64,000 bases of DNA, from assembly GCF_009939295.1 (NCBI RefSeq), contig NZ_WVIC01000020.1:1-64000 (forward strand), read 5' to 3'. This document shows positions 1 through 64,000 of the stretch, one piece after another. Origin of the DNA: Petrachloros mirabilis ULC683. Its GTDB lineage: Bacteria > Cyanobacteriota > Cyanobacteriia > Thermosynechococcales > Thermosynechococcaceae. A program made the position numbers and the translations under genes. The notes beneath the pieces are model-generated. The model ran no database searches. It was not told the DNA's origin and saw only the letters and a program-made list of their open reading frames with translations. Each line of letters opens with the position of its first letter. Positions within the stretch are counted from its first letter, which is position 1.

Positions 1-121
1 TGAGGGACAACCTCAAATTTATTTCATCCCATGCCACACCTGCTGAATGTGGGCACCAACGCAGTGTTAGCACGCGCCGCAACCCTGATCTTGCGTTGTG
101 AGATCTCCTATCTGATGAGTC

Positions 122-466
122 TCATGTGAGAACAAGTAGATCCTTGAGCTTGTTTTTCAAGTCTGGCGACACCATCAGTGGTTTGTAAACTTCGCCTTCA
201 TAGGGATGCCAAACGTAGCCAGAACTGAAGGGTCGAAATAAGGTCGAGGCTCCGAGCGATCGCCAAACAGTCTCCGCTAAAACCAAACCTGGAAAACTGG
301 TTACAGGAATTTCTGTAATCAACTCACTATAGGTTCTAAATTCATCGGCTTCCACGCCAACTAGGGCATAACGAAAGGGTGGAGCAAACTGCAAACGCTG
401 ATAAAGTAGAATACCTAATTCTGTCATCTGGTAAGTTAATGTCGGACGCATCAATGCCAACTTCAC
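122..466 (-). CDS. hypothetical protein, possibly fragmentary
   Basis: An open frame of up to 114 codons encoding a mostly hydrophilic protein with an aromatic, proline-rich C-terminal half (FSSGYVWHPYEGEVYKPL near residues 80-97). I recognise no family. The likely start is the internal ATG that gives MRPTLTYQM (near 451), because the first ATG follows directly on the stop codon of the upstream degraded gene in the same frame. It is the last member of a minus-strand cluster (122-1119) whose other members look disrupted, so it may itself be a remnant. No signal peptide or membrane segment is visible. Confidence 0.45.
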   Translation of the reverse strand: MKLALMRPTLTYQMTELGILLYQRLQFAPPFRYALVGVEADEFRTYSELITEIPVTSFPGLVLAETVWRSLGASTLFRPFSSGYVWHPYEGEVYKPLMVSPDLKNKLKDLLVLT

Positions 467-832
467 TCATGCCACTTGGAGAAACACGACTCCACCAGTT
501 CTCCTCAAAATCTTGAAAAAGGGTTGTATGACATTGGTACTGAGTATCATTTGCAAGAATCCAGGCAAGACCATCAAAATGCTGGGCGAATTGCTCGGCA
601 GCAATCTGCTCTTCACCACACTCAGCCGATAAACTAAATGTCCAAGCCACCTCAACCCACCTTTTGCCAGTCGTTCTGGGTACTTGCCAATGCAGTCTCG
701 TACTTTTCCAAAAGCGTTTGGTAAAGATAGAAAGCCATCAAATCCGGTATCAATTACGGTATTGATGAATTCCCGCTGATCAGATGAGTTACCAACTACA
801 AGGGAAAGTGTGGCTTCGCGGCGCAAATTCAC
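467..832 (-). pseudogene. clan AA (retropepsin-like) aspartic protease, N-terminus intact, rest scrambled
   Basis: A GTG at 832 opens a frame whose first 45 residues match the start of cyanobacterial single-domain aspartic proteases: REATLSLVV, then VIDTGFDGFLSLP, which holds the catalytic D-T-G. After about residue 46 the sequence no longer resembles the family (no ADG flap, no LVGM motif) in any of the three frames. A different reading frame (about 342-650) becomes protein-like instead (FDGLAWILANDTQYQCHTTL). I infer a frameshift or a recombination junction just after the active-site motif. It starts 12 bp after the end of the small upstream gene, the usual arrangement for this protease/partner pair. 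Confidence 0.5.
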
Positions 833-843
833 AACTCAATGTA

Positions 844-1119
844 TCATGAATTCTTCTTTAAGCTCCGCGAACCAAAGTGATACACGGCACGGTGTCCAAT
901 CCGAATTCCAAAAGGCTAGGCATCAGGCTTACGCTCAAATAGCCGATTGGTTGCAGCTACCACCGTTTCATCAACCTCAAACTCTCCGGTTTCGATGTCG
1001 ATCGCCACAATTTTACCCTCGTTTCCGGCTTCGACTTGTTGCCGAATACCTGACTTATAGAGTTCTTGCCCGCGCCGAGCTATCTCTTCTTTGCTGTAAC
1101 GCCGTTGCCGAATTGCCAT
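844..1119 (-). pseudogene. small partner protein of the aspartic protease, interrupted by an in-frame amber codon
   Basis: ATG at 1119 opens MAIRQRRYSKEEIARRG..., a short acidic and basic protein with the motif GKIVAIDIETGEFEVDE. This resembles small cyanobacterial proteins commonly encoded just upstream of aspartic proteases, possibly an antitoxin-like partner. Translation stops at TAG (916-918) after ERKPDA. The same frame continues beyond it with PFGIRIGHRAVYHFGSRSL and ends at TGA (844-846). From memory, relatives read PDAQPW.VRIGHRAV at this place, so the TAG looks like a single-base change of CAG (Gln). As it stands only a 67-residue truncated product would be made. A sequencing error or a translated amber codon are alternatives. 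Confidence 0.6.
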
Positions 1120-1287
1120 AGGCTTGACTTAGTTTCCGCTGTACTCCTTCATTTTAGACTGGGCGACCGCTTAAGCGTATACGGCTGCAATCGTCCTCTA
1201 TAAACTGAATGGAACGATGCGTTACGCTGGTGCTTTTCTGGTATTCCAAAGGCTTTGCGCATCCTATGAGTCGGCGATCGCACTCGT

Positions 1288-1557
1288 CTAGAGACCAGTA
1301 CCATTCAGCATTCGCATTACCACGTCAATAAATTTTTCACCCCAAACAATTGATAGTAAGCCGCACAATATAACTAGCAATGATGCAACACCCGCATAAA
1401 CAAGTCCCAAATCGTTAAATGTCCCATATGTCACAGGGATGAGCAGTACAAGAGTGCCAACTGTAGCGCCTCCAAGAAAACGATAGATAACTTTTAAAAA
1501 TGAACGTTGTTTGGAATCGGTGTTGTCAGAGGGTATACGCTGTTGAACTTTCGCTAC
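1288..1557 (-). CDS. small two-helix membrane protein without an evident start codon
   Basis: The frame read from 1557 down to TAG at 1288-1290 encodes a basic N-terminus followed by two hydrophobic helices: FLGGATVGTLVLLIPVTYG and VYAGVASLLVILCGLLSIVW. It ends GEKFIDVVMRMLNGTGL. The pattern, including the GEKFID motif and terminal NGTGL, looks like a conserved small cyanobacterial membrane protein of unknown function. An in-frame TAG lies immediately upstream (1558-1560), and no ATG, GTG or TTG occurs before the first helix. So the start is lost, non-canonical, or shifted by an indel. It lies 31 bp downstream of the relA/spoT stop on the same strand. Confidence 0.45.
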   Translation of the reverse strand, partial: VAKVQQRIPSDNTDSKQRSFLKVIYRFLGGATVGTLVLLIPVTYGTFNDLGLVYAGVASLLVILCGLLSIVWGEKFIDVVMRMLNGTGL

Positions 1558-1588
1558 CTAAACAGAGTATCTAGCGGTCTAACAACCT

Positions 1589-3832
1589 TTAACCTTCTAC
1601 TTGACTCATTCTGCGAAGATTCAATACATCGCTCATCTTGCGGATTTGGGCAAAGATTTGATCTAATTGGTCGCTATGTTCAATATCTAAACCGAGCTGA
1701 ATCAAAGCCGTTTGCCCCGGAAAGGTCTTAACTTGGGCATTGCGAACGTTAACTTTGTTATCGGTGAGGCGAGTTAAAATATCTTTGAGCACACCAACTC
1801 GATCAATTACCTCAATTTGCACATCCACAGGATAAGTCTGGAGACGCCTACCCTGCGCTGGCAGTGGGTTCCAGCGTACTGGAATCAAACGATCTCCCGG
1901 AATAGACTCAACGTTCTGACACCCTTGACGGTGAATTGAAATGCCGCGACTGTTGCGGGTGACTATGCCAATGATGGCTTCGCCGGGGACGGCATGGCAG
2001 CAGCCAGCCATGTGGTAGAGCAACCCCTCTACCCCTGCAATCGGTGAGTGGCTGCCCGACCCAAGGGGCGGACTGGGTCGGCTGGGAGGGGTAGGCAGCA
2101 CCGGGTACTCTGGTGTCGCTGTTTGTAACACGGTTTGCTGGGTGATTTCACGGAGGCGATTAACTACCAAATTTAGGGTCACTTCACCGTAGCCCAAGCC
2201 TGCCAAGAGATCTTCAGAAGACTGATAGTTACACCGCTCTGCTGTGGCTTGCATGGGGGCAGACTTAAGTAAGGCGTCGAATCCACTCTTGCCCAGCTCT
2301 TTCTCCAGCATTTCTCGACCGCGCAAAATATTCTGATCTCGATGAGAGCGCTTATACCACTGACGGATGCGATTACGAGCGGCGTTGCTCGTGACGAAAT
2401 TGAGCCAGTCGAGACTAGGATGGGCATTTTTTTGAGTGAGCACTTCAACAATATCGCCATTGCTGAGAGCTGTATCCAGGGTTACCATCCGAGCATTGAC
2501 CCGAGCCCCTGCACAGTGATTTCCCACCTCAGTATGAATCCGGTAGGCAAAATCCACAGGGGTTGCCCCTTGAGGCAGGGAAATTAAATCTCCTTTAGGG
2601 GTAAAAACGTAGACCTCACTCTCAAAGAGGTTGCCTTTGACATGATCCAGGTACTCTTGGGCATCTTTGAGATCACTTTGCCACTCTAGAAGCTGACGCA
2701 ACCACACAAATTTTTCATCGTCGGCTCCCAATTGCACTGCGGTTGAACGACCGGTTTCCTTGTACTTCCAATGGGCGGCGATCCCATATTCGGCAATATG
2801 ATGCATTTCTAGGGTGCGAATTTGTACCTCTAGGGGCTGTCCCCCTAGTCCAATCACGACAGTGTGCAAGGATTGATACCGGTTGGGCTTGGGCAGGCCA
2901 ATATAGTCTTTAAAGCGCCCCGGAACGGGGCGAAAGCAGTCGTGAACCATCGCCAAAGCTCTATAACACTCTTCGTTGCTTTTGACAATCAGGCGAATGG
3001 CCGCAACATCCAGAATTTCATGAAATTCTTTTTGCTGCCGCATCATCTTTTGGTAGATGCTGTAAAGATGCTTAGGACGCCCGCTAATTTCCAGATGCTC
3101 AAGCGGGAGGGGATCGAGGCGTTGATGGAGTAGGCCAATGGCGGCTTCGATCTGGGCTTCTCGATTGGCTCGTTTTTCAGCAACGAGGTCTTGCATGCGG
3201 CGGTAGTCATCTGGTTCTAGATATTTGAAGGCCAGATCTTCGAGTTCCCATTTGAATCGCCAGATGCCCAAACGATTCGCTAGGGGGGCAAACACATCTC
3301 TAGTTTCTTGGGCAATGCGGTGCTGTTTGACTTCAGCGAGATGCTCTAGGGTGCGCATGTTGTGCAGGCGATCGGCTAATTTGACGACGATGACCCGAAT
3401 ATCTTGAGCCATGGCCAAAAACATGCGGCGGAAATTTTCGGCTTCTCGCTCGGTTTTGGTGGAGAAATTAAACTTAGAGATCTTGGTGACCCCTTCCACC
3501 AACTGGCGCACTTCAATGCCAAATTGGGTTTCGATGTCTGTTGCTGTGATGTCGGTATCTTCAACGACATCATGCAAAAATCCGGCGGCAATCATGGCGG
3601 CACTGCCCCCGAGGTCTCGCAGCAGCTCGGCGACGGCGACGGGATGGGCAATGTAGGGTTCACCAGATGCACGTCGCTGTCCTTCATGAAGTGCATAGGC
3701 AAAGTTGAAGGCGCGACAAATGAGCTCTTGATCGGCAGCGGTTTCATCACACTGCGCTGAAGATTGCATACAGGCCCGCAGCCAGGGAGGTAGTTCAAGA
3801 TCAGGGAACAAGGTGGGGGCCGTCAAGCTCAT
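1589..3832 (-). CDS. relA/spoT: bifunctional (p)ppGpp synthetase/hydrolase, RelA/SpoT homologue
   Basis: A 747-residue long-form RSH enzyme that makes and degrades the stringent alarmone (p)ppGpp. The HD hydrolase domain is intact: H63 in IAHPVAVAEL, HD at 87-88 in GFLHDVVEDT, and KLADRLHNMRTL near 150. The synthetase domain follows (RPKHLYSIYQKM near 251; KDYIGLPKPNRYQSLHT near 307). Then come a TGS domain (VYVFTPKGDLISLPQGATPVDFAYRIH near 410) and a C-terminal ACT domain from about 670. Length and domain order are normal for the single cyanobacterial RSH, so both activities are expected. The gene stands alone, with the small membrane protein 31 bp downstream. Confidence 0.95.
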   Translation of the reverse strand: MSLTAPTLFPDLELPPWLRACMQSSAQCDETAADQELICRAFNFAYALHEGQRRASGEPYIAHPVAVAELLRDLGGSAAMIAAGFLHDVVEDTDITATDIETQFGIEVRQLVEGVTKISKFNFSTKTEREAENFRRMFLAMAQDIRVIVVKLADRLHNMRTLEHLAEVKQHRIAQETRDVFAPLANRLGIWRFKWELEDLAFKYLEPDDYRRMQDLVAEKRANREAQIEAAIGLLHQRLDPLPLEHLEISGRPKHLYSIYQKMMRQQKEFHEILDVAAIRLIVKSNEECYRALAMVHDCFRPVPGRFKDYIGLPKPNRYQSLHTVVIGLGGQPLEVQIRTLEMHHIAEYGIAAHWKYKETGRSTAVQLGADDEKFVWLRQLLEWQSDLKDAQEYLDHVKGNLFESEVYVFTPKGDLISLPQGATPVDFAYRIHTEVGNHCAGARVNARMVTLDTALSNGDIVEVLTQKNAHPSLDWLNFVTSNAARNRIRQWYKRSHRDQNILRGREMLEKELGKSGFDALLKSAPMQATAERCNYQSSEDLLAGLGYGEVTLNLVVNRLREITQQTVLQTATPEYPVLPTPPSRPSPPLGSGSHSPIAGVEGLLYHMAGCCHAVPGEAIIGIVTRNSRGISIHRQGCQNVESIPGDRLIPVRWNPLPAQGRRLQTYPVDVQIEVIDRVGVLKDILTRLTDNKVNVRNAQVKTFPGQTALIQLGLDIEHSDQLDQIFAQIRKMSDVLNLRRMSQVEG

Positions 3833-4127
3833 GGGTTCATTTGGGGAGCGGCGTCAATGGGCGGATGCTTTGTCGGAGAACTTACTTGCAATCTAATCTA
3901 TGGGGGTAACAATCATAGGGTTTTCGCCAGTTTCCGCAGACAGGTGTTGTGTAGCGACACCACAGGATTTTGGATGGTTAAGATCTATCTTAGAGGAAAT
4001 TGCGCAATCTGAGATGGCATGCTGGTGGCTTGGAGCTGTGGGGTAGGCCATGACGTTGCCTAGTTGATGTGTCTGTCTGATTGCAATGCAGCCCCCCAAA
4101 CCCAGATTCAGGTGTGAGTAGGTACTA

Positions 4128-4481
4128 TTGACGGTGACCCCTTTCAGCCAAGCTACTTCAAGGTTTTACGACTGTTGTCTGTCAACTGGGGAGCAGCCAA
4201 GTCTCACAGTGGCGGCTTTACAAGGGCTTCATGACTGTTTTGTGACCCAACTCTGGATCCCTGATTGGCCGACGCGGTGGCCTGAGCAGGGATCTCGGTT
4301 AAGGGCTGTGCTGCTGGAAATGCACCGCGAGCTGCGCTTACTCCAACGGGATATGGCGTTCTGGCAGGTGGCTGGTTCGGGAGGGTCTCGGCAAATGCTG
4401 GCGTCTCAAATGCGCGATCGCATCCACACCCTGACCCAATTTGCTGAAGTCCTGGTGGATCTGTCTCAACCCCTGCCCTGA
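4128..4481 (+). CDS. PatD-like (heterocyst-frequency control family) protein
   Basis: A 117-residue, mainly helical protein. The C-terminal half (RELRLLQRDMAFWQVA, then QMRDRIHTLTQFAEVLVDL) fits the small cyanobacterial family named after PatD, which in heterocyst formers affects heterocyst frequency. The family also occurs outside heterocystous species, so the name does not imply heterocysts here. The start is uncertain: TTG 4128 or GTG 4134, with no strong ribosome-binding site. Its 3' end overlaps the 3' end of the convergent kinase gene by 16 bp. The assignment rests on motif resemblance only. Confidence 0.55.
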   Translation: MTVTPFSQATSRFYDCCLSTGEQPSLTVAALQGLHDCFVTQLWIPDWPTRWPEQGSRLRAVLLEMHRELRLLQRDMAFWQVAGSGGSRQMLASQMRDRIHTLTQFAEVLVDLSQPLP

Positions 4482-5698
4482 TAGGAGCGCAGCCCGTCGA
4501 GGCAGTCTTGGAGAGCCAGAGCCAACTCTTCTGCACTAGCAAATCGCTGCGAAGGTTGGGGAGAGGTTGCCTGGGCAATCACCGCTCGCAGAGGGGCAGG
4601 AATGAGGGAGATGGTTGAGACATCAATGCGATAGCCTAGATCGAGGTTGATGTGAAATTCGCCCGGATGTTGTCCGGTTAAGAGATAAACCAATGTAGCA
4701 CCCGCCGCATACAAATCAGACTGGGGGGTGGGATTGCCTAAACGCTGCTCTGGAGGACTGTAACCCTCAGCCGCAATGTAAGTGCCAGGGGTGGGGCTAA
4801 ATTCTTTGACAACACCAAAATCAATGACACAAATTTTGCGATCGCGAACCCGAATTAGAAGATTACTGGGCTTGAGATCCCGATGAATAATCGGGGGCTG
4901 GCGTCCGTGTAAATAGGTCAAGACCTCGCACACCTGAAGCATCCAGTCAATGGCTTGGGTAGGCGGAGCCGGTCCATTGCGACTCACCCATTGGGCTAAA
5001 CTGCGCCCCTGAATCATTTCCATGACCAGGTATAGACGATCCCCTTCTGCAAACGCATCGTACACCGCAGGAATATTGTCATGATTCAGGGTTTTCAGAA
5101 TGCGACCCTCTCGCTGAAATAGCTCACGCGCTTTGGGCACTGGAATCATCTCTTCGTTCAGTTCTTTGAGCACCTGGAGTCGGCTGGGAGAATCAGCGGT
5201 TGCAGGGGTCCAGGCCAAAGCCGTTGTTCCCATCCCCCCTTTCCCCAGAATGCGGAGAATTTGATACTGGCGCACCTGACGCTGAGTTTTTAAGGGGATG
5301 CCGCATTGGATGCAAAACAAATTGCCAGGACGATTTCCCGCGTGAAGACAAGGCTGATCCCTGGGGGGGGTTTCGGCTTCAGTGGACACCCATTCAAACT
5401 TCAATAGTGGTCCTGTCAGCCCCAGTTGAATCAGGCTACCGCTATTCAAAATTCCCTCAGTAACCAGCTTGCCATCCAAGAACGTGCCATTGGTGCCCAG
5501 ATTGTGAAGTCGCCAGGACTCCCTGAGAGAGCCTGAGTCCACTGGGCAAATTTCGAGGTGGTAGCGAGACACTAGAATGTCTAATAAGACAATGTGATTA
5601 TCGATTGAACGCCCAATCCGAATTTGGGTGGCAGTTTGAAACGACCACTGATTGAGGGGAGTGCGGCTCTGAGGGTTTAGAAGGGTGAGAATAACCAC
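4466..5698 (-). CDS. FHA domain-zinc ribbon-Ser/Thr protein kinase
   Basis: A 410-residue Hanks-type kinase. Residues about 5-100 form an FHA phosphothreonine-binding domain (IRIGRSIDNHIVLLD, SRYHLEI, NLGTNGTFLDG). A Cys cluster C117/C129/C132 suggests a small zinc ribbon. The catalytic domain covers about 144-405: Gly loop LGKGGMGTTALAW, Lys near 168, catalytic loop HRDLKPSN (D264), and VIDFGVVKEF in place of the usual DFG-containing segment. The activation region has SPPEQRLGNPTPQSDLYAAG. There is no transmembrane helix, so it is probably cytoplasmic. A PP2C phosphatase gene lies 249 bp upstream on the same strand, a natural antagonist. Substrates are unknown. Confidence 0.9.
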   Translation of the reverse strand: MVILTLLNPQSRTPLNQWSFQTATQIRIGRSIDNHIVLLDILVSRYHLEICPVDSGSLRESWRLHNLGTNGTFLDGKLVTEGILNSGSLIQLGLTGPLLKFEWVSTEAETPPRDQPCLHAGNRPGNLFCIQCGIPLKTQRQVRQYQILRILGKGGMGTTALAWTPATADSPSRLQVLKELNEEMIPVPKARELFQREGRILKTLNHDNIPAVYDAFAEGDRLYLVMEMIQGRSLAQWVSRNGPAPPTQAIDWMLQVCEVLTYLHGRQPPIIHRDLKPSNLLIRVRDRKICVIDFGVVKEFSPTPGTYIAAEGYSPPEQRLGNPTPQSDLYAAGATLVYLLTGQHPGEFHINLDLGYRIDVSTISLIPAPLRAVIAQATSPQPSQRFASAEELALALQDCLDGLRSYQGRG

Positions 5699-5947
5699 CG
5701 AATCCCTGAATACTATCTATAACAATGAGCTGCCAGTCTGAGCACAAGAGGCATTCATGGCCTGAAACCTTTATGTGCTGGCAGATAGACCAACAACACC
5801 AGAACTAGACATTGGGATGTGACCCACACCAAGCATAAATTTGGGGCTTTAACTCAGCGATCCTGATTTTTGGTGATTACCAAAAAATATTTCTTCTATC
5901 TTAAGCGGGGTTGGCTCTCTCCCCATTCAGTCATCAAAATTTAACCA

Positions 5948-6940
5948 TCAGAAATGATCAGATCTGGATGGAGCTTGTACCTTTACCCGAATGGCGATGG
6001 CAGTGATATTGTCATGACCATTATATTGATCGGCGGCAGTGAGTAAACCCTTCAGCCCAGCCTGCAAATCGGTGTCAAAATTGAGTAGAGTCTTAATCGT
6101 ATCTTGGGCTTGGGTTTCTAAGAATTGATAGTCAGTGAGACCGTCTGACCCCATGAGGAGTAAAGTGTCCTCCGTCACTAGTAAGGTTTGCACCTCAGGT
6201 TTTAGATCTTGCTCATGACGAGGACCAAGGGCCTGGGTTAGTTGATAGGCATTCGGTCTGGCATAGGCTAGGGTGGGCGTCATGCCCCGCTGAATGTCTC
6301 GCTGGCCAATTTCATGGTCGCGGGTGAGCTGTTCAAGGCCATGGCTGGCGGTGTATCGATAGAGGCGACTGTCTCCGACATGGGCAATGCGAAGTTGGGT
6401 GTCTTGGATAAGTGCCAAAACCACCGTGGTTCCCATGCGTTGTTGTCCCTGGCGAATTTGAGCCTCGTTGAGGGTATAGAGGGCTGCATTGGCCGCATAG
6501 ATTGCGGAGAGTACCTCCGTTTCGCTGGGCAATTCTGCTTGCCAGTGTTCCCGAAAATATGCAGCCAGGGTCTCTGCTGCCAAGGAACTGGCTACTTCTC
6601 CTTCAGCATGACCCCCGATCCCATCACAGAGAATATAGAGACCTCGTGCCTGCAAAGATTGGTTCTGGGGAGTTGTTGTCTCGCTAAGGTGGGTTTTCAG
6701 GACGAAAAAGTCTTCATTTTGAGAGCGTTCGCGCCCTGGGTCGGTGAGCCCAGCGGCCTCTAGTCGCACGAGGTGATTGGGCAGAATCAGGGTGGGAATA
6801 TTGTCTACTTCTGCATCGTCAAAGTCATCAAAATCAAATGCTGGCTCAAGCCAACCAGAGTCTGGATCTGAGTCGGAAGGAGAGTTGTTGGCTGAAGGAA
6901 ACAGATCCATCACGGGGTTTAAGGACTGAAGGATGCGCAC
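5948..6940 (-). CDS. PP2C-family Ser/Thr protein phosphatase
   Basis: A 330-residue PPM/PP2C phosphatase preceded by a low-complexity acidic N-terminus (about residues 15-50). Metal-binding motifs are present: RSQNEDFF, LCDGIGGHAEGEVAS, TTVVLALI, RIAHVGDSRLYR, LLMGSDGLTDY and NGHDNITAI. These hold the acidic residues expected to bind Mn/Mg. It dephosphorylates phospho-Ser/Thr proteins and probably opposes the FHA kinase encoded just downstream. The N-terminal acidic stretch is longer than in minimal family members. Confidence 0.93.
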   Translation of the reverse strand: MRILQSLNPVMDLFPSANNSPSDSDPDSGWLEPAFDFDDFDDAEVDNIPTLILPNHLVRLEAAGLTDPGRERSQNEDFFVLKTHLSETTTPQNQSLQARGLYILCDGIGGHAEGEVASSLAAETLAAYFREHWQAELPSETEVLSAIYAANAALYTLNEAQIRQGQQRMGTTVVLALIQDTQLRIAHVGDSRLYRYTASHGLEQLTRDHEIGQRDIQRGMTPTLAYARPNAYQLTQALGPRHEQDLKPEVQTLLVTEDTLLLMGSDGLTDYQFLETQAQDTIKTLLNFDTDLQAGLKGLLTAADQYNGHDNITAIAIRVKVQAPSRSDHF

Positions 6941-7039
6941 AATATTCTGGCCAAGATAAATCTATGCTACTGTGCCGTCCCTTCGTTGAAATCCGATAAA
7001 TTACGGATCTTTAGATGAAGATGAGCTGAAATTTTGGGC

Positions 7040-7654
7040 TTACAGGTGTAGCATTGACCCCTTGGATCGAGAAGGTTGCACCCATTGATGTAATTTTTGG
7101 GACTCAAGTGGGGTTAAAGATCGCCACTGCCCAGGTTCGAGTCTATCTAAGGTGAGGTGTGCGATCGCACACCTCACCAGTCGCAGCGTTGGAAACCCCA
7201 CAGCCGCAGTCATTCTTCGCACTTGGCGATTCCGCCCTTCCGTCAAAGTCAGCTCCAACCAGGTCGTCGGAATCTGCTTACGAACGCGAATCGGGGGGGT
7301 GCGCGGTGGCAACACAGGCTCAGAACCCAACAAACGGACTTGAGCAGGACGGGTACGATAGTCCTTCAACTCAACCCCCTGACCCAAAGCTCGAAGGGCA
7401 ACCCCATCGGGAATCCCTTCTACCTGCACCCAGTAGGTACGGGGATGCCGAAATTGGGGATCACAGAGGCGGTGCTGTAACCCACCATCATTGGTCAGCA
7501 GAAGTAATCCTTCGCTATCGCGATCGAGGCGACCCGCAGCATAGACCCCAGGAATTGGAATATAGTCTTTCAGGGTGGGTCGAGGGGATGCCTGGGCGTC
7601 GGTAAATTGGCATAAAACCCCATAGGGTTTATAGAACAAAACATACTGATGCAT
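7040..7654 (-). CDS. 23S rRNA pseudouridine synthase, RsuA/RluE type
   Basis: Single-domain pseudouridine synthase of the RsuA/RluB/E/F group without an N-terminal S4 domain. It shows the catalytic motif [17 protein letters not shown] (Asp in RLDRDSEG) and the C-terminal [27 protein letters not shown] place the start at the ATG giving [13 protein letters not shown], since the fold normally begins a few residues before YKPYGV; a longer frame to 7693 adds an unlikely 13 residues. It isomerises a uridine in rRNA, most likely in 23S as in RluE. It stands alone. Confidence 0.88.
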
Positions 7655-7737
7655 CAATCGTGACAACCTCCCCCATTCGCCGAGCGAATGCACAACAATC
7701 GATTATCAATATAATGGAGATGACCCCAGTGCCCTAA

Positions 7738-7891
7738 GAGCGTGTTTTAAAAGTCTCATCAACCCTGCATTAGCCCCCCCGACCCCCCAAGTTTGGGGGG
7801 AGAAAGGCGAGAACTCTGACCCTAGCCCCCCAAACTTGGGGGGCTAGGGGGGCGAGTGCAAGATCTAAGCACCTTTTCAAACACTCTCTAA
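7738..7891. mobile_element. family A miniature inverted-repeat element, copy 1
   Basis: About 155 bp bounded by GAG.GTGTTTTAAAAG on the left and CTTTTCAAACACTCTC on the right, flanked on each side by TAA (target duplication). The inside is a large palindrome made of runs such as AGCCCCCC/GGGGGGCT, with CCAAGTTTGGGG-type mini-hairpins. There is no coding capacity. It lies 30 bp upstream of the ecfT start and must be transcribed with it or supply its promoter region. Copies 2 and 3 are at about 26.5 and 44.9 kb. Confidence 0.75.
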
Positions 7892-7921
7892 GTGTCTCTC
7901 TTGATTCTGAGCCTTCTCTGC

Positions 7922-8896
7922 ATGGATCTGCTGCGCTCTCTTCCCCTAGGGCTGTATTTAGAGAATCCGACCACTTGGCTGCACCATTTAGATCCCCGTG
8001 TCAAATTGGCTTGGTTAATGGCGTTTCTCTTAACCCCGCTCTTAGCCAATCCTCTCTGGCGAATCACCCTGGTGGGTTTACTGCTCGGACTGACGATCCT
8101 CGCTGCTATTCCCCTACGGGTTTGGCGTCAACAGATGGGGTGGCTAGTAGCACTGTGTTTGGCAGTATTGGTGGTAACCTCATTAATGCCCGATGGCCTA
8201 GCAACCCGGTACCAACCTCGCTTGCCCGCAGACGCACTCTCATTTTCCCAGGCGCAGTCAGACTCCCCCATGGCCGCACTCCCAGAGCGGCTGGCTCAAA
8301 ACCTGGCTGAAAACCCTGATTTCTCTAGCTTTAACCTTGAGAGCCAGTCCCCATCCTATCGCTACGTTTTGCTCAATCACGGCCCAATTACCGTCACCCG
8401 TCGCTCACTACAATTGGGAGTGGCACTGAGTACCTGGCTTTTTACCCTCATTTACGGAACAAACCTCTATTTGTTGACCACCGCCCCCGAAGAAATCACC
8501 ACCGCAATTGAGCGGCTGTTATCTCCCCTGAGTCGCTGGCTCCCCATCACCGAAGTGACCCTCACTCTCACCCTAGCCTTACGCTTTATTCCCTTGGTAC
8601 TAGAAGAAATTCAAAATCTTGTGCGTTCGGTGCGCACCCGAGCGATTAACTGGCAGAAGTTGGGGATACGAGGCGGGGCTCAAATCTGGCTTCTGCTCGC
8701 CGATCGCCTCTTAGAAAACCTATTACTCCGAGCCGAGCAAATTGCCAGCGCCATGCAAGTGCGTGGCTTTACCAGTCCCAACCACCACCAAGTGCAGTGG
8801 AACCAATTACGAATGCGCCGTCGAGATTGGGTCGCGTTGGCAAGCACTAGTGTTCTCATAGGAGCCCGACTCTGGTTTGGAACGGATGCAACCTGA
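7922..8896 (+). CDS. EcfT/CbiQ-family energy-coupling factor transmembrane protein
   Basis: A polytopic membrane protein of about 324 residues belonging to the CbiQ/EcfT family, the transmembrane coupling subunit of ECF vitamin or metal-ion importers. Visible features are the N-terminal motif HHLDPRVKLAW, several hydrophobic helices, and cytoplasmic coupling-helix segments ARG-like: SVRTRAINWQKLGIRGG and ASAMQVRGF (family motif A-R-G in the second). The start MDLLRSLPLGLYLE (ATG 7922) fits cyanobacterial relatives better than the GTG at 7892. No ATPase (EcfA) or S-component gene is adjacent, so its substrate cannot be told. Confidence 0.85.
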   Translation: MDLLRSLPLGLYLENPTTWLHHLDPRVKLAWLMAFLLTPLLANPLWRITLVGLLLGLTILAAIPLRVWRQQMGWLVALCLAVLVVTSLMPDGLATRYQPRLPADALSFSQAQSDSPMAALPERLAQNLAENPDFSSFNLESQSPSYRYVLLNHGPITVTRRSLQLGVALSTWLFTLIYGTNLYLLTTAPEEITTAIERLLSPLSRWLPITEVTLTLTLALRFIPLVLEEIQNLVRSVRTRAINWQKLGIRGGAQIWLLLADRLLENLLLRAEQIASAMQVRGFTSPNHHQVQWNQLRMRRRDWVALASTSVLIGARLWFGTDAT

Positions 8897-8943
8897 GCCA
8901 TCTGGGTGCCCAAGACTTGACGCCAACTCCTCAATCTCTCCCT

Positions 8944-10365
8944 ATGAAACCATTTCCCCTGCCTTGGGTATGGCGATCTCAGCCCTTGAAAGGCCGGAGT
9001 GGCTCGGCCATCTTTGCCGCTCTCTTTCAGCACCACACCATTGCCACCTTACTGGAAAGTCCAGGACAAGCGTCTACACTGCCCCACAGCCGCTACTCAA
9101 TCTGTGCAGGCCCCCCCCGAAGCCAGAACCAGCATCTCTGGACCCCTCCCCTGGGACAAGTCTTAGCCTGGGTACAAGATCAGTTTCAGTCCTGTGTACT
9201 CCCGAACCCCACTCTAGATCTGCCCCCAGACCTGCCCTTTATCGGAGGCTATCTGGGCTGGTTTGGCTATGACCTCGCTTGGGAAATTGAACATCTGCCC
9301 TGGCAGAAGACCGATCGACTCCCCTTCCCGGTGGCCTACTGGTACGAGCCCGAGTCCTTTGCCGTGTTAGACCATCAGCAACAGCGACTTTGGCTGGCGG
9401 CCAGCTCTCGGGACTCATTACAAACTTTAGAGCTGCGTTTAGAGCAGGCGCTCTCTGCCCAAGTTGATCATTCACCCTTCATCCCTGAAATTACCCTCTG
9501 TACGCCCCAGTCAGTCTATGAAGCCATGGTGCGTCAAGCCCAGACCCACATTCGAGCGGGTGATATTTTTCAGGCCAATTTATCCCTGCGCTTTGGCACC
9601 CAAGGGGAGATCCATCCCTGGTCTTTATATCGCCGCCTCCAGACGATCAACCCCTCTCCTTTTTCTAGCTATTGGCAAACCCCTTGGGGAGCCGTCGTAA
9701 GCTGCTCTCCGGAGCGGTTGGTACAAGTGCAAGGACAACAGGTTCAAACTCGTCCCATTGCGGGAACGAGAGCAAGGGGAGCAACCCCCAGCCAGGATCA
9801 ACACCTTAGCCAAGAGCTACTCCAGAACGCCAAGGAGCGCGCCGAGCACACGATGTTGGTTGATCTAGAGCGCAATGACTTAGGTCGAGTTTGCCAGTGG
9901 GGCAGCGTTGAGGTGGACGAGTTACTTGTGATTGAGCGCTACAGTCACGTGATGCATTTGGTCAGTAACGTGCGGGGAACCCTAAAGCCTGACTGGTCTC
10001 CCTCAGACTTGTTGCGAGCCGTTTTTCCAGGCGGTACCATTACCGGCTGCCCCAAAGTCCGCTGCATGGAAATTATTGAAACCCTAGAGCCAGTACGACG
10101 GAGCTTATTTTATGGATCCTGTGGCTATTTTGATTATCGGGGGCACTTAGATTTAAATATTTTGATTCGTACCCTTTTAATCGTACCGGAGTCTTGTGAG
10201 GCTAGGGCACAGTTGGCCAACATGGCCATACCAGCTCAAGTCTGGGGACAGGTGGGTGCAGGCATTGTTGCCGATAGCCACCCCACTCAGGAATGGCAAG
10301 AGTCACTCCATAAAGCCCAGGCTCAACTTGCCGCTTTGGGAAATCTGGTTGCTCCGGGCTGTTAG
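8944..10365 (+). CDS. pabB: chorismate-binding enzyme, PabB/TrpE family (aminodeoxychorismate synthase component I type)
   Basis: About 473 residues with the N-terminal TrpE/PabB fold (GGYLGWFGYDLAWEIEHLP) and the C-terminal chorismate-binding domain (RAGDIFQANLSLRF, QTRPIAGTRARG, LVDLERNDLGRVC, PGGTITGCPKVRCMEIIETLEP, SCGYFDYRGHLDLNILIRT). It aminates chorismate with ammonia from a glutamine amidotransferase, towards p-aminobenzoate (folate) or anthranilate. The sequence style and lone position suggest PabB rather than the main TrpE, but this is an inference. ATG 8944 (MKPFPLPWVW) looks the best start; 8917 would add nine residues. It begins 47 bp after ecfT. Confidence 0.85.
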   Translation: MKPFPLPWVWRSQPLKGRSGSAIFAALFQHHTIATLLESPGQASTLPHSRYSICAGPPRSQNQHLWTPPLGQVLAWVQDQFQSCVLPNPTLDLPPDLPFIGGYLGWFGYDLAWEIEHLPWQKTDRLPFPVAYWYEPESFAVLDHQQQRLWLAASSRDSLQTLELRLEQALSAQVDHSPFIPEITLCTPQSVYEAMVRQAQTHIRAGDIFQANLSLRFGTQGEIHPWSLYRRLQTINPSPFSSYWQTPWGAVVSCSPERLVQVQGQQVQTRPIAGTRARGATPSQDQHLSQELLQNAKERAEHTMLVDLERNDLGRVCQWGSVEVDELLVIERYSHVMHLVSNVRGTLKPDWSPSDLLRAVFPGGTITGCPKVRCMEIIETLEPVRRSLFYGSCGYFDYRGHLDLNILIRTLLIVPESCEARAQLANMAIPAQVWGQVGAGIVADSHPTQEWQESLHKAQAQLAALGNLVAPGC

Positions 10366-10418
10366 AGTGCCAACATTCTCTTTGAGCCGATGAAGGAGGC
10401 AAGAAAATTTCTGGGGCA

Positions 10419-10446
10419 TTGGGTTAATCTACGATTCCAGTATAAT
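10419..10446 (+). promoter_or_regulatory. putative promoter of pipX-pipY
   Basis: TTGGGT (10419-10424), a 16-bp spacer, then a perfect TATAAT (10441-10446), 75 bp upstream of the pipX ATG. This fits a SigA-type promoter. I do not see a convincing NtcA box (GTA-N8-TAC) centred at -41. Confidence 0.45.
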
Positions 10447-10520
10447 TGATTGTTGTCTATGCCTTAGTTCGTGCTGAAGATCTGCCTGAAATGCAGGCGT
10501 GATCCCCAACCCCCTTGCCC

Positions 10521-10793
10521 ATGACCCCAAATGAAACTTATCTGAACCATCCAACTTTTGGCCTCTTATTTAGCCTGTGTGTGATTGAGGAAGACCGGGC
10601 GCTGTTTACAACCTTGTATGCACAGCGGCTCTTTTTCTTGGTATCGACAGCTCCGGAGGGGCTAAAATTTGAGTCTGTGAGCCGGAATGAAGCTCGCATC
10701 GTGGTCGAAAATCGACTCCGAGCCTTACGCCGATCTGGCGATCTCAAAATTTACAATCAGCTTCAGGTGATTCATCAACAAACCTTTCAATAA
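10521..10793 (+). CDS. pipX: PipX, PII-interacting coactivator of NtcA
   Basis: A 90-residue protein with the PipX signature: NETYLNHPTFGLLFSLC at the N-terminus, an SH3-like/Tudor-like body (TLYAQRLFFLVS, VSRNEARIVVENRLRALRRSGD) and C-terminal helices. It binds NtcA-2-oxoglutarate as coactivator or the PII protein when nitrogen is plentiful, linking carbon/nitrogen status to transcription. The ATG at 10521 (MTPNETYLNHP) is chosen over the TTG six bases upstream. The stop overlaps the pipY start (TAATG), so the two are translationally coupled, as is typical. Confidence 0.97.
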   Translation: MTPNETYLNHPTFGLLFSLCVIEEDRALFTTLYAQRLFFLVSTAPEGLKFESVSRNEARIVVENRLRALRRSGDLKIYNQLQVIHQQTFQ

Positions 10794-11485
10794 TGAGTGA
10801 TCTCCTTGTGTTGAAGGGTTCTATTGCTGAGCGGGTCGCTTTGATTCGTCAATCATTGCCCGCTAAGGTTCGGTTGATTGCAGTGACCAAGCAGGTTTCG
10901 GTGACGGCCATGCGTCAAGCCTACGCGGCTGGTATTCGAGACTTTGGGGAAAACCGACTGCAAGAAGCCCGCGACAAGCAAGGTCAGCTCCAAGATTTGA
11001 CCGATGTGACCTGGCATTTTATTGGTCATGTGCAGCGCAACAAAGCTAAAGCAGTGGTGGAGTCGTTTCACTGGATTCATGCCGTGGATCGCCTATCTCT
11101 TGCCCAACGCCTCGATCAACTAGCTGGGGTTTTAGAGACTAGGCCGAAAGTCTGCTTGCAGGTGAAACTGTGGTCAGACTCCACGAAGCAGGGTTGGAGT
11201 GAAGCAGATCTACGAGCCGCTCTCTCCCAACTTTATGCCTGTCAGCACTTAAACTTATGCGGCTTGATGGCCATTCTGCCCTTGGGGCTAACTTCAACCG
11301 AAATCTTGAGTGCCTTTGAGCAGGTCAGCAACCTGGCTGCTCAAATCCGCCATCATGAGAACTATCCCTTGCCCATACATCAACTCTCTATGGGAATGTC
11401 GGGAGATTTTCAGGCTGCGGTGCAGGCAGGCAGTACCATGGTCAGGCTGGGACGAATCCTTTTTGGCGAGCGCTCTTCACTATAA
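10793..11485 (+). CDS. pipY: PipY, YggS/PLPBP-family pyridoxal-phosphate homeostasis protein
   Basis: A 230-residue YggS/PROSC-family protein. It has the PLP-binding lysine in VRLIAVTKQVS, and then FGENRLQEARDKQ, WHFIGHVQRNKAK, VDRLSLAQRL, CGLMAILPLG and LSMGMSGDFQAAVQAGSTMVRLGRILFGER. It is a fold-type III alanine-racemase-like single domain with no known catalytic activity, involved in vitamin B6 and amino-acid homeostasis. It overlaps pipX by one base and shares its promoter. Confidence 0.96.
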   Translation: MSDLLVLKGSIAERVALIRQSLPAKVRLIAVTKQVSVTAMRQAYAAGIRDFGENRLQEARDKQGQLQDLTDVTWHFIGHVQRNKAKAVVESFHWIHAVDRLSLAQRLDQLAGVLETRPKVCLQVKLWSDSTKQGWSEADLRAALSQLYACQHLNLCGLMAILPLGLTSTEILSAFEQVSNLAAQIRHHENYPLPIHQLSMGMSGDFQAAVQAGSTMVRLGRILFGERSSL

Positions 11486-11865
11486 AGATTCATTGCAGCG
11501 CCTGCTGGTAAGGTGCAAGTTTGAAGGTTTGGTGTATAATGCTGAATCGACAGTCTCTTGCGACCTGGAAGCCTCAAGTCTGGGTATGCTTGCATTGGCA
11601 AATCCAAATGCCTAATATGAAAGGTCAAGGGCAGGCAAACGGTATCTTTGAATACATTTAAATCGATAAAGTCTAGATTTTTTTCTCTTCTTGGTAGAGT
11701 ATTTTAATAAATTCTAATTGACCGAAGTTAACCAAAGACTGTATGTTACACAGATACCCTAAAAGCAACTAAAGTCAAACTGCTTGTATGCAGGGGGTCT
11801 TCTGTGTGCAAAACGTCTTTAGAGGGAAGTAACCGTTAAAATTGTCTATTAATGGAGCCTGAATC
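11486..11865. other. pipY-sepF intergenic region (380 bp)
   Basis: The first half holds a TATAAT at about 11537 without a well-spaced -35 and no convincing open frame. The second half is AT-rich and contains the likely sepF promoter. No tRNA, repeat or palindromic element was seen. Confidence 0.5.
11718..11747 (+). promoter_or_regulatory. putative sepF promoter
   Basis: TTGACC (11718-11723), an 18-bp spacer and TATGTT (11742-11747) in an AT-rich stretch, about 120 bp upstream of the sepF GTG. This is reasonable SigA-type spacing; the long leader could carry regulation. Confidence 0.4.
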
Positions 11866-12450
11866 GTGAGTGGTATTTTGGAAAAAGTCCGGAAATTTGT
11901 TCTACCTGATCCAGAGGACGACTATGCTTACTCGGAAGAAGGCTATGATGACATCCAAAACAATGATGGCTTTGATGATGGCTATTACCCCTCCCATGAG
12001 TCTGGAATGGACTTAGAACAAGAGTTTCTGACTCAGCCTGTTTCAGTCTCTAGTGAAACCAATTCCATGAATTCAGGACTTAATAATGTGATCGGAATGC
12101 CCAACAATCGAATTTGGGGATCAGCCACTGAAGTTTTGGTGATGGAGCCCCGAGCTTTTGAAGAGATGCCCCAGGTGATTCAGGCATTGCGCGATCGCAA
12201 GTCTGTAGTTTTGAACCTAACGATGATGGATCCTGTCCAAGCCCAGCGAGCAGTTGATTTTGTAGCCGGTGCAACATACACCATCGATGGCCACCAAGAG
12301 CGTGTGGGCGAAAGTATTTTTCTGTTTACCCCCAGTTGTGTTCAGGTCAGTACCCAGGCTGGGGTTGTCCATGAGGTTCCGACACCGACGACTGCCCCTC
12401 GCCCTGCTCAGTCTTGGCAGTCTGAGATGCCCATGCGACTAGCTCAGTAA
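11866..12450 (+). CDS. sepF: SepF (Cdv2/YlmF) cell-division protein
   Basis: 194 residues. The N-terminal membrane-targeting amphipathic helix ([12 protein letters not shown]) is followed by an acidic, Tyr/Asp-rich linker (about 17-85). The conserved SepF core follows ([33 protein letters not shown] and [31 protein letters not shown]) with a Pro-rich tail. It bundles FtsZ filaments and tethers the Z-ring to the membrane. The start is GTG at 11866. It sits between pipY and proC, an order common in cyanobacteria. Confidence 0.95.
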
Positions 12451-12508
12451 GCTGGAAGAAAGCTCGAAGTCACTTGTATTTTGGCAGTTTTTTTGAGATT
12501 CACCGTTA

Positions 12509-13330
12509 ATGAATACTGTCTGGCCTAACCTCACAATCGGTATTGTGGGGGGTGGGGTCATGGCCGAGGCAATTCTGTCTCGGCTGTTGTCGGGGATGTC
12601 CATCCGCCCCGAACAAATTTATGTCAGTGATGTAGCCGTTAAACGGCTAGCGGTTTTAGAGTCTCGGTATCAAATCCAAGTCAGCAATGATAATGCTGCC
12701 GTAGTTCAAGCTGCGGAGATTTTATTACTCGCTATCAAGCCCCAGGTGTTTAGCACAGTGGGGCCAGAATTGGCTCAGGTTTGTGCAACATCAACCTTGG
12801 TACTGTCCATTTTGGCAGGCACTCCCCTGAGTCGATTAGAATCCGAGTTTGATCAACAGCCTGTGATTCGGGCAATGCCCAATACGCCAGCAACGGTAGG
12901 GGCAGGCATAACTGCCGTTGCCGCCGGAGCGCGAGTCCAATCGACTCATCTGGACATTGCCCAGGCTTTATTTGCCGCCGTGGGCGAGGTGGTGGTCGTG
13001 CCGGAAATGCTAATGGATGCCGTGACTGGCCTATCAGGATCTGGCCCAGCTTTCGTTGCCATGGTGATTGAAGCCCTAGCCGACGGTGGCGTTGCCGCCG
13101 GACTGCCCCGAGCCACGTCACTCCAGTTGGCACTGCAAACCGTCCGGGGAACGGCGGAATTATTAGTGCAGACGCACAACCATCCTGCCTTGTTAAAAGA
13201 CCAGGTGGCTAGCCCTGGCGGCACCACCATTGCAGGAGTGGCCGCTCTAGAGCAAGCTGGATTACGCAGTGCCCTCATTCAAGCTGTGATGGCAGCCTAT
13301 AGGCGCTCTCAAGCGCTAGGTCAGGGATGA
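12509..13330 (+). CDS. proC: pyrroline-5-carboxylate reductase
   Basis: A 273-residue NADPH-dependent enzyme for the last step of proline synthesis. It has the Rossmann motif GIVGGGVMAEAIL at the N-terminus, RAMPNTPATVGAG mid-protein, GLSGSGPAFVAMVIEALADGGVAAGLPR, and the family signature PGGTTIAGVAALEQAG near the C-terminus. Length and motifs are complete. It follows sepF by 58 bp and probably belongs to the same transcript. Confidence 0.96.
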   Translation: MNTVWPNLTIGIVGGGVMAEAILSRLLSGMSIRPEQIYVSDVAVKRLAVLESRYQIQVSNDNAAVVQAAEILLLAIKPQVFSTVGPELAQVCATSTLVLSILAGTPLSRLESEFDQQPVIRAMPNTPATVGAGITAVAAGARVQSTHLDIAQALFAAVGEVVVVPEMLMDAVTGLSGSGPAFVAMVIEALADGGVAAGLPRATSLQLALQTVRGTAELLVQTHNHPALLKDQVASPGGTTIAGVAALEQAGLRSALIQAVMAAYRRSQALGQG

Positions 13331-13411
13331 AAGATCCTCGTGTGATCTTGCCTAATAGTCTGTCAACTTTGCTTTGAAGGATCGATGAGTGCCCAGAAGT
13401 TGATGGGGGTT

Positions 13412-13443
13412 AAATTTTGAGGGTCGCAGACCCCTCAAAATTT
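13412..13443. terminator. bidirectional hairpin terminator between proC and the GH3 gene
   Basis: A perfect 12-bp inverted repeat, AAATTTTGAGGG and CCCTCAAAATTT, with an 8-nt loop and a T-run on both outer sides. It lies between convergent genes (proC +, GH3 -), so it can act as a terminator in either direction. Confidence 0.75.
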
Positions 13444-13504
13444 TCCTGACGGAACACTAATGATCTTGGCAAAAATAAATGGGGCAACCTTTCAGGCCAG
13501 TTGA

Positions 13505-15190
13505 TCAGGCCAGTTGAATTTCAGCGACAATTGGCAGATCAGCAAGATATTGGCGATCTTCGCTAACATGGGTTACTTTTAATTGAATTTCCGACGCCCC
13601 TGCTTGAATTAAACGCTGCCGTAACTGCTCAAAACTGCCTGGTGCCAAAATTCTCAGTCGTGGCGGGGGTACATCCATCCGACGCATCACCTGATAATGG
13701 GGATTTTCTTGTTGCAGTTCTTGATCAAATGCCTGCAAAAAAGTTTGGGGATTATTGATCTCAGAGCCAGGGATCAACTCAAGATTAACCAGATAATGAG
13801 CCGGAATTTCCGTGGCCGAGAGGGTTACACAAAAGTCATCTAACGTGACTCCAAACTGAGCTTGCAGTCGGCTCATAACCTGAATCACATGAGATTCAGT
13901 GGTTTTCTCACTGGTAGAAGAGATTTGCCCTCCTTGGCGATAGCGAAATATGATTCGGGGGGTTTTTTCATAAAATCCGACTACTTCCACCACATCACCG
14001 ATGTCATAGCGATAGAGTCCAGCATAATTTGTCACCAAAATTCGGTAGAGAGCCCCGACTTTAACCTCTGAAGGCAAGAGCGTTTGAGGCATGAGTTGAT
14101 TCCATTGATCGATGGGAACAAATTCAAAAAAGCCACTTTCTAGAGCCAGAATGCTGCTGTCTTGATTCACCTCTGAAAATAAGCTGTAGGTGGCCTCAGA
14201 GCAGCCATAAACCCCCCCGAAAATGGGGGTATCCCCGATATACTCCGGAAACTGTCGAAAATAAAAATCAGAAGTGCCCCCCCGAGCCGTAGCCACAAAA
14301 GCAAGATGGGGCCAAATGCCCTTGGGGGTAAGCTTGCCCGCCTTATTCAAGACAAATCTCAACTCGTCTGCCCGCTGGGGCTGCGGGAAACAGCGCTGTT
14401 GAAGCTGGGCGCGTTGCTGGGGTGAAATTTTCAGCCAGTCTGCAAGGGTTCCTCGCTCTAGGTCAGCAATCAGACTTTCTGCCTGTTGCTCTAAAATCTG
14501 GCAGGTGCGCAGAAACAACATGGGAAAGTTGGCGGTCATCCCCCGTACGCCTGGATCTCGCATCGAAAATAGCAGACTCAAGTAGGTGCGCGAAAGACTC
14601 TCTTCAATTTCAAAGATACGATAGGGAAAGGAAAAAATGAGTCGGCTGAGTAGTTTCCCCGAACGAATGCTGTTGGCGCTGGCCAGACCATAGGGAATCC
14701 CTGCCGTCGTTTGGCCTAAAATCTGAGCAGAACTAATGGCGTGAGAGCGACCAAACCTAAGGCCGCGCTGCTGCAATTCTTGCCACAAGAAGCCAAAGCT
14801 GGCAAAGTTGGCTCGCTGCATCGATTGCTGAAACCGTCGGGTTAGAGGAACCCATTTACGCTTGCCGGTGGTGCCGCTGGAAATACAGAAATAGTAGGGC
14901 GACTCCGGTGTGAGCAAATTGGGCTCTCCTGCTGCTGTGCGCTCGATCCAGGGCTCGTAGTCTGCGTAGGTTGAGGGGGGGATGCGATCGCGCAACTGAT
15001 CCACCGAGCGAATCTCCCCAATCTGCCATTGTCGCCCCCATACCGTATGACGATGAAACTGTAGTAACCCCTGCAAAAACTGAAGTTGAACCCCATCTGG
15101 TTCACGGGTCTTTCGCATAAATTGGCGTTGACACCTGGTCACATAGGCACCCAGTCCCTTCAGAAACAAGCTAGACAAAACAGGCGGCAT
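13505..15190 (-). CDS. GH3-family acyl-adenylating enzyme
   Basis: 561 residues of the GH3 family (plant auxin/jasmonate acyl-acid amido synthetases; ANL-type adenylating fold). Motifs include YYFCISSGTTGKRKWVPLT (ATP loop, near 108-126), YGCSEATYSLF, a Tyr-rich LYRYDIGDVVEVVGFYEKTPRIIFRYRQGG region, and SSTSEKTTESHV, which in plant GH3 precedes the C-terminal domain. It probably activates a carboxylic acid as acyl-AMP and may couple it to an amine; acceptor and substrate are unknown in bacteria. Its ATG follows the TAG of the upstream pentapeptide protein without a gap, so the two are coupled. Confidence 0.85.
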   Translation of the reverse strand: MPPVLSSLFLKGLGAYVTRCQRQFMRKTREPDGVQLQFLQGLLQFHRHTVWGRQWQIGEIRSVDQLRDRIPPSTYADYEPWIERTAAGEPNLLTPESPYYFCISSGTTGKRKWVPLTRRFQQSMQRANFASFGFLWQELQQRGLRFGRSHAISSAQILGQTTAGIPYGLASANSIRSGKLLSRLIFSFPYRIFEIEESLSRTYLSLLFSMRDPGVRGMTANFPMLFLRTCQILEQQAESLIADLERGTLADWLKISPQQRAQLQQRCFPQPQRADELRFVLNKAGKLTPKGIWPHLAFVATARGGTSDFYFRQFPEYIGDTPIFGGVYGCSEATYSLFSEVNQDSSILALESGFFEFVPIDQWNQLMPQTLLPSEVKVGALYRILVTNYAGLYRYDIGDVVEVVGFYEKTPRIIFRYRQGGQISSTSEKTTESHVIQVMSRLQAQFGVTLDDFCVTLSATEIPAHYLVNLELIPGSEINNPQTFLQAFDQELQQENPHYQVMRRMDVPPPRLRILAPGSFEQLRQRLIQAGASEIQLKVTHVSEDRQYLADLPIVAEIQLA

Positions 15191-17500
15191 CTAATAGCCA
15201 CCCCCAAACAACCAATGCACATTGACACCCACCACTGGATCAGACTGGGCAGCGATACTGCTGAAAGAATAGCGACCCGCAGCATTGCTGCCGTAGACAT
15301 CCACACCCAATTTGAGACCTGGGTCAAAGTACCGCAGCCCCACGCTCCACACCCCCGTTTCTCCCGTGAAGAACGGCGTATACTCTCCCAGCACTTGCAG
15401 TCCCCGCCAAATTTGGTAGTTAATGCCCAGCCCAGCTCCAATTAAAGTATCATTCCCAATCACCCCAGCCTTGGGATTGAGAATCAAGGCCAGTTCTGGG
15501 ATAGGACGGTACTGAAAAATCCCCTCTGCCATCGAAAACCCCCGTGGTGCTGAGACTTGCTCCCCAAAGCTACCCTTAATACTGAACGAAAACGGATCCC
15601 CCTGCACCTGGTCTAAAAAGCGAACCTTGGCAGCCGCCCCCACCGTAACCTCGTCAATGCGGTAGTTTTCTTTTGTTTGGTCGAAATCGCTGAGCCACAG
15701 CTCCACCTGAACATCGTGGGTGAGAGCCGTGGCAACACTGCCCCCCACTCCGGCTCCAAATCCCCCTTGAGCCCGCAGGGTTCGGGGCAAAAGGGTATCT
15801 GCATGGGTGAGGGTAATGCCATCTAAGACTAACTGAGTGTCCCGAGGCGTCAGCGGCGTGCGCTCTCCGCTGCGGAAATCTTCTGCATAGTTTTGGCCAA
15901 AATCAGGGTCAAAGTTAAGACTCACGGCAACGGCAGCTTGGTCACTCCCTGGCATTAAGGTGAGAATGTTGGTTGCAGGGGTATTGCCAAAGGCATTCGT
16001 CAAATAGATGTCAAGACTAGAGGCCGGATTGAGGAGATAGCGCAACCCCGCACTCCAGACGGGGCGGTTCACAATTTCGGCATCCCGAGCGCGCACCGTA
16101 TTCCCCCCTGGCCCAAAGGGAACCTGCACATCCCCAAAAAAGCCCAGACGCTCTAGGGGCTGCCAGCTTAAACCAGCCCCAATGCGAGCCACCGTGCCAT
16201 AAAAAGGCGCACCATTGGAGGTGCTCGGAAAAAATGAAACGGCTGGGGTAACGTGAACTTGAAGCGTCGGGTTAAACGTGTAAGTGAACGGCACCTGTAC
16301 CGAGCCTGCAAACACGTTGTCCGTGAGAAAGCCGTCGGTGGGTATCCCCGACAAAAATGAGGTGGTGTTGGTACGAATATTGAGCAGCTCTGCTGACCCC
16401 AAAATAGCGACATTAAAACGCTCTGCTTCGATGACTTGATATTTAGCGCTCAGGGCACCACTGAGATACTTGAGATTGACCGGATTTCCGACAATTCGAT
16501 TGGGTAAAATATCGGAATAGAGGTTGACTGCAGCCCCGACCTGCAATGAATCAGTAATCCCCCAATCTACGTTGAGGGTATTGACTTGCAGCCCAGAGCC
16601 GCCACCAAATTCCCCTTGCTCATTGAAAAATAGGCGGGTTCCCAGGAAAAATGATAAGCTTCCCCCCGGCTGCTGGTTGGCAGTTTCAAGATTAAACAGA
16701 CGAATGGGGGGCTGCTGCTGGGGTGCCAGGGTCAAATCAGCAGCCTCATCTGAAGCAGTCGCAATGGGGTCTCCAGCTAACACGGTGTTATCGAGCCGAG
16801 TATTGGCAAGGTTGGCCTCGGTGAGCGTTGCGGTTTCTAACTGAGCACCGGTCAGGTTGGCATTACTGAGGTTTGCCTGAGTCAGATTGGCCTCAGCCAA
16901 GTTGGCAGATACCATTTGCGTGCCGGACAGATCCGCACCAGACAAGTCTGCATTGGACAGGTCGGCATTGCTGAGACTGGCATTGGTTAAGCGCGCCCCG
17001 GAAAGGTTAGCCCCGACTAAATTGGCATCACTGAGATCGGCTTGACTGAGATCCGCCGTGAGCAGGCTGGCATTGCTGAAGGTGACATAGTTTAGGGTGG
17101 CACCCCCCAAGGTAGCAGCGGTGAGGTCAGCGTTCTCTAAGTTGGCTCCGGTTAAAGTTCCCTCGCTGAGGTCAGCACCCCGTAGATCGGCACCGACTAA
17201 ATTGGCCAGATAGAGATTTGCTTCTGCCAACACGGCATTGCTCAGACTGGCTCCACTGAGGTTGGCGTTGCTAAGGTTGGTGCCCCGCAGGTTGGCGTTG
17301 CTGAGGTTTGCGCCACTCAAGTTGGCGTTGCTGAGGTTGAGGTTGGAGAGATCAGCCCCTTCCAAGTTGCACCCTTGGCACTGGTTGGTTTCGATGAGCT
17401 GAGTCACCCCAGGGGCAGTGCCAAGATCTTGGGCAAAGACCGCAGGCGTTAGGCACAAAAGGGTAAACGTGGTCGCAGTTGCCAGGGTCTTCAGAGTCAT
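15191..17500 (-). CDS. secreted pentapeptide-repeat protein with C-terminal beta-barrel-like domain
   Basis: 769 residues. Residues 1-23 are a Sec signal peptide (LATATTFTLLCLTPAVFA). CQGCNLEGADLSNLNLS begins about 40 A(D/N)LxX pentapeptide repeats, to about residue 245, which should form a right-handed quadrilateral beta-helix. From about 260 to the end the sequence has alternating hydrophobic/polar strands rich in Gly, Asn and aromatic residues and ends in an aromatic (WLFGGGY). This is typical of outer-membrane beta-barrels, so I infer export and possible outer-membrane insertion. No enzyme motif is seen. It immediately precedes and is probably co-translated with the GH3 gene. Confidence 0.75.
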   Translation of the reverse strand: MTLKTLATATTFTLLCLTPAVFAQDLGTAPGVTQLIETNQCQGCNLEGADLSNLNLSNANLSGANLSNANLRGTNLSNANLSGASLSNAVLAEANLYLANLVGADLRGADLSEGTLTGANLENADLTAATLGGATLNYVTFSNASLLTADLSQADLSDANLVGANLSGARLTNASLSNADLSNADLSGADLSGTQMVSANLAEANLTQANLSNANLTGAQLETATLTEANLANTRLDNTVLAGDPIATASDEAADLTLAPQQQPPIRLFNLETANQQPGGSLSFFLGTRLFFNEQGEFGGGSGLQVNTLNVDWGITDSLQVGAAVNLYSDILPNRIVGNPVNLKYLSGALSAKYQVIEAERFNVAILGSAELLNIRTNTTSFLSGIPTDGFLTDNVFAGSVQVPFTYTFNPTLQVHVTPAVSFFPSTSNGAPFYGTVARIGAGLSWQPLERLGFFGDVQVPFGPGGNTVRARDAEIVNRPVWSAGLRYLLNPASSLDIYLTNAFGNTPATNILTLMPGSDQAAVAVSLNFDPDFGQNYAEDFRSGERTPLTPRDTQLVLDGITLTHADTLLPRTLRAQGGFGAGVGGSVATALTHDVQVELWLSDFDQTKENYRIDEVTVGAAAKVRFLDQVQGDPFSFSIKGSFGEQVSAPRGFSMAEGIFQYRPIPELALILNPKAGVIGNDTLIGAGLGINYQIWRGLQVLGEYTPFFTGETGVWSVGLRYFDPGLKLGVDVYGSNAAGRYSFSSIAAQSDPVVGVNVHWLFGGGY

Positions 17501-17642
17501 GTGATCACTCCCAATAAATAAGTCTGCTAGGGGTTAAACCCAATTCAAGCTAATAGTGTATAGCCAGATCTAAAAATTGAAGCCCCTACGCGCAATAAAT
17601 CTTTTGCACTTTACCCTGTTGTGGCAGAACTCTCAAGGATTT

Positions 17643-19361
17643 TTACCAACGGACTTGATCTTGCAACTGTTCCCGGAGCTTGGGGCCAATGCCTGGCACT
17701 CGCTCTAAATCAGCGGCAGAGGTAAAAGGAGCTTGTTGACGGGTCTCAATAATTCGTTGGGCTAGGGCTGGGCCAATGCCGGATAGTTGTTCGAGGTCTG
17801 CCGCGGTAGCCGTGTTGAGATTGAGGCGACTATCATCGAGATTGCGGAAGCTATTTTCTCCTCTTTTTGTCTCTTCTAAACCAGAGCGCTCAGCCCCCCT
17901 TTGATGGGATGTCTCAACTTGAGAGCAGGATTCTGCTTGTATCTCTAGGCGATCTTGCACGGTTGCTGGCAGACCTAAACGACTCTTGGCATAGAGGTGT
18001 TCAAACTCTCGATGGAAGTGGGCCGCGACTGTCGGATCAGAGAGGATCAGTAGAGTTTCGTCGTTACGAAGGTTGGCAGCCTCTGACCAGTTTTGGGAGC
18101 CGGTGATCACGGTGATGCCATCCACCACGCCATACTTGTGATGGAGCAAATCTCCCCTAGGCAGTTGGGGAACACCTACGCTAGACAACGGCTGCGACCA
18201 AGGGCGGTTATTGGGGTCAAATTCACAGGGCTCTCCGGTTTCGGGACGGGTGCGACTTAGGGCAACTCCCAGCATATCCAAGGCTTCGCTGTAGTACCGA
18301 AAGGCAAATTGGGCGTCAATCAAGGCTCGAATCTGTACGCCCTGCTGGTGTTGGGCTTTGAGAATGTTGGAGAGGGGTTGCTCAGAAAACACAAACAGGG
18401 CGAGTTCGACGGTGTGCTGGGCTTGTTGTAGGGTTTGCCCAATGAGGCCATTGACACTCTCTATCCAGGGCTGAGTGCGTGATGTGGGTGAAAACTGGAC
18501 TTGAATTTGGGCGTCTCCAAGGGTCAGACGTTGGGGAGGGCGATAGGGCTTTTGCAAGCCAAATAAGCTGTTGGGCTGTCCCCCGGGACCGTCTCCCCAC
18601 ATCAGGTTAAATTCATGGGTAAAGTGCGATGCAAGGGGGGCACTCTCTAGGATTACCAAGGCATTGGGATTGCCTCGACTTTCGGGGTGGGAAAAATCAC
18701 CATGGAGATCAGACAGGGTGAAGTTGGCTGAGGTCACCAAGACTTTTTGCCCGTCAAGGGTCACAAATTTATGGTGCATCAGACCGCTGCCAGCACTGCC
18801 ATCGGCAGTGTCATCTAGCCAGGGAATGCCTGCATTGCGGATGACTTGAAGGGCGTCATATTCGTTGATTTCAGCTTCTGAGAGCTGGCCATCACTATTG
18901 CGATCGATGAGCTGTAGATTTTCGCGGTAGCGCTCTTGCTGGCGGGCATCTAGGGTTCTGATTTCTTGAGGGGTAAAGCTACTGATGGGGCGGCTGTAGT
19001 TATTTTCTAGGATGACTCGAACCGATAACCCAGCTTGGGTGCGATCGCGCAGAGCCTGAGCAATGAGGGGCGATCGCAGCTCCTGAACGGCCACATCTAC
19101 AGATCTGCGTGCAGCTTGAATCTGCTCAGCAATAATTTGCTCTAGATTATCCCCAGGGCGGTGAATGTGGCGGTAGGGATCTGTATAGGCATCCGCCGGA
19201 TTTTGATTGAAATAGGCCTGAATGAGGGGATGTTGAGGCAGGGCTGGGACTGGCGTGCTGATAATGGGCAGAGACTCGAAGCGCCCAAACAAAAACACCG
19301 CCAGCAAGAGACCTAGCAGGAGAAGCAGACCATATCGAAACCAGCGTGGAACTTGCTTCAC
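17643..19361 (-). CDS. membrane-anchored phospholipase D-like protein with EF-hand and HhH domains
   Basis: 572 residues. One N-terminal transmembrane helix (about 10-26) anchors or exports the protein. Two PLD half-sites are present: HHKFVTLDGQKVLVTSANFT (from 196) and HHKYGVVDGITVITGSQNWSE (about 407). Both have the His, Lys and downstream Ser/Asn or Gln-Asn of the HKD superfamily, though the Asp is shifted. Between the first strands lies a canonical EF-hand loop DRNSDGQLSEAE (153-164). After a polar linker, the C-terminus carries a ComEA-like double helix-hairpin-helix (LNLNTATAADLEQLSGIGPALAQRI...VPGIGPKLREQL). It is probably a nuclease or phosphodiesterase acting outside the cytoplasmic membrane, perhaps Ca-dependent, with DNA binding by the HhH part. 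Confidence 0.85.
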   Translation of the reverse strand: MKQVPRWFRYGLLLLLGLLLAVFLFGRFESLPIISTPVPALPQHPLIQAYFNQNPADAYTDPYRHIHRPGDNLEQIIAEQIQAARRSVDVAVQELRSPLIAQALRDRTQAGLSVRVILENNYSRPISSFTPQEIRTLDARQQERYRENLQLIDRNSDGQLSEAEINEYDALQVIRNAGIPWLDDTADGSAGSGLMHHKFVTLDGQKVLVTSANFTLSDLHGDFSHPESRGNPNALVILESAPLASHFTHEFNLMWGDGPGGQPNSLFGLQKPYRPPQRLTLGDAQIQVQFSPTSRTQPWIESVNGLIGQTLQQAQHTVELALFVFSEQPLSNILKAQHQQGVQIRALIDAQFAFRYYSEALDMLGVALSRTRPETGEPCEFDPNNRPWSQPLSSVGVPQLPRGDLLHHKYGVVDGITVITGSQNWSEAANLRNDETLLILSDPTVAAHFHREFEHLYAKSRLGLPATVQDRLEIQAESCSQVETSHQRGAERSGLEETKRGENSFRNLDDSRLNLNTATAADLEQLSGIGPALAQRIIETRQQAPFTSAADLERVPGIGPKLREQLQDQVRW

Positions 19362-19389
19362 AGCTTCATGAGTTCCCAGTCTATCGGCA

Positions 19390-19497
19390 TATAGCGGTTC
19401 TCACCTGACTGAGGTACGGGGTGTGGGGGTGGAACCCCCACGCAGGGGGCACTGCCCCCTGCACCCCATGTACTCCATTGATCTGTAAACCGCTGTA
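19390..19497. mobile_element. family C miniature repeat, copy 1
   Basis: A 108-bp element with ends TATAGCGGTT and AACCGCTGTA. Inside are two perfect hairpins, GTGGGGG/CCCCCAC around a 5-nt loop and GCAGGGGGCA/TGCCCCCTGC. In this copy the first loop reads TGGAA; in the other three copies, oriented the same way, it reads TTCCA. It is non-coding. Confidence 0.8.
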
Positions 19498-19860
19498 GGA
19501 GGATTTAAACCTCCGGTTCCTCGCACAACGTTGAGAAAACCTTCTCATCCCTTCTGCATCTTGAGCATAGCGGTTCTCAATCCATAACCCAACTTAGCCG
19601 CTTCGAACCAGCCAAAGACTGGTGGCTATTCAGTCCAGTGATCTTCAGAGGCAGTTTGAAAAGTTTCTAACGCTTTGCATCCGCCCCCTAAATCCCCCAT
19701 TCTGGGGGACTTAAGCGTGATCAAAGCACCTCAAAATGGGGGGTGGGGGCAAATATAGAGCATGGGAAGACTTTAAGATAGCCTCTCAGTCGAGAAAATT
19801 AATTGCTCTAATTTTTATTTTTAAGAAAGAGAAAAGTTTTTGTTGTTTGATGATACGTAT

Positions 19861-19891
19861 TTGCTCAGATTAAGATTGGTGTGCCTATAAT
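19861..19891 (+). promoter_or_regulatory. putative promoter of the NRPS gene
   Basis: TTGCTC (19861-19866), a 19-bp spacer and TATAAT (19886-19891) in AT-rich DNA, 117 bp upstream of the start codon. The -10 is perfect; the -35 is weak and the spacing long. Confidence 0.35.
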
Positions 19892-20007
19892 AAAATCTTG
19901 GATTTTTTAAGGTAAATCAACATATTTTTCTGCTCTGAAGCTAGGCAAAGCAGCTACAAATCTTCGTTCTCAAAAACAAAAATCCCTAAAAATATACCCT
20001 AGGCAGG

Positions 20008-23000
20008 ATGACCAAATCATTTCCAATTCAAAACGTTTTGCATTTGTTTGAGCAACAAGCAGTGCGTACCCCCCAAGCCATAGCGGTGATCTATGGGCAA
20101 CATCAGCTTAGCTATGCAGCCCTAAATCAGCAGGCCAACCAATGGGCACGAGTCTTGCAGCATCGAGGAGTGACACCGGAAACCCTGGTGGGTATTTTTG
20201 TGGAGCGATCGATTCCAATACTGGTGGGAATCCTAGGTATTCTGAAAGCAGGCGGCGCTTATGTCCCTATTGATCCTGCCTACCCCAAAGAGCGACTGGA
20301 TTGGCTCTTGGCCGATGCTCAGATGCCCTTCCTGCTGACCCAGGCTCATTTGCGATGGCAGCTTCCCAGTCACGGCATCCACTGCCTTTGTTTGGATGCT
20401 TTGCAGTCGTGTGTGGCCCAGGAGCCCGATCACAACCTAGACAAACAGCCGTTGCCGCACCACCTAGCCTATGTGATCTATACCTCAGGCTCAACTGGGA
20501 AACCCAAAGGCGTCATGGTTGAGCATGAAGCGCTCTTTGACTTTGTGCAGTCTGCCGCTGAAGTGTATGGCATTCAGGCGGATGGAGACACAGCGCATCG
20601 CCTGCTGCAATTTGCCGCCATCAGCTTTGATGCAGCAGTCGAAGAAATTTTTGTCACCCTGACCCAGGGTGCTACTCTAATTTTGCGCACCCCAGAAATG
20701 GTGCAGACCCTCTCTCAATTTGTCCGCACCTGTGCCCAACTAGAGGTCACGGTTCTGGATTTACCCACGGCCTTTTGGCACCAGCTCTGTGCAGAATTAC
20801 CCCGGCTGACGCTGCCCCCCACGTTGCGCACCGTGATTATTGGCGGAGAGCGGGCAATTCCCCACTGGGTTGAAGTGTGGCAGCGTTTCTGTCCGCAAGT
20901 GCGGCTCATCAACACCTATGGCCCCACTGAGGCCACGGTGGTAGCCACCTGCTGCGATTTGGCTGGACCCAATGCGGTGACCCTAGGAGATCGGCTGGTG
21001 CCCATTGGCAAACCCCTGCCCCACATGCAAGCCCATGTGCTAGATGCTAACGGTGAACCGGTGCCGCCACAAACCACAGGAGAGCTGTACTTGGCTGGCT
21101 CGGGGCTGGCTCGGGGCTACCTCAACCAACCCGAAATCACCGAGCAAGTCTTTGTTCATCGGATCTGCCCAGATGGCTCCAGCGCCAGACTGCATAAAAC
21201 CGGAGATCTGGTTCGGTATCGCGCCGATGGCCACCTAGAGTTTCTGGGCCGGGTCGATCACCAGGAAAAAATTCGCGGTTTTCGCATTGACCCGCACGAA
21301 ATTGAGGCGCAGTTGGAAACCCACCCAGCCGTTCAGGCAGCAGTGGCACTAGTGCGAGAAGACAGCCCTGGAGATCGGCGACTGGTGGCCTATGTGGTGG
21401 CTCACCCCAACCCTGAGCTGACTCAGGCTCACCCCCAACACCTAGAGGCTGAACAACTAGATCAATGGCGGCTGATTCATAACGATGATCAATTGAATCC
21501 AGCCAAAGCCAATTGGGATCAGACCTTCAACATCAGCGGTTGGGTGAGCAGCTATACCGGTGGGTTGATTCCTGATGCCGAGATGCAGACCTGGGTAGAC
21601 ACCACCGTGGAGCGGATCTTGGCGTTGCGCCCGCAGCAGGTGCTGGAACTGGGTTGCGGAACAGGACTTATGCTGTTCCGGATTGCCCCCCACTGTCAGC
21701 GATATGTGGGAACTGACTTTTCAGAAGCAGCCCTGGACTATATCAAACAGCAGTTGCAAACCCCCACCCTGGAATTGCCTCAGGTGATGCTGCAACAGCA
21801 TTCTGCCGATCACCTACAGGACTATCTCCCTGAGTCTTTTGACACCTTGATCTTGAATTCGGTGATTCAGTATTTTCCCAGTATTGATTATTTGTTGCGG
21901 GTGCTGACCCAGGCCGTCGAGCTGATCCAACCCGGTGGGGTAATTTTTATGGGGGATGTGCGTCACTATGGCCTCCTAGAAGCCTTTGCCCTCTGGGCAG
22001 AATTGAGTCAGGGGGCAGCAGATCTGCCCACCTCAGAGCTGTGGCAGCGGGTGCAGCAACGCCTGATCCGAGAAGAAGAGCTGACTCTGGATCCGGGCTT
22101 TTTTACGGTCTTGCCCCAAGTCCTGCCCCAAATTGGCGCGGTACAGGTCTTGATGAAGCGGGGGCAAGCAGATAATGAACTGACCCAATTTCGGTACGAT
22201 GTGGTGCTCCATGTGGGTGCGATGCCTCGTCCCAGCGACCCGCCCCTTCGCTTCAATTGGCAGGCAGCAAAGCTCACCCTACCCCAACTGCGTCATCTGC
22301 TCTTACAAGAGCGTCCCCCCGTTTTGGTGTTGGAACAGGTGCCTAACGCTCGGATTGGGGGTGCGATCGCAGCCCTCAACCTCCTCCGCTCTAGCGACTG
22401 TCCCCTCACCACCGCAGACCTCCGCACTCGCTTATCGCAGTCTCAGGGGGTTCATCCTGAAGCCCTGGCTGCCCTCGCCCAAGACTGCGGCTACGACCTA
22501 GAACTTAGTTGGGCAGAGGGGGCTGTCGATGGATCCTATACAGCATTTCTGAGTCAGGCTAATCGCAATGCCTCAGCATCTTCGGCTTGGACCTATACTC
22601 TCGTGTCTGCCGCTCCCGGCACCAACCAACCCCAGCCTTGGCATCACTACGCCAACAACCCCTTACACAGCAAAATGGCGCATCATCTGGCGGCCCAACT
22701 GCGCCGCCACTTGCAACAGCGCTTACCCACCTATCAATTACCCGCTGCCATTGTGGTACTCGAAGGGTTTCCGCTGACAGTGAATGGCAAAGTCGATCGC
22801 CGGGGTTTACCCCTACCCAATACCCAACGTCCCCAGCTTCATACCCCATTTATGCCGCCAGCAACTCCGATCGAACAAGAACTGGCTCGGCTCTGGTCTA
22901 AAGTATTAGGCGTCCATGAAGTCGGCATTCACGACAATTTCTTTGATCTGGGGGGAGATTCACTGCGGTTGATGCAGTTACTGGGGCAAATCGAAGCACT

Positions 23001-24345
23001 TTACCCCAAAGTGATTGCCTTTAATCAGTTTTTTGAGCAGCCCACCATTGCTGGCCTCAGTCAGCAAATTGCAGTGCCAGCCCAGAATGCCCCTGAGGGG
23101 GCAAGCGAGTTTATGGCGCTGTCCCAACTGCTTGCAGAGGCGCAACTATCGCTCCCCCCCGTTCAGGTCAGGTGGGATCACCAGAAGCCAGTCGAAGAGT
23201 TTCACATGGGCTGGATGGGACCACAACGCATCTTGTTAACAGGAGCCACCGGGTTTATTGGTCTGTTTTTGCTGCATGACCTGTTGCAGCAAACTGCTGC
23301 CGAGATTTATTGCCTGGTGAGGGCAAACACCTCCGCTGCTGCTCGCCAAAAGCTACAACAGCGCTGGCAGCAGTTTTTACCTCATAGCCCCTTTCCCAGC
23401 CATCGCATCATCCCAGTTCTAGGAGACCTGAGCCATCCCCAACTAGGACTTTCAGAGCCGCAATTTCATCAGTTGGCCGACTGCATTGAGGTCATTTATC
23501 ACGCTGGTGCCAACGTCAACCTCCGCTATCCCTATGGCGCACTCAAGGCCGCCAATGTCGTAGGCACCCAATCAATCCTAACCCTGGCCATGACCCGCAG
23601 ACCCAAACTGGTTCACCATCTTTCTACCCTAGATGTATTTGAATCAGCAGTGGCGACCGGGGCAGCCATGATCTACGAGCAAGATACGATTGCCCAGGGA
23701 CCTGGACTCTCGGGGGGCTATGCCCAGAGTAAATGGGTGGCAGAGGCTCTGGTGACAGCAGCATCTCACCAGGGGTTGCCAGTTTGTATTTATCGACCTG
23801 GGATGGTGACCGGGCACTCTCAAACCGGAGTAGCCAACCCCGAAGACTTGCTCAGTCGCCTGTTGATCAGCCTGATTCAACTGCAATGCGCGCCCCAGAT
23901 TCAGCTCAGGGTGGATATGACTCCAGTCGATTATGTCAGCCGTGCGATTGTGGCACTCTCCCAACAGCCGCAGTCCTGGGGTAAGGCTTTTCATTTGGTG
24001 AACCCCTATCCCCTGGCGTTAGATGAACTGGTGTCTTGCTTAAATGACTGGGGGTACGGTATTCGCACCATTCCTTATGCGGAGTGGCAGGCGCGATTAC
24101 ACACCCCTGGGAACGCCTTGGAGCCGCTGGCTCCAGTACTGACAGAAGTGATCAATGCGGATCACCAAACCCGCTTAGAGGTCTGGCTATCAGGGACTCA
24201 AATCTTTGACTGGCAAAACACCCGCATAGGGCTTCAGAATCACCCATTGCCTTTTCTAGCCATAACAGCGGCCTACCTCGAACAATACTTTGGCAAGATT
24301 CCCAATCTGTTGCGAGGTAGTGCTCTCATGAAGAATACAGGCTAA
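20008..24345 (+). CDS. stand-alone nonribosomal peptide synthetase, domains A-MT-T-R
   Basis: 1445 residues forming a single module without a condensation domain. The adenylation domain comes first (YTSGSTGKPKGVMVEH, FDAAVEEIF, NTYGPTEATV, LHKTGDLVRYRADGHLEFLGR, IRGFRIDPHEIEAQL). A methyltransferase is inserted from about residue 490 (VLELGCGTGLMLF near 547), and the A domain closes with NGKVDRRGLPLP. The carrier domain has FFDLGGDSLRLMQ (Ser near 984). A terminal NAD(P)H reductase has LLTGATGFIG (about 1075) and YAQSK (about 1237). Hand-aligned specificity residues read D-A-E-D-I-G-T-V-V-K, which I cannot assign. It should activate one amino acid or other carboxylate, methylate it (position of the MT suggests N-methylation) and release it reductively as aldehyde or alcohol. 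No tailoring genes or phosphopantetheinyl transferase are adjacent. Confidence 0.92.
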   Translation: MTKSFPIQNVLHLFEQQAVRTPQAIAVIYGQHQLSYAALNQQANQWARVLQHRGVTPETLVGIFVERSIPILVGILGILKAGGAYVPIDPAYPKERLDWLLADAQMPFLLTQAHLRWQLPSHGIHCLCLDALQSCVAQEPDHNLDKQPLPHHLAYVIYTSGSTGKPKGVMVEHEALFDFVQSAAEVYGIQADGDTAHRLLQFAAISFDAAVEEIFVTLTQGATLILRTPEMVQTLSQFVRTCAQLEVTVLDLPTAFWHQLCAELPRLTLPPTLRTVIIGGERAIPHWVEVWQRFCPQVRLINTYGPTEATVVATCCDLAGPNAVTLGDRLVPIGKPLPHMQAHVLDANGEPVPPQTTGELYLAGSGLARGYLNQPEITEQVFVHRICPDGSSARLHKTGDLVRYRADGHLEFLGRVDHQEKIRGFRIDPHEIEAQLETHPAVQAAVALVREDSPGDRRLVAYVVAHPNPELTQAHPQHLEAEQLDQWRLIHNDDQLNPAKANWDQTFNISGWVSSYTGGLIPDAEMQTWVDTTVERILALRPQQVLELGCGTGLMLFRIAPHCQRYVGTDFSEAALDYIKQQLQTPTLELPQVMLQQHSADHLQDYLPESFDTLILNSVIQYFPSIDYLLRVLTQAVELIQPGGVIFMGDVRHYGLLEAFALWAELSQGAADLPTSELWQRVQQRLIREEELTLDPGFFTVLPQVLPQIGAVQVLMKRGQADNELTQFRYDVVLHVGAMPRPSDPPLRFNWQAAKLTLPQLRHLLLQERPPVLVLEQVPNARIGGAIAALNLLRSSDCPLTTADLRTRLSQSQGVHPEALAALAQDCGYDLELSWAEGAVDGSYTAFLSQANRNASASSAWTYTLVSAAPGTNQPQPWHHYANNPLHSKMAHHLAAQLRRHLQQRLPTYQLPAAIVVLEGFPLTVNGKVDRRGLPLPNTQRPQLHTPFMPPATPIEQELARLWSKVLGVHEVGIHDNFFDLGGDSLRLMQLLGQIEALYPKVIAFNQFFEQPTIAGLSQQIAVPAQNAPEGASEFMALSQLLAEAQLSLPPVQVRWDHQKPVEEFHMGWMGPQRILLTGATGFIGLFLLHDLLQQTAAEIYCLVRANTSAAARQKLQQRWQQFLPHSPFPSHRIIPVLGDLSHPQLGLSEPQFHQLADCIEVIYHAGANVNLRYPYGALKAANVVGTQSILTLAMTRRPKLVHHLSTLDVFESAVATGAAMIYEQDTIAQGPGLSGGYAQSKWVAEALVTAASHQGLPVCIYRPGMVTGHSQTGVANPEDLLSRLLISLIQLQCAPQIQLRVDMTPVDYVSRAIVALSQQPQSWGKAFHLVNPYPLALDELVSCLNDWGYGIRTIPYAEWQARLHTPGNALEPLAPVLTEVINADHQTRLEVWLSGTQIFDWQNTRIGLQNHPLPFLAITAAYLEQYFGKIPNLLRGSALMKNTG

Positions 24346-25022
24346 GCCCCATGGGGATAGGGATGTAGCAGGTTGCCAGTCTCTTGTCTGAGGGTCTCGA
24401 TGTAGCTGGTGAGGATTTCTACAGCATTTGGTTCTGTAGACAGTGCTCCAGAGCCAAACACAGCCTTGATCGCCTTGTCGCATTTGCGGACGGGCACGAT
24501 CTGATCGCGCACGGATTCAAAGCCGTAGGTTTCGATGTCTCGAAGGATGAGTTGCTCTAGGCACCAAAAACGGTGAGCAAGAATTTTCTGAAAGGTTGGG
24601 AAATCAACGGCGGCTAGGGCACGGAGATAGTTTTTGTCGCCGGTGAAGATAAAAGCCTGAAACTCTTCATCCTTTTGCAGAATTTCAGTGATATGGACGG
24701 TCAAAATCGCCTCCCCCTCATCTATGCTCTCGCATTGGGAGATTTGAATAAAGAGGTCTTGGTCAACCTCCAACTGGCCAATCTGGGGGAGAGTCGTCGC
24801 TAACTCGATCGTTCTCTCGTAGTTTACAAACAGTGCTTCAGGTTTTCTAGCTTTACCCTTTTTTATCTTGTCCCAATCACCCTGAAACTTATATTTTGCC
24901 GTTTCCAGAACCCTGATCTTCTCCGGGGTAGCATTGAATAGGCTTACTGTTTTGTCGAATAGGTCAAAGGTGGCGAGCTTTTTGAGAATATCATTATCGA
25001 TGCAGTAGATGGAGCCAGCCAA
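24342..25022 (-). CDS. PIN-like domain protein, partner of the upstream ImmA/IrrE-like gene
   Basis: 226 residues, TTG start (MAGSIYCIDNDIL). Acidic positions are placed as in PIN nucleases: D near the N-terminus in YCIDNDILKKLA, E in the segment CESIDEGEAILTV, and D in FIFTGDKNYLRALA. This suggests a metal-dependent RNase. It follows the ImmA/IrrE-like gene with a 2-bp gap, so the two form an operon; such pairs are typical of toxin-antitoxin or defence modules. Its stop codon overlaps that of the convergent NRPS gene by two bases. The family is not one I know by name, so the nuclease role is inferred from the motif spacing. Confidence 0.6.
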   Translation of the reverse strand: MAGSIYCIDNDILKKLATFDLFDKTVSLFNATPEKIRVLETAKYKFQGDWDKIKKGKARKPEALFVNYERTIELATTLPQIGQLEVDQDLFIQISQCESIDEGEAILTVHITEILQKDEEFQAFIFTGDKNYLRALAAVDFPTFQKILAHRFWCLEQLILRDIETYGFESVRDQIVPVRKCDKAIKAVFGSGALSTEPNAVEILTSYIETLRQETGNLLHPYPHGA

Positions 25023-25024
25023 AC

Positions 25025-26014
25025 CTATTCTCCCAGGATGCGCTCTAGATAATCTACGTTGTCATCGCTTAGGCTATCCCAGTCCAAATGCTTTTCTAGA
25101 AACTGGTTGATGATGATATTGCCATCTTCAGCACAGTGAAGGCTTTGGACAGCTCTATTAGCAAGTCCATAGTTTTTGGTGTGCCAGGCGTAGTTAAGAG
25201 CAAGAGCGCAGGCATCAACTGTAGGATCTGATTTCAGCTTCTCAAGTAGCTGTTGCTTGAGCTGCTCGTTATTATAAAGCTTTTTATTTTTGAAGCAGTT
25301 ATCGAATTGATTGACTAAAAGGCAAACGGCGAACCTATTGGCTTCCATTTCCTCTAAATCAGTAGAGTCTTGATCAATTTCATCATCGATTAAAATACCG
25401 TCTTGAACATGGCCTAGGGCGAGGTGCGCCAACTCGTGGGCGAGGTGAAAGCCTAACCAGGCGGGATGGGTCCGTTTGTGGCTAAGCACAATGACTGGGC
25501 GATCGCCCTGCCACTGAACCATGCCGGTGATTTTGCGGGTGTTGTCTGGGTAGTCGTTGAAGTAGACCACGGCAATGCCGTGCTGCCAGCAGTAGTCTAA
25601 AATCGCCGCTAGAGTGATCTGGGGATAACGCTGGAGAATCTCTGTGCGAACCTGGGTGACGCTGCTGGGAATGGGAATAAAGGGTTGCTTAAGGCTGCAG
25701 GCGACCAGTTCTGCCACCCGCGAGGCGAGCTGGTGGGAGGTGCTCGGAATATCGGCCTGGTCTTGGACGTGATATTTGAAGTTGGTTTCGGGTAAAGGTT
25801 TAAACCGAATGTCTTGATCGTCTTTGATCAAGCTCTCTAGGTCTAGGTTCAGCCGCTTGGAGATGTGCCCAGCGCCTTCTAGCACGGCGGCGGGTTTGTC
25901 GTTTAGCTCATCGCTCCACCAGCTTGGCAGGCCAGCCCTTCGCACGTAGCTAGCACTCAGCCCCACGGCAGAGAGCTTTTGGTAGAGCTTATCCATAGAT
26001 AGCGTCTGGGTCAT
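25025..26014 (-). CDS. ImmA/IrrE-family (COG2856) metallopeptidase-like protein
   Basis: 329 residues. The zinc-peptidase motif HELAHLALGH lies near 195, with a downstream acidic segment (LEEMEANRFAVCLLV) that supplies the third ligand, as in ImmA and IrrE. The N-terminus (LSASYVRRAGLPSWWSDELND ... ISKRLNLDLESL) resembles the leader found before ImmA domains in Xre-type regulators, though I see no clear helix-turn-helix. A role as the regulator or antitoxin of the PIN-like protein encoded 2 bp downstream is inferred. In known pairs the peptidase cleaves a repressor; no separate repressor gene is visible here. Confidence 0.75.
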   Translation of the reverse strand: MTQTLSMDKLYQKLSAVGLSASYVRRAGLPSWWSDELNDKPAAVLEGAGHISKRLNLDLESLIKDDQDIRFKPLPETNFKYHVQDQADIPSTSHQLASRVAELVACSLKQPFIPIPSSVTQVRTEILQRYPQITLAAILDYCWQHGIAVVYFNDYPDNTRKITGMVQWQGDRPVIVLSHKRTHPAWLGFHLAHELAHLALGHVQDGILIDDEIDQDSTDLEEMEANRFAVCLLVNQFDNCFKNKKLYNNEQLKQQLLEKLKSDPTVDACALALNYAWHTKNYGLANRAVQSLHCAEDGNIIINQFLEKHLDWDSLSDDNVDYLERILGE

Positions 26015-26680
26015 GGGCTTGCCCTCAGGATGAGAGCCTGCACGGGTTCCTACATTAGAGGTGGGGAACAGCGCAACTCCTTAAACAACCGTAAGTTTTA
26101 CTTCACTTTCCACTGTATCAATCAGGTGTTCTGTCTGTCTTGTGTCAGTTATTTCTGATATTCCTGGCTTTGACACATTGCCTTGATGCTGAAACCTCAT
26201 GGCAACAGCTTGAGAAGCGGAGTACGGTTACGCCAAAGATTTACCCTGCCGTCTTTGCAGATTTTGGCGATATAAAAGAGCTTGGCTACCTCTCGTCTGT
26301 TCTTTTAGCCTGGACAGCACCCTATCGAACTCACATATTATTAGTTTTTCAGAGAAATAAAAGTGAGTCAGAGCGCTGATCAAACCCCCAAAACAGTTGG
26401 GCATAATTGGAGTACCCATACGTAGGCGTGTGTCTTCAAGCTGCCATCACCGATGTTCGGGGGACGGCTAAGAGGGTGTTTGAAACGGTGCTTAGATCTT
26501 GCACTCGCCCCCCTAGCCCCCCAATTCTGGGGGGAATAGGGTCAGAGTTTTCGCCTTTCTCCCCCCAAATTTGGGGGGTCGGGGGGGCTAATGCAGAGTT
26601 GATGAGACTTTTTAAGCCGCCTCTAAAATAAGTGACCACTGCCGCACTCAGGGTGCTATGAACCGAATCATGGGTGGTTA
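26015..26680. other. intergenic region between the ImmA-like gene and the hybrid kinase (666 bp)
   Basis: Probably holds the divergent promoters of the two operons. A GTG-started frame of 79 codons (26140-26379, +) shows no family resemblance and I do not call it. Family A repeat copy 2 occupies 26472-26623. Nothing else was recognised. Confidence 0.5.
26472..26623. mobile_element. family A miniature inverted-repeat element, copy 2
   Basis: Left end GAGGGTGTTTGAAA, right end with a degenerate complement ending CCGCCTC, flanked by TAA on both sides. The inside has paired C/G runs (AGCCCCCCAATTCTGGGGGG, and CCCCCCAAATTTGGGGGG). Orientation is opposite to copy 1. It is non-coding and lies 58 bp upstream of the hybrid kinase. 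Confidence 0.7.
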
Positions 26681-29425
26681 ATGCCCCTCTCTCGAAAGCT
26701 AGATGCCTATCTGCAAGGGGTACCGTTACGATTGGTACTAATTGTTCCGTTTGTGGTTCAGATTGTCTCAGCGGTCGGCTTGGTCGGATACCTCTCCTTT
26801 AGAAATGCCCAAAGTTCGGTGAACCAGTTAGCTCAGAAGCTTAGTAGTGAGGTCGGCTATCGGGTTGATCAACACCTGGATACCTATTTAACCCTGCCCC
26901 ACCAACTGGCAGAAACAGCCGTTGACTCCCTAGAAACCGAGGTTTTGGCGCTCCGAGACTTTGAAGGCGCTGGTCGCTTCTTTTGGAAGCAGGTGCAACT
27001 CCACGCTGAGATTGGGTTTTTGGGATACTACCTGGAGAGTGGTGAAGGGGTGGCAGCGCAGCGATGGCCCCCTGGCACCGGAGTCAATATCGTGGAGCAT
27101 TCCCTGGCCGATGGCAAAGACTACAACCATGCCACCGATAACCAGGGCAATCGCACCGAGGTCATTGAGAGCAATAACTACTTTGCCCCTGAGGATCAGT
27201 GGTTCATTGACGCCAAAACCGCAGGCCAGCCCACCTGGAGCAGTATCTATACGGCTGAGGGCTTTCCGGACTACGTTGCTATTTCGATGGCGCATCCCCT
27301 CTATGACGCTAACCAAAACTTCTTAGGAGCCTTGAGTGTCGATTTGTTGTTGAGCGACATCAGCAACTTTCTGCGGATGCTGGATGTAAGCCCCAATGGT
27401 CGGGTGTTTATTGTGGAGCGCAATGGCTTGCTGGTGGGCAAATCTAGTCCCCATGACACCTATCAGGTGGCTGAAGAGGATGCCATTCGCATCAGTGCAT
27501 TGGAGAGTACCGATCCGGTGATTCGCTCAACGGCTCAACTGTTACAGGCTGAGTTTGGCAGCTTCGATGCCATTCAAAGCGCAGCATATCTGGATGTGCA
27601 CAAGCAAAATCAGTCCTTTTTTGTGCAGGTGCTTCCCTGGCAGGATGACTATGGGTTGGATTGGTTGGTGGTGGTGACCATTCCTAAGTCCGATTTTATG
27701 GCTCAGATTGATGCCAATACCCGGATGACGCTGTGGCTGTGTTTGGGGGCGTTTGCGATCGCAGCCCTTCTGGGTCTCTACACCTCTCGCTGGATTGCCA
27801 ACCCCATTTTGCGGCTCAACCAAGCCAGCCAAGCCTTAGCCCAAGGTGACTTTAGCCATACCGTTCAAGTCAAAGGCACCCAGGAACTGAGCGAGTTGTC
27901 CCATGCCTTTAATACCATGGCTGCCCAGCTCGAAAATGCCATGGAAGGGTTAGAAATGCGCGTGAGTGAACGCACCGCCGAACTGGCCGAAGCCAAACAA
28001 GCTGCCGAAGCCGCCAATAAAGCCAAAAGCCAGTTCTTAGCCAACATGAGCCACGAACTGCGCACCCCCTTAAATGTGATCCTGGGCTTTACCCAAATCT
28101 TGAACCGCGACGCCACCTTAAAACAGATTCAGCGGGATCATCTGGAGAAAATCAGCCGCAGCGGCGAGTATTTGCTTTCGCTGATCAACGATGTCCTGGA
28201 GATGGCCAAAATCGAAGCCGGACGCATTGTACTCACCGAAGCCGAACTCGATCTCGATGGCTTGCTGAGCACCATTGAAGATATGCTGCACCTGCGCGCC
28301 ACCAGCAAAGGGCTGCAACTGATCTTCGAGAAGGAGGAGAGCATCCCTCGATTCATCCAAGGGGATGGCAAAAAACTGCGTCAGGTGCTGCTGAACCTTC
28401 TCGTCAACGCCATCAAATTCACAGAATCAGGCACCATTACCCTGCGAGTCACCCGCAGCGAAACCCCGGAAAAGTACAGTCTGTCCCCTGAAACCCAGTC
28501 CCGACTTCAGTTCGAGATCGAAGACACCGGCATTGGCATTGCCCCCTCAGATTTACCCACCCTCTTTGATCCCTTTGTCCAGACTGAAATTGGGATGCAG
28601 TCTCAACAGGGGACTGGACTAGGGCTGACCATCAGCCGTCAATTTGTGCATCTGATGGGGGGAGACATTCAGGTCGATAGCGTTGTCGCTCAAGGCACCT
28701 GCTTCCGCTTTGATATTCCCCTCAAACTGGGCACAAGCCTGCCCAAACTCCAGCCTTCCCCACAGCGAGTGGTGGGTCTTAAACCCGGCCAGCCCCAGTA
28801 TCGGATTTTGATCGTTGACGATCGCACCGAGAACCGGCAACTGCTGGTAGAGCTTTTGCAGCCCATTGGGTTTCAACTCCAGGAGGCCGCCACTGGTCAA
28901 GAAGCCATTGACCAATGGCAGCGCTGGCACCCGCACCTGATCTGGATGGATATTCGGATGCCAGTTCTCAGCGGCAGCGAGGCCGCTCAACACATTAAAC
29001 GCCAGATTAACAGTCATCCAACCATTCTCATTGCCCTCACCGCCAGCGCCCTAGAGGAACAACGCCAAGCCATTCTATCGGCAGGATTTGATGATCTGAT
29101 CCGCAAGCCCTTTCTGGCGGCAGAAGTCTTTGCCAAAATGGCTCAATATCTGGGCGTTGAGTATATCTACGCGCCTGCTTCCATCCCCGCTGCTACAGGG
29201 TCTAGTTCTGCACCCTTCAGCCCTTCTACTCTAAAGATTATGCCTCGGGAGTGGATCGCTCACCTGCTAGACGCTTCCATTCAGCTCGACCAGGAGCGGA
29301 TTCTGCACCTTCTAGACCAGATTCCTCCTCAGCAGGAAGCCCTTAAGCATCACCTGCAAACGCTGGCCAATGACTTTGATTTTGATCTAATTGCCACCTT
29401 GGCTCAACAGGCGACGACGATATGA
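26681..29425 (+). CDS. hybrid sensor histidine kinase (dCache-HAMP-HisKA-HATPase-REC)
   Basis: 914 residues. Transmembrane helix 1 at about 17-37, a large extracytoplasmic Cache-type sensor domain (about 45-340), helix 2 at about 350-370, HAMP (about 372-425) and a coiled coil. The phospho-acceptor His is in NMSHELRTPLN (about 457). The ATPase has N (LLNLLVNAIKF), G1 (IEDTGIGI) and G2 (GTGLGLTIS) boxes. The receiver domain has RILIVDD (about 707) and WMDIRMP (Asp near 756). The C-terminal 70 residues are helical without an obvious Hpt motif. Its TGA overlaps the ATG of the REC-PAS-GGDEF-EAL gene (ATGA), so the pair should signal together. The ligand is unknown. Confidence 0.93.
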   Translation: MPLSRKLDAYLQGVPLRLVLIVPFVVQIVSAVGLVGYLSFRNAQSSVNQLAQKLSSEVGYRVDQHLDTYLTLPHQLAETAVDSLETEVLALRDFEGAGRFFWKQVQLHAEIGFLGYYLESGEGVAAQRWPPGTGVNIVEHSLADGKDYNHATDNQGNRTEVIESNNYFAPEDQWFIDAKTAGQPTWSSIYTAEGFPDYVAISMAHPLYDANQNFLGALSVDLLLSDISNFLRMLDVSPNGRVFIVERNGLLVGKSSPHDTYQVAEEDAIRISALESTDPVIRSTAQLLQAEFGSFDAIQSAAYLDVHKQNQSFFVQVLPWQDDYGLDWLVVVTIPKSDFMAQIDANTRMTLWLCLGAFAIAALLGLYTSRWIANPILRLNQASQALAQGDFSHTVQVKGTQELSELSHAFNTMAAQLENAMEGLEMRVSERTAELAEAKQAAEAANKAKSQFLANMSHELRTPLNVILGFTQILNRDATLKQIQRDHLEKISRSGEYLLSLINDVLEMAKIEAGRIVLTEAELDLDGLLSTIEDMLHLRATSKGLQLIFEKEESIPRFIQGDGKKLRQVLLNLLVNAIKFTESGTITLRVTRSETPEKYSLSPETQSRLQFEIEDTGIGIAPSDLPTLFDPFVQTEIGMQSQQGTGLGLTISRQFVHLMGGDIQVDSVVAQGTCFRFDIPLKLGTSLPKLQPSPQRVVGLKPGQPQYRILIVDDRTENRQLLVELLQPIGFQLQEAATGQEAIDQWQRWHPHLIWMDIRMPVLSGSEAAQHIKRQINSHPTILIALTASALEEQRQAILSAGFDDLIRKPFLAAEVFAKMAQYLGVEYIYAPASIPAATGSSSAPFSPSTLKIMPREWIAHLLDASIQLDQERILHLLDQIPPQQEALKHHLQTLANDFDFDLIATLAQQATTI

Positions 29426-31713
29426 ACAACGTTTCATCCATAATCCCCAAGATCTTAATTGTTGATGACTTCATCGACAATCTCCGGGTGCTTTCTCAAG
29501 CCCTGGATGAGCAAGGCTTTGACGTGCGCTGCGCCAAGGGCGGTGCCATGGCACTCAACAGTCTGCAAACCACCAAGCCAGACTTGATTCTGCTCGACAT
29601 CAAAATGCCAGAGATGAATGGCTACGAAGTCTGTCAGCGAATTCAAGCCGATACCCAAACCCAGAGCATTCCCGTGGTGTTTATGAGTGCCCTAGATGAT
29701 GCCTTGGACAAGGTGAAAGCCTTTGAAGTCGGCGGCGTTGACTATATTACCAAGCCTTTCCAAATTGATGAGGTGTTGGTGAGAATTCGCCATCAATTGT
29801 CTCTACAAACGGCGCACCAAGAAATTCAGCATTTGAATGCCACCCTGGAACACCAAGTCGAGCAGCGTACAGCGTTACTTCAGATGGAAATGGTCGAGCG
29901 CACCCAAGCTGAGCAGCGACTCAAAGAAAGTGAGCAACGCCTCGACAGCATTCTCAACGCCCTAGAAGAAGTGGTGTGGTCAACCACTGCGCCTGCTGCG
30001 GTTTCGGTGATCGGGGAGCCAGACCAAACAAAGGTGCTTTACCTCAACAAGGCAGCAGCCCGCATCTACGGACGCCCGCTGGCAGAACTAAAACGCCAGC
30101 CCCATTATTGGCTGAATTTAGTGCATCCCCAAGATCGCAACCGCGTCGTACAAGAGTATGCCCGCCTTGCGCAAAAAGGTAGTGTGAGAATGCGATACCG
30201 AATTGTGCGGCTCGATAGCGAAATCCGCTGGCTCAAGCACCGCAGCCAGATCAGTTATGCCCCAGATGGTACAGCTATTCGAATCGATAACACAATCTCT
30301 GACATTACGGTGCAACAGCGCATTGAGGCACAACTCCGCCATGATGCCCTTCACGATGGGTTGACGGGGTTGCCCAATCGCACCTTGTTTATGGAGCGGA
30401 TTGACCAGGCAATTAAGCACAACCAGCGACATCCGGAAGATCTGTTTGCGGTGCTGTTTATTGATCTCGATCGGTTCAAACTTGTTAATGATAGTTTAGG
30501 TCACGGGGTTGGAGATCATCTCTTGATTACGATCGGCCAAAGACTTCAAACTTGTCTCCGCAGTGCCGATACCCTCGCTCGGTTGGGGGGAGATGAGTTC
30601 ACCATCTTGCTTGAAGATGTGCAGGAGATGACCGAGGTGATTCAACTGGCTGAGCGCTTGCTGGCGGAATTGGCACACCCCCTGACGTTGCAGGGACAAA
30701 CTCTGGTGGTGGGAGGGAGCATTGGCATTGTCTTTAATACCAGTGGCCATGACACGGCGACAATGCTGCTGCGCGATGCCGATATTGCTATGTACCGCGC
30801 TAAAAACCAAGGCAAAGGTCGATATGCCATTTTTGATCAGGTCATGTACGACCAGACCTTAAAGCGCCTGGAAATTGAGAGCGATCTGCGTCAAGCGGTA
30901 GAGCAATCGGCCTTTTTTCTTTGTTATCAACCCATTTTTAACATTCAATCGGGTCAGCTCTATGGGTTTGAAGCCTTGATTCGCTGGCAACATCCCCAAA
31001 AAGGGCTGGTTTCTCCTGCTGATTTTATTCCCACTGCCGAAGAAACTGGGTTGATTATCCCCATTGGGAAATGGGTGCTGCGAGAAGCCTGTCGGCAACT
31101 GCGTACTTGGCAAGTCCAATTCCCTGAAATCCCAGATCTAAAGCTGAGTGTCAATTTATCGGGCAAGCAAATTCAGGATCCGACGCTGCTCACCACCATT
31201 GATCAGATTTTGGCTGAGTCAGGACTCGATGGCAGTTGTCTGCGCTTAGAAATCACTGAAAGTATGCTCATGGACAGCGGTGAGGACTCGTCTCATCTGT
31301 TGTTACAGTTGCGCGATCGCAGCATTCTCCTCAGCATTGATGACTTTGGTACCGGCTATTCCTGCCTCAGCTACCTGCGTCGTCTGCCGGTCAACACCCT
31401 CAAAGTAGATCGCTCCTTTGTAGATCAGATGACCCAGGATGTAGAGAGCTACGAGATTGTTCGCACCGTGATCACCCTTGCCCACACTTTAGGCATGACT
31501 GTCGTTGCCGAAGGGGTTGAGACTGCGGCTCAAATCGAGGCGCTCCAGGATCTCGACTGTGAATTTGCCCAAGGGTACTTTTTTGCAAAACCTCTCCAAC
31601 AACAAGTCGTTGAAGCCGCCCTAGAACGGTATCAAGCTCAAGGTCAGTGGATTCCTGGTCCTGTTCAATGTGTAAGTCCTGCGGTGACTCATTTGTCCTC
31701 TAACCAACTCTGA
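29422..31713 (+). CDS. response regulator with PAS, GGDEF and EAL domains
   Basis: 763 residues: a receiver domain (ILIVDDFIDNLRVL; phospho-acceptor in LILLDIKMPEMNGYE; TKPF), a coiled coil (about 135-180), PAS (about 180-305), GGDEF (RLGGDEFTILLED near 389) and EAL (FEALIRWQHP near 516, DDFGTGYSCLSYL, VVAEGVET). Both catalytic signatures are complete, so it could make and degrade cyclic di-GMP. It is translationally coupled to the hybrid kinase, its likely phospho-donor. Its 3' end overlaps the convergent glycosyltransferase-like gene by 25 bp. Confidence 0.95.
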   Translation: MNNVSSIIPKILIVDDFIDNLRVLSQALDEQGFDVRCAKGGAMALNSLQTTKPDLILLDIKMPEMNGYEVCQRIQADTQTQSIPVVFMSALDDALDKVKAFEVGGVDYITKPFQIDEVLVRIRHQLSLQTAHQEIQHLNATLEHQVEQRTALLQMEMVERTQAEQRLKESEQRLDSILNALEEVVWSTTAPAAVSVIGEPDQTKVLYLNKAAARIYGRPLAELKRQPHYWLNLVHPQDRNRVVQEYARLAQKGSVRMRYRIVRLDSEIRWLKHRSQISYAPDGTAIRIDNTISDITVQQRIEAQLRHDALHDGLTGLPNRTLFMERIDQAIKHNQRHPEDLFAVLFIDLDRFKLVNDSLGHGVGDHLLITIGQRLQTCLRSADTLARLGGDEFTILLEDVQEMTEVIQLAERLLAELAHPLTLQGQTLVVGGSIGIVFNTSGHDTATMLLRDADIAMYRAKNQGKGRYAIFDQVMYDQTLKRLEIESDLRQAVEQSAFFLCYQPIFNIQSGQLYGFEALIRWQHPQKGLVSPADFIPTAEETGLIIPIGKWVLREACRQLRTWQVQFPEIPDLKLSVNLSGKQIQDPTLLTTIDQILAESGLDGSCLRLEITESMLMDSGEDSSHLLLQLRDRSILLSIDDFGTGYSCLSYLRRLPVNTLKVDRSFVDQMTQDVESYEIVRTVITLAHTLGMTVVAEGVETAAQIEALQDLDCEFAQGYFFAKPLQQQVVEAALERYQAQGQWIPGPVQCVSPAVTHLSSNQL

Positions 31714-32915
31714 AGCACCGAGGCTATTCGGTCTGCGGCCCCAGGGAGACCCATGCGATCGCGTCCCCATTGTTGCCAAAGGTGAGTCGAAGTTTGCCGG
31801 ATTTGGGCGAGTGCTGTTGGCACCTGTTCCGGTTTATCTAAGAGGGTGATGTTTGCTCCCAACAATCGAGCTTGGGCATGGGCAAAGGTTGGGGTAAATT
31901 GAGGGCCTTGTCCCGGCATGGAAATGACAGGCTTGCCCATGCCAACACACTGCTCTGTGGCAGTGCCCGCCATGGCAATGGCCAGGTCAGCTTGGTGCAG
32001 ACAATCGCCAAACCGACTCGTGAGCACCAGACGAGAGTGGTGATGCCTAAACAGCTTTGCCCCCCCAAGAGAAGCTGGAATGGCTTGGGGTTGCCAACCC
32101 TGGCTGATTAAACTGGTTTGCAAAGGGGGCAACTCCAAGGCTGGAGCTAGGGCACTTAGAAATAAAAACCGCTGATTGCAAGGGGTCAGGGGTGCGATCG
32201 CAGCCAAGATCTGCCCCCAGTTTCGGTAGGCTTCTGGCGAGCGAGAACCGGGTAATAACAAAATTGTACAGTCTGGGACAAAATCGAGATCATTCAAGGG
32301 GAGTTGTCCCGTGGGGTCAAGACCATCCAGCATGGGGTTACCTAGGTCAAAGACCGGAATTGGCCAGCGTTTTAGGGCATCGGATGTGACGCGATCGCGA
32401 GGAAACACCCCATGACACCGAGGCTGCTGCATCAGCCAGCGCTCCCAGGGATAATAGACACAGCCTCGTTCCCAGAAACGGGGAGAATATTCTGTCTCTC
32501 CTGCCCTAGGGTTGCGATAATACTGAGACTTAGCCGTGCCCACAAAGGCATAGTTTGTGCCACTCCACCAAGCGTAAAGCAGGGGCACACTATCTCCTAC
32601 GGCTAATACCTTTCCTCCTCGCTGCACCCAAGTCCGTACCTGCTCAAGCTGGTGGCGAGTGAATTGCCACAGCCCCCCTTGCCAGTCTTGCCACACTCGT
32701 CTGGGGTTCATCGCCCAAAATCCTCCAGAGGGCAGGGACGCTCCTGGGGCTAGACAGGGAATATGTTCCTGTTGATAAGCTACTCCCGTGCCCACCAACG
32801 GCAATGCTTGAATCCCTACAGTAGAGCAACGACGACCAAGGGCTTGAACTAGATTCACCGCCACCTCATCTTCACCATGGCCATTGCTGATCACCAGCAG
32901 GCGTGTCGGGTTCAT
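31689..32915 (-). CDS. lipid-A-disaccharide synthase-related glycosyltransferase-like protein
   Basis: 408 residues. The N-terminus ISNGHGEDEVAVNLVQAL, central VGTAKSQYYRN and DLGNPMLDGL, and C-terminal AMAGTATEQCVGMGKPVISMPGQGPQ match the cyanobacterial family usually annotated as LpxB-related (GT-B fold with a C-terminal donor-sugar site). A role in cell-surface or lipid glycosylation is likely, but the reaction is not established, and cyanobacterial lipid A differs from the enteric type. It converges on and overlaps the EAL gene. Confidence 0.8.
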   Translation of the reverse strand: MNPTRLLVISNGHGEDEVAVNLVQALGRRCSTVGIQALPLVGTGVAYQQEHIPCLAPGASLPSGGFWAMNPRRVWQDWQGGLWQFTRHQLEQVRTWVQRGGKVLAVGDSVPLLYAWWSGTNYAFVGTAKSQYYRNPRAGETEYSPRFWERGCVYYPWERWLMQQPRCHGVFPRDRVTSDALKRWPIPVFDLGNPMLDGLDPTGQLPLNDLDFVPDCTILLLPGSRSPEAYRNWGQILAAIAPLTPCNQRFLFLSALAPALELPPLQTSLISQGWQPQAIPASLGGAKLFRHHHSRLVLTSRFGDCLHQADLAIAMAGTATEQCVGMGKPVISMPGQGPQFTPTFAHAQARLLGANITLLDKPEQVPTALAQIRQTSTHLWQQWGRDRMGLPGAADRIASVLQSWLEDK

Positions 32916-32980
32916 GTTGGAGCAAACGCCATCACAGGTTGATTGTTCTGTCAGAGGTGGTTTGAAAAAGGTGGGGCGTT

Positions 32981-33271
32981 CTAGGTTGTTGCCCCTTGGG
33001 TTCTGGCTGCTCTCACCATGGCGATCAGGGTTTGATGGGCGTCCTCAGAATCCTGAAGAACATGATCAAACTGAACCCGCAACGATTGGGCTTGATCGTG
33101 AACCTGAGCCATTAAATCCATGCCTTCTGGGTCAATTTGAACCATCCTTGCCTGGGTTGCTGCGGTTGCTTGTCCATAAACCTGGGCATAGAGTAAGACC
33201 GCATCTCCATGATCTTCGTTCATGTGCTTGCAGATGCGTTGACTGATTGTCGCTGTAATGGGATCTGACAT
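32981..33271 (-). CDS. DUF2470-domain protein
   Basis: A 96-residue protein beginning ISQRICKHMNEDHGDAVLLYAQVYG, the signature of DUF2470. This domain also forms the C-terminal part of haem-utilisation/pyridoxamine-oxidase-like proteins, and small stand-alone versions are common in cyanobacteria. The His and Asp of NEDH are the conserved residues. The function is unknown; haem or flavin-related binding has been proposed for the fused forms. It lies alone between divergent neighbours. Confidence 0.82.
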   Translation of the reverse strand: MSDPITATISQRICKHMNEDHGDAVLLYAQVYGQATAATQARMVQIDPEGMDLMAQVHDQAQSLRVQFDHVLQDSEDAHQTLIAMVRAARTQGATT

Positions 33272-33550
33272 AGAGATTTTTCCTGAACTTCTAGGTGCTA
33301 GAGAGTCAACCTCGAAAAAGGACAGTCTTTATTGCGCCAACTTTATTGCGCCAAAACTAGACGAGCAGGCTTAAGTTTGCTGCGATCGCATCCTTCATAT
33401 CATATCGAATCGAAGGCGCATCACCGGCAGCAACAGCAGATTTATAGCCATCGCTATATTTAGCCCCAGTCAGTAAAGAAAGCTTCAAATTTCAGTCAAA
33501 AGGCAAGCTTGTGGCTAGAATTAGGGTGCGTTTTGCCTGGTTCTCAGGAT

Positions 33551-34174
33551 ATGGTAACCATTTACTGGGTCTGTTTTTTAGTGGGGGGTGCCTTTGTCGC
33601 CCTAGCAGCCATCAGCGGTTTAGATGGTGCCGACTTTGAAGTAGAACTAGACCCAGATGTAGAATGGGTCGATCGCCGACCTTCTGCCACCCATCGTAGA
33701 CGTAAATACCGCTGGCGCACCCTTCCCTTAGTGGGACTGTTGACTAGCTTTAAGTTTTGGACCTTTGGCAGTTGCTTCTTTGGCCTGACCGGAGTGCTTC
33801 TTAGCCAAAGGCAGCCCCCCCTTGAGTCAACCCAAGTGTTGACCCTTGCCATCATCATGGGTCTATTTTTAGGCATCTTGGCAGCAGCAGTGCTGCGAGC
33901 CCTAGGTCAACGCCAAGTAGACAGTCTTCTCCATGACGATGAATTACTGGGTGCCATGGGCACCGTTGAAATCCCCTTTGATGCCCAAAGCCGAGGTAAA
34001 GTTCGCCTTGCCGTTAAAGGAGCCACCTTAGATATGATCGCCTTTACCCGAGATCCTGCACCACTCAACGTGGGCGATCGCGTTCTCGTTGTAGATCTAG
34101 CTCGCGGGGGCGTGTGGGTCATAGCAGAAACCACCTACACTCAACTGCAGGCACTCGACGAAGACAGCACTTGA
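33551..34174 (+). CDS. NfeD-like membrane protein with C-terminal OB-fold
   Basis: About 207 residues. There are two or three hydrophobic helices: IYWVCFLVGGAFVALAAISG, FKFWTFGSCFFGLTGVLL and LTLAIIMGLFLGILAAAVL. A soluble C-terminal domain (LLGAMGTVEIPFDAQSRGKVRL, FTRDPAPLNVGDRVLVVDLARGGVWV) has the strand order and GDRV motif of the NfeD/YuaF OB-fold. Such proteins partner flotillins, and two flotillin genes follow at 52 bp. I use the ATG at 33551 (MVTIYWV); the TTG at 33509 would add 14 residues without a clear ribosome site. Confidence 0.78.
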   Translation: MVTIYWVCFLVGGAFVALAAISGLDGADFEVELDPDVEWVDRRPSATHRRRKYRWRTLPLVGLLTSFKFWTFGSCFFGLTGVLLSQRQPPLESTQVLTLAIIMGLFLGILAAAVLRALGQRQVDSLLHDDELLGAMGTVEIPFDAQSRGKVRLAVKGATLDMIAFTRDPAPLNVGDRVLVVDLARGGVWVIAETTYTQLQALDEDST

Positions 34175-34226
34175 GATTCCCCACTCCTGAGTCATCCCTC
34201 TTCATTGTGAAATCTGGATATTTGTT

Positions 34227-35690
34227 ATGTACGGACTTGCCAGCTTAACGCCCACAACACCCCAGGCCACCCTACCTGTGGCACAAGCGCAAAATCAACC
34301 GGATCCCAACCGCACCGAATCGAACAATCCCCTCATTGGTGGGCTGCCCATTGCCCTCACCATCTTTGGGGTCATCGTGGTGCTTTGGTTCTTGAACAAC
34401 TTCATGCAGATTTGCAACCCTAATGAGATCTTGATTCTCTCGGGGCGTAAACATCGCACCAAAGGAGGGCAAGAAATGGGCTACCGCGTCATTTTTGGGG
34501 GTCGCGTCATTGCCATTCCCATCCTCGAAAAAGTCACGCGCATGGATCTCACCACCATGCCAGTCCCCGTAGAAGTCAAAAATGCCTACTCTAGAGGGGG
34601 CACGCCTCTCAATATCCAGGCCATTGCCAATGTCAAAATTTCTAGTGATACCAAGGTAGTGGGCAATGCCATTGAACGCTTTCTCGATCACAATCGCAAT
34701 GAAGTCAAGCGAGTGGCTCGGGAAACTCTAGAAGGCAACCTGCGGGGGGTGGTAGCCACCCTCACCCCAGAGCAAATTAATGAAGACCGGCTAGAATTCG
34801 CCGAGCGCATCGCCCAGGATGTCTCCCGCGATCTGATTAAACTGGGGCTACATCTTGACACACTCAAAATCCAGAGTGCATCTGATGATGTTGACTACCT
34901 CAGCTCCATTGGTCGCCGTCGCATCTCTCAGATTGTCCGGGATGCCGAAATTGCTGAATCTAACGCCATTGGGGAAGCCGAGCGAATTGAGGCTCAGTGT
35001 CAACAGCAAGCAGAAGTGGCTAAGACCGAAGCCCTATCCGTCATTCAAGAGAAACAAAACGAGCTGCGTAAAATCAAAGCTGAACTGGAGCAGCGTGCCC
35101 GCTCCGAAGAGGAGCGTACCGAAGCCGCCGCCAAAGAAGCACGGGCTCGCGCCGAGCAGCAGTTGCAAACCGTGCGCGCAGAGCTCGAACGCCTGCGACT
35201 AGAAGCCGATGAAGTTCTGCCTGCTGACGCCCAGCGCCAAGCTCAAGAACTCAGAGCCAAAGGCAATGCAGCAGCGCTGGCTGAAAATGCCAAAGCCTCG
35301 GCACAAGTCAACGACATGCTGGCCAAAGTCTGGAAAGAAACTGGAGCCGATGCCGCCGAGGTCTTTCTCATTCAGCAAATTGATATGGTGCTCAAACAAG
35401 CTGCTCAAATCCCCAACCGGGTGCATATCGAGCGCGTCAATGTCATTGACAACGGGGATGGCCGCTCCATCTCGGGTTTAGTGAATGCCTATCCCGATAT
35501 TGTGCGCCAGTTTTTAGAGCGGGTCGATCAAACCTTGGGATTGAACGTTATTGGCATCCTCAATCGCCAAAGTCATCCCTCCCGAATCCCTGAGCGTCTT
35601 TTACCCCCTGATTCCGCTGACACCACTGAACTGCCCCCTTCCCCAAATTGGCCCCCTAATCCGCCAGGAGATGATCTATGGAACTCGTAA
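34227..35690 (+). CDS. flotillin-family (SPFH/Band 7) membrane protein 1
   Basis: 487 residues. One membrane segment (about 32-55, PIALTIFGVIVVLWFLNNFM) precedes the SPFH domain (NPNEILILSGRKHR, VTRMDLTTMPVPVEVKNAYS, RETLEGNLRGVVATLTPEQINEDRLEF). A long Ala/Glu-rich coiled coil (about 235-375) follows, then a Pro-rich tail. Flotillins oligomerise on membranes and organise lipid and protein microdomains. It is the middle gene of a three-gene operon (NfeD-like, flotillin 1, flotillin 2). The last 13 bp overlap the next gene. Confidence 0.93.
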   Translation: MYGLASLTPTTPQATLPVAQAQNQPDPNRTESNNPLIGGLPIALTIFGVIVVLWFLNNFMQICNPNEILILSGRKHRTKGGQEMGYRVIFGGRVIAIPILEKVTRMDLTTMPVPVEVKNAYSRGGTPLNIQAIANVKISSDTKVVGNAIERFLDHNRNEVKRVARETLEGNLRGVVATLTPEQINEDRLEFAERIAQDVSRDLIKLGLHLDTLKIQSASDDVDYLSSIGRRRISQIVRDAEIAESNAIGEAERIEAQCQQQAEVAKTEALSVIQEKQNELRKIKAELEQRARSEEERTEAAAKEARARAEQQLQTVRAELERLRLEADEVLPADAQRQAQELRAKGNAAALAENAKASAQVNDMLAKVWKETGADAAEVFLIQQIDMVLKQAAQIPNRVHIERVNVIDNGDGRSISGLVNAYPDIVRQFLERVDQTLGLNVIGILNRQSHPSRIPERLLPPDSADTTELPPSPNWPPNPPGDDLWNS

Positions 35691-37174
35691 TTCTGCTGCT
35701 AGCGATCATGGGCATGGGATCCGGGGCAATAGTCTTGGTGATCCGCAACCTTTACTACATTTGTCAGCCCAGCGAGGTGCTAATTTTTGCAGGCAGCACC
35801 CAGCGAACTCGCCAAGGCAAACGGGTAGGCTACCGCTTGGTCAAAGGTGGCAGCAGCATTCGGGTACCCCTGTTAGAGCGGGCGCTGCGCATGGACTTGA
35901 CCAATATGATTATTGAGCTGCGGGTTTCCAATGCCTACTCTAAAGGGGGCATCCCGCTCAAAGTAGATGGGGTAGCCAACATCAAAATTGCCGGCGAAGA
36001 GCCCACGATTCACAACGCCATTGAGCGCTTGTTGGGTAAAACCCGCACTGAAATTGAACAAATCGCCAAGGAAACTCTGGAGGGAAACCTGCGGGGCGTT
36101 TTGGCCAGCCTCACTCCCGAGCAAGTCAACGAAGATAAAATTGCCTTTGCCAAAAGTTTACTCGACGAAGCCGAAGACGATCTCGAACGGTTGGGTCTGG
36201 TGCTAGACACCCTCCAGATTCAAAACATTTCCGATGACGTGCGTTTTCTCGACTCTCTAGGTCGCAAGCAACAGGCAGACTTGCTTCGAGATGCCCGCAT
36301 CGCTGAAGCTGAAGCCCAAGCAGAGTCGAAAATTCAGGCCACTGAAAATGAAAAACGAACCTCCCTAAAGCGCATTGACCGCGACATCGGCATTGCCCGT
36401 GCCGAAGCGGAGCGGCGGTTTAAGGATGCCCTCACCAAGCGCGATGCTGTGGTGGCCGAAGCTGAAGCTGAAATTGCCTCAGAACTGGCTCGAATTCAGG
36501 CCGATGTGCCCGTGCAGCAAGAACGAATCATTCAAGTACAGCAGCAGTTGCAGGCCGACGTGGTTGCCCCTGCCGAGGCTCAGAGCAAACGGGCTATTGC
36601 CGAAGCCAAAGGAGAAGCCGCGCCCATTATTGAAGATGGCAAAGCCATGGCCGAAGGAACAATGAGTCTGGCCAAGTCCTGGAAAGCTGCTGGCTCTAGC
36701 GCTCGGGATATTTTCTTGCTCCAGAAGCTAGAGACGCTGTTGACCACCCTCACCTCCACGGTGCCCGATATTGCGGTGCAGAATGTCACCGTTATCGATG
36801 CCGCTGGGGGCAACACCGCCACCAAGGCTGCCGCGTTTGTGGAGCAACTGCGCCAAACCACCGGCATTGATCTTGGCAGTGCCGTCCGGGGACTGAGTTC
36901 TGGATCTCAGCCGACGTTAACCTCTAATGACTTTGCAGCCCTAAAGCAAGATCTCGATCGCATCCTTACCCAGGTGGCGGCTCAAAGACCGTCTCCACAG
37001 GTGGCCGGGGAACAGGTGATTGAAGTTCTAGATCAGAGTCCAACACTGAAGCGGCAACTGCAACGGGCACTCAAAGCCGGGGGCAATGCGGCACTCACGG
37101 CACTGCTCGATCATCCAGTGGTCGATATTCCGATTGTGATGGTGGAGGCTTGGCTGGCGAAAGAACCCCTATAA
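35678..37174 (+). CDS. flotillin-family (SPFH/Band 7) membrane protein 2
   Basis: 498 residues, paralogous to the preceding protein. An N-terminal membrane segment (LLLAIMGMGSGAIVLVI) is followed by the SPFH domain (QPSEVLIFAGSTQR, ALRMDLTNMIIELRVSNAYSKGG, KETLEGNLRGVLASLTPEQVNEDK) and an Ala/Glu coiled coil (about 215-330). An extended C-terminal part is absent from its partner. AGGAG at 35667-35671 inside flotillin 1 supports the ATG at 35678. The two presumably form a hetero-oligomer. Confidence 0.93.
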   Translation: MELVILLLAIMGMGSGAIVLVIRNLYYICQPSEVLIFAGSTQRTRQGKRVGYRLVKGGSSIRVPLLERALRMDLTNMIIELRVSNAYSKGGIPLKVDGVANIKIAGEEPTIHNAIERLLGKTRTEIEQIAKETLEGNLRGVLASLTPEQVNEDKIAFAKSLLDEAEDDLERLGLVLDTLQIQNISDDVRFLDSLGRKQQADLLRDARIAEAEAQAESKIQATENEKRTSLKRIDRDIGIARAEAERRFKDALTKRDAVVAEAEAEIASELARIQADVPVQQERIIQVQQQLQADVVAPAEAQSKRAIAEAKGEAAPIIEDGKAMAEGTMSLAKSWKAAGSSARDIFLLQKLETLLTTLTSTVPDIAVQNVTVIDAAGGNTATKAAAFVEQLRQTTGIDLGSAVRGLSSGSQPTLTSNDFAALKQDLDRILTQVAAQRPSPQVAGEQVIEVLDQSPTLKRQLQRALKAGGNAALTALLDHPVVDIPIVMVEAWLAKEPL

Positions 37175-37227
37175 ACCATCACTGCTTCACTCTGTATTAC
37201 TCCACCCTAGCCCTCCCCTTAGCAAGG

Positions 37228-37402
37228 CTACGGTGTACACACAAGTCTTGAAAAGATTCAAAATCTTTGCGCTCGCCCCCCTAGCCCCCCAATTCTGGGG
37301 GGAACCAGCCCTAACTTTCGGATTTCTCCCCCCAGAATTGGGGGGTTGGGGGGGCTAATGCAGCGTGGAACACGGAGAACTAGAGATGTGTATACCCCGT
37401 AG
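37228..37402. mobile_element. family B miniature inverted-repeat element, copy 1
   Basis: Ends CTACGGTGTACACAC and (right, complemented) CTACGGGGTATACACA. The flanks show an 11-bp direct repeat CCTTAGCAAGG (37217-37227 and 37403-37413). Inside are C/G-run hairpins with the core AGCCCCCCAATTCTGGGGGG, shared with family A. Removing the element and one repeat restores a 10-bp-stem hairpin (CCCTCCCCTT, loop AGC, AAGGGGAGGG). Confidence 0.72.
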
Positions 37403-37439
37403 CCTTAGCAAGGGGAGGGAACAAATATTTTTCGGGTTC

Positions 37440-37605
37440 TTGCCTAAGCCCTGCGGGCAGGCTTCGCCAAGGGCAAGGGGGGATTAAGGGGGTGATGTAG
37501 GATGTGCGCAGTTAATTCGACTTGTGTGTACACGGTAGCCCTAGAATTGGGGGGGCTAATGTAGGTTGGAATAGATTTGTCTTGAGACCTGTGTAAACCG
37601 TAGCT
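37440..37605. repeat. degenerate family B remnants
   Basis: Contains a GCGGGCAGGC-type palindromic segment near 37455, a CGCAGTTAATTCGACTTGTG stretch that recurs inverted at about 48.7 kb, the inner half of a family B end and a truncated second end. It looks like several nested or deleted copies rather than one intact element. Confidence 0.5.
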
Positions 37606-37665
37606 CCAGAAAAGACTCGCTGAATCATGTAAGGCTGGCTGTTGGCAAAAAACTCTCAAAAGCCC

Positions 37666-37695
37666 TTGCCAAATGATCCCAATTCTCGTTACGAT
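37666..37695 (+). promoter_or_regulatory. putative promoter of tRNA-Asn
   Basis: TTGCCA (37666-37671), an 18-bp spacer and TACGAT (37690-37695), placing the start about 5 bp before the mature tRNA. The position relative to the tRNA makes this a good candidate. Confidence 0.5.
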
Positions 37696-37706
37696 TAGGT
37701 TTGCGT

Positions 37707-37778
37707 TCCTCAGTAGCTCAGTGGTAGAGCGGTCGGCTGTTAACCGATTGGTCGTAGGTTCGAGTCCTACCTGGGGAG
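37707..37778 (+). tRNA. tRNA-Asn (anticodon GUU)
   Basis: A 72-base cloverleaf. Acceptor stem TCCTCAG pairs with CTGGGGA, discriminator G; D-arm AGCTCAGTGGTAGAGC; anticodon loop CTGTTAA with anticodon GTT; T-arm GTAGGTTCGAGTCCTAC. CCA is not encoded. The last 12 bases overlap the 3' end of the convergent minus-strand gene. Confidence 0.97.
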
Positions 37779-38225
37779 TTTAACTCGTAAAAACTGATCA
37801 ATCTGATTGGCGATCACTTGTTGACGCTGCGAATCAGTAGTAGCCGAAACACTGATGGGTCGTTGCTGCCCCCCAGCCAGAACCAGGATTACTCGGTAGA
37901 AAGTGGTTCCCGCAATGCGATGGTGCTTGACCTGCACCGCCCTAATCTCGGCGATGGAATGCTTCCAACGATATTGCTTCAACCAATGCTGTCGGGTGAA
38001 GGTCACAGAGTCTTGATTTAAGTCAAAAGTACAGGTTTCGGTTGGTGTGAGCACCCCCATCAGGCTAGCCATTGCCATACACCCGCCCCCAAACCAATCC
38101 ACAGGGCTTTCAAAGACCATGAACATAAAAAAACCAATCAAGGCAGTGCACAAACTCAAGAGCCAAATGCCCCAGAGCTGCTCTTGTACCACTAAACGTT
38201 CGGGGGTGTAAGCAATGATATTCAT
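37767..38225 (-). CDS. small membrane protein of unknown function
   Basis: 152 residues starting MNIIAYTPERLVVQEQ. Two hydrophobic helices (IWLLSLCTALIGFFMFMVF and WFGGGCMAMASLMGVL) are followed by a beta-rich soluble domain (CTFDLNQDSVTFTRQHWL, IRAVQVKHHR, FYRVILVLAGGQQRPISVSATT). The layout resembles bacterial proteins with PH-like domains, but I recognise no family. A longer frame to 38339 reads into family C repeat 2 and is not biological. The TAG stop lies inside the tRNA-Asn gene on the other strand. Confidence 0.7.
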   Translation of the reverse strand: MNIIAYTPERLVVQEQLWGIWLLSLCTALIGFFMFMVFESPVDWFGGGCMAMASLMGVLTPTETCTFDLNQDSVTFTRQHWLKQYRWKHSIAEIRAVQVKHHRIAGTTFYRVILVLAGGQQRPISVSATTDSQRQQVIANQIDQFLRVKLPR

Positions 38226-38581
38226 CGGGTTGCCGAGACTGTGAATGATAAATAGCGGTTTACCGATCAATGGAGTACATGGGGTGCAGGGGGCAGTGCC
38301 CCCTGCGTGGGGGTGGAACCCCCACACCCCGTACCTCACTCAGGTGAGAACCGCTGTAAGCTTAGTATTGACAGCTTGGATGAGCAGCTATCGCTGCTGG
38401 GTTCTTGAGCGTGAAGGATACCCATGGTCTGCCTGTGGGCATGTTGACTTCGAGAGTTGGGCAAAATGACGAGTCTGGCTCTGAATGTACTTGTGACGAT
38501 GGAGTTGGGCAAAATTAGGATAGGGCAGGCTGCGATAGCCCTGTAATCCTCCGTTGAGCTGTTCCTGTGAGACTCTGGTGA
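38226..38581. other. intergenic region with family C repeat (356 bp)
   Basis: Holds family C repeat copy 2 directly upstream of the small membrane protein gene. It also has a pair of short direct repeats GAGTTGGGCAAAAT (about 38454 and 38503) before the kinase gene. No other feature was recognised. Confidence 0.5.
38251..38358. mobile_element. family C miniature repeat, copy 2
   Basis: Same 108-bp unit as copy 1 but inverted: ends ATAGCGGTTTAC and CAGGTGAGAACCGCTGTA, with both internal hairpins intact. It lies 26 bp upstream of the start of the minus-strand membrane protein gene, so it probably sits in that gene's promoter or leader. Confidence 0.8.
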
Positions 38582-40186
38582 ATGAGCTACTGCTTAAATC
38601 CAGCCTGTGCTAATCCCAATAACCCACCTAGCGTTTCCCTTTGTCAGGCTTGTGGAACCTCCTTGTTGCTGCGAGACCGCTATCGAGCGACGCGAATTTT
38701 AGGTCGTGGGGGCTTTGCAACCACTTTTTTGGCAGAAGATGAGGGCTTGCCGGGTCGTCCGACTTGTGTAATCAAGCAACTGCGACCGGTTTTGACGGCT
38801 GCCCACATCTTGGAAATGTCTCGGGAGCTGTTTCAGCGCGAAGCCACTACCCTGGGTAAAATTGGCAACCACCCCCAACTGCCTCGACTCTTAGACTTTT
38901 TTGAGGTGGAAAAAGAATTTTACCTAATTCAAGAGTACGTTAGTGGTGCCACACTTCAGCAGGAAGTCCGCCGATCTGGCCCTTTTGATGAAGGCATGAG
39001 CCTGGAAGTCCTCAAAGAGGTGCTGCCGATTTTGGACTATTTACATAGTCAAAAGGTCATTCACCGGGATATTAAGCCTGCCAATATTATTCGACGCACC
39101 ATTGATAACCGATTAGTGCTCATTGATTTTGGAGCCGTCAAAGACCAGGTTAGCCAGACGGCGGTGGCTCAAGAAGATGAAGCGTTAACCTCCTTTGCGG
39201 TAGGCACGCCTGGATTTGCGCCGCCTGAGCAAATGGCGATGCGCCCAGTTTATGCCAGTGATGTCTTTAGTTTGGGAGTCACCTGCGTTTACTTGCTGAC
39301 TGGAAAGTCCCCGAAGGATTTAGGGTATAGCCAAACAACAGGTGAGTTGGAGTGGCAGAGCTTAGTCTCGCTCAGTCCAAATTTTCGCGCTTTGCTCAAT
39401 AAAATGTTGGCGGGTTCGCTGCGCGATCGCTTTACTTCAGCTAAAGAAACCCTACATGCGGTCAATACCCTGGCACAGGCTTCGCCTTACGCAGAGCCAA
39501 TGAATTTTCAATCTTCTGGAGGCTCTACGCCCATCCGGTCGTCCTCAAATTCAGGTCGTCTATCGCCTTCTGCACGGGCGGCTAGTAATATTCGCAGTCA
39601 GCAGACTCGCAAGGGCGGTATTGATCCACTCAGTGGCAGTGTGTCGAAGGCATCTCAACAGCCCTGGCTCCCAGGCTCACGCTCTCTGGATCTATCGGGT
39701 GATCCCCGGAGTCAGATGGAGTCGCAACTGTCGGTTCCTAAGGTGTCTAAGAAATTGACGGCCTCAACCTTGAAGGGAGCTTACGCCAAAGGACAGCGCG
39801 ATTTTAGTGGCTGTAATTTGAGTCATCTGAATTTACAGCGGTTTCAGCTTACCCAGACGATCTTTCACGCGGCGCAGTTTAGCCATACAGATTTACGGGA
39901 AGCGATTTTAGATCAGGCCAATTTTGGCCGTGCCAGCCTGGTTGGGGCTGTGTTGTCCAAGGCAAAGCTCTGTGAAGCCTATATGGCTTATGCCGATTTA
40001 GAAGGCGCTGATTTGCGGGGGGCGGATCTCTCCAGAGCACACCTCAGCAATGCAAATTTGCGGGGGGCTAATCTCTGTGGTGCAAATTTGCGGGGGGCTA
40101 CGCTATCACCGAACCAGCTTGACTTTGCCCATACCAACTGGCGGACGGTGATGCCAAATGGGAAGCGGGGCAAAAAGAATTGGTAG
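38582..40186 (+). CDS. zinc-ribbon Ser/Thr protein kinase with C-terminal pentapeptide repeats
   Basis: 534 residues. The N-terminal four-Cys ribbon (CLNPAC ... CQAC) precedes a complete Hanks kinase: LGRGGFATTFLAED, Lys in CVIKQL, HRDIKPANII, LIDFGAVKD and GTPGFAPPEQM. A Ser-rich linker (about 305-385) follows, then pentapeptide repeats of A(D/N)LxG type (about 405-515). The architecture is like Synechocystis SpkB and its relatives. It is probably cytosolic; the Cys cluster could make it redox- or metal-responsive. It has its own short upstream region and runs towards petN. Confidence 0.9.
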   Translation: MSYCLNPACANPNNPPSVSLCQACGTSLLLRDRYRATRILGRGGFATTFLAEDEGLPGRPTCVIKQLRPVLTAAHILEMSRELFQREATTLGKIGNHPQLPRLLDFFEVEKEFYLIQEYVSGATLQQEVRRSGPFDEGMSLEVLKEVLPILDYLHSQKVIHRDIKPANIIRRTIDNRLVLIDFGAVKDQVSQTAVAQEDEALTSFAVGTPGFAPPEQMAMRPVYASDVFSLGVTCVYLLTGKSPKDLGYSQTTGELEWQSLVSLSPNFRALLNKMLAGSLRDRFTSAKETLHAVNTLAQASPYAEPMNFQSSGGSTPIRSSSNSGRLSPSARAASNIRSQQTRKGGIDPLSGSVSKASQQPWLPGSRSLDLSGDPRSQMESQLSVPKVSKKLTASTLKGAYAKGQRDFSGCNLSHLNLQRFQLTQTIFHAAQFSHTDLREAILDQANFGRASLVGAVLSKAKLCEAYMAYADLEGADLRGADLSRAHLSNANLRGANLCGANLRGATLSPNQLDFAHTNWRTVMPNGKRGKKNW

Positions 40187-40306
40187 TGTGGCTTCCCGTT
40201 GATGTGGATTCCAGTGGCCAGACGCGCTCTAGGCTGTGGGGTTGGTCACAAATCAGGTTAGGATGGGGTTTGAACTTCTTAGCGATCATTGCTGACAGGA
40301 AACACA

Positions 40307-40396
40307 ATGGATATTTTGACACTGGGCTGGGTTGCGATCCTGACGCTATTTACCTATTCCATTGCCATGGTGGTTTGGGGTCGTCATGGCATGTAA
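40307..40396 (+). CDS. petN: PetN, cytochrome b6f complex subunit 8
   Basis: A 29-residue single-helix subunit, [18 protein letters not shown] followed by [11 protein letters not shown], differing from other cyanobacterial PetN by few residues. It stabilises the dimeric cytochrome b6f complex in the thylakoid membrane. AGGAAA 6 bp upstream serves as ribosome site. Confidence 0.97.
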
Positions 40397-40432
40397 GGGA
40401 ATTTTTCTGTTGTAGAGAAGACGAAGGCAACT

Positions 40433-40579
40433 GTGGAAAATATGTTGCTCAGTGCTCTGGCGCTGTCGGCCTTGGTTTTGCTTGTGGTTGTGACTGGCGG
40501 TATTGGCTATTTGACGTTGTCGGAGTGGCGAGATCGTCGTCGTCAAGATCAAGAAAAGCGTGAAGGACGCCGTCGCTGA
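40433..40579 (+). CDS. small single-helix membrane protein downstream of petN
   Basis: 48 residues from GTG (40433), or 45 from ATG (40442): one transmembrane helix ([23 protein letters not shown]) followed by a strongly basic tail ([18 protein letters not shown]). It starts 36 bp after petN. Its stop lies two bases before the argS ATG at 40581 (TGAGATG), so the three genes are probably transcribed together. I recall similar short proteins next to petN in other cyanobacteria but no assigned function. Confidence 0.75.
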
Positions 40580-40580
40580 G

Positions 40581-42335
40581 ATGCTGACTAATCTGGAATA
40601 TTTGTCAGCTCAAGTGCGTAGGGCGTTGACGTTGGCTTTTGGAGCTGAAGTCTCTGGGGCTGACCCGCTCTTGAGCGAGGCCAGCAACCCTAAGTTTGGC
40701 GATTACCAAGCCAATGTGGCGTTGCCTCTGGCGCGGCAATTAAAGCAGTCGCCTCGGCAGGTGGCGCTTGAGATTGTCAATCATTTACATGTGGCTGAGC
40801 GGTTTGAGGTGCCTGCGATCGCAGGCCCTGGTTTCATCAATTTCACCCTCAAGCCCAGCTATCTGGCCGCCCAGATGCAAGCCATTCAGTCTGATCCACG
40901 CCTTGGGGTTGCCCTGGTGTCTCAGCCCCAGCGGGTGGTGATTGACTTTTCCAGCCCCAATATTGCCAAAGAAATGCATGTGGGTCATTTACGCTCCACT
41001 ATCATTGGCGACTGTTTGGCGCGAGTTCTTGAGTTTCAGGGTCACACTGTATTGCGCCTGAACCATGTGGGCGACTGGGGCACCCAGTTTGGCATGTTGA
41101 TTACCTATTTGCGGGAGGTGTGCCCCGAGGCGCTCACCACTGCCGAGGTCATAGACTTGGGCGATTTGGTGGCCTTTTACAAACGAGCCAAGCACCGCTT
41201 TGATGCCGATGCCGACTTCCGGGAGGCAGCCCGGCAAGAAGTGGTCAAGCTACAGGCAGGGGCTGCAGATACCACTCAAGCCTGGAAACTCTTGTGTGAG
41301 CAGTCTCGACAAGAATTTCAAGTCATCTACGACCGCTTGCAGGTACACCTGAGTGAGCGGGGCGAGTCGTTTTATAACCCCCTATTGCCCCAGGTGCTAA
41401 CGGATCTAGATGCGGCTGGGCTACTGGCGCAAGATCAAGGGGCACAGTGTGTCTTTTTAGAGGGCTTTACTAACAAGGATGGTAACCCCCAACCCCTCAT
41501 TGTCCAAAAGTCTGACGGGGGTTATAACTATGCCACCACGGATCTGGCAGCTCTGCGCTATCGCATTCAACAAGATCAAGCCCAGCGCCTGATCTACGTC
41601 ACGGATGCGGGACAAGCCAACCATTTTGCCCAAGTGTTTCAGGTGGCCCAGCGCGCTGGTTGGATTCCCCATGATATTGAGATTACCCATGTCCCCTTTG
41701 GATTGGTTCAGGGGGAGGATGGCAAAAAGCTGAAGACCCGTTCTGGGGAAACCATTCGACTCCGTGACTTACTCGATGAAGCCATTGTCCGAGCCAAGGC
41801 TGATTTGGAAGCACGTCTGGTGGCCGAGTCGCGGCGCGAAGATCCCGAGTTTATTGAGTCGGTGGCCGAGGCCATTGGCATTGGGGCGCTCAAGTATGCC
41901 GACCTCAGTCAAAATCGCACCAGCAACTATATTTTTAGCTTCGATAAAATGCTGGCTCTACAGGGAAATACCGCCCCCTACATGATCTATGCCTACGTTC
42001 GGGTGCAGGGCATTAGCCGCAAAGGAGGCATTGACTTTGGCCAACTCACTCACCCAACCCTGGTTCTGGAGGCTGATGCGGAACTCACCCTGGCCAAACA
42101 TATTCTGCAACTGCCGGAGATTGTGCAGCAGGTTGCCTTAGAGCTTCTACCCAATCGGCTCTGTCAGTATCTCTTTGAGCTAAGTCAAAAGTTTAATCAG
42201 TTTTATGATCGCGCTCCCGTTTTGTCTGCCGCCGAGCCGCAGCGAACCACCCGACTGGTGCTGTGCGATCGCACAGCCCAAACCTTAAAACTTGGGCTAG
42301 CACTCCTGGGCATCCAAGTCGTTGAGCGCATGTAA
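40581..42335 (+). CDS. argS: arginyl-tRNA synthetase
   Basis: About 584 residues. It has an N-terminal Add-1 domain for the tRNA D-loop ([22 protein letters not shown]), class I HIGH motif HVGHLR (in [18 protein letters not shown]), and [12 protein letters not shown]. In place of KMSKS it has [11 protein letters not shown], typical of ArgRS. The C-terminal anticodon-binding domain ends IQVVERM. I take ATG 40581 ([11 protein letters not shown]); the GTG at 40560 would overlap the preceding small gene by 20 bp. Confidence 0.96.
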
Positions 42336-42469
42336 TCCATTGAGGTCATGCACCTTTGACGACAAGCTTGCCCAGTTGACGCTCTAGCCATCCTCTCTGA
42401 TTTTCTGTACACTGCTTGCAACCTCTGGGTACCAGAATGTATTCATGACCAAAAAGGGTTGAGCCCATC

Positions 42470-43264
42470 GTGAAGTCAAGTCTTAAAAATCTCAGCGTGT
42501 CGATTTGGAGTCGTCGCCTCCGGGCGGCGATTTTACTAGCCGGTCAAGCCGTGTTGCATTTGCTCCAAGGCCGGATTCATCGGCGCAATACCTTTGAAGA
42601 AATGGCTGTGGTGGGTCCAGAGTCCATTATGATTGCCCTGCTCACCGCCACCTTTGTGGGCATGGTGTTTACAATTCAGGTCGCCCGCGAATTTATCACC
42701 TTTGGCTTTGCCCAGGCCGTGGGTGGGGTGCTGGCCCTGGCCCTCACCCGGGAGCTAGGCCCTGTCTTGACCGCCGTGATCTTGGCGGGTCGCGTTTGCT
42801 CAGCTTTTGCAGCTGAAATTGGCACCATGCGGGTCACCGAGCAAATTGATGCCCTACAAATGCTCGATACCGATCCGGTGGACTATTTAGTGGTTCCCCG
42901 ATTGTTGGCCTGCTGTGTCATGCTGCCGATTCTGACCTTGATGTCCCTGGTCTCGGGCATCTTGGGCGGAGCCTTTGTCGCTCTCAATCTCTACGACATT
43001 CCCACCAAAATGTTTTTTGAGTCCGTGCAAGATTTTCTAGTGGGGTGGGATTTATGGAGCGCCATCATTAAATCAGTGGTGTTTGGGGCACTGATTGCCA
43101 TCATTGGGTCAAGCTGGGGACTGACCACCACAGGGGGAGCCAAAGGGGTGGGCAAGTCCACTACCGCTGCCGTGGTGACCGCGCTCCTGTCTATCTTTAT
43201 CAGTAACTTTTTTCTATCTTGGATTATGTTCCAAGGCACTGGCAATACCCCTGGTGCTGCCTAG
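42470..43264 (+). CDS. MlaE-family ABC transporter permease
   Basis: 264 residues with the MlaE/TGD1 permease signature: FVGMVFTIQVAREFITFG, LTRELGPVLTAVILAGRVCSAFAAEIGTMRVTEQIDAL, and five to six hydrophobic segments. It belongs to lipid transporters between inner and outer membranes (thylakoid/envelope lipid import in plastids). GTG start at 42470. Matching ATPase and MCE-protein genes are not adjacent, as is usual in cyanobacteria. Confidence 0.93.
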   Translation: MKSSLKNLSVSIWSRRLRAAILLAGQAVLHLLQGRIHRRNTFEEMAVVGPESIMIALLTATFVGMVFTIQVAREFITFGFAQAVGGVLALALTRELGPVLTAVILAGRVCSAFAAEIGTMRVTEQIDALQMLDTDPVDYLVVPRLLACCVMLPILTLMSLVSGILGGAFVALNLYDIPTKMFFESVQDFLVGWDLWSAIIKSVVFGALIAIIGSSWGLTTTGGAKGVGKSTTAAVVTALLSIFISNFFLSWIMFQGTGNTPGAA

Positions 43265-43300
43265 GATCCCCATTTCCATTCTCAAAGGAGATACTTGGCC

Positions 43301-43690
43301 ATGAAAGCTGATCTGTCCGCGCTTGCCAGTGAAACCGTGGTTTTATCCCCCAGCTATGGGGTGCCCGTGGGGGTTGCGATCGCAGCCCTTCCAGTTCTTT
43401 GGCTCAATCCTTGGGCGGGACTTCCCCTCATCCTATTTGCCACTTTTCTGGCTATCCAGGCTGCCACCCTGCGGCTACACTTTACCGCCACCGCCCTCGA
43501 AATTTACCGACAGAGCACCCAAATTCGCTGTTTCCCCTATGCTGATTGGCAATATTGGCAGATCTACTACCCCCTCGTTCCCGTGCTGTTTTACTTTAGA
43601 GAAGTCCAGAGCATCCATTTTTTGCCCATTTTGTTCAACCCCGTAGAGCTTAAGTACTGCCTATCCAGAGCATTGCCCCCCAGTCTTTAG
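43301..43690 (+). CDS. DUF3119 family protein
   Basis: About 129 residues. A hydrophobic hairpin (VPVGVAIAALPVLWL and AGLPLILFATFLAIQAA) precedes a beta-rich PH-like segment (RLHFTATALEIYRQSTQIRCFPYADWQYWQIYYP). It matches the cyanobacterial/plastid DUF3119 family. AAGGAG at 43285-43290, 10 bp before ATG 43301, decides the start; the TTG at 43295 is too close to it. The gene lies between mlaE (36 bp) and DUF3086 (53 bp), a frequent cyanobacterial order. Confidence 0.85.
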   Translation: MKADLSALASETVVLSPSYGVPVGVAIAALPVLWLNPWAGLPLILFATFLAIQAATLRLHFTATALEIYRQSTQIRCFPYADWQYWQIYYPLVPVLFYFREVQSIHFLPILFNPVELKYCLSRALPPSL

Positions 43691-43743
43691 TTGCCCGTTT
43701 CTGCGTAATTAACGGGCCGTTGACGCACGCTAGCCCCTAGGAC

Positions 43744-44820
43744 ATGATGAACGCCGACAACTCCCCCGCCAATGCAGCCGACACTCCCCCCCCAGCAAGC
43801 AACCCCCCAGAAGATCTCACCGCCTTGCACCAGGAAGCCCAAACCCTGCGCCAAGAAATTGCTACCCTCAAGTCAACCCAAACCACCCTCTTGCAGCAGC
43901 AGCTTCGAGAGGTGCAAACAACCGTCGAAAAACTAGCCACCGAGCAATTGCAGCAACTCACCGAGCGCAAGCAAAAGCTGGAAGTGACCATTGACCAACT
44001 CGAACGCCGCCAAGCGCGCCTTGAAGCTGAAATGCGCCAGAGTTTCGCAGGTGCTTCCCAAGACATGGCGATTCGGGTGCAAGGTTTTCGAGACTATTTA
44101 ATCAATAGCCTGCAAGAGCTGGCCAATGCCGCCGAGCAAATCCAACTAGCCACCCATCCAAACCCCCTTCTGGAAACCTCTGCGCCCCGCGCCACCAGCC
44201 CCGCCGCCGAACCCGCCAATCCCCTCGTAGAGATCGTGCCCCCCCAAACCCCGCACTTTGCCACCCAAAGTTTCCGAGAAGAAGCCCTAGAAATTCGAGA
44301 CTTACTCGATCAGTACCGCAACATGCCCAATTACTACGGCCCCCCCTGGCAACTGCGGCGCACCTTTGAACCGATTCATGCTGAGCGCGTCTCCACTTGG
44401 TTCTTCACCTTCGGAGGGCGAGGAGCCCTGCGAGCCCTGGGCAGTCGGTTGCAAAACATTTTGGTAGCCTCAGCCGTGATCTCAATCTTGAATCACCTCT
44501 ATGGCAATCGCGTCCGCGCCCTGATTTTAGCCAACTCCCCCGAGCGTCTAGGAGACTGGCGACGAGGACTGCAAGACTGCCTAGGCATCTCGCGCATGGA
44601 CTTCAGCCCCGATCGGGGCGTGGCTCTGTTTGAATCACCAGAACCCCTCGCCCAAAAAGCCGACCGCCTCGTCAAAGAAGATCAAATTCCCTTGATTTTG
44701 CTAGACGACGGCGAAGCAGAAGTCAGCCTCTCCGTGCTGCAATTTCCCCTGTGGCTCGCCTTTGCTCCAGAACCCCAACTGCGTCGAGAACGCTCTGGCA
44801 ACTTTGACTGGTTTGAGTGA
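43744..44820 (+). CDS. DUF3086 family protein
   Basis: 358 residues. A Pro/Ala-rich start is followed by a coiled coil (about 25-105, EEDLTALHQEAQTLRQEIATLK type heptads). A conserved globular domain of unknown function (about 175-358: EIRDLLDQYRNMPNYYGPPWQLRRTFEPIHAERV, LGDWRRGLQDCLGISRMDFSPDRG) matches DUF3086. It has no signal peptide. The neighbourhood with DUF3119 and mlaE suggests a shared role, but this is only genomic association. Confidence 0.85.
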   Translation: MMNADNSPANAADTPPPASNPPEDLTALHQEAQTLRQEIATLKSTQTTLLQQQLREVQTTVEKLATEQLQQLTERKQKLEVTIDQLERRQARLEAEMRQSFAGASQDMAIRVQGFRDYLINSLQELANAAEQIQLATHPNPLLETSAPRATSPAAEPANPLVEIVPPQTPHFATQSFREEALEIRDLLDQYRNMPNYYGPPWQLRRTFEPIHAERVSTWFFTFGGRGALRALGSRLQNILVASAVISILNHLYGNRVRALILANSPERLGDWRRGLQDCLGISRMDFSPDRGVALFESPEPLAQKADRLVKEDQIPLILLDDGEAEVSLSVLQFPLWLAFAPEPQLRRERSGNFDWFE

Positions 44821-44827
44821 GTCCTAA

Positions 44828-44979
44828 GGGCTTGCTTGAGAAGTTGCTTAGACCTTGCACTTGCCCTCCTAGCCCCCCAAAATTGGGGGGAAATGAGCAG
44901 AGTTTTTGGCTTTCTCCCCCCAAAATTGGGGGGTCGGGGGGGCTAATGCAGGGATGAATGAGGCTTTTCAAACGGCCTC
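44828..44979. mobile_element. family A miniature inverted-repeat element, copy 3
   Basis: Left end GGGCTTGCTTGAGAAG, right end CTTTTCAAACGGCCTC, flanked by TAA on each side. The internal core has AGCCCCCCAAAATTGGGGGG followed by a second C/G-run hairpin. It is non-coding, between DUF3086 and dapL. Confidence 0.7.
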
Positions 44980-45034
44980 TAAGAGCTTCAACGGACTCTG
45001 GTAAGCTGAGTGAGGGCGTTTCCACCGAATCTGT

Positions 45035-46258
45035 ATGGCCACCGTTAACGATCATTACCTCAAACTCAAAGCTGGCTACCTCTTTCCAGAAATTGCTCGC
45101 CGGGTGAGCGCCTTTGCCGAAGCCAATCCTGAGGCCCCGCTCATCAAGCTTGGGATCGGCGATGTCACCGAACCCCTCCCCGAAGCCTGTCGGCAGGCCA
45201 TGATCCAGGCCGTTCAAGACCTGGGCAGCCGCGACACCTTCAAAGGCTATGGCCCTGAGCAAGGCTATGCTTGGCTGCGAGAAAAAATTGCCACCCATGA
45301 CTTCCAGGCTCGCGGCTGTGACATTGACGCCAGCGAAATCTTTATTTCCGATGGCTCCAAATGTGACACCGGCAATATTTTGGATATTTTTGGGGACAAC
45401 AACACCATCGCCGTCACCGATCCCGTCTATCCCGTCTATGTCGATACCAACGTCATGGCCGGGCACACCGGGTCTACCAATGAACGGGGCGAATATGAAG
45501 GGCTAGTCTACCTGCCCATCACTGCTGAGAACCAGTTCATTGCTGAGATTCCCAGCCACAAGGTCGATCTCATTTACCTTTGTTTTCCCAATAACCCCAC
45601 CGGCTCTGTCGCCACCAAAGCCCATCTGCAAGCCTGGGTCAACTATGCTCGGGAGCATGGCTCGGTTATTTTCTTTGACGCCGCCTACGAAGCCTTTATT
45701 AGCGATCCTGAAATTCCCCATTCCATCTACGAAATCGAAGGGGCTCGGAACTGTGCCATTGAGTTTCGCTCATTTTCTAAAAATGCGGGCTTTACGGGCA
45801 CTCGCTGCGCCTTAACCGTAGTGCCCAAAACCCTAACTGCCAAAGCCGCTGATGGCACTGATGTGGAACTTTGGAAACTCTGGAACCGTCGTCAGTCTAC
45901 CAAGTTTAACGGGGTCTCGTACATCGTCCAGCGGGGCGCTGAGGCCGTTTACTCAGAAGCCGGTCAGGCTCAAATTAAAGCGCTGGTAAACTTTTACCTC
46001 GACAATGCCCAGATCATTCGAGAGCAACTGACCGCCGCAGGACTCCAGGTCTACGGTGGTGTCAATGCCCCCTATGTCTGGGTACAGACGCCCAATGGCC
46101 TCTCCAGTTGGGACTTCTTCGATAAGCTCCTACACATTTGCCATGTGGTGGGCACCCCAGGGTCTGGGTTTGGTGCCGCCGGGGAAGGCTACTTCCGCAT
46201 CTCGGCATTTAACAGTCGCAACAATGTAGAAACTGCCATGCAGCGAATTACCCAGTAA
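45035..46258 (+). CDS. dapL: LL-diaminopimelate aminotransferase
   Basis: 407 residues, a class I/II PLP aminotransferase with the DapL-specific start [18 protein letters not shown] and [12 protein letters not shown]. It also has [21 protein letters not shown], and the PLP lysine in [17 protein letters not shown] (K249). It converts tetrahydrodipicolinate directly to LL-diaminopimelate, the plant/cyanobacterial route to lysine and peptidoglycan. Full length. Confidence 0.96.
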
Positions 46259-46292
46259 CCCAAGCTCAGTCTTGCTCACCTCAACTCTGAAG

Positions 46293-46491
46293 CTGCCGTG
46301 TACACACAAGTCTTGAAAAATTCAGAATCTTTGCCCTCGCCTCCCTAGCCCCCCCTCGCGCAGCGTGCCCGAAGGGCGTAATTCTGGGGGGAACTAGTCC
46401 TAACCTTCGAATTTCTCCTCCCAAGGTTGGGGGGTCGGGGGAACCAATGCAGCGTGGAACACAGAGAACTAGCGATGTGTGTACACCGTAG
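46293..46491. mobile_element. family B miniature inverted-repeat element, copy 2
   Basis: Ends GCCGTGTACACACAAG and GTGTGTACACCGTAG. Internal C/G-run hairpins are like copy 1, but with a 25-bp insert (46356-46380) splitting the core between AGCCCCCC and ATTCTGGGGGG. No open frame. Confidence 0.7.
46356..46380. repeat. nested 25-bp repeat inside family B copy 2
   Basis: A partly palindromic unit beginning TCGCGCAGCGTGCCC and ending GAAGGGCGTA. The same unit, inverted and with one visible mismatch, interrupts the same position in family B copy 3 (48881-48905). Copy 1 has an unfilled site. It is similar in size and style to very small mobile repeats known from Nostoc and relatives. Confidence 0.65.
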
Positions 46492-46641
46492 GGAGTGCGC
46501 GTGAGTAGATTATCTTATCCTTAACCTACTCTTTGTTGTTTAACCCTTCTCCAGAGTGATAAAACTTTGAAGACGATCCAGTAATGTTGCTGGTTCCCCT
46601 GCAAGCCTAAGCCTGTATTTTCGTCCGGAGCCATTCTCAGA

Positions 46642-46670
46642 TATAATCAGCGAGAATGAATATCATTTTC
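46642..46670 (+). promoter_or_regulatory. -10 box and Fur-box-like operator of the porin gene
   Basis: A perfect TATAAT (46642-46647) is followed four bases later by GAGAATGAATATCATTTTC (46652-46670), which matches 15 of 19 positions of the Fur consensus GATAATGATAATCATTATC. The operator would cover the transcription start, so iron-bound Fur should block transcription. This agrees with the downstream iron-uptake porin. No clear -35 was found. Confidence 0.65.
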
Positions 46671-46798
46671 GATTAAACCTGCTGCTGTTATTTGACTGCG
46701 GCAGTGTTTGCTATGGCTCATCGGGGATTTTAGTTCGCTCCTTTTAGATAGAGGCTGTTTGGCCTCAGTATGTGGTTCTTGTGAGGATTTTTGCTGCT

Positions 46799-48424
46799 AT
46801 GTTTTCAACCGCTCGCCAATTGCGCTGGGCTAGCCCATTTTTGCTAGCCTTGGCTACCCTGATTCCGATCAACTCTGCTTCAGCTCAGGTTATGGGGTCA
46901 GATCTTGATCTGGGCTGGGAAGCAGATTCAACCGCTGTCGATCAGCTTGACCTCCATGATGACTCCATGGCCCAGGTCACCTCTGTTTCTCAGTTATCAG
47001 ATGTACAGCCCACCGATTGGGCTTTCCAAGCTTTGCAATCTCTAGTGGAGCGCTACGGCTGTATTGCGGGCTATCCAGACGGCACTTTTCGAGGCAACCG
47101 CTCTGCCACTCGTTATGAACTTGCAGCCGCTCTCAATGCCTGCCTAGACAACATCAGCGATCGCTTTGCCACCCGCGAAGATCTAGAGGCGATCCGAGCC
47201 TTACAAGAAGAGTTTGCCGCTGAACTAGCCCTTGTCCGGGGTCAGGTCGATTCCCTGGAAGCCCGCACCGCCACCCTAGAAGCCCAGCAGTTTTCCACCA
47301 CCACCAAACTGAGTGGAGAAGCCATCTTCACCGCCGGATATGCCGTTGATGAGTCTGGAATTGAGCGGGATCGGGTCTTTGCCGCCTATCGGTCACGACT
47401 GGCCTTTGATACCAGCTTCTCGGGGCGCGATCGCCTACGGGTACGACTGCAATCCGGGAACATCGACAACTTATCCGGGCCGACGGGCACTAACATGGCT
47501 CGCCTGGGCTACGCCGCCGACACCGGGAACGATGTTGTACTCAATAAACTGTTCTACAGCTTCCCAGTCGGCGATCGCGGTCGTGCGATGGTACACGCCT
47601 TTGGGGGCGACTTTACCGACAACTTGCAAACCTTTAATCCCTATCTGGCCAGCAGTGGTAGCGGAGCCTTGTCTCGCTATGCCCGTTATAACCCTTCCTT
47701 GCGTCAGGGTGGGGGCAGCGCAGGCGCGAGTTTTACCTACAAATTCAATGACGCCTTCAGCGTCGGCCTGGGCTACCTAGCCGATGAATCCGAAAGCCCC
47801 ACCGGGCCACGGGGAGGCTTTATCGATGGCAGCTTTGCCGCCATTGCCCAAATTGCCGTGACCCCGGTGGAGAATGTTGCCTTTGGGTTGAACTACATCC
47901 GCAGCAACGATCAAATCGGCAATGTTGACCTAACCAGTAGTACTGGCAGTGCCCTGACGCGACGGCCCTTTGGCAATGGAGTGCGCACCTCCGCCGACCA
48001 TTTAGGGTTTCAGTTCACAGCTTCTCCGGCAGAGTTTGTGAACTTCTCCGGTTGGTTTGGCTATACCTTCAGCCGCTCGGAGGCAGCAGGGGATAACCGC
48101 AAAGCGGAGTTTCTGCACTGGATGGTTTCGGCACAGTTCCCTGGCATCCTCAGAGAACGGGATCTGGCCTATGTGTCCTTTGGCCAGCAGCCCTACATTG
48201 TCAACTCTACAGGGATTGCCGCCCTAGCCAACAACAACGGCAAGGAGCCTGATCCTAACTTCCACCTAGAGGCCGGGTACAAGTTCCCGGTTAATCGCAA
48301 CATTCACATTACCCCAGGCGTAATTGTGATTTTCAATGCTGAGAATGGCCGACTGGTCACGAATCTCGGCTCGAATAATGACACCGTGATTGTGCCTGTG
48401 ATTCGGACAACCTTCTCGTTCTAG
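46799..48424 (+). CDS. iron-uptake porin (SLH domain-OprB-like barrel)
   Basis: 541 residues from ATG 46799: a signal peptide (RQLRWASPFLLALATLIPINSASA), then an SLH domain (VSQLSDVQPTDWAFQALQSLVERYGCIAGYPDGTF, about 65-125) that binds peptidoglycan. A short coiled coil (LEAIRALQEEFAAELALVRGQVDSLEA) follows. The beta-barrel ends in the aromatic C-terminus VPVIRTTFSF. This is the typical cyanobacterial outer-membrane porin, of the group implicated in inorganic iron passage. The Fur-like box upstream fits. A GTG at 46772 would add nine residues before the signal peptide. Confidence 0.92.
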   Translation: MFSTARQLRWASPFLLALATLIPINSASAQVMGSDLDLGWEADSTAVDQLDLHDDSMAQVTSVSQLSDVQPTDWAFQALQSLVERYGCIAGYPDGTFRGNRSATRYELAAALNACLDNISDRFATREDLEAIRALQEEFAAELALVRGQVDSLEARTATLEAQQFSTTTKLSGEAIFTAGYAVDESGIERDRVFAAYRSRLAFDTSFSGRDRLRVRLQSGNIDNLSGPTGTNMARLGYAADTGNDVVLNKLFYSFPVGDRGRAMVHAFGGDFTDNLQTFNPYLASSGSGALSRYARYNPSLRQGGGSAGASFTYKFNDAFSVGLGYLADESESPTGPRGGFIDGSFAAIAQIAVTPVENVAFGLNYIRSNDQIGNVDLTSSTGSALTRRPFGNGVRTSADHLGFQFTASPAEFVNFSGWFGYTFSRSEAAGDNRKAEFLHWMVSAQFPGILRERDLAYVSFGQQPYIVNSTGIAALANNNGKEPDPNFHLEAGYKFPVNRNIHITPGVIVIFNAENGRLVTNLGSNNDTVIVPVIRTTFSF

Positions 48425-48540
48425 GGCTGCAACGGCTGCGGGGGCTTCAGATTCCCCTTGGCTGCATCGAGGAACGAACAGTTTTGTTCCTGATTGATGA
48501 CAAGTAAGACCCTCACCCCCAGCCCCTCTCCCAGAGCGGG

Positions 48541-48719
48541 CTACCTTGTACACACGTGAGTTCGACGACTTATCCGCCCTCACCCCCTAGCCCCCTCTCC
48601 TAACATTGGGAGAGGGGGAACAGAGCAGAAATTCAACGTTTTAGCCCCTCTCCCAATCCTGGGAGAGGGGTTGGGGTGAGGGCAGACGAGAGCTGTCGAA
48701 CTCACGTTGTACACACAAG
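48541..48719. repeat. palindromic element related to family B
   Basis: Ends CTACCTTGTACACACGTGAG and, inverted, TTGTGTGTACAACGTGAG, followed on both sides by TTCGAC. Between them lie CCCTCACCCC.../...GGGGTGAGGG arms and a perfect hairpin CCCCTCTCCCA/TGGGAGAGGGG. It could act as a terminator for the porin gene. It shares the TGTACACAC tips with family B but not the inner core. Confidence 0.6.
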
Positions 48720-48770
48720 TTGAGTTAACTGCGCACATGCTGCATTACCCCCCTTAATCCCCCCAATTCT

Positions 48771-48967
48771 GGCTACGGTGTACACACCCCTCTGAATAAA
48801 CCCATTCCACTCTGCATTAGCCCCCCCGACCCCCCAATTCTGGGGGGAGATCAGTATGGCCTGGGACTAGTCCCCAGGATTACGCCCTACGGGCACGCTG
48901 CGCGAGGGGGCTAGGGGGGCGAGTGCAACAGCGTTTGGGGTTCAAGACTTGTGTGTACACGGTAGCC
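48771..48967. mobile_element. family B miniature inverted-repeat element, copy 3 (inverted)
   Basis: Ends GGCTACGGTGTACACAC and GTGTGTACACGGTAGCC, a near-perfect inverted repeat. The C/G-run core is opposite in orientation to copies 1 and 2. The nested 25-bp repeat sits at 48881-48905, at the equivalent site to copy 2. Confidence 0.72.
48881..48905. repeat. nested 25-bp repeat inside family B copy 3
   Basis: Begins TACGCCCTACGGGCACGC and ends TGCGCGA; it is the complement of the repeat at 46356-46380 with a T/A difference in the middle. The host element reads ...CCAGGAT before it and GGGGGCTAGG after it, the same junction as in copy 2. Confidence 0.65.
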
Positions 48968-49398
48968 TTCTCCTGTAGGAGAAGAAGGGGCTAAGGGGAT
49001 GAGGGCGATGAGTTTTGCCAGCCAACTAGGTTAGGGAGAAGTCATGGGGCTGTTCTGGATTAAAGCCTACCCATCAGGAGCTTGAGTGCAAACCCATTTT
49101 GGAGTGCTGGGTGCCAAGTTGGTTTTCAAATTCCAAAAAGTGTTGTATAAAGATCTTAGTGGTTTTTTGGTATTTCAAAAGACAATTGCATATCATTCTT
49201 GTCTTAACAAATATTTAAATTCTTGTTAAGATATTTTCTCGAAGAGGAGCTTTGATGGTCTTGTGATCTCAGTTGTCTCTATCGAGCTGATATGTGAAAA
49301 AATATATTTCTACGATGTAGACTGATCGTCATTTAAATTTCTGAGCCGATTCCCCTAGTTCAAAGAATTCAGGCATGTCATCATCTAGTTTAGATGGT

Positions 49399-49506
49399 TA
49401 TAGCGGTTCTCACCTGTGTGAGGTACGGGATGTGGGGGTTCCACCCCCACGCAGGGGGCACTGCCCCCTGCACCCCATGTACTCCATTGATCTGTAAACC
49501 GCTATA
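49399..49506. mobile_element. family C miniature repeat, copy 3
   Basis: A 108-bp unit with perfect ends TATAGCGGTT and AACCGCTATA. The first hairpin loop reads TTCCA. It is the best-preserved ends of the four copies. Confidence 0.82.
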
Positions 49507-49747
49507 ACAGCTTACTCAATATAGAAATCCTAAATCAGTTTTGACTTTCCTGAATTTCTGCAATGACAGCTAGATTTTGCTTTATTTGTCCGAAACTCTT
49601 GCCAGACATTAAATTCATTGAAGCCTGCTTTGGGCGAAACAGATCTAATAGCTAATCTTAAGTAAAAATCCTAAAAAAGTAATATCTAGTTAACTTATGT
49701 CCATCACCCATTGTGACAGAACGGGAGAGTAACTCTTAGTCCTAACG

Positions 49748-51679
49748 GTGACTACTGAAATGCAGAAGATCCAACTCCCCCATGTGCTGCATCTGATTTA
49801 TCCAACATGGCGGCGACCCGCGCAACAGGCTCTAGACTGTATCAGCCTGGGGGTGGCATTTTGGCTCGCCTTGGCATTGCGATTACAAAACCTGTGGCCC
49901 AGAGTGTTAATCGAGAGTGCTTCTCTCTTGCCTTGGATGCTGCTGGCGGTGATCTGCCTATTCCCCAGCTTAGGGCTTTATCGCTCCCTAACTCGCTGCT
50001 CTGGCAGTTATACCTACTATCGCTTGGTTGCGAGCCAAACCCTGCTCACAGGGTTGATGTATTTGGTCTGGGAACTTAAAGGTGAATCGGGATTCCCCCG
50101 AACCAGTTGGCTGATTTTCTGGAATCTCAGTCTGATGTTGCTGGTGGGCTGGCGGGTGCTCCTGCGGGATGGTCTGCTGTTTTGGAACCAGCGATCGCAC
50201 CCCACTCGGCGGCAGCCTGTGCTGATTTATGGAGCTGGGGCTGCGGGTCAAGAACTCTTGCGGGCTCTGCGCCAGAGTCCCGAGTTCAAAATTGTGGGGA
50301 TGATTGATGATGACCCCAAGTTGTTGCATCAAGAACTCAACGGGATGCGCATTTACAGTCCTTATCAGCTTCCTCAGCTTCGGCATCGGTTTGGTTGTGA
50401 GACAGTGCTGCTGGCGATTCCGTCGCTGAGCCCCATGAGGCGACGGCGGTTAATTCAAAATTTGGAGCAAGACCGCTTTAAGGTGCTGACGATTCCGGCT
50501 ATGACGGATTTGCTCAGTGGCAAGGCACAGGTCGATCAGCTGCGCCCCATTCAAATTGAAGATTTGTTAGGTCGCCATCCAGTGCAGCCCCTAGAGAAGC
50601 TTCTGCGCGCCTGTGTCTATCAAAAAAGTGTGATGGTTACAGGGGCGGGGGGCTCTATTGGCTCGGAACTGGCACGTCAAATTCTGGCACTTCACCCCCA
50701 GCGGCTCGTGTTGTTTGAGATGTCTGAGTTTGGGCTTTACCAAATTCATCAGGAACTCACTCAGCGCTTTCCCCAGGCAGAGCTAGTTCCGATTCTGGGG
50801 ACGGTGTGCGATCGCACCCTCCTAGAACGAGTCATGCGTCGATTTCAGATTCAGACCGTCTACCATGCCGCAGCCTATAAACATGTGCCCATGGTAGAAC
50901 TCAACCCCATTCAAGGACTGCTTAACAACACCTTTGGCACCCTGCACTCAGCAAAAGCTGCCATTGCCGCAGAAGTCGAAACCTTTGTGCTCATCTCCAC
51001 CGATAAGGCCGTCCGCCCCACCAATATCATGGGAGCCAGCAAGCGCCTGGCAGAGCTAGTGCTCCAAGCCCTAGCCCAAGAACCCCATGCCACCCGATTC
51101 ACCATGGTTCGTTTTGGCAATGTCTTGGGGTCGTCGGGGTCAGTTGTGCCCCGATTTATGGCTCAAATTCGATCCGGAGGGCCAGTAGAGGTCACTCATC
51201 CAGAAATCACCCGCTTTTTCATGACCATCCCAGAAGCTGTGCAATTGTTGCTGCAAGCCAGCGCCATGGGCAAAGGTGGAGATGTATTTCTCCTGCACAT
51301 GGGTGATTCCGTCAAGATTGTAGATTTGGCGCGCCAGATGATCCAATTGGCAGGCTACACCGTCCGGGAACCCGGCCATCCTCAAGGCGACATTGAAATT
51401 GTGTTCACCGGGTTGCGACCCGGTGAGAAACTTTACGAAGAACTACTGATTCAGGCAGAACACTTGTCCACAGAGCATCCCCTCATTTTTCGAGCTGAAG
51501 AAGAAGGTCTGAGTTGGCATCGACTGCGAGCGACCTTAGAGCAGCTCGAGGCAGCCATGGCCATTCAAGACTATGAATTCATTGTGGCTCTGCTCCACCG
51601 ACTGGTGGCAGGCTACCCCGCCAATGCCCCCATCCATGCGCTGCTAAACAGTCCCCAGCGCCAGCAAGTTTTGGTCTAA
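49748..51679 (+). CDS. FlaA1/CapD-type nucleoside-diphosphate-sugar dehydratase/epimerase
   Basis: 643 residues (start GTG 49748, or ATG 49760). Four N-terminal transmembrane helices (to about 150) precede a first Rossmann unit (VLIYGAGAAGQELLRAL) and the catalytic SDR domain (VMVTGAGGSIGSELARQI near 296; YHAAAYKHVPMVE; LISTDKAVRPTNIMGASKR). This is the WbpM/CapD membrane-bound family that forms 4-keto-6-deoxy UDP-sugars, often for the first sugar of a surface polysaccharide. Its place just before a Wzc-like gene marks the start of a polysaccharide locus. Confidence 0.93.
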   Translation: MTTEMQKIQLPHVLHLIYPTWRRPAQQALDCISLGVAFWLALALRLQNLWPRVLIESASLLPWMLLAVICLFPSLGLYRSLTRCSGSYTYYRLVASQTLLTGLMYLVWELKGESGFPRTSWLIFWNLSLMLLVGWRVLLRDGLLFWNQRSHPTRRQPVLIYGAGAAGQELLRALRQSPEFKIVGMIDDDPKLLHQELNGMRIYSPYQLPQLRHRFGCETVLLAIPSLSPMRRRRLIQNLEQDRFKVLTIPAMTDLLSGKAQVDQLRPIQIEDLLGRHPVQPLEKLLRACVYQKSVMVTGAGGSIGSELARQILALHPQRLVLFEMSEFGLYQIHQELTQRFPQAELVPILGTVCDRTLLERVMRRFQIQTVYHAAAYKHVPMVELNPIQGLLNNTFGTLHSAKAAIAAEVETFVLISTDKAVRPTNIMGASKRLAELVLQALAQEPHATRFTMVRFGNVLGSSGSVVPRFMAQIRSGGPVEVTHPEITRFFMTIPEAVQLLLQASAMGKGGDVFLLHMGDSVKIVDLARQMIQLAGYTVREPGHPQGDIEIVFTGLRPGEKLYEELLIQAEHLSTEHPLIFRAEEEGLSWHRLRATLEQLEAAMAIQDYEFIVALLHRLVAGYPANAPIHALLNSPQRQQVLV

Positions 51680-51749
51680 ACTATCCCCAACAGCCTGAAG
51701 CACCCAGCCAAGTCCTAATACGCTTTACATTGACGTTGCTATCCAGCTT

Positions 51750-53984
51750 ATGAACGCCGAATCTGTCTCCCTTCCTGTTGAACTTCAAGCCAATGACGAC
51801 GAAATCAACTTGGCTGACCTTTTGCAAACTCTGCGACGACGTTGGTTTGCAGCTTGTTTAACCTGCGGAGGTGTGATAGTCGTAGCAGCACTCTATACCC
51901 TGACGCGCACTCCCATCTACGAAGCTGAAGGGCAGATTATTCTTCAAAATATTGATCGAACTTCAAACCTAGCAGGGCTGGCAGAAACGCTAAGTGACCC
52001 GACAGGGTTTACACGCAATTCTAACCCCCTTGAAAATGAAATCCAAATCTTGCGCTCTTCTCCGTTGTTAGAGCAGGTGATTAGTCTTCTGCCCCCGGAA
52101 GATCCAGATAAGCCCCTCACTGTTCGAGGTTTCCGGGAGGTCATCAATATTTCCGCCACGCGAGAAGCTGACGTACTGCAGTTGCGCTATCGCAGCGCCA
52201 ATCCCCAACTGGCTGCCATGACAGTCAATCAGTTGATGCAGACCTACTTGCAAAATAGTGTGCAATTGAGTCGTTCCCAGACCCAAGCCGCTCGCCAATT
52301 TATTGAAGAGCAATTGCCCCGAACGGAGACAGAATTGCGGCAGGCAGAGCAATCTCTGCGCCAATTTAAAGAAGTCAATGGAATTGTCGAGTTGAGTCAA
52401 GAGGCTACCGCCACCGTTTCAGAATTATCTGGGCTCCGAGGGCAAATTTCAGAGACTCAAGCTCAATACCTAGAGGCTCAAGAAAATAGCAGTCAACTGC
52501 GCCAACAATTTGGCATGACAGCAGCACAGGCACTAGCAGTAGGACGCTTGAGCGAGTCGGCTGGGGTTCAAGGGACACTCCGAGAATTGCAAAAGGTTGA
52601 AGATCAGCTGGCGGTGGCTGCCACAATCTATGCAGAAGCTCATCCCGAGCTAACAGAACTTCGCAATCAGCAAGCCGCACTGCAACAGACCCTTCAGGGG
52701 CGGGTCAGCGAGACGGTGGGGGGCAATGCTCTGGCATCCAGCTCAACGCAGATGGGAACTTTTAGCCTTGACTTGGCCACAGACTTGGTTCGGGCTGAAG
52801 TGGCTCAGCGCAGCCTAGCAGAGCGCTTGGCTGGGCTACAGTCTGAGTTTGCAGCCTACCAAAATCGAGCGCAGATTCTGCCCGGTCTTGAGCAGCAGTA
52901 CAGGCAGCTTCAGCGCCAAGTAGAAGTCGCCCAAATAACTTATCAAAATTTACTGAAGGGTCTACAAGACGCCCAGCTAGCTGAAAATCAAACCATTGGT
53001 AATGCCCGGGTTCTAGATCCCGCAGTAGTGCCAGACAAAGCCGTCTCACCCCGTATTTTACGAAATTTAACCTTAGGCGTTTTTTTTGGCTTCATTTCTG
53101 GAGTGGGGGTTGCCCTGCTTCTAGAAACCCTAGACAACCGCGTCAAGACCGTGAAAGATGTGCGAGCCATTTACAATTTTGTGTTGCTAGGTTCGATTCC
53201 ATTGCTGCGCGAGAGCCGATCATCGCTCTGGAAAACTAACGATCCAGACAGCAATCCACCACTCCTCACCCTTAGAGATGACACCCACTCCATGAGTAGT
53301 GAAGCCTATCGCATGCTTTTGGCCAACCTCAAATTTGTCCGCTCAGATCAGCCTCTGAAGGTGATGATCATGACCAGTGCCATGCCCGGTGAAGGCAAAA
53401 GTACAACTGTTGCGAACCTAGCTCTAGCCATGGTCGAGCTCGGAGCCAGAGTTTTGATTATTGATGCAGACTTTCGGCGCCCCTCTCAGCATCATTTGTG
53501 GGAGCGACCCAATCGCACTGGGCTTAGTAATGTTCTGGTAGAACCCAGCACATTTCCCTATGCACTGATTCGCAATGAGACCGAGAACCTAGATGTGCTG
53601 ACAGCGGGGGTACTGCCCCCCAGCCCGGTGGCGTTGCTCGACTCCCAGGCAATGCGATCGCTCCTTGAAAACGTGAAAGCTCAGTACGACTATGTGCTCA
53701 TTGACACCCCCCCATTAGCTGCAGCAGCAGATGCCCTGATTCTCGGTCAAATGGTCGATGGCGTAATTTTAGTGGCGCGACCCGAAGTGCTGAACCGCTC
53801 AGCGGCAGTGATGGCACGCGAGGCGCTGCAGCAAGCCCATCAGCCAGTGGTGGGCATGGTGATCAATGGCGTAATTCCCGAGAATGAGGCAGATAGTTAC
53901 TACTATTACTATGCCCGTAGTTACTATTCGGGAACCGAGCAGCCCCAGTCAATGGCCACAGAGCAGTTGCGATCCAAACAGTAA
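51750..53984 (+). CDS. Wzc-like polysaccharide co-polymerase with BY-type tyrosine kinase
   Basis: 744 residues. A Wzz domain (NLADLLQTLRRRW near 20, first helix about 34-53) is followed by long periplasmic coiled coils (about 165-420), a second helix (LTLGVFFGFISGVGVALLLE, about 435-455) and the kinase. The kinase has Walker A SAMPGEGKSTTVANLA (about 550), Walker A' VLIIDADFRRPSQ and Walker B DYVLIDTPPL. The tail is a Tyr cluster (SYYYYYARSYYSG), the usual autophosphorylation site. It controls chain length and export of polysaccharide. Confidence 0.95.
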   Translation: MNAESVSLPVELQANDDEINLADLLQTLRRRWFAACLTCGGVIVVAALYTLTRTPIYEAEGQIILQNIDRTSNLAGLAETLSDPTGFTRNSNPLENEIQILRSSPLLEQVISLLPPEDPDKPLTVRGFREVINISATREADVLQLRYRSANPQLAAMTVNQLMQTYLQNSVQLSRSQTQAARQFIEEQLPRTETELRQAEQSLRQFKEVNGIVELSQEATATVSELSGLRGQISETQAQYLEAQENSSQLRQQFGMTAAQALAVGRLSESAGVQGTLRELQKVEDQLAVAATIYAEAHPELTELRNQQAALQQTLQGRVSETVGGNALASSSTQMGTFSLDLATDLVRAEVAQRSLAERLAGLQSEFAAYQNRAQILPGLEQQYRQLQRQVEVAQITYQNLLKGLQDAQLAENQTIGNARVLDPAVVPDKAVSPRILRNLTLGVFFGFISGVGVALLLETLDNRVKTVKDVRAIYNFVLLGSIPLLRESRSSLWKTNDPDSNPPLLTLRDDTHSMSSEAYRMLLANLKFVRSDQPLKVMIMTSAMPGEGKSTTVANLALAMVELGARVLIIDADFRRPSQHHLWERPNRTGLSNVLVEPSTFPYALIRNETENLDVLTAGVLPPSPVALLDSQAMRSLLENVKAQYDYVLIDTPPLAAAADALILGQMVDGVILVARPEVLNRSAAVMAREALQQAHQPVVGMVINGVIPENEADSYYYYYARSYYSGTEQPQSMATEQLRSKQ

Positions 53985-54050
53985 AACCTCACTAAGCAAC
54001 TAACCCTGCCCTCCAATCTCAAGAAACCACAGTTGTTGATGTTAGGGCGG

Positions 54051-54157
54051 TAATAGGTTTACAGATCAATGGAGTGCATGGGGTGCAGGGGGCAGTGCCC
54101 CCTGCGTGGGGGTGGAACCCCCACACCCCGTATCTCACTCAGGTGAGAACCGCTATA
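54051..54157. mobile_element. family C miniature repeat, copy 4 (inverted)
   Basis: Inverted orientation; the left tip is decayed (TAATAGGTTTACAG instead of TATAGCGGTTTACAG) while the right tip AACCGCTATA is intact. Both internal hairpins are preserved. Confidence 0.78.
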
Positions 54158-54205
54158 ACACTCTCCTCCTGTCAAGGTGTAAGTTGCAAGACTAAATGTA
54201 CCTTG

Positions 54206-54459
54206 ATGTTTTTAGCACGGGCTACTTATCAGCAGTTTCAGCAAATCCTTCAGCATTTGGGTGTAGAGGTTATCCCCTGTGATAGGGTGCTTGCGGAGAT
54301 TGCATTCCAAGCTTGGTGGCAATATGGTAAGGAACGCCATACGGCTGGCTTGAATGTTTTGCCTATGCGTTGGCTAAACAGAGAAGTGAGCTGCCACTCT
54401 TCAAAAGACAAGATTTCTCCCAAACTGATATCAAATCAGCGCTTGACTGTGTAACCTAA
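54206..54459 (+). pseudogene. VapC-type PIN-domain toxin remnant
   Basis: The frame from 54206 gives MFLARATYQQFQQILQHLGVEVIPCD, then FQAWWQYGKERHTAGLN, typical of the second half of VapC toxins. After GLN the family sequence jumps to another frame: CFAYALAKQRSELPLFKRQDFSQTDIKSA, ending at TAA 54457-54459. The conserved GD of the family motif GDCFAYALA is missing at the break near 54351, so a small deletion removed it. The N-terminal half with the first catalytic Asp is absent. No vapB antitoxin gene is seen. Confidence 0.7.
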
Positions 54460-54515
54460 TATTCAAGCTTTTCCCCACTCCCACCTTCTAAGCCACTCGT
54501 GCCCAAAACCAACTC

Positions 54516-56336
54516 ATGCGCCAAAAAAAACATTCATTGCTGGCTGATCTGCGGCAGCTCTGGGGACATCTAAAGCAGCGGAGACAGCGGCAACTAGGCA
54601 TGTTGTTGCTGTTACTGATCATCTCCGCTCTGGCGGAGATGGTGACAGTGGGGGCGATTTTTCCGTTTTTGTCGGCTTTGGGCAATGCGCCCGCGATGTT
54701 GCAGAACCAGCAACTGCAGCCGGTGTTTGCAGCATTGGGCATTGCTACCACCCATCGGCTGGTGCTAGTGATGGCCTTGGGGTTTGTGGCGGCGCTGGGG
54801 GTGGCGAATGGGTTGCGCTTATTGGCGCTGCATGCGCGCTACAAGCTGGCGGCAGCGATCGCAGCGGATGTGAGCAGTCGGGTGTACTACACTACTCTGT
54901 ACCAGCCCTATAGCTTTCATGTGCGGCAGAATAGCAGCGATCTGATTCAGACTGTTACTCTAGACACCGATCAATTGACCAATGACATTCTGATTCAGTT
55001 TGTTGACTTTCTTGCCAATTCGCTGCTGGCACCAGCCCTGATCATCACCCTGATGCTGATCAATTGGCGATTGGCGATCGGAGCAGCATTGATTTTGGGC
55101 ACTGTCTACACAGTTATTTTCTGGATGCGGCAGGGGTTGTTAAAGCGCAACAGTGCTCTGTTTTCTCAGGCGGGGCAGCACAAGGTGAAGGTCGTGCAGG
55201 AGGGCATCGGCGGTATTCGTGAAGTCTTGCTAGATCATTCTCAGTCCTTTTTTCATCACGCCTATCAGCGGGATGAGCAGAGGCTGCGACGAGTGCAAAT
55301 TACTAATAGAATTATTTCCCAGTCTCCTGTGTTTTTGATTGAGTTTATTACTTTAGGATCTATTTCCCTGCTGGCTCTCAGTCTAGGAAGGGATGGCGAC
55401 TTTAGCGAAGCGGTGCCAGTGTTGGGCAGTTTAGCTCTGGGAGCCAAGCGGTTAGTGCCTGCCTTGCAAAGGTCGTTTTTCAGCTTGGCGACGATTCAAG
55501 GGGCAAGAGCCTCATTGTTGCGTGTGCTGGCAGCCTTGAATCGTCCAGTTGATTCATTACTACTGTTAGAGCCAGAATTCGCTCCCCTAAATTTAAGTCA
55601 AGAACTCCAGTTAGCGGGGGTATGGTTTCGCTATGGCGATGACAGCCCCTGGATCTTGTGGGATTTGAATTTAACCATTGCGGCGAAGACCACAGTGGCG
55701 TTTGCGGGTAGTACGGGCAGTGGTAAAAGCACCACGGCAGATTTGATTTTAGGATTGTTGCAACCGGAGAAAGGACAAATTTTAGTGGATGGAGTGCCCC
55801 TGGAAGGAACGCGGTTGCGCCAGTGGCAGGCGGCGGTGGCTCATGTGCCGCAGCAGATTTACCTGAGCGATAGTACCCTGGCAGAGAATATTGCCTTTGG
55901 CATCCCCGAGAAAGAGATTAACTTTAATCAGGTGCGGCGAGCAGCCAAATTGGCTCAGATTGATGAGTTTATTGAGGGGTTGTCGGGTGGGTATGATACT
56001 TACGTAGGGGAGCGAGGGATTCGCCTGAGTGGAGGGCAGCGGCAGCGGATTGGGATTGCGCGGGCACTGTATAAAAATGCGTCGGTGATTGTGTTTGATG
56101 AGGCGACCAGTGCGCTGGATAATACCACTGAGAGGGAAGTAATGGAGTCAATCAATAATTTAAGTCATCAATTGACCATTATCTTAATTGCTCATCGACT
56201 CAGCACAGTTGAGAAATGCGATCGTATCTTCGAACTCGATCAGGGTAGGATAATCTATAGCGGTACATTTGAGGAGTTGCTGACACATTCTCCAACGTTT
56301 CGGAATCATGCAGCAATGCAGGGCTTTCTTGCATAA
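54516..56336 (+). CDS. PglK/MsbA-like ABC transporter (fused permease-ATPase), probable glycan flippase
   Basis: 606 residues. Six transmembrane helices (about 28-330) are followed by the ATPase: Walker A GSTGSGKSTTADLI (about 400), Q-loop HVPQQIYLSD, signature LSGGQRQRIGIARAL (about 510), Walker B VIVFDEATSALD and H-loop AHRLSTV. Sequence style (DVSSRVYYTTLYQPYSFH, GGIREVLLDHSQSFFHHAYQRDEQRLRR) is like PglK-type lipid-linked oligosaccharide flippases. The context supports export of a surface glycan. Confidence 0.9.
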   Translation: MRQKKHSLLADLRQLWGHLKQRRQRQLGMLLLLLIISALAEMVTVGAIFPFLSALGNAPAMLQNQQLQPVFAALGIATTHRLVLVMALGFVAALGVANGLRLLALHARYKLAAAIAADVSSRVYYTTLYQPYSFHVRQNSSDLIQTVTLDTDQLTNDILIQFVDFLANSLLAPALIITLMLINWRLAIGAALILGTVYTVIFWMRQGLLKRNSALFSQAGQHKVKVVQEGIGGIREVLLDHSQSFFHHAYQRDEQRLRRVQITNRIISQSPVFLIEFITLGSISLLALSLGRDGDFSEAVPVLGSLALGAKRLVPALQRSFFSLATIQGARASLLRVLAALNRPVDSLLLLEPEFAPLNLSQELQLAGVWFRYGDDSPWILWDLNLTIAAKTTVAFAGSTGSGKSTTADLILGLLQPEKGQILVDGVPLEGTRLRQWQAAVAHVPQQIYLSDSTLAENIAFGIPEKEINFNQVRRAAKLAQIDEFIEGLSGGYDTYVGERGIRLSGGQRQRIGIARALYKNASVIVFDEATSALDNTTEREVMESINNLSHQLTIILIAHRLSTVEKCDRIFELDQGRIIYSGTFEELLTHSPTFRNHAAMQGFLA

Positions 56337-56603
56337 ATACCTGCAAGCCTTATGGCTTTACAGAATTCAGTATACCGAAAAACTTTCCAAAAGCCGCTAA
56401 TCTCGTGACCAATAAGCTTTTCAGATTTTAGCTAGCATACCAGATCCGGTAGAGCCATCCTTATTCAGCAAAAATTGTCAATTGTAAGTTCTTATTGACA
56501 AAGCCTTGTATGGCAAGGGTTTCAATCAAAGGTCGGATCCCCCTAATTATGCAACAAAGTCGCAATGCAGTAAGAGATCTCTGCGATTGAGAAAGGAAGA
56601 ATT
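56337..56603. promoter_or_regulatory. AT-rich leader of the leg operon
   Basis: 267 bp with a perfect -35-like TTGACA at 56495-56500 but no well-spaced -10 (TATGGC follows too soon; AATCAA too late). AAAGGAAG at about 56592, with the GTG at 56604, sets the legB start. The operon promoter probably lies here. Confidence 0.35.
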
Positions 56604-57602
56604 GTGAAAAAGTTAATGGTCACAGGAGCGGATGGTTTCATTGGCTCCCACTTAACTGAAAAACTGGTACGCCAAGGTTATGATGTTCGTGCCTTGGTTT
56701 TGTACAACTCTTTCAACTCCTGGGGCTGGCTCGATCGCTGTGCCGAGGATGTTCGGGGTCAGTTCGATGTATTTGCTGGTGATATTCGCGATCCTAATGG
56801 GGTGCGGACTGCGATGAAAGATTGTGATGGTGTTCTGCATCTGGCTGCGCTCATTGCCATCCCCTACTCCTACCACTCTCCCGATACTTATGTAGATACC
56901 AATGTGAAAGGGACGCTGAATGTGATTCAGGCCGCACGGGATCTCGGCGTTAGTAAAGTTGTTCACACCTCTACCAGTGAGGTATACGGTACAGCTCAGT
57001 TCGTACCGATCACTGAAGATCATCCGCTGCAAGGCCAATCCCCCTATTCCGCCAGTAAGATTGGCGCCGACCAGATGGCGCTCTCATTCTATCGTTCCTT
57101 TGGAACACCAGTGAGCGTGATTCGACCTTTTAATACCTATGGCCCTAGACAATCTGCTCGGGCAGTCATCCCAACCATCATCACCCAGATTGCCAAAGGA
57201 AAACGACAGATTAAGCTGGGCGCAGTGCAACCGACTCGGGACTTTAATTACGTGGCCGATACTGTGTCGGGGTTTATTGCCATACTGGAGTCAGATGCCT
57301 CAATTGGCGAGGTGATCAATATTGGCAGCAACTTTGAAATTTCCATTGGCGATACTGCTCGTACCATTGCCAAGGCGATGGGAGTAGACATTGAAATATT
57401 GACGGATGACCAGCGGCTACGCCCAGAAAAGAGTGAGGTAGAACGCCTCTGGGCTTCTAATGAAAAAGCTCAAAACTTGTTGGGCTGGGTGCCTAAATAT
57501 AGTGGACTAGAAGGATTTCGTCGTGGGTTGGCTGAGACGGCCGCATGGTTTCGGGAGCCCTCTAATTTGGCGGCATATAAGGCAGATATTTACAACCTAT
57601 GA
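56604..57602 (+). CDS. legB: LegB-type NDP-N-acetylglucosamine 4,6-dehydratase
   Basis: 332 residues, an extended SDR: TGADGFIGSHLTEKLV, DCDGVLHLAALIAIPYSYHSP, STSEVYGTAQ and catalytic YSASK (Tyr147). The segment ALVLYNSFNSWGWLDRC and the run AIPYSYHSPDTYVDTNVKG are characteristic of LegB (Campylobacter Cj1319 type), which acts on GDP-GlcNAc in the first step of legionaminic acid synthesis. It is the first gene of a tight operon; its stop overlaps legC (ATGA). Confidence 0.88.
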   Translation: MKKLMVTGADGFIGSHLTEKLVRQGYDVRALVLYNSFNSWGWLDRCAEDVRGQFDVFAGDIRDPNGVRTAMKDCDGVLHLAALIAIPYSYHSPDTYVDTNVKGTLNVIQAARDLGVSKVVHTSTSEVYGTAQFVPITEDHPLQGQSPYSASKIGADQMALSFYRSFGTPVSVIRPFNTYGPRQSARAVIPTIITQIAKGKRQIKLGAVQPTRDFNYVADTVSGFIAILESDASIGEVINIGSNFEISIGDTARTIAKAMGVDIEILTDDQRLRPEKSEVERLWASNEKAQNLLGWVPKYSGLEGFRRGLAETAAWFREPSNLAAYKADIYNL

Positions 57603-58759
57603 TCGCTATTCTGACAAACTCTATCGTTAAAGCTATTCAACAGGTGGTGGGGAATGCTCCTGTTCCATTGCATGAACCTAGGTTTGCCGGACACGAGTGG
57701 GACTATCTAAAAGAATGCCTGGATTCGACTTTTGTCTCTTCCGTCGGAAAATTTGTAGACCGATTTGAAGCTGAGCTAGCCGATTATACAGGTGCTAGTC
57801 ACGCCGTTGCAGTTGTCAATGGCACAGCAGCATTGCACGTGGCTTTGTGTCTGGCTGGTGTGCAAAGCAACGATGAGGTTTTGATTCCTGCCCTGACCTT
57901 TGTGGCTACGGCCAATGCGGTGGCCTACTGTGGGGCTGTTCCCCACTTAGTCGATAGTGAAATGCATACGCTGGGGCTTGATCCATTGGCATTGCGGGAC
58001 TACCTAAAGGACATCACTGAAATTTCTGAGGGACAGTGCATTAATTGCCTAACGAACCGGGTAATTCGTGTCTTGCTGCCGATGCATACTTTTGGTCATC
58101 CGGTGGATCTAGAGGGGTTGCTATCAGTTGCTCGGGATTTTCACCTGACCCTGATTGAAGACGCTGCAGAGTCGCTGGGTAGTTGGTATCACGATAAGCA
58201 CACCGGCACCTTTGGGCGAATGGGCACGCTCAGTTTCAATGGCAATAAGACCATTACTACGGGTGGAGGTGGGGCAATTCTCACGAATGATGCAGAATTG
58301 GCTCAGCATGCGAAGCACCTGACGACGACCGCAAAGCGGCCTCATCGCTGGGAGTATGTTCATGATGAGGTTGGATATAACTATCGTATGCCCAACCTAA
58401 ATGCGGCGTTAGGGTGTGCTCAGCTTGAGCAACTACCTAGCTTTTTAGCATCAAAGCGGAGGTTGTTTGAGCAATATCAGGCTGCCTTTAAAGATATACC
58501 CGATGTGCAAATCGTAACGGAACCGAATGGGTGCCGGAGCAATTATTGGCTACAGACGTTGATGTTAGACGAATCGGTGGCGGGTCACCGTGATGACATT
58601 CTGACAGCTACCAACGAAGCTGGACTGATGACTCGACCCATTTGGAAGTTAATGCATCGGCTGGCGCCTTATCAAGACTGTCCAAGAATGGAGCTGTATG
58701 TCGCTGAGCAATTAGAGCAACGGTTACTCAACTTACCTAGCAGTACGGGATTGATATAG
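57599..58759 (+). CDS. legC: LegC-family PLP aminotransferase
   Basis: 386 residues of the DegT/DnrJ/EryC1 family. PHEPRFAG-like start, TFVSSVGKFVDRFE, AVVNGTAALHVAL, PALTFVATANAVAY, EDAAESLGSWY, and the PLP lysine in FNGNKTITTGGGGAIL (about K217). It transfers an amino group to C4 of the 4-keto sugar made by LegB. It overlaps legB by four bases. Confidence 0.88.
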   Translation: MIAILTNSIVKAIQQVVGNAPVPLHEPRFAGHEWDYLKECLDSTFVSSVGKFVDRFEAELADYTGASHAVAVVNGTAALHVALCLAGVQSNDEVLIPALTFVATANAVAYCGAVPHLVDSEMHTLGLDPLALRDYLKDITEISEGQCINCLTNRVIRVLLPMHTFGHPVDLEGLLSVARDFHLTLIEDAAESLGSWYHDKHTGTFGRMGTLSFNGNKTITTGGGGAILTNDAELAQHAKHLTTTAKRPHRWEYVHDEVGYNYRMPNLNAALGCAQLEQLPSFLASKRRLFEQYQAAFKDIPDVQIVTEPNGCRSNYWLQTLMLDESVAGHRDDILTATNEAGLMTRPIWKLMHRLAPYQDCPRMELYVAEQLEQRLLNLPSSTGLI

Positions 58760-58765
58760 GAGCCA

Positions 58766-59389
58766 TTGTTGACTGTGGAACCCATTATTCTAGTCGGCTC
58801 TGGAGGTCACGCCAGAGCTTGCATCGATATTATCGAGCAACAAGGTCACTTCTCTATTGTGGGTTTAGTAGGAATCCCTCATGAGGTTGGAACCTCTGTT
58901 TTAGGCTATCCGGTATTGGGAACCGATGCGGATTTACCTGGGCTCCGTCAAAAAAGTCCTAATGCATTGGTTACGGTGGGCCATATTAAGACACCGGCTC
59001 CTCGCATTCGGTTGTTTGAATCGTTAGCAAAAATGGGATTTTGCTTGCCGACTATTCTCTCCCCGCGTGCCTATGTTTCGCGTCATGCCAGTGTGGGCAA
59101 AGGCACAATTGTGATGCACGGGGCACTAGTCAATGCTGCGGCCTCCGTCGGACATAACTGCATTCTCAATACCCATGCAGTAGTTGAACATGATGTAGTC
59201 ATCGCAGATCATTGTCATGTATCTACGACAACAGTAATTAACAGCGGTGCGCAAGTTGGGGCAGGTACTTTTATTGGCAGCAACAGTAGTTTACGAGAAC
59301 TGGTTAAAGTGGGCAAAAACTGTCTGATTGGGATGGGACAGCGGGTCTTAAGTGATGTTGAAGATGGTAGTCGGATACTGAATAGGTAA
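58766..59389 (+). CDS. NeuD/PglD-family sugar O- or N-acetyltransferase (LegH-like)
   Basis: About 207 residues. An N-terminal nucleotide-sugar-binding fold (ILVGSGGHARACIDIIEQQG) is followed by a left-handed beta-helix of hexapeptide repeats (about 95-200: ASVGKGTIVMHGALVNAAASVGHN...). The His of the segment NTHAVVEHDV is the usual catalytic base. In this position it probably N-acetylates the 4-amino group of the legionaminic precursor, the role of LegH/PglD. The start may be TTG 58766/58769 or, more naturally, GTG 58775. Confidence 0.8.
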   Translation: MLTVEPIILVGSGGHARACIDIIEQQGHFSIVGLVGIPHEVGTSVLGYPVLGTDADLPGLRQKSPNALVTVGHIKTPAPRIRLFESLAKMGFCLPTILSPRAYVSRHASVGKGTIVMHGALVNAAASVGHNCILNTHAVVEHDVVIADHCHVSTTTVINSGAQVGAGTFIGSNSSLRELVKVGKNCLIGMGQRVLSDVEDGSRILNR

Positions 59390-59394
59390 GTCAT

Positions 59395-60396
59395 ATGAGG
59401 ACTTTAGTTATTGCTGAGGCGGGTGTCAATCATAACGGCGATATGGCGATTGCTAAAGCTCTGATCGATGTTGCAGCAGACGCCGGGGTCGATCTAGTCA
59501 AGTTTCAAACGTTTAAAGCTGATCGGCTCGTAACCACTCAGGCAAAGAAGGCTGAGTATCAGAATCGGATGACGGCTGCAGATGAGTCGCAGCATGCGAT
59601 GATTCGTCGGCTGGAGCTAACCCGTGAAATGCACGATGTGTTGATTGCTTACTGCCAAGAACGCGGAATCGGATTTTTCTCAACGGGCTTTGATCCTGAG
59701 AGTGTGGATCTGTTAGTTGAACTGGGGCTAGACCGATTTAAAATCCCTTCCGGTGAAATTACGAATCTGCCTTATCTGCGGCATGTTGGCCGTTATGGCA
59801 AACTGATTATTCTGTCTACGGGCATGGCGACGCTGGGGGAGATTGAGGCAGCTCTGGAGATATTGGAGCAGGCGGGTACGGCACGCGATCAGATAACAGT
59901 GCTGCACTGTAATACAGAGTATCCTACTCCCATAAAAGATGTGAATCTGCGGGCGATGGTGACTATCCGAGAGGCGCTGGGGGTGACTGTGGGGTATTCA
60001 GACCATACGTTGGGGATTGAAGTGTCGATCGCAGCAGTGGCACTGGGAGCAACGGTGATTGAAAAGCATTTTACGCTTGATCGTAATCTGCCAGGACCAG
60101 ACCATCGTGCCAGTTTGGAGCCGGAGGAGCTGAAAGCGATGGTAAGGGCTATTCGTAATATTGAGGAGGCCTTGGGAGATGGGCGTAAGCGTCCCAGTCA
60201 GAGCGAAGTCAAAAATAAACCCGTTGCTCGCAAATCGATTGTTGCGGCTTGTGCCATTAAGGCAGGAGAAGCCCTAACACCATCGAATATAGTAATAAAA
60301 AGACCGGGTACAGGTATTTCGCCAATGCGCTGGGATGAGATTGTGGGGCGAAAAGTGACCCGTGGTTTTGAGACGGATGAGTTGATTGAGCTATGA
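59395..60396 (+). CDS. legI: N,N'-diacetyllegionaminate (nonulosonate) synthase
   Basis: 333 residues of the NeuB family: IAEAGVNHNGDMAIAKALID, LVKFQTFKADRLVT, KIPSGEITNLPYL, LSTGMATLGEIEAALE, LHCNTEYPTP and GYSDHTLG. The C-terminal SAF/antifreeze-like domain (RKSIVAACAIKAGEALT...) completes it. It condenses phosphoenolpyruvate with a six-carbon sugar to a nine-carbon sialic-acid-like sugar. Presence of legB and legC makes the legionaminate form more likely than neuraminate. Confidence 0.88.
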   Translation: MRTLVIAEAGVNHNGDMAIAKALIDVAADAGVDLVKFQTFKADRLVTTQAKKAEYQNRMTAADESQHAMIRRLELTREMHDVLIAYCQERGIGFFSTGFDPESVDLLVELGLDRFKIPSGEITNLPYLRHVGRYGKLIILSTGMATLGEIEAALEILEQAGTARDQITVLHCNTEYPTPIKDVNLRAMVTIREALGVTVGYSDHTLGIEVSIAAVALGATVIEKHFTLDRNLPGPDHRASLEPEELKAMVRAIRNIEEALGDGRKRPSQSEVKNKPVARKSIVAACAIKAGEALTPSNIVIKRPGTGISPMRWDEIVGRKVTRGFETDELIEL

Positions 60397-61559
60397 GCCG
60401 CAAAATATGTGTTGTTACTGGCACCCGTGCTGAATACGGGCTCTTACGGTGGGTGATGAAGGGGATCCGACAAGCACCAGACCTGGAACTGCAAGTGGTT
60501 GCGACGGGGATGCATCTTTCGCCGGAGTTCGGGTTGACCTACCGCGAGATTGAAAAAGATGGCTTTAGCATTGATCGCAAGATAGAAATGCTGCTCAGTT
60601 CGGATACGGCGACTGGTCTAGCGAAATCCATGGGACTAGGAATGATTGGCTTTGGAGATGCTTTGCAACTCCTGCAGCCGGATGTGATGCTGGTATTAGG
60701 CGATCGGTTTGAAATTTTTGCCGCTGTGGCGGCTGCTATGGTTGCGCGAATTCCGGTTGCCCATTTGCACGGTGGAGAAGCGACCGAAGGAGCCTTCGAC
60801 GAGGCAATTCGTCATTCAATTACGAAGATGTCCCATCTGCATTTTGTGGCAGCAGAGAAATATCGGAAGCGGGTCATTCAACTGGGAGAGCATCCGGATC
60901 GGGTCTTTCTGGTTGGAGGTTTGGGCATTGATAATATTAAGCGGTTAAATTTCCTGGATCGGAAAGATTTAGAGGCCGCTTTGGGATTTAAGCTTGGTGC
61001 AAAGAATTTATTGATTACCTTTCATCCAGTAACTCTAGAGCAGACACCCGCTGTTGAGCAGATGGCGGAATTGCTAGTTGCTCTTGATACTCTCAAAGAG
61101 ACTCACCTGATCTTCACTATGCCCAATGCGGATACCGATAGTCGGGCATTATTTCACCTGATTGAGACTTTTGTCGCGACTCATTCAAATGCTCGTGTGT
61201 ATACGTCTTTGGGACAGCTACGCTATCTATCTTGTATTCAGCATGTCGATGGTGTTGTGGGAAACTCTTCGAGTGGGTTGCTAGAAGTTCCTAGTTTTCG
61301 CAAGGGTACTGTCAATATTGGCGATCGACAAGAGGGGCGTCTGAAGGCAGACAGCGTTATAGACTGCTCTCCAGATCGTCATGCTATCAGTGCAGCGATA
61401 CAGCGCCTCTATAGTTTTGAGTTCCAAGAGAAGCTCAAAATGATTCGTAATCCCTATGGCGATGGTGGTGCTAGTGACAAAATTGTCCATGTGCTGCAAA
61501 TGTTACAGTTAAACAACATTTTGAAAAAGAATTTTTTCGATGTTTCAATTTCATGTTGA
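60393..61559 (+). CDS. legG: hydrolysing NDP-N,N'-diacetylbacillosamine 2-epimerase
   Basis: 388 residues of the NeuC/LegG family (GT-B fold): VTGTRAEYGLLRWVMKGI, LGDRFEIFAAVAAAMVARIPVAHLHGGEATEGAFDEAIRHSITKMSHLHF, and VVGNSSSGLLEVPSFRKGTVNIGDRQEGR. It releases the 2-epimerised free sugar that LegI uses. It overlaps legI by four bases and the next gene by 20. The last 20 residues (NNILKKNFFDVSISC) are more AT-rich than the rest. Confidence 0.87.
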   Translation: MSRKICVVTGTRAEYGLLRWVMKGIRQAPDLELQVVATGMHLSPEFGLTYREIEKDGFSIDRKIEMLLSSDTATGLAKSMGLGMIGFGDALQLLQPDVMLVLGDRFEIFAAVAAAMVARIPVAHLHGGEATEGAFDEAIRHSITKMSHLHFVAAEKYRKRVIQLGEHPDRVFLVGGLGIDNIKRLNFLDRKDLEAALGFKLGAKNLLITFHPVTLEQTPAVEQMAELLVALDTLKETHLIFTMPNADTDSRALFHLIETFVATHSNARVYTSLGQLRYLSCIQHVDGVVGNSSSGLLEVPSFRKGTVNIGDRQEGRLKADSVIDCSPDRHAISAAIQRLYSFEFQEKLKMIRNPYGDGGASDKIVHVLQMLQLNNILKKNFFDVSISC

Positions 61560-62649
61560 CGAAACTATGATTAATTACGCGAGTGCCACGGACGATCGCT
61601 GGCGTCAAGCCTTGCTCTCGATTGATAGTACTTTAGAGCAAGCAATTCGCAATCTTGATCAATCAACCTTGAAAATTGCACTGGTGATGACTCGAGAGGA
61701 AATGTTGCTCGGTACCCTGACCGATGGTGACATTCGTCGAGGGTTGCTCCGCGGTTGTGACCTACAAAGCCTAGTAGATTCGGTTGTAAACCGCAACCCG
61801 ATTGTGGTGCCGCCGGGTCTGACGAGAGATACTGCACTGCGAATTATGCAAGCAAATGGTATTCAGCAGTTGCCAGTAGTCGATGAAGAGCGCCATGTAG
61901 TGGGCTTACACTTGTTTGATCAATTAGTGCTGCCAACCCAGCGTCCTAATACAATGGTAATTATGGCAGGTGGTAAAGGCACTCGCCTAATGCCTTTGAC
62001 CGAAAACTGCCCCAAGCCTTTGTTGCCAGTCGCTGGCAAACCTATGCTGGAGCACATTATCGATCGAGCTAAATCTGAAGGCTTTCAGCACTTTGTCATC
62101 GCCGTTCACTATCTGGGTCATATGATTGAAGACTACTGCAGTGATGGTAGTCGTTGGCAGGTGCAAATTGAATACCTGAGGGAAAAAATTCCTTTAGGGA
62201 CGGCTGGTGCAATTAGTCTGTGGGATGCTCATCCCAAGGCTCCTTTCCTTGTAACCAATGGTGATGTACTAACCGATATTCGCTATGGAGAAATGATTGA
62301 CTTTCATCGTCAACATGCGGCAACTGCCACCATGGCTGTTCGTTCGCATGAGTGGCAAAATCCTTTTGGGGTTGTTAATACCAAAGGGGTAGACATCATT
62401 AGTTTTGAAGAAAAACCAGTTGTCCGTAGCCATGTAAATGCAGGCATCTATGTGCTGAGTCCTGCAGCTCTAGATGACTTGGTACCTGGTGAATATTGTG
62501 ATATGCCCTTCTTGTTTAGTCGATTGCAAGAGCGGGGCGATCGTACTATTGTTTATCCTATGCACGAACCTTGGCTAGATGTTGGTCGAGAGGCGGACTT
62601 GCAAAAAGCTCAATCCAAACTTTCTGCTGCCACACAACAAATGTCGTAA
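61540..62649 (+). CDS. CBS-domain sugar-1-phosphate nucleotidyltransferase (PtmE-like)
   Basis: About 363-369 residues. Two CBS domains (about 20-130, GTLTDGDIRRGLLRG and VVDEERHVVGLHL) are fused to a nucleotidyltransferase (MVIMAGGKGTRLMPLTENCPKPLLPV, EYLREKIPLGTAGAI, NGDVLTDI, VNAGIYVL). Campylobacter PtmE, which makes GDP-glucosamine for the legionaminic pathway, has the same layout. The start is uncertain: TTG or ATG variants between 61540 and 61567; ATG 61567 (MINYASATDD) overlaps nothing. Confidence 0.8.
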   Translation: MFQFHVDETMINYASATDDRWRQALLSIDSTLEQAIRNLDQSTLKIALVMTREEMLLGTLTDGDIRRGLLRGCDLQSLVDSVVNRNPIVVPPGLTRDTALRIMQANGIQQLPVVDEERHVVGLHLFDQLVLPTQRPNTMVIMAGGKGTRLMPLTENCPKPLLPVAGKPMLEHIIDRAKSEGFQHFVIAVHYLGHMIEDYCSDGSRWQVQIEYLREKIPLGTAGAISLWDAHPKAPFLVTNGDVLTDIRYGEMIDFHRQHAATATMAVRSHEWQNPFGVVNTKGVDIISFEEKPVVRSHVNAGIYVLSPAALDDLVPGEYCDMPFLFSRLQERGDRTIVYPMHEPWLDVGREADLQKAQSKLSAATQQMS

Positions 62650-62924
62650 GCGTCCCTAGAACTTAAGGAAAACGGCTCTTTCGGCCTGACTATGGAAGCT
62701 GAAAATCTAAAATGCATAAAACCCTTTCATACCAATGCTTATTATCCCTAGTTCCATAAAAGGAGCCTTGAAAACTGATTTTTGCTGAAAGCCTTGTATA
62801 GCAGTTCTTTCAGGTTATCGTGGAGAAATTTGCCATACTCAAACCGAAAGAGCCATACATTGCTAATCTAAAAAAATCAGCAAATTTAAAAATAGTTAAT
62901 AGAAGTAAAAAGCGGAGATAAGAC
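62650..62924. other. AT-rich intergenic region before the methyltransferase gene (275 bp)
   Basis: No open frame or hairpin of note. Composition shifts to AT-rich here and stays so through the next gene. GCGGAGAT at about 62911 provides a ribosome site for the ATG at 62925. Confidence 0.45.
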
Positions 62925-63713
62925 ATGAAAGACAAGAGTGTCTGGAAGGTTTGGGACGAAAATAACGAATATGGTGAAGTCTTTTACAAAAGAGCTACTG
63001 GCCAATTGCCTGAAATGGAAAGCAGTAAAGCTGCTGCAAAATTGATCAAGGACGATGTAACTGAGGGAGACAAGATTCTTGATGTAGGCTGTGGATCCGG
63101 TCACTATCTTCGAAGTCTTCGTTCAGCTTTGAAAATTAACTTTTTTTACACCGGAGTAGATGCCACTTCCAATTACATCAATTTGGGGAAAAGAGCATTT
63201 GTGAATGACGCTGGAGTTGACTTTTGTCTTGGTGACATTTATAATTTGCCTTTTGATGAGAATTCTTTTGATATTGTGATGTGCAATAATGTGTTGCTAC
63301 ATTTGCCATCTATACAAAAGCCATTAAATGAGCTAATTCGAGTATCTAAAAAGACGGTTTTAATTCGTACTCTAATTGGTGATAGATCTTTTAGAATTCA
63401 AGATGTTTCTCCAGCTAGTGAGATTGAATTTAATGGTGATGGTGAACCTACATCTTTCTATTACTATAACATTTACTCACAAAAGTATCTGAACTATCTT
63501 TTGAAATCAAGTGGTAAGGTAAATAACTTTCAAATTATCAAAGATGTTTTTTTTGATCCGCAAAACATAGAAAGTTCTACTTCTGAACATAGAGATGCTC
63601 ATAACGTTACTAAGATCATAGGAGATTTTCAGGTAAACGGATATATTATTCAGCCCTGGAAATTCCTGAAAATCAACATTATAGTTCCAAAAAATGGTAA
63701 TGTATTAATGTAA
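62925..63713 (+). CDS. class I SAM-dependent methyltransferase
   Basis: 262 residues. Motif I ILDVGCGSGHYLRSL (about 50), motif II YTGVDAT, LGDIYNLPFDENSFDIVMCNNVLLHLPS (motif IV region). The start MKDKSVWKVWDENNEYGEVFYKRATGQLPEME is like methyltransferases found in surface-glycan loci, so a sugar or nonulosonate is the likely acceptor; the exact site is unknown. Codon use is far more AT-rich than in the core genes here, indicating recent acquisition. An IS66 remnant begins seven bases downstream. Confidence 0.85.
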   Translation: MKDKSVWKVWDENNEYGEVFYKRATGQLPEMESSKAAAKLIKDDVTEGDKILDVGCGSGHYLRSLRSALKINFFYTGVDATSNYINLGKRAFVNDAGVDFCLGDIYNLPFDENSFDIVMCNNVLLHLPSIQKPLNELIRVSKKTVLIRTLIGDRSFRIQDVSPASEIEFNGDGEPTSFYYYNIYSQKYLNYLLKSSGKVNNFQIIKDVFFDPQNIESSTSEHRDAHNVTKIIGDFQVNGYIIQPWKFLKINIIVPKNGNVLM

Positions 63714-63720
63714 AGGGTAA

Positions 63721-64000
63721 CTACTCAGGCTGAGACAGTGGTGATTGAGAATTGCCAGCAAATAGGTTGAACAGAGCATCAAAAACATTGAGCCTCTGCT
63801 TGCGCAAGGTCGCTAGATAGCCCCGAATGCGACAGAACTGTCTAGACCCATCCTCAGACCGAAAGCCACCCGAAATTTTCTGCTTCAGTTTCATCATGCG
63901 TAGATCCCGCTCAGCTTGGTTGTTGTCAAAGGAGAGGCTGAAATTCTGCATTAAGTGCCGACCCCTGATGCTTCTGTAAACGCTTCAGCAGGTTACGCGG
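63721..64000 (-). pseudogene. IS66-family transposase, C-terminal fragment with a frameshift (runs off the window)
   Basis: The frame 63721-63954 gives LMQNFSLSFDNNQAERDLRM, KISGGFRSEDGSRQFCRIRGYLATLRKQ, the C-terminal DDE region of IS66 transposases with the catalytic Glu in NNQAERD. Upstream (63955-64000) the family continues in another frame as PRNLLKRLQKHQGSAL. A single extra A in GCACTTAATGCAG (about 63950) separates the two. So the transposase is broken, unless programmed frameshifting is invoked. The rest lies beyond the window. Confidence 0.85.

Follow-up and report, generated by a model that had tools for sequence, protein, structure and literature searches.

The window analysed here, a 64,000-nucleotide stretch of the genome of Petrachloros mirabilis ULC683, encodes a non-ribosomal peptide synthetase (NRPS) that consists of a single module, which raises the question of what purpose such an enzyme could serve on its own. 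An earlier note on this DNA had described the gene as an orphan providing an isolated route to a small metabolite. The reading favoured here, to which we would give an even chance, is that the gene represents the synthase half of a cassette in which a synthase and its cognate receptor share a small amino-acid-derived signal.

Domain organisation and predicted substrate of the synthase

The synthase is an NRPS module with reductive release, in which the core motifs of adenylation (A), methyltransferase (MT), carrier (T) and thioester reductase (R) domains are found in one chain:

20008..24345, + strand: stand-alone A-MT-T-R synthase, 1445 aa (ORF call, Pfam, TIGRFAM, motif strings)
20047..21420, + strand: adenylation domain as far as A8, code DAEDIGTVVK with the last K assumed (Pfam, alignment)
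21469..22287, + strand: SAM methyltransferase inserted between A8 and A9, probably of the N-methyltransferase type (Pfam, motifs, phmmer)
22690..22842, + strand: remainder of the A domain, A9 and A10 (motif strings)
22876..23067, + strand: carrier domain, Ser985 (Pfam, motif strings)
23215..24249, + strand: thioester reductase domain, GATGFIG and YAQSK (Pfam, TIGRFAM, motif strings)

Pfam places AMP-binding at residues 14-372, a methyltransferase at 545-647, PP-binding at 957-1020 and NAD_binding_4 (thioester reductase) at 1077-1314, and both TIGR01733 and TIGR01746 exceed their cut-offs. String searches recovered motifs A2-A8, A9/A10 at residues 906 and 926, the SAM motif VLELGCGTG at 545, an M2-like NELTQFRYDVV at 723, the LGGDSL stretch that gives the carrier Ser985, LLTGATGFIG at 1076 and YAQSK at 1238. 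The frame and architecture described previously are therefore real, the ORF spanning exactly 20008-24345, and the chemistry proposed with them, namely the loading of one amino acid, its methylation and its reductive release, is what these domains and motifs would predict.

The methyltransferase, its SAM motif included, is inserted between A8 and A9, and a single phmmer stretch aligns residues 17-935 with PDB entry 5wmm, which we take to be TioS. TioS-type interrupted A domains share this insertion site but belong to multimodular NRPSs. The combination of an N-methylating A domain with reductive release is also known from teleocidin synthetase and from LtxA (lyngbyatoxin), the latter from a cyanobacterium; unlike the window synthase, these have two modules and a condensation domain, and their product is a dipeptide alcohol. 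Methyltransferases inserted between A8 and A9 mostly lead to N-methylation (PMC11355689), and the methyl group would thus probably be placed on the alpha-amino nitrogen. KtzH has an O-methyltransferase at the same site.

Condensation domains are absent from the protein and from the genome: PF00668 had zero matches across the whole 99.96% complete assembly, control genomes being positive, so the enzyme is not part of a multimodular NRPS assembly line, and the absence of a condensation partner noted earlier for the neighbourhood holds genome-wide. The ketosynthase search gave FabF-like (fatty-acid-type) matches only, and no modular PKS. An Sfp-like PPTase, as required for carrier activation, is encoded at C7:164192. 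A search of genome contigs with the window synthase as the only query returned only distant Pseudomonas NRPSs.

As for the substrate, alignment recovered the hand-read code DAEDIGTVVK except for the tenth residue, where K is assumed. This code had been said to point to no known substrate, but parallels do exist: the closest PDB pocket by sequence is ApnA A1 (4d4g), whose codes DVEDIGxxxK and DVESIGxxAK load Arg or Arg plus Tyr. Both domains have Glu at 239 and the stretches LPTA-WH and IIGGER in common; they differ in that ApnA A1 starts a long peptide and that A236, T322 and V331 of the window synthase are absent from its listed codes. The best guess from these comparisons is an Arg-like basic or amphiphilic amino acid, while the codes of related stand-alone synthases are those for Ala, Gly and Pro. 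L061 has a clear Ala enzyme, with N-methylalaninal or N-methylalaninol as its predicted product. Text searches of the literature turned up nothing relevant on either the DAEDIG code or A-MT-T-R enzymes.

Linkage to hybrid histidine kinases

The term orphan proved wrong: the gene is one of a family that is widely distributed among cyanobacteria and linked to sensor kinase genes lying downstream, and this makes a sensory or signalling context a better fit than an isolated metabolite route. A hybrid histidine kinase adjoins stand-alone A-(MT)-T-R genes in 25 of the 27 determinable cyanobacterial cases, against 2/37 condensation-domain NRPSs from the same kinds of genomes (Fisher p 3e-13). The first set of stand-alone synthases had a kinase in 17/19; in a test set of loci found through a synthase search alone, with kinases disregarded, the figures were 8/8 versus 0/10 condensation-domain NRPSs (p 2e-5). 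The two stand-alone synthases without an adjacent kinase are L110 and L123. Excluded from the counts were L115 and L127 (found via the kinase), L052 (broken), L055, L067 and L141 (contig ends) and L142 (an extra partial A domain). The kinase lies almost always downstream of the synthase on the same strand, mostly at gaps below 350 bases. In the window, the conserved kinase and regulator, which the earlier note missed, are found 2.3 kb downstream, beyond an insert:

24342..26014, − strand: two-gene insert between synthase and kinase, a 226-aa unknown and a 329-aa IrrE/M78-like protein (ORFs, Pfam, locus comparison)
26681..29425, + strand: hybrid histidine kinase dCache-HAMP-HisKA-HATPase-REC, the proposed receptor (Pfam, locus comparison, predicted fold)
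26771..27700, + strand: dCache sensor domain of this kinase, whose similarity tracks the synthase A domain (sequence comparison, predicted fold)
29422..31713, + strand: REC-PAS-GGDEF-EAL regulator with a probable c-di-GMP output, its gene sharing 4 nt with the kinase gene

The insert is absent from the related loci examined and splits the window cassette, so that cotranscription of synthase and kinase is unlikely there. The window system could even be decaying, the synthase being a relic uncoupled from its kinase by these opposite-strand genes, and the synthase of one relative (G351) is indeed broken; yet the 1445-aa frame and all catalytic motifs of the window synthase are intact, as are kinase and regulator, and decay is very improbable.

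In some relatives, an amine-type methyltransferase (NNMT family), a MATE exporter, or HalD-like and SET genes lie between synthase and kinase. The NNMT-type enzyme and the exporter speak for the synthase-receptor reading. Tailoring genes (NNMT-type, HalD-like, SET) would also suit an aldehyde that feeds into a larger pathway with genes elsewhere, of whose control the kinase linkage would be only a part. Nevertheless, most relatives have no gene in this space, and the window genome lacks both a condensation domain and a modular PKS, which leaves this explanation improbable. No transporter adjoins the window synthase gene, which speaks against that reading of a synthase and its receptor. Upstream neighbours considered as partners, a GH3-like ligase (13505-15190), a pentapeptide protein and a PLD/HHH nuclease, were dropped, as they have no counterpart in related loci. 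It was also considered whether every product might be a secondary amine (N-methyl or Pro), but kinases accompany Ala and Gly A-T-R enzymes that have no methyltransferase as well, and the idea was given up. Searching plasmids with the sensor of the Ala-type kinase gave no match, and no one-module NRPS with a linked kinase emerged from text searches of the literature. A related version with two modules is carried by plasmid pNOS3756_1 of Nostoc sp. NIES-3756 (NRPS WP_067776562.1, kinase WP_067776573.1, regulator WP_067776570.1).

Covariation of sensor and adenylation domains

The best four non-self matches of the window sensor in 390 genomes (G181, G351, G245 and G175; 60% identity, 574-580 bits, the next at 425) come from exactly the genomes whose synthases are closest to that of the window. 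In three of the four the sensor lies at most 1.7 kb downstream of the synthase, and in G351, where a rearrangement has broken up the synthase, its 3' end still adjoins the kinase. Loci L049-L051 have sensors matching the window sensor at 59-61%; compared with kinases sharing their core, they agree mostly at 54-67% in the core and at just 13-20% in the sensor. In partial Mantel tests, the A domain correlated with the sensor given the core (0.655, p 2e-4), and with the core given the sensor only at 0.075 (p 0.27). Sensor similarity thus tracks the synthase A domain and not the kinase core, a covariation that reflects few evolutionary events.

In favour of the synthase-receptor reading, the folds predicted for the dCache domains resemble receptors of amino acids and amines (MkcA, Mlp24-Arg, PctD, TlpQ-histamine and 3lib). 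At the position of the carboxylate-binding Arg of dCache_1AA (R126 of PctA) the window sensor has Asp (D-Q-W-F), and the other window-type sensors aligned also have no Arg there; as a marker, this motif was discarded as non-discriminating, since unlinked background sensors lack such an Arg as well. For dCache_1AM, the comparison is one of folds, the neighbours including the AM receptors 3lib and PctD.

Sensor classes differ widely among loci (dCache types, MASE1, an amino-acid-permease fusion, HAMP-PAS), which excludes a single receptor family for all of them. This diversity would also suit a kinase that senses an unrelated cue, such as light, nutrients or envelope state, and turns on a small amine serving as antimicrobial, protectant or metallophore. 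Neighbouring biosynthetic genes are often under kinase control, a linked kinase may merely control their expression, and dCache domains bind many ligands. Against this stand the scarcity of such kinases at condensation-domain NRPSs in the same kinds of genomes (2/37) and the tracking of the A domain by the sensor instead of the core; regulated biosynthesis of this kind is possible, but we regard it as doubtful.

The proposed cassette and known signalling systems

According to the synthase-receptor reading, the A domain would activate one amino acid (Arg-like for the window synthase, and Ala, Gly or Pro for related enzymes) and load it onto the T domain, the inserted methyltransferase would methylate its alpha-amino group, and the R domain would use NADPH to release it as the aldehyde or alcohol, with cyclisation as a possible further step. 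This product, or a simple follow-on, would be exported and, as a putative autoinducer, bound outside the cytoplasm by the dCache domain of the kinase encoded downstream. The kinase would then phosphorylate the regulator that follows; in the window this is the REC-PAS-GGDEF-EAL protein, from which a c-di-GMP output is predicted. More tentatively, and somewhat short of an even chance, there may be a large cyanobacterial family of one-enzyme signals, in which every stand-alone A-(MT)-T-R enzyme would produce an amino aldehyde or alcohol of its own (Ala, Gly, Pro, Arg-like), read by the sensor of the neighbouring kinase, sensors being exchanged when the substrate class changes. If true, this would explain the persistence of single-module reductive NRPSs in genomes without other NRPSs, and would add a class of receptors for the kind of signal that Pseudomonas and Burkholderia derive from A-T-R enzymes. 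Receptors are known for few of the signals exchanged between cyanobacterial cells. Since synthase and candidate receptor were identified jointly at 25 loci, with building blocks predicted, the idea is testable with a handful of purified proteins.

By analogy, the best reading is that the cassette would function in the manner of CqsA/CqsS or valdiazen/Pvf, although the enzymes are different ones. CqsA, unlike the window synthase, is not an NRPS and makes a hydroxyketone, and CqsS is not known to have a dCache domain. The likeness lies in the pairing, as CqsA/CqsS (CAI-1) of Vibrio joins a signal synthase to a membrane sensor kinase (PMC3310172). Valdiazen (HamD, A-T-R; Burkholderia) and Pvf (PvfC; Pseudomonas) share with the proposed cassette the step from a small reductive NRPS, which is needed for the autoinducer, to a small diffusible signal (PMC5878181, PMC10194917). 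They differ in their products, which are diazeniumdiolates or otherwise N-oxidised, and in their N-oxygenases, no genes for which were found among the neighbours scanned with Pfam (part of the neighbours at part of the loci); as of 2023, the receptor for Pvf was an open question. The window cassette, unlike both, has an inserted methyltransferase and a linked sensor kinase.

An intact one-module reductive synthase

The domain order proposed by the earlier note for the following gene, A-MT-T-R, was borne out:
20008-24345, + strand, synthase open reading frame (1445 aa)

Pfam models place AMP-binding, methyltransferase, PP-binding and NAD_binding_4 reductase domains in that order, and the NCBIfam models for amino-acid adenylation and thioester-reductase domains score above cut-off. 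All core motifs from A2 to A10 and the SAM motif are found, the carrier serine lies within LGGDSL, and the reductase domain has its GATGFIG and YAQSK motifs. The stretch NELTQFRYDVV is similar to the M2 motif of NRPS N-methyltransferases. The methyltransferase sits between A8 and A9, where N-methyltransferases are usually inserted, although KtzH carries out O-methylation from this position (PMC11355689). The absence of a condensation domain, first noticed around the gene, extends to the whole genome (4.12 Mb, 99.96% complete), in which the only ketosynthases are of the fatty-acid type; the synthase must thus act alone in chain assembly. An Sfp-like PPTase is also encoded. The one-module reductive synthase is intact, and the genome holds no other NRPS parts.

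Alignment returned the same specificity code that had been read by hand, DAEDIGTVVK (tenth residue assumed), and over the pocket the nearest solved A domain is ApnA A1 (4d4g). As read from the published table (PMC5311044), the Planktothrix ApnA A1 codes DVEDIGAIEK and DVEDIGAVEK activate Arg, DVEDIGGVEK activates Arg and Lys, and DVEDIGIIAK and most DVESIG types activate Arg and Tyr. Judged by this likeness, an Arg-like or amphiphilic substrate would be the best guess; that it is Arg itself is possible, though we put this somewhat short of even.

Linkage of stand-alone synthase genes to sensor kinases

Full-length homologues are stand-alone genes in other cyanobacteria. Identity is 51-54% in five genomes (G181, G245, G175, G351 and G115) and 39-45% in a second group, and forms without the methyltransferase also exist (A-T-R, about 1000-1050 aa). 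Relatives carry the codes DLFNNALTYK, DILQLGLIWK and DVQFIAHVVK, which we take to denote Ala, Gly and Pro, respectively. In G351 the synthase is split over two contigs (residues 1-1342 and 1374-1461, numbered after the G175 relative), and the 3' fragment is followed on its contig by an amine methyltransferase and a kinase; a rearrangement between two large contigs (neighbourhoods L052 and L069) splits the gene, its 3' end keeping both neighbours.

In the fetched neighbourhoods, a hybrid histidine kinase follows almost every stand-alone synthase on the same strand, usually after 6-320 bp and sometimes after one or two genes: an NNMT-type amine methyltransferase (L050, L051), HalD-like and SET genes (L049) or a MATE exporter (L053). 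Beyond the kinase, the next gene is REC-HATPase in most loci. The window is arranged as follows:
24342-26014, - strand, two-gene module
26681-29425, + strand, hybrid histidine kinase, starting 2335 bp after the synthase, past this inserted pair
29422-31713, + strand, REC-PAS-GGDEF-EAL regulator, overlapping the kinase by 4 nt

The module encodes two proteins, one of 226 aa that matches no Pfam model and one of 329 aa that is IrrE/M78-like and weakly similar to RmrA and CapP defence models; the module may be toxin-antitoxin-like or defence cargo.

Linkage was counted over determinable loci, with longest-ORF gene calls. In a first set, retrieved through the synthase, 17 of 19 stand-alone genes have a kinase beside them, the exceptions being L110 and L123. 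Since some of these loci had earlier surfaced in a kinase search, a second set was built from a synthase search alone, and all eight determinable new A-T-R genes adjoin a kinase (in seven cases it lies downstream in the same orientation, twice past a small opposite-strand gene, and in one case it is convergent). The C-A-T-R genes of that search gave 0/10, condensation-domain A-MT loci 2/19 (both an unrelated cytosolic PAS-GAF kinase) and other condensation-domain or R-domain loci 0/8. Stand-alone reductive synthase genes, and not condensation-domain NRPSs, are thus strongly linked to sensor kinases (25/27 versus 2/37; Fisher p = 3e-13, a value that overstates independence because the loci are related by descent). 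In the literature searched, mostly outside subscription journals, no description of this association was found.

At L110 (4654-8728), dCache chemoreceptor genes near a Gly-code A-T-R gene take the place of the kinase, which suggests a taxis output. In L056 (3582-7775), the kinase adjoining the synthase is a fusion in which PAS-GAF-HK-REC-REC comes after an amino-acid-permease-like membrane domain. Sensor kinases are likewise found near two-module NRPSs in which a Pro code precedes an N-methylating, Gly-like module that ends in reductive release (L059, L063, L065 and L130), including on plasmid pNOS3756_1 of Nostoc sp. NIES-3756.

Co-inheritance of sensor and synthase

When the sensor region of the window kinase was compared with 390 genomes, the best matches after itself came from G181, G351, G245 and G175 (60% identity, 574-580 bits), the next dropping to 425 bits. 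These genomes also hold the synthases closest to that of the window, and the five sensors form one supported clade. In an independent replicate from the Ala-type kinase of L061, most best matches again adjoin synthases, including an A-T-R form with a Pro code (G006); two (L116, L117) have no synthase alongside. Sensor and synthase are co-inherited. The L049-L051 kinases carry a window-type sensor on the core common to the group with Ala, Gly or Pro codes (core mostly 54-67%, sensor 13-20%), and the window kinase joins the same sensor type to another core (44%).

Across 16 synthase-kinase pairs, the similarity of the A domains correlates with that of the sensors once the core is removed (0.655, p 2e-4), mostly as the product of a few exchanges, but shows no correlation with that of the core once the sensor is removed (0.075, p 0.27). 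This is what ligand matching predicts, though sorting of sensors by code was not seen within the Ala/Gly/Pro group. The synthase product would be the ligand of the adjoining kinase, a signalling role to which we give an even chance; plain control of small-metabolite synthesis by the kinase is a less likely alternative. For the signalling role, the nearest functional parallels are CqsA/CqsS, a synthase paired with a kinase (PMC3310172), and the A-T-R enzymes that make autoinducers in the valdiazen (PMC5878181) and Pvf (PMC10194917) systems.

Structure prediction gives the window sensor as a dCache domain (pLDDT 87.6), which among solved folds most resembles MkcA, Mlp24 with Arg, Asn or Ser, PctD and the histamine receptor TlpQ. 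For the predicted L061 sensor (pLDDT 81.6), the closest folds are those of MkcA and mmHK1S-Z3 (3lib); the latter belongs to an archaeal kinase grouped with amine receptors (PMC10104139). In the window sensor, an Asp stands where amino-acid sensors have the Arg that binds the carboxylate (R126 of PctA); it would suit a ligand without a carboxylate, a weak indication, since unlinked cyanobacterial sensors also lack the Arg.

Other genes of the window

Two further genes lie upstream of the synthase:
17643-19361, - strand, tandem PLD-like nuclease domains with a fused ComEA-type helix-hairpin-helix
13505-15190, - strand, GH3-family acyl-adenylating enzyme

The former finds its best defence-library matches in DrmC of DISARM, no other DISARM genes being seen among the window proteins scanned. 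The latter is distantly like the lyso-ornithine lipid synthetase OlsH and adjoins a gene for a pentapeptide-repeat protein.
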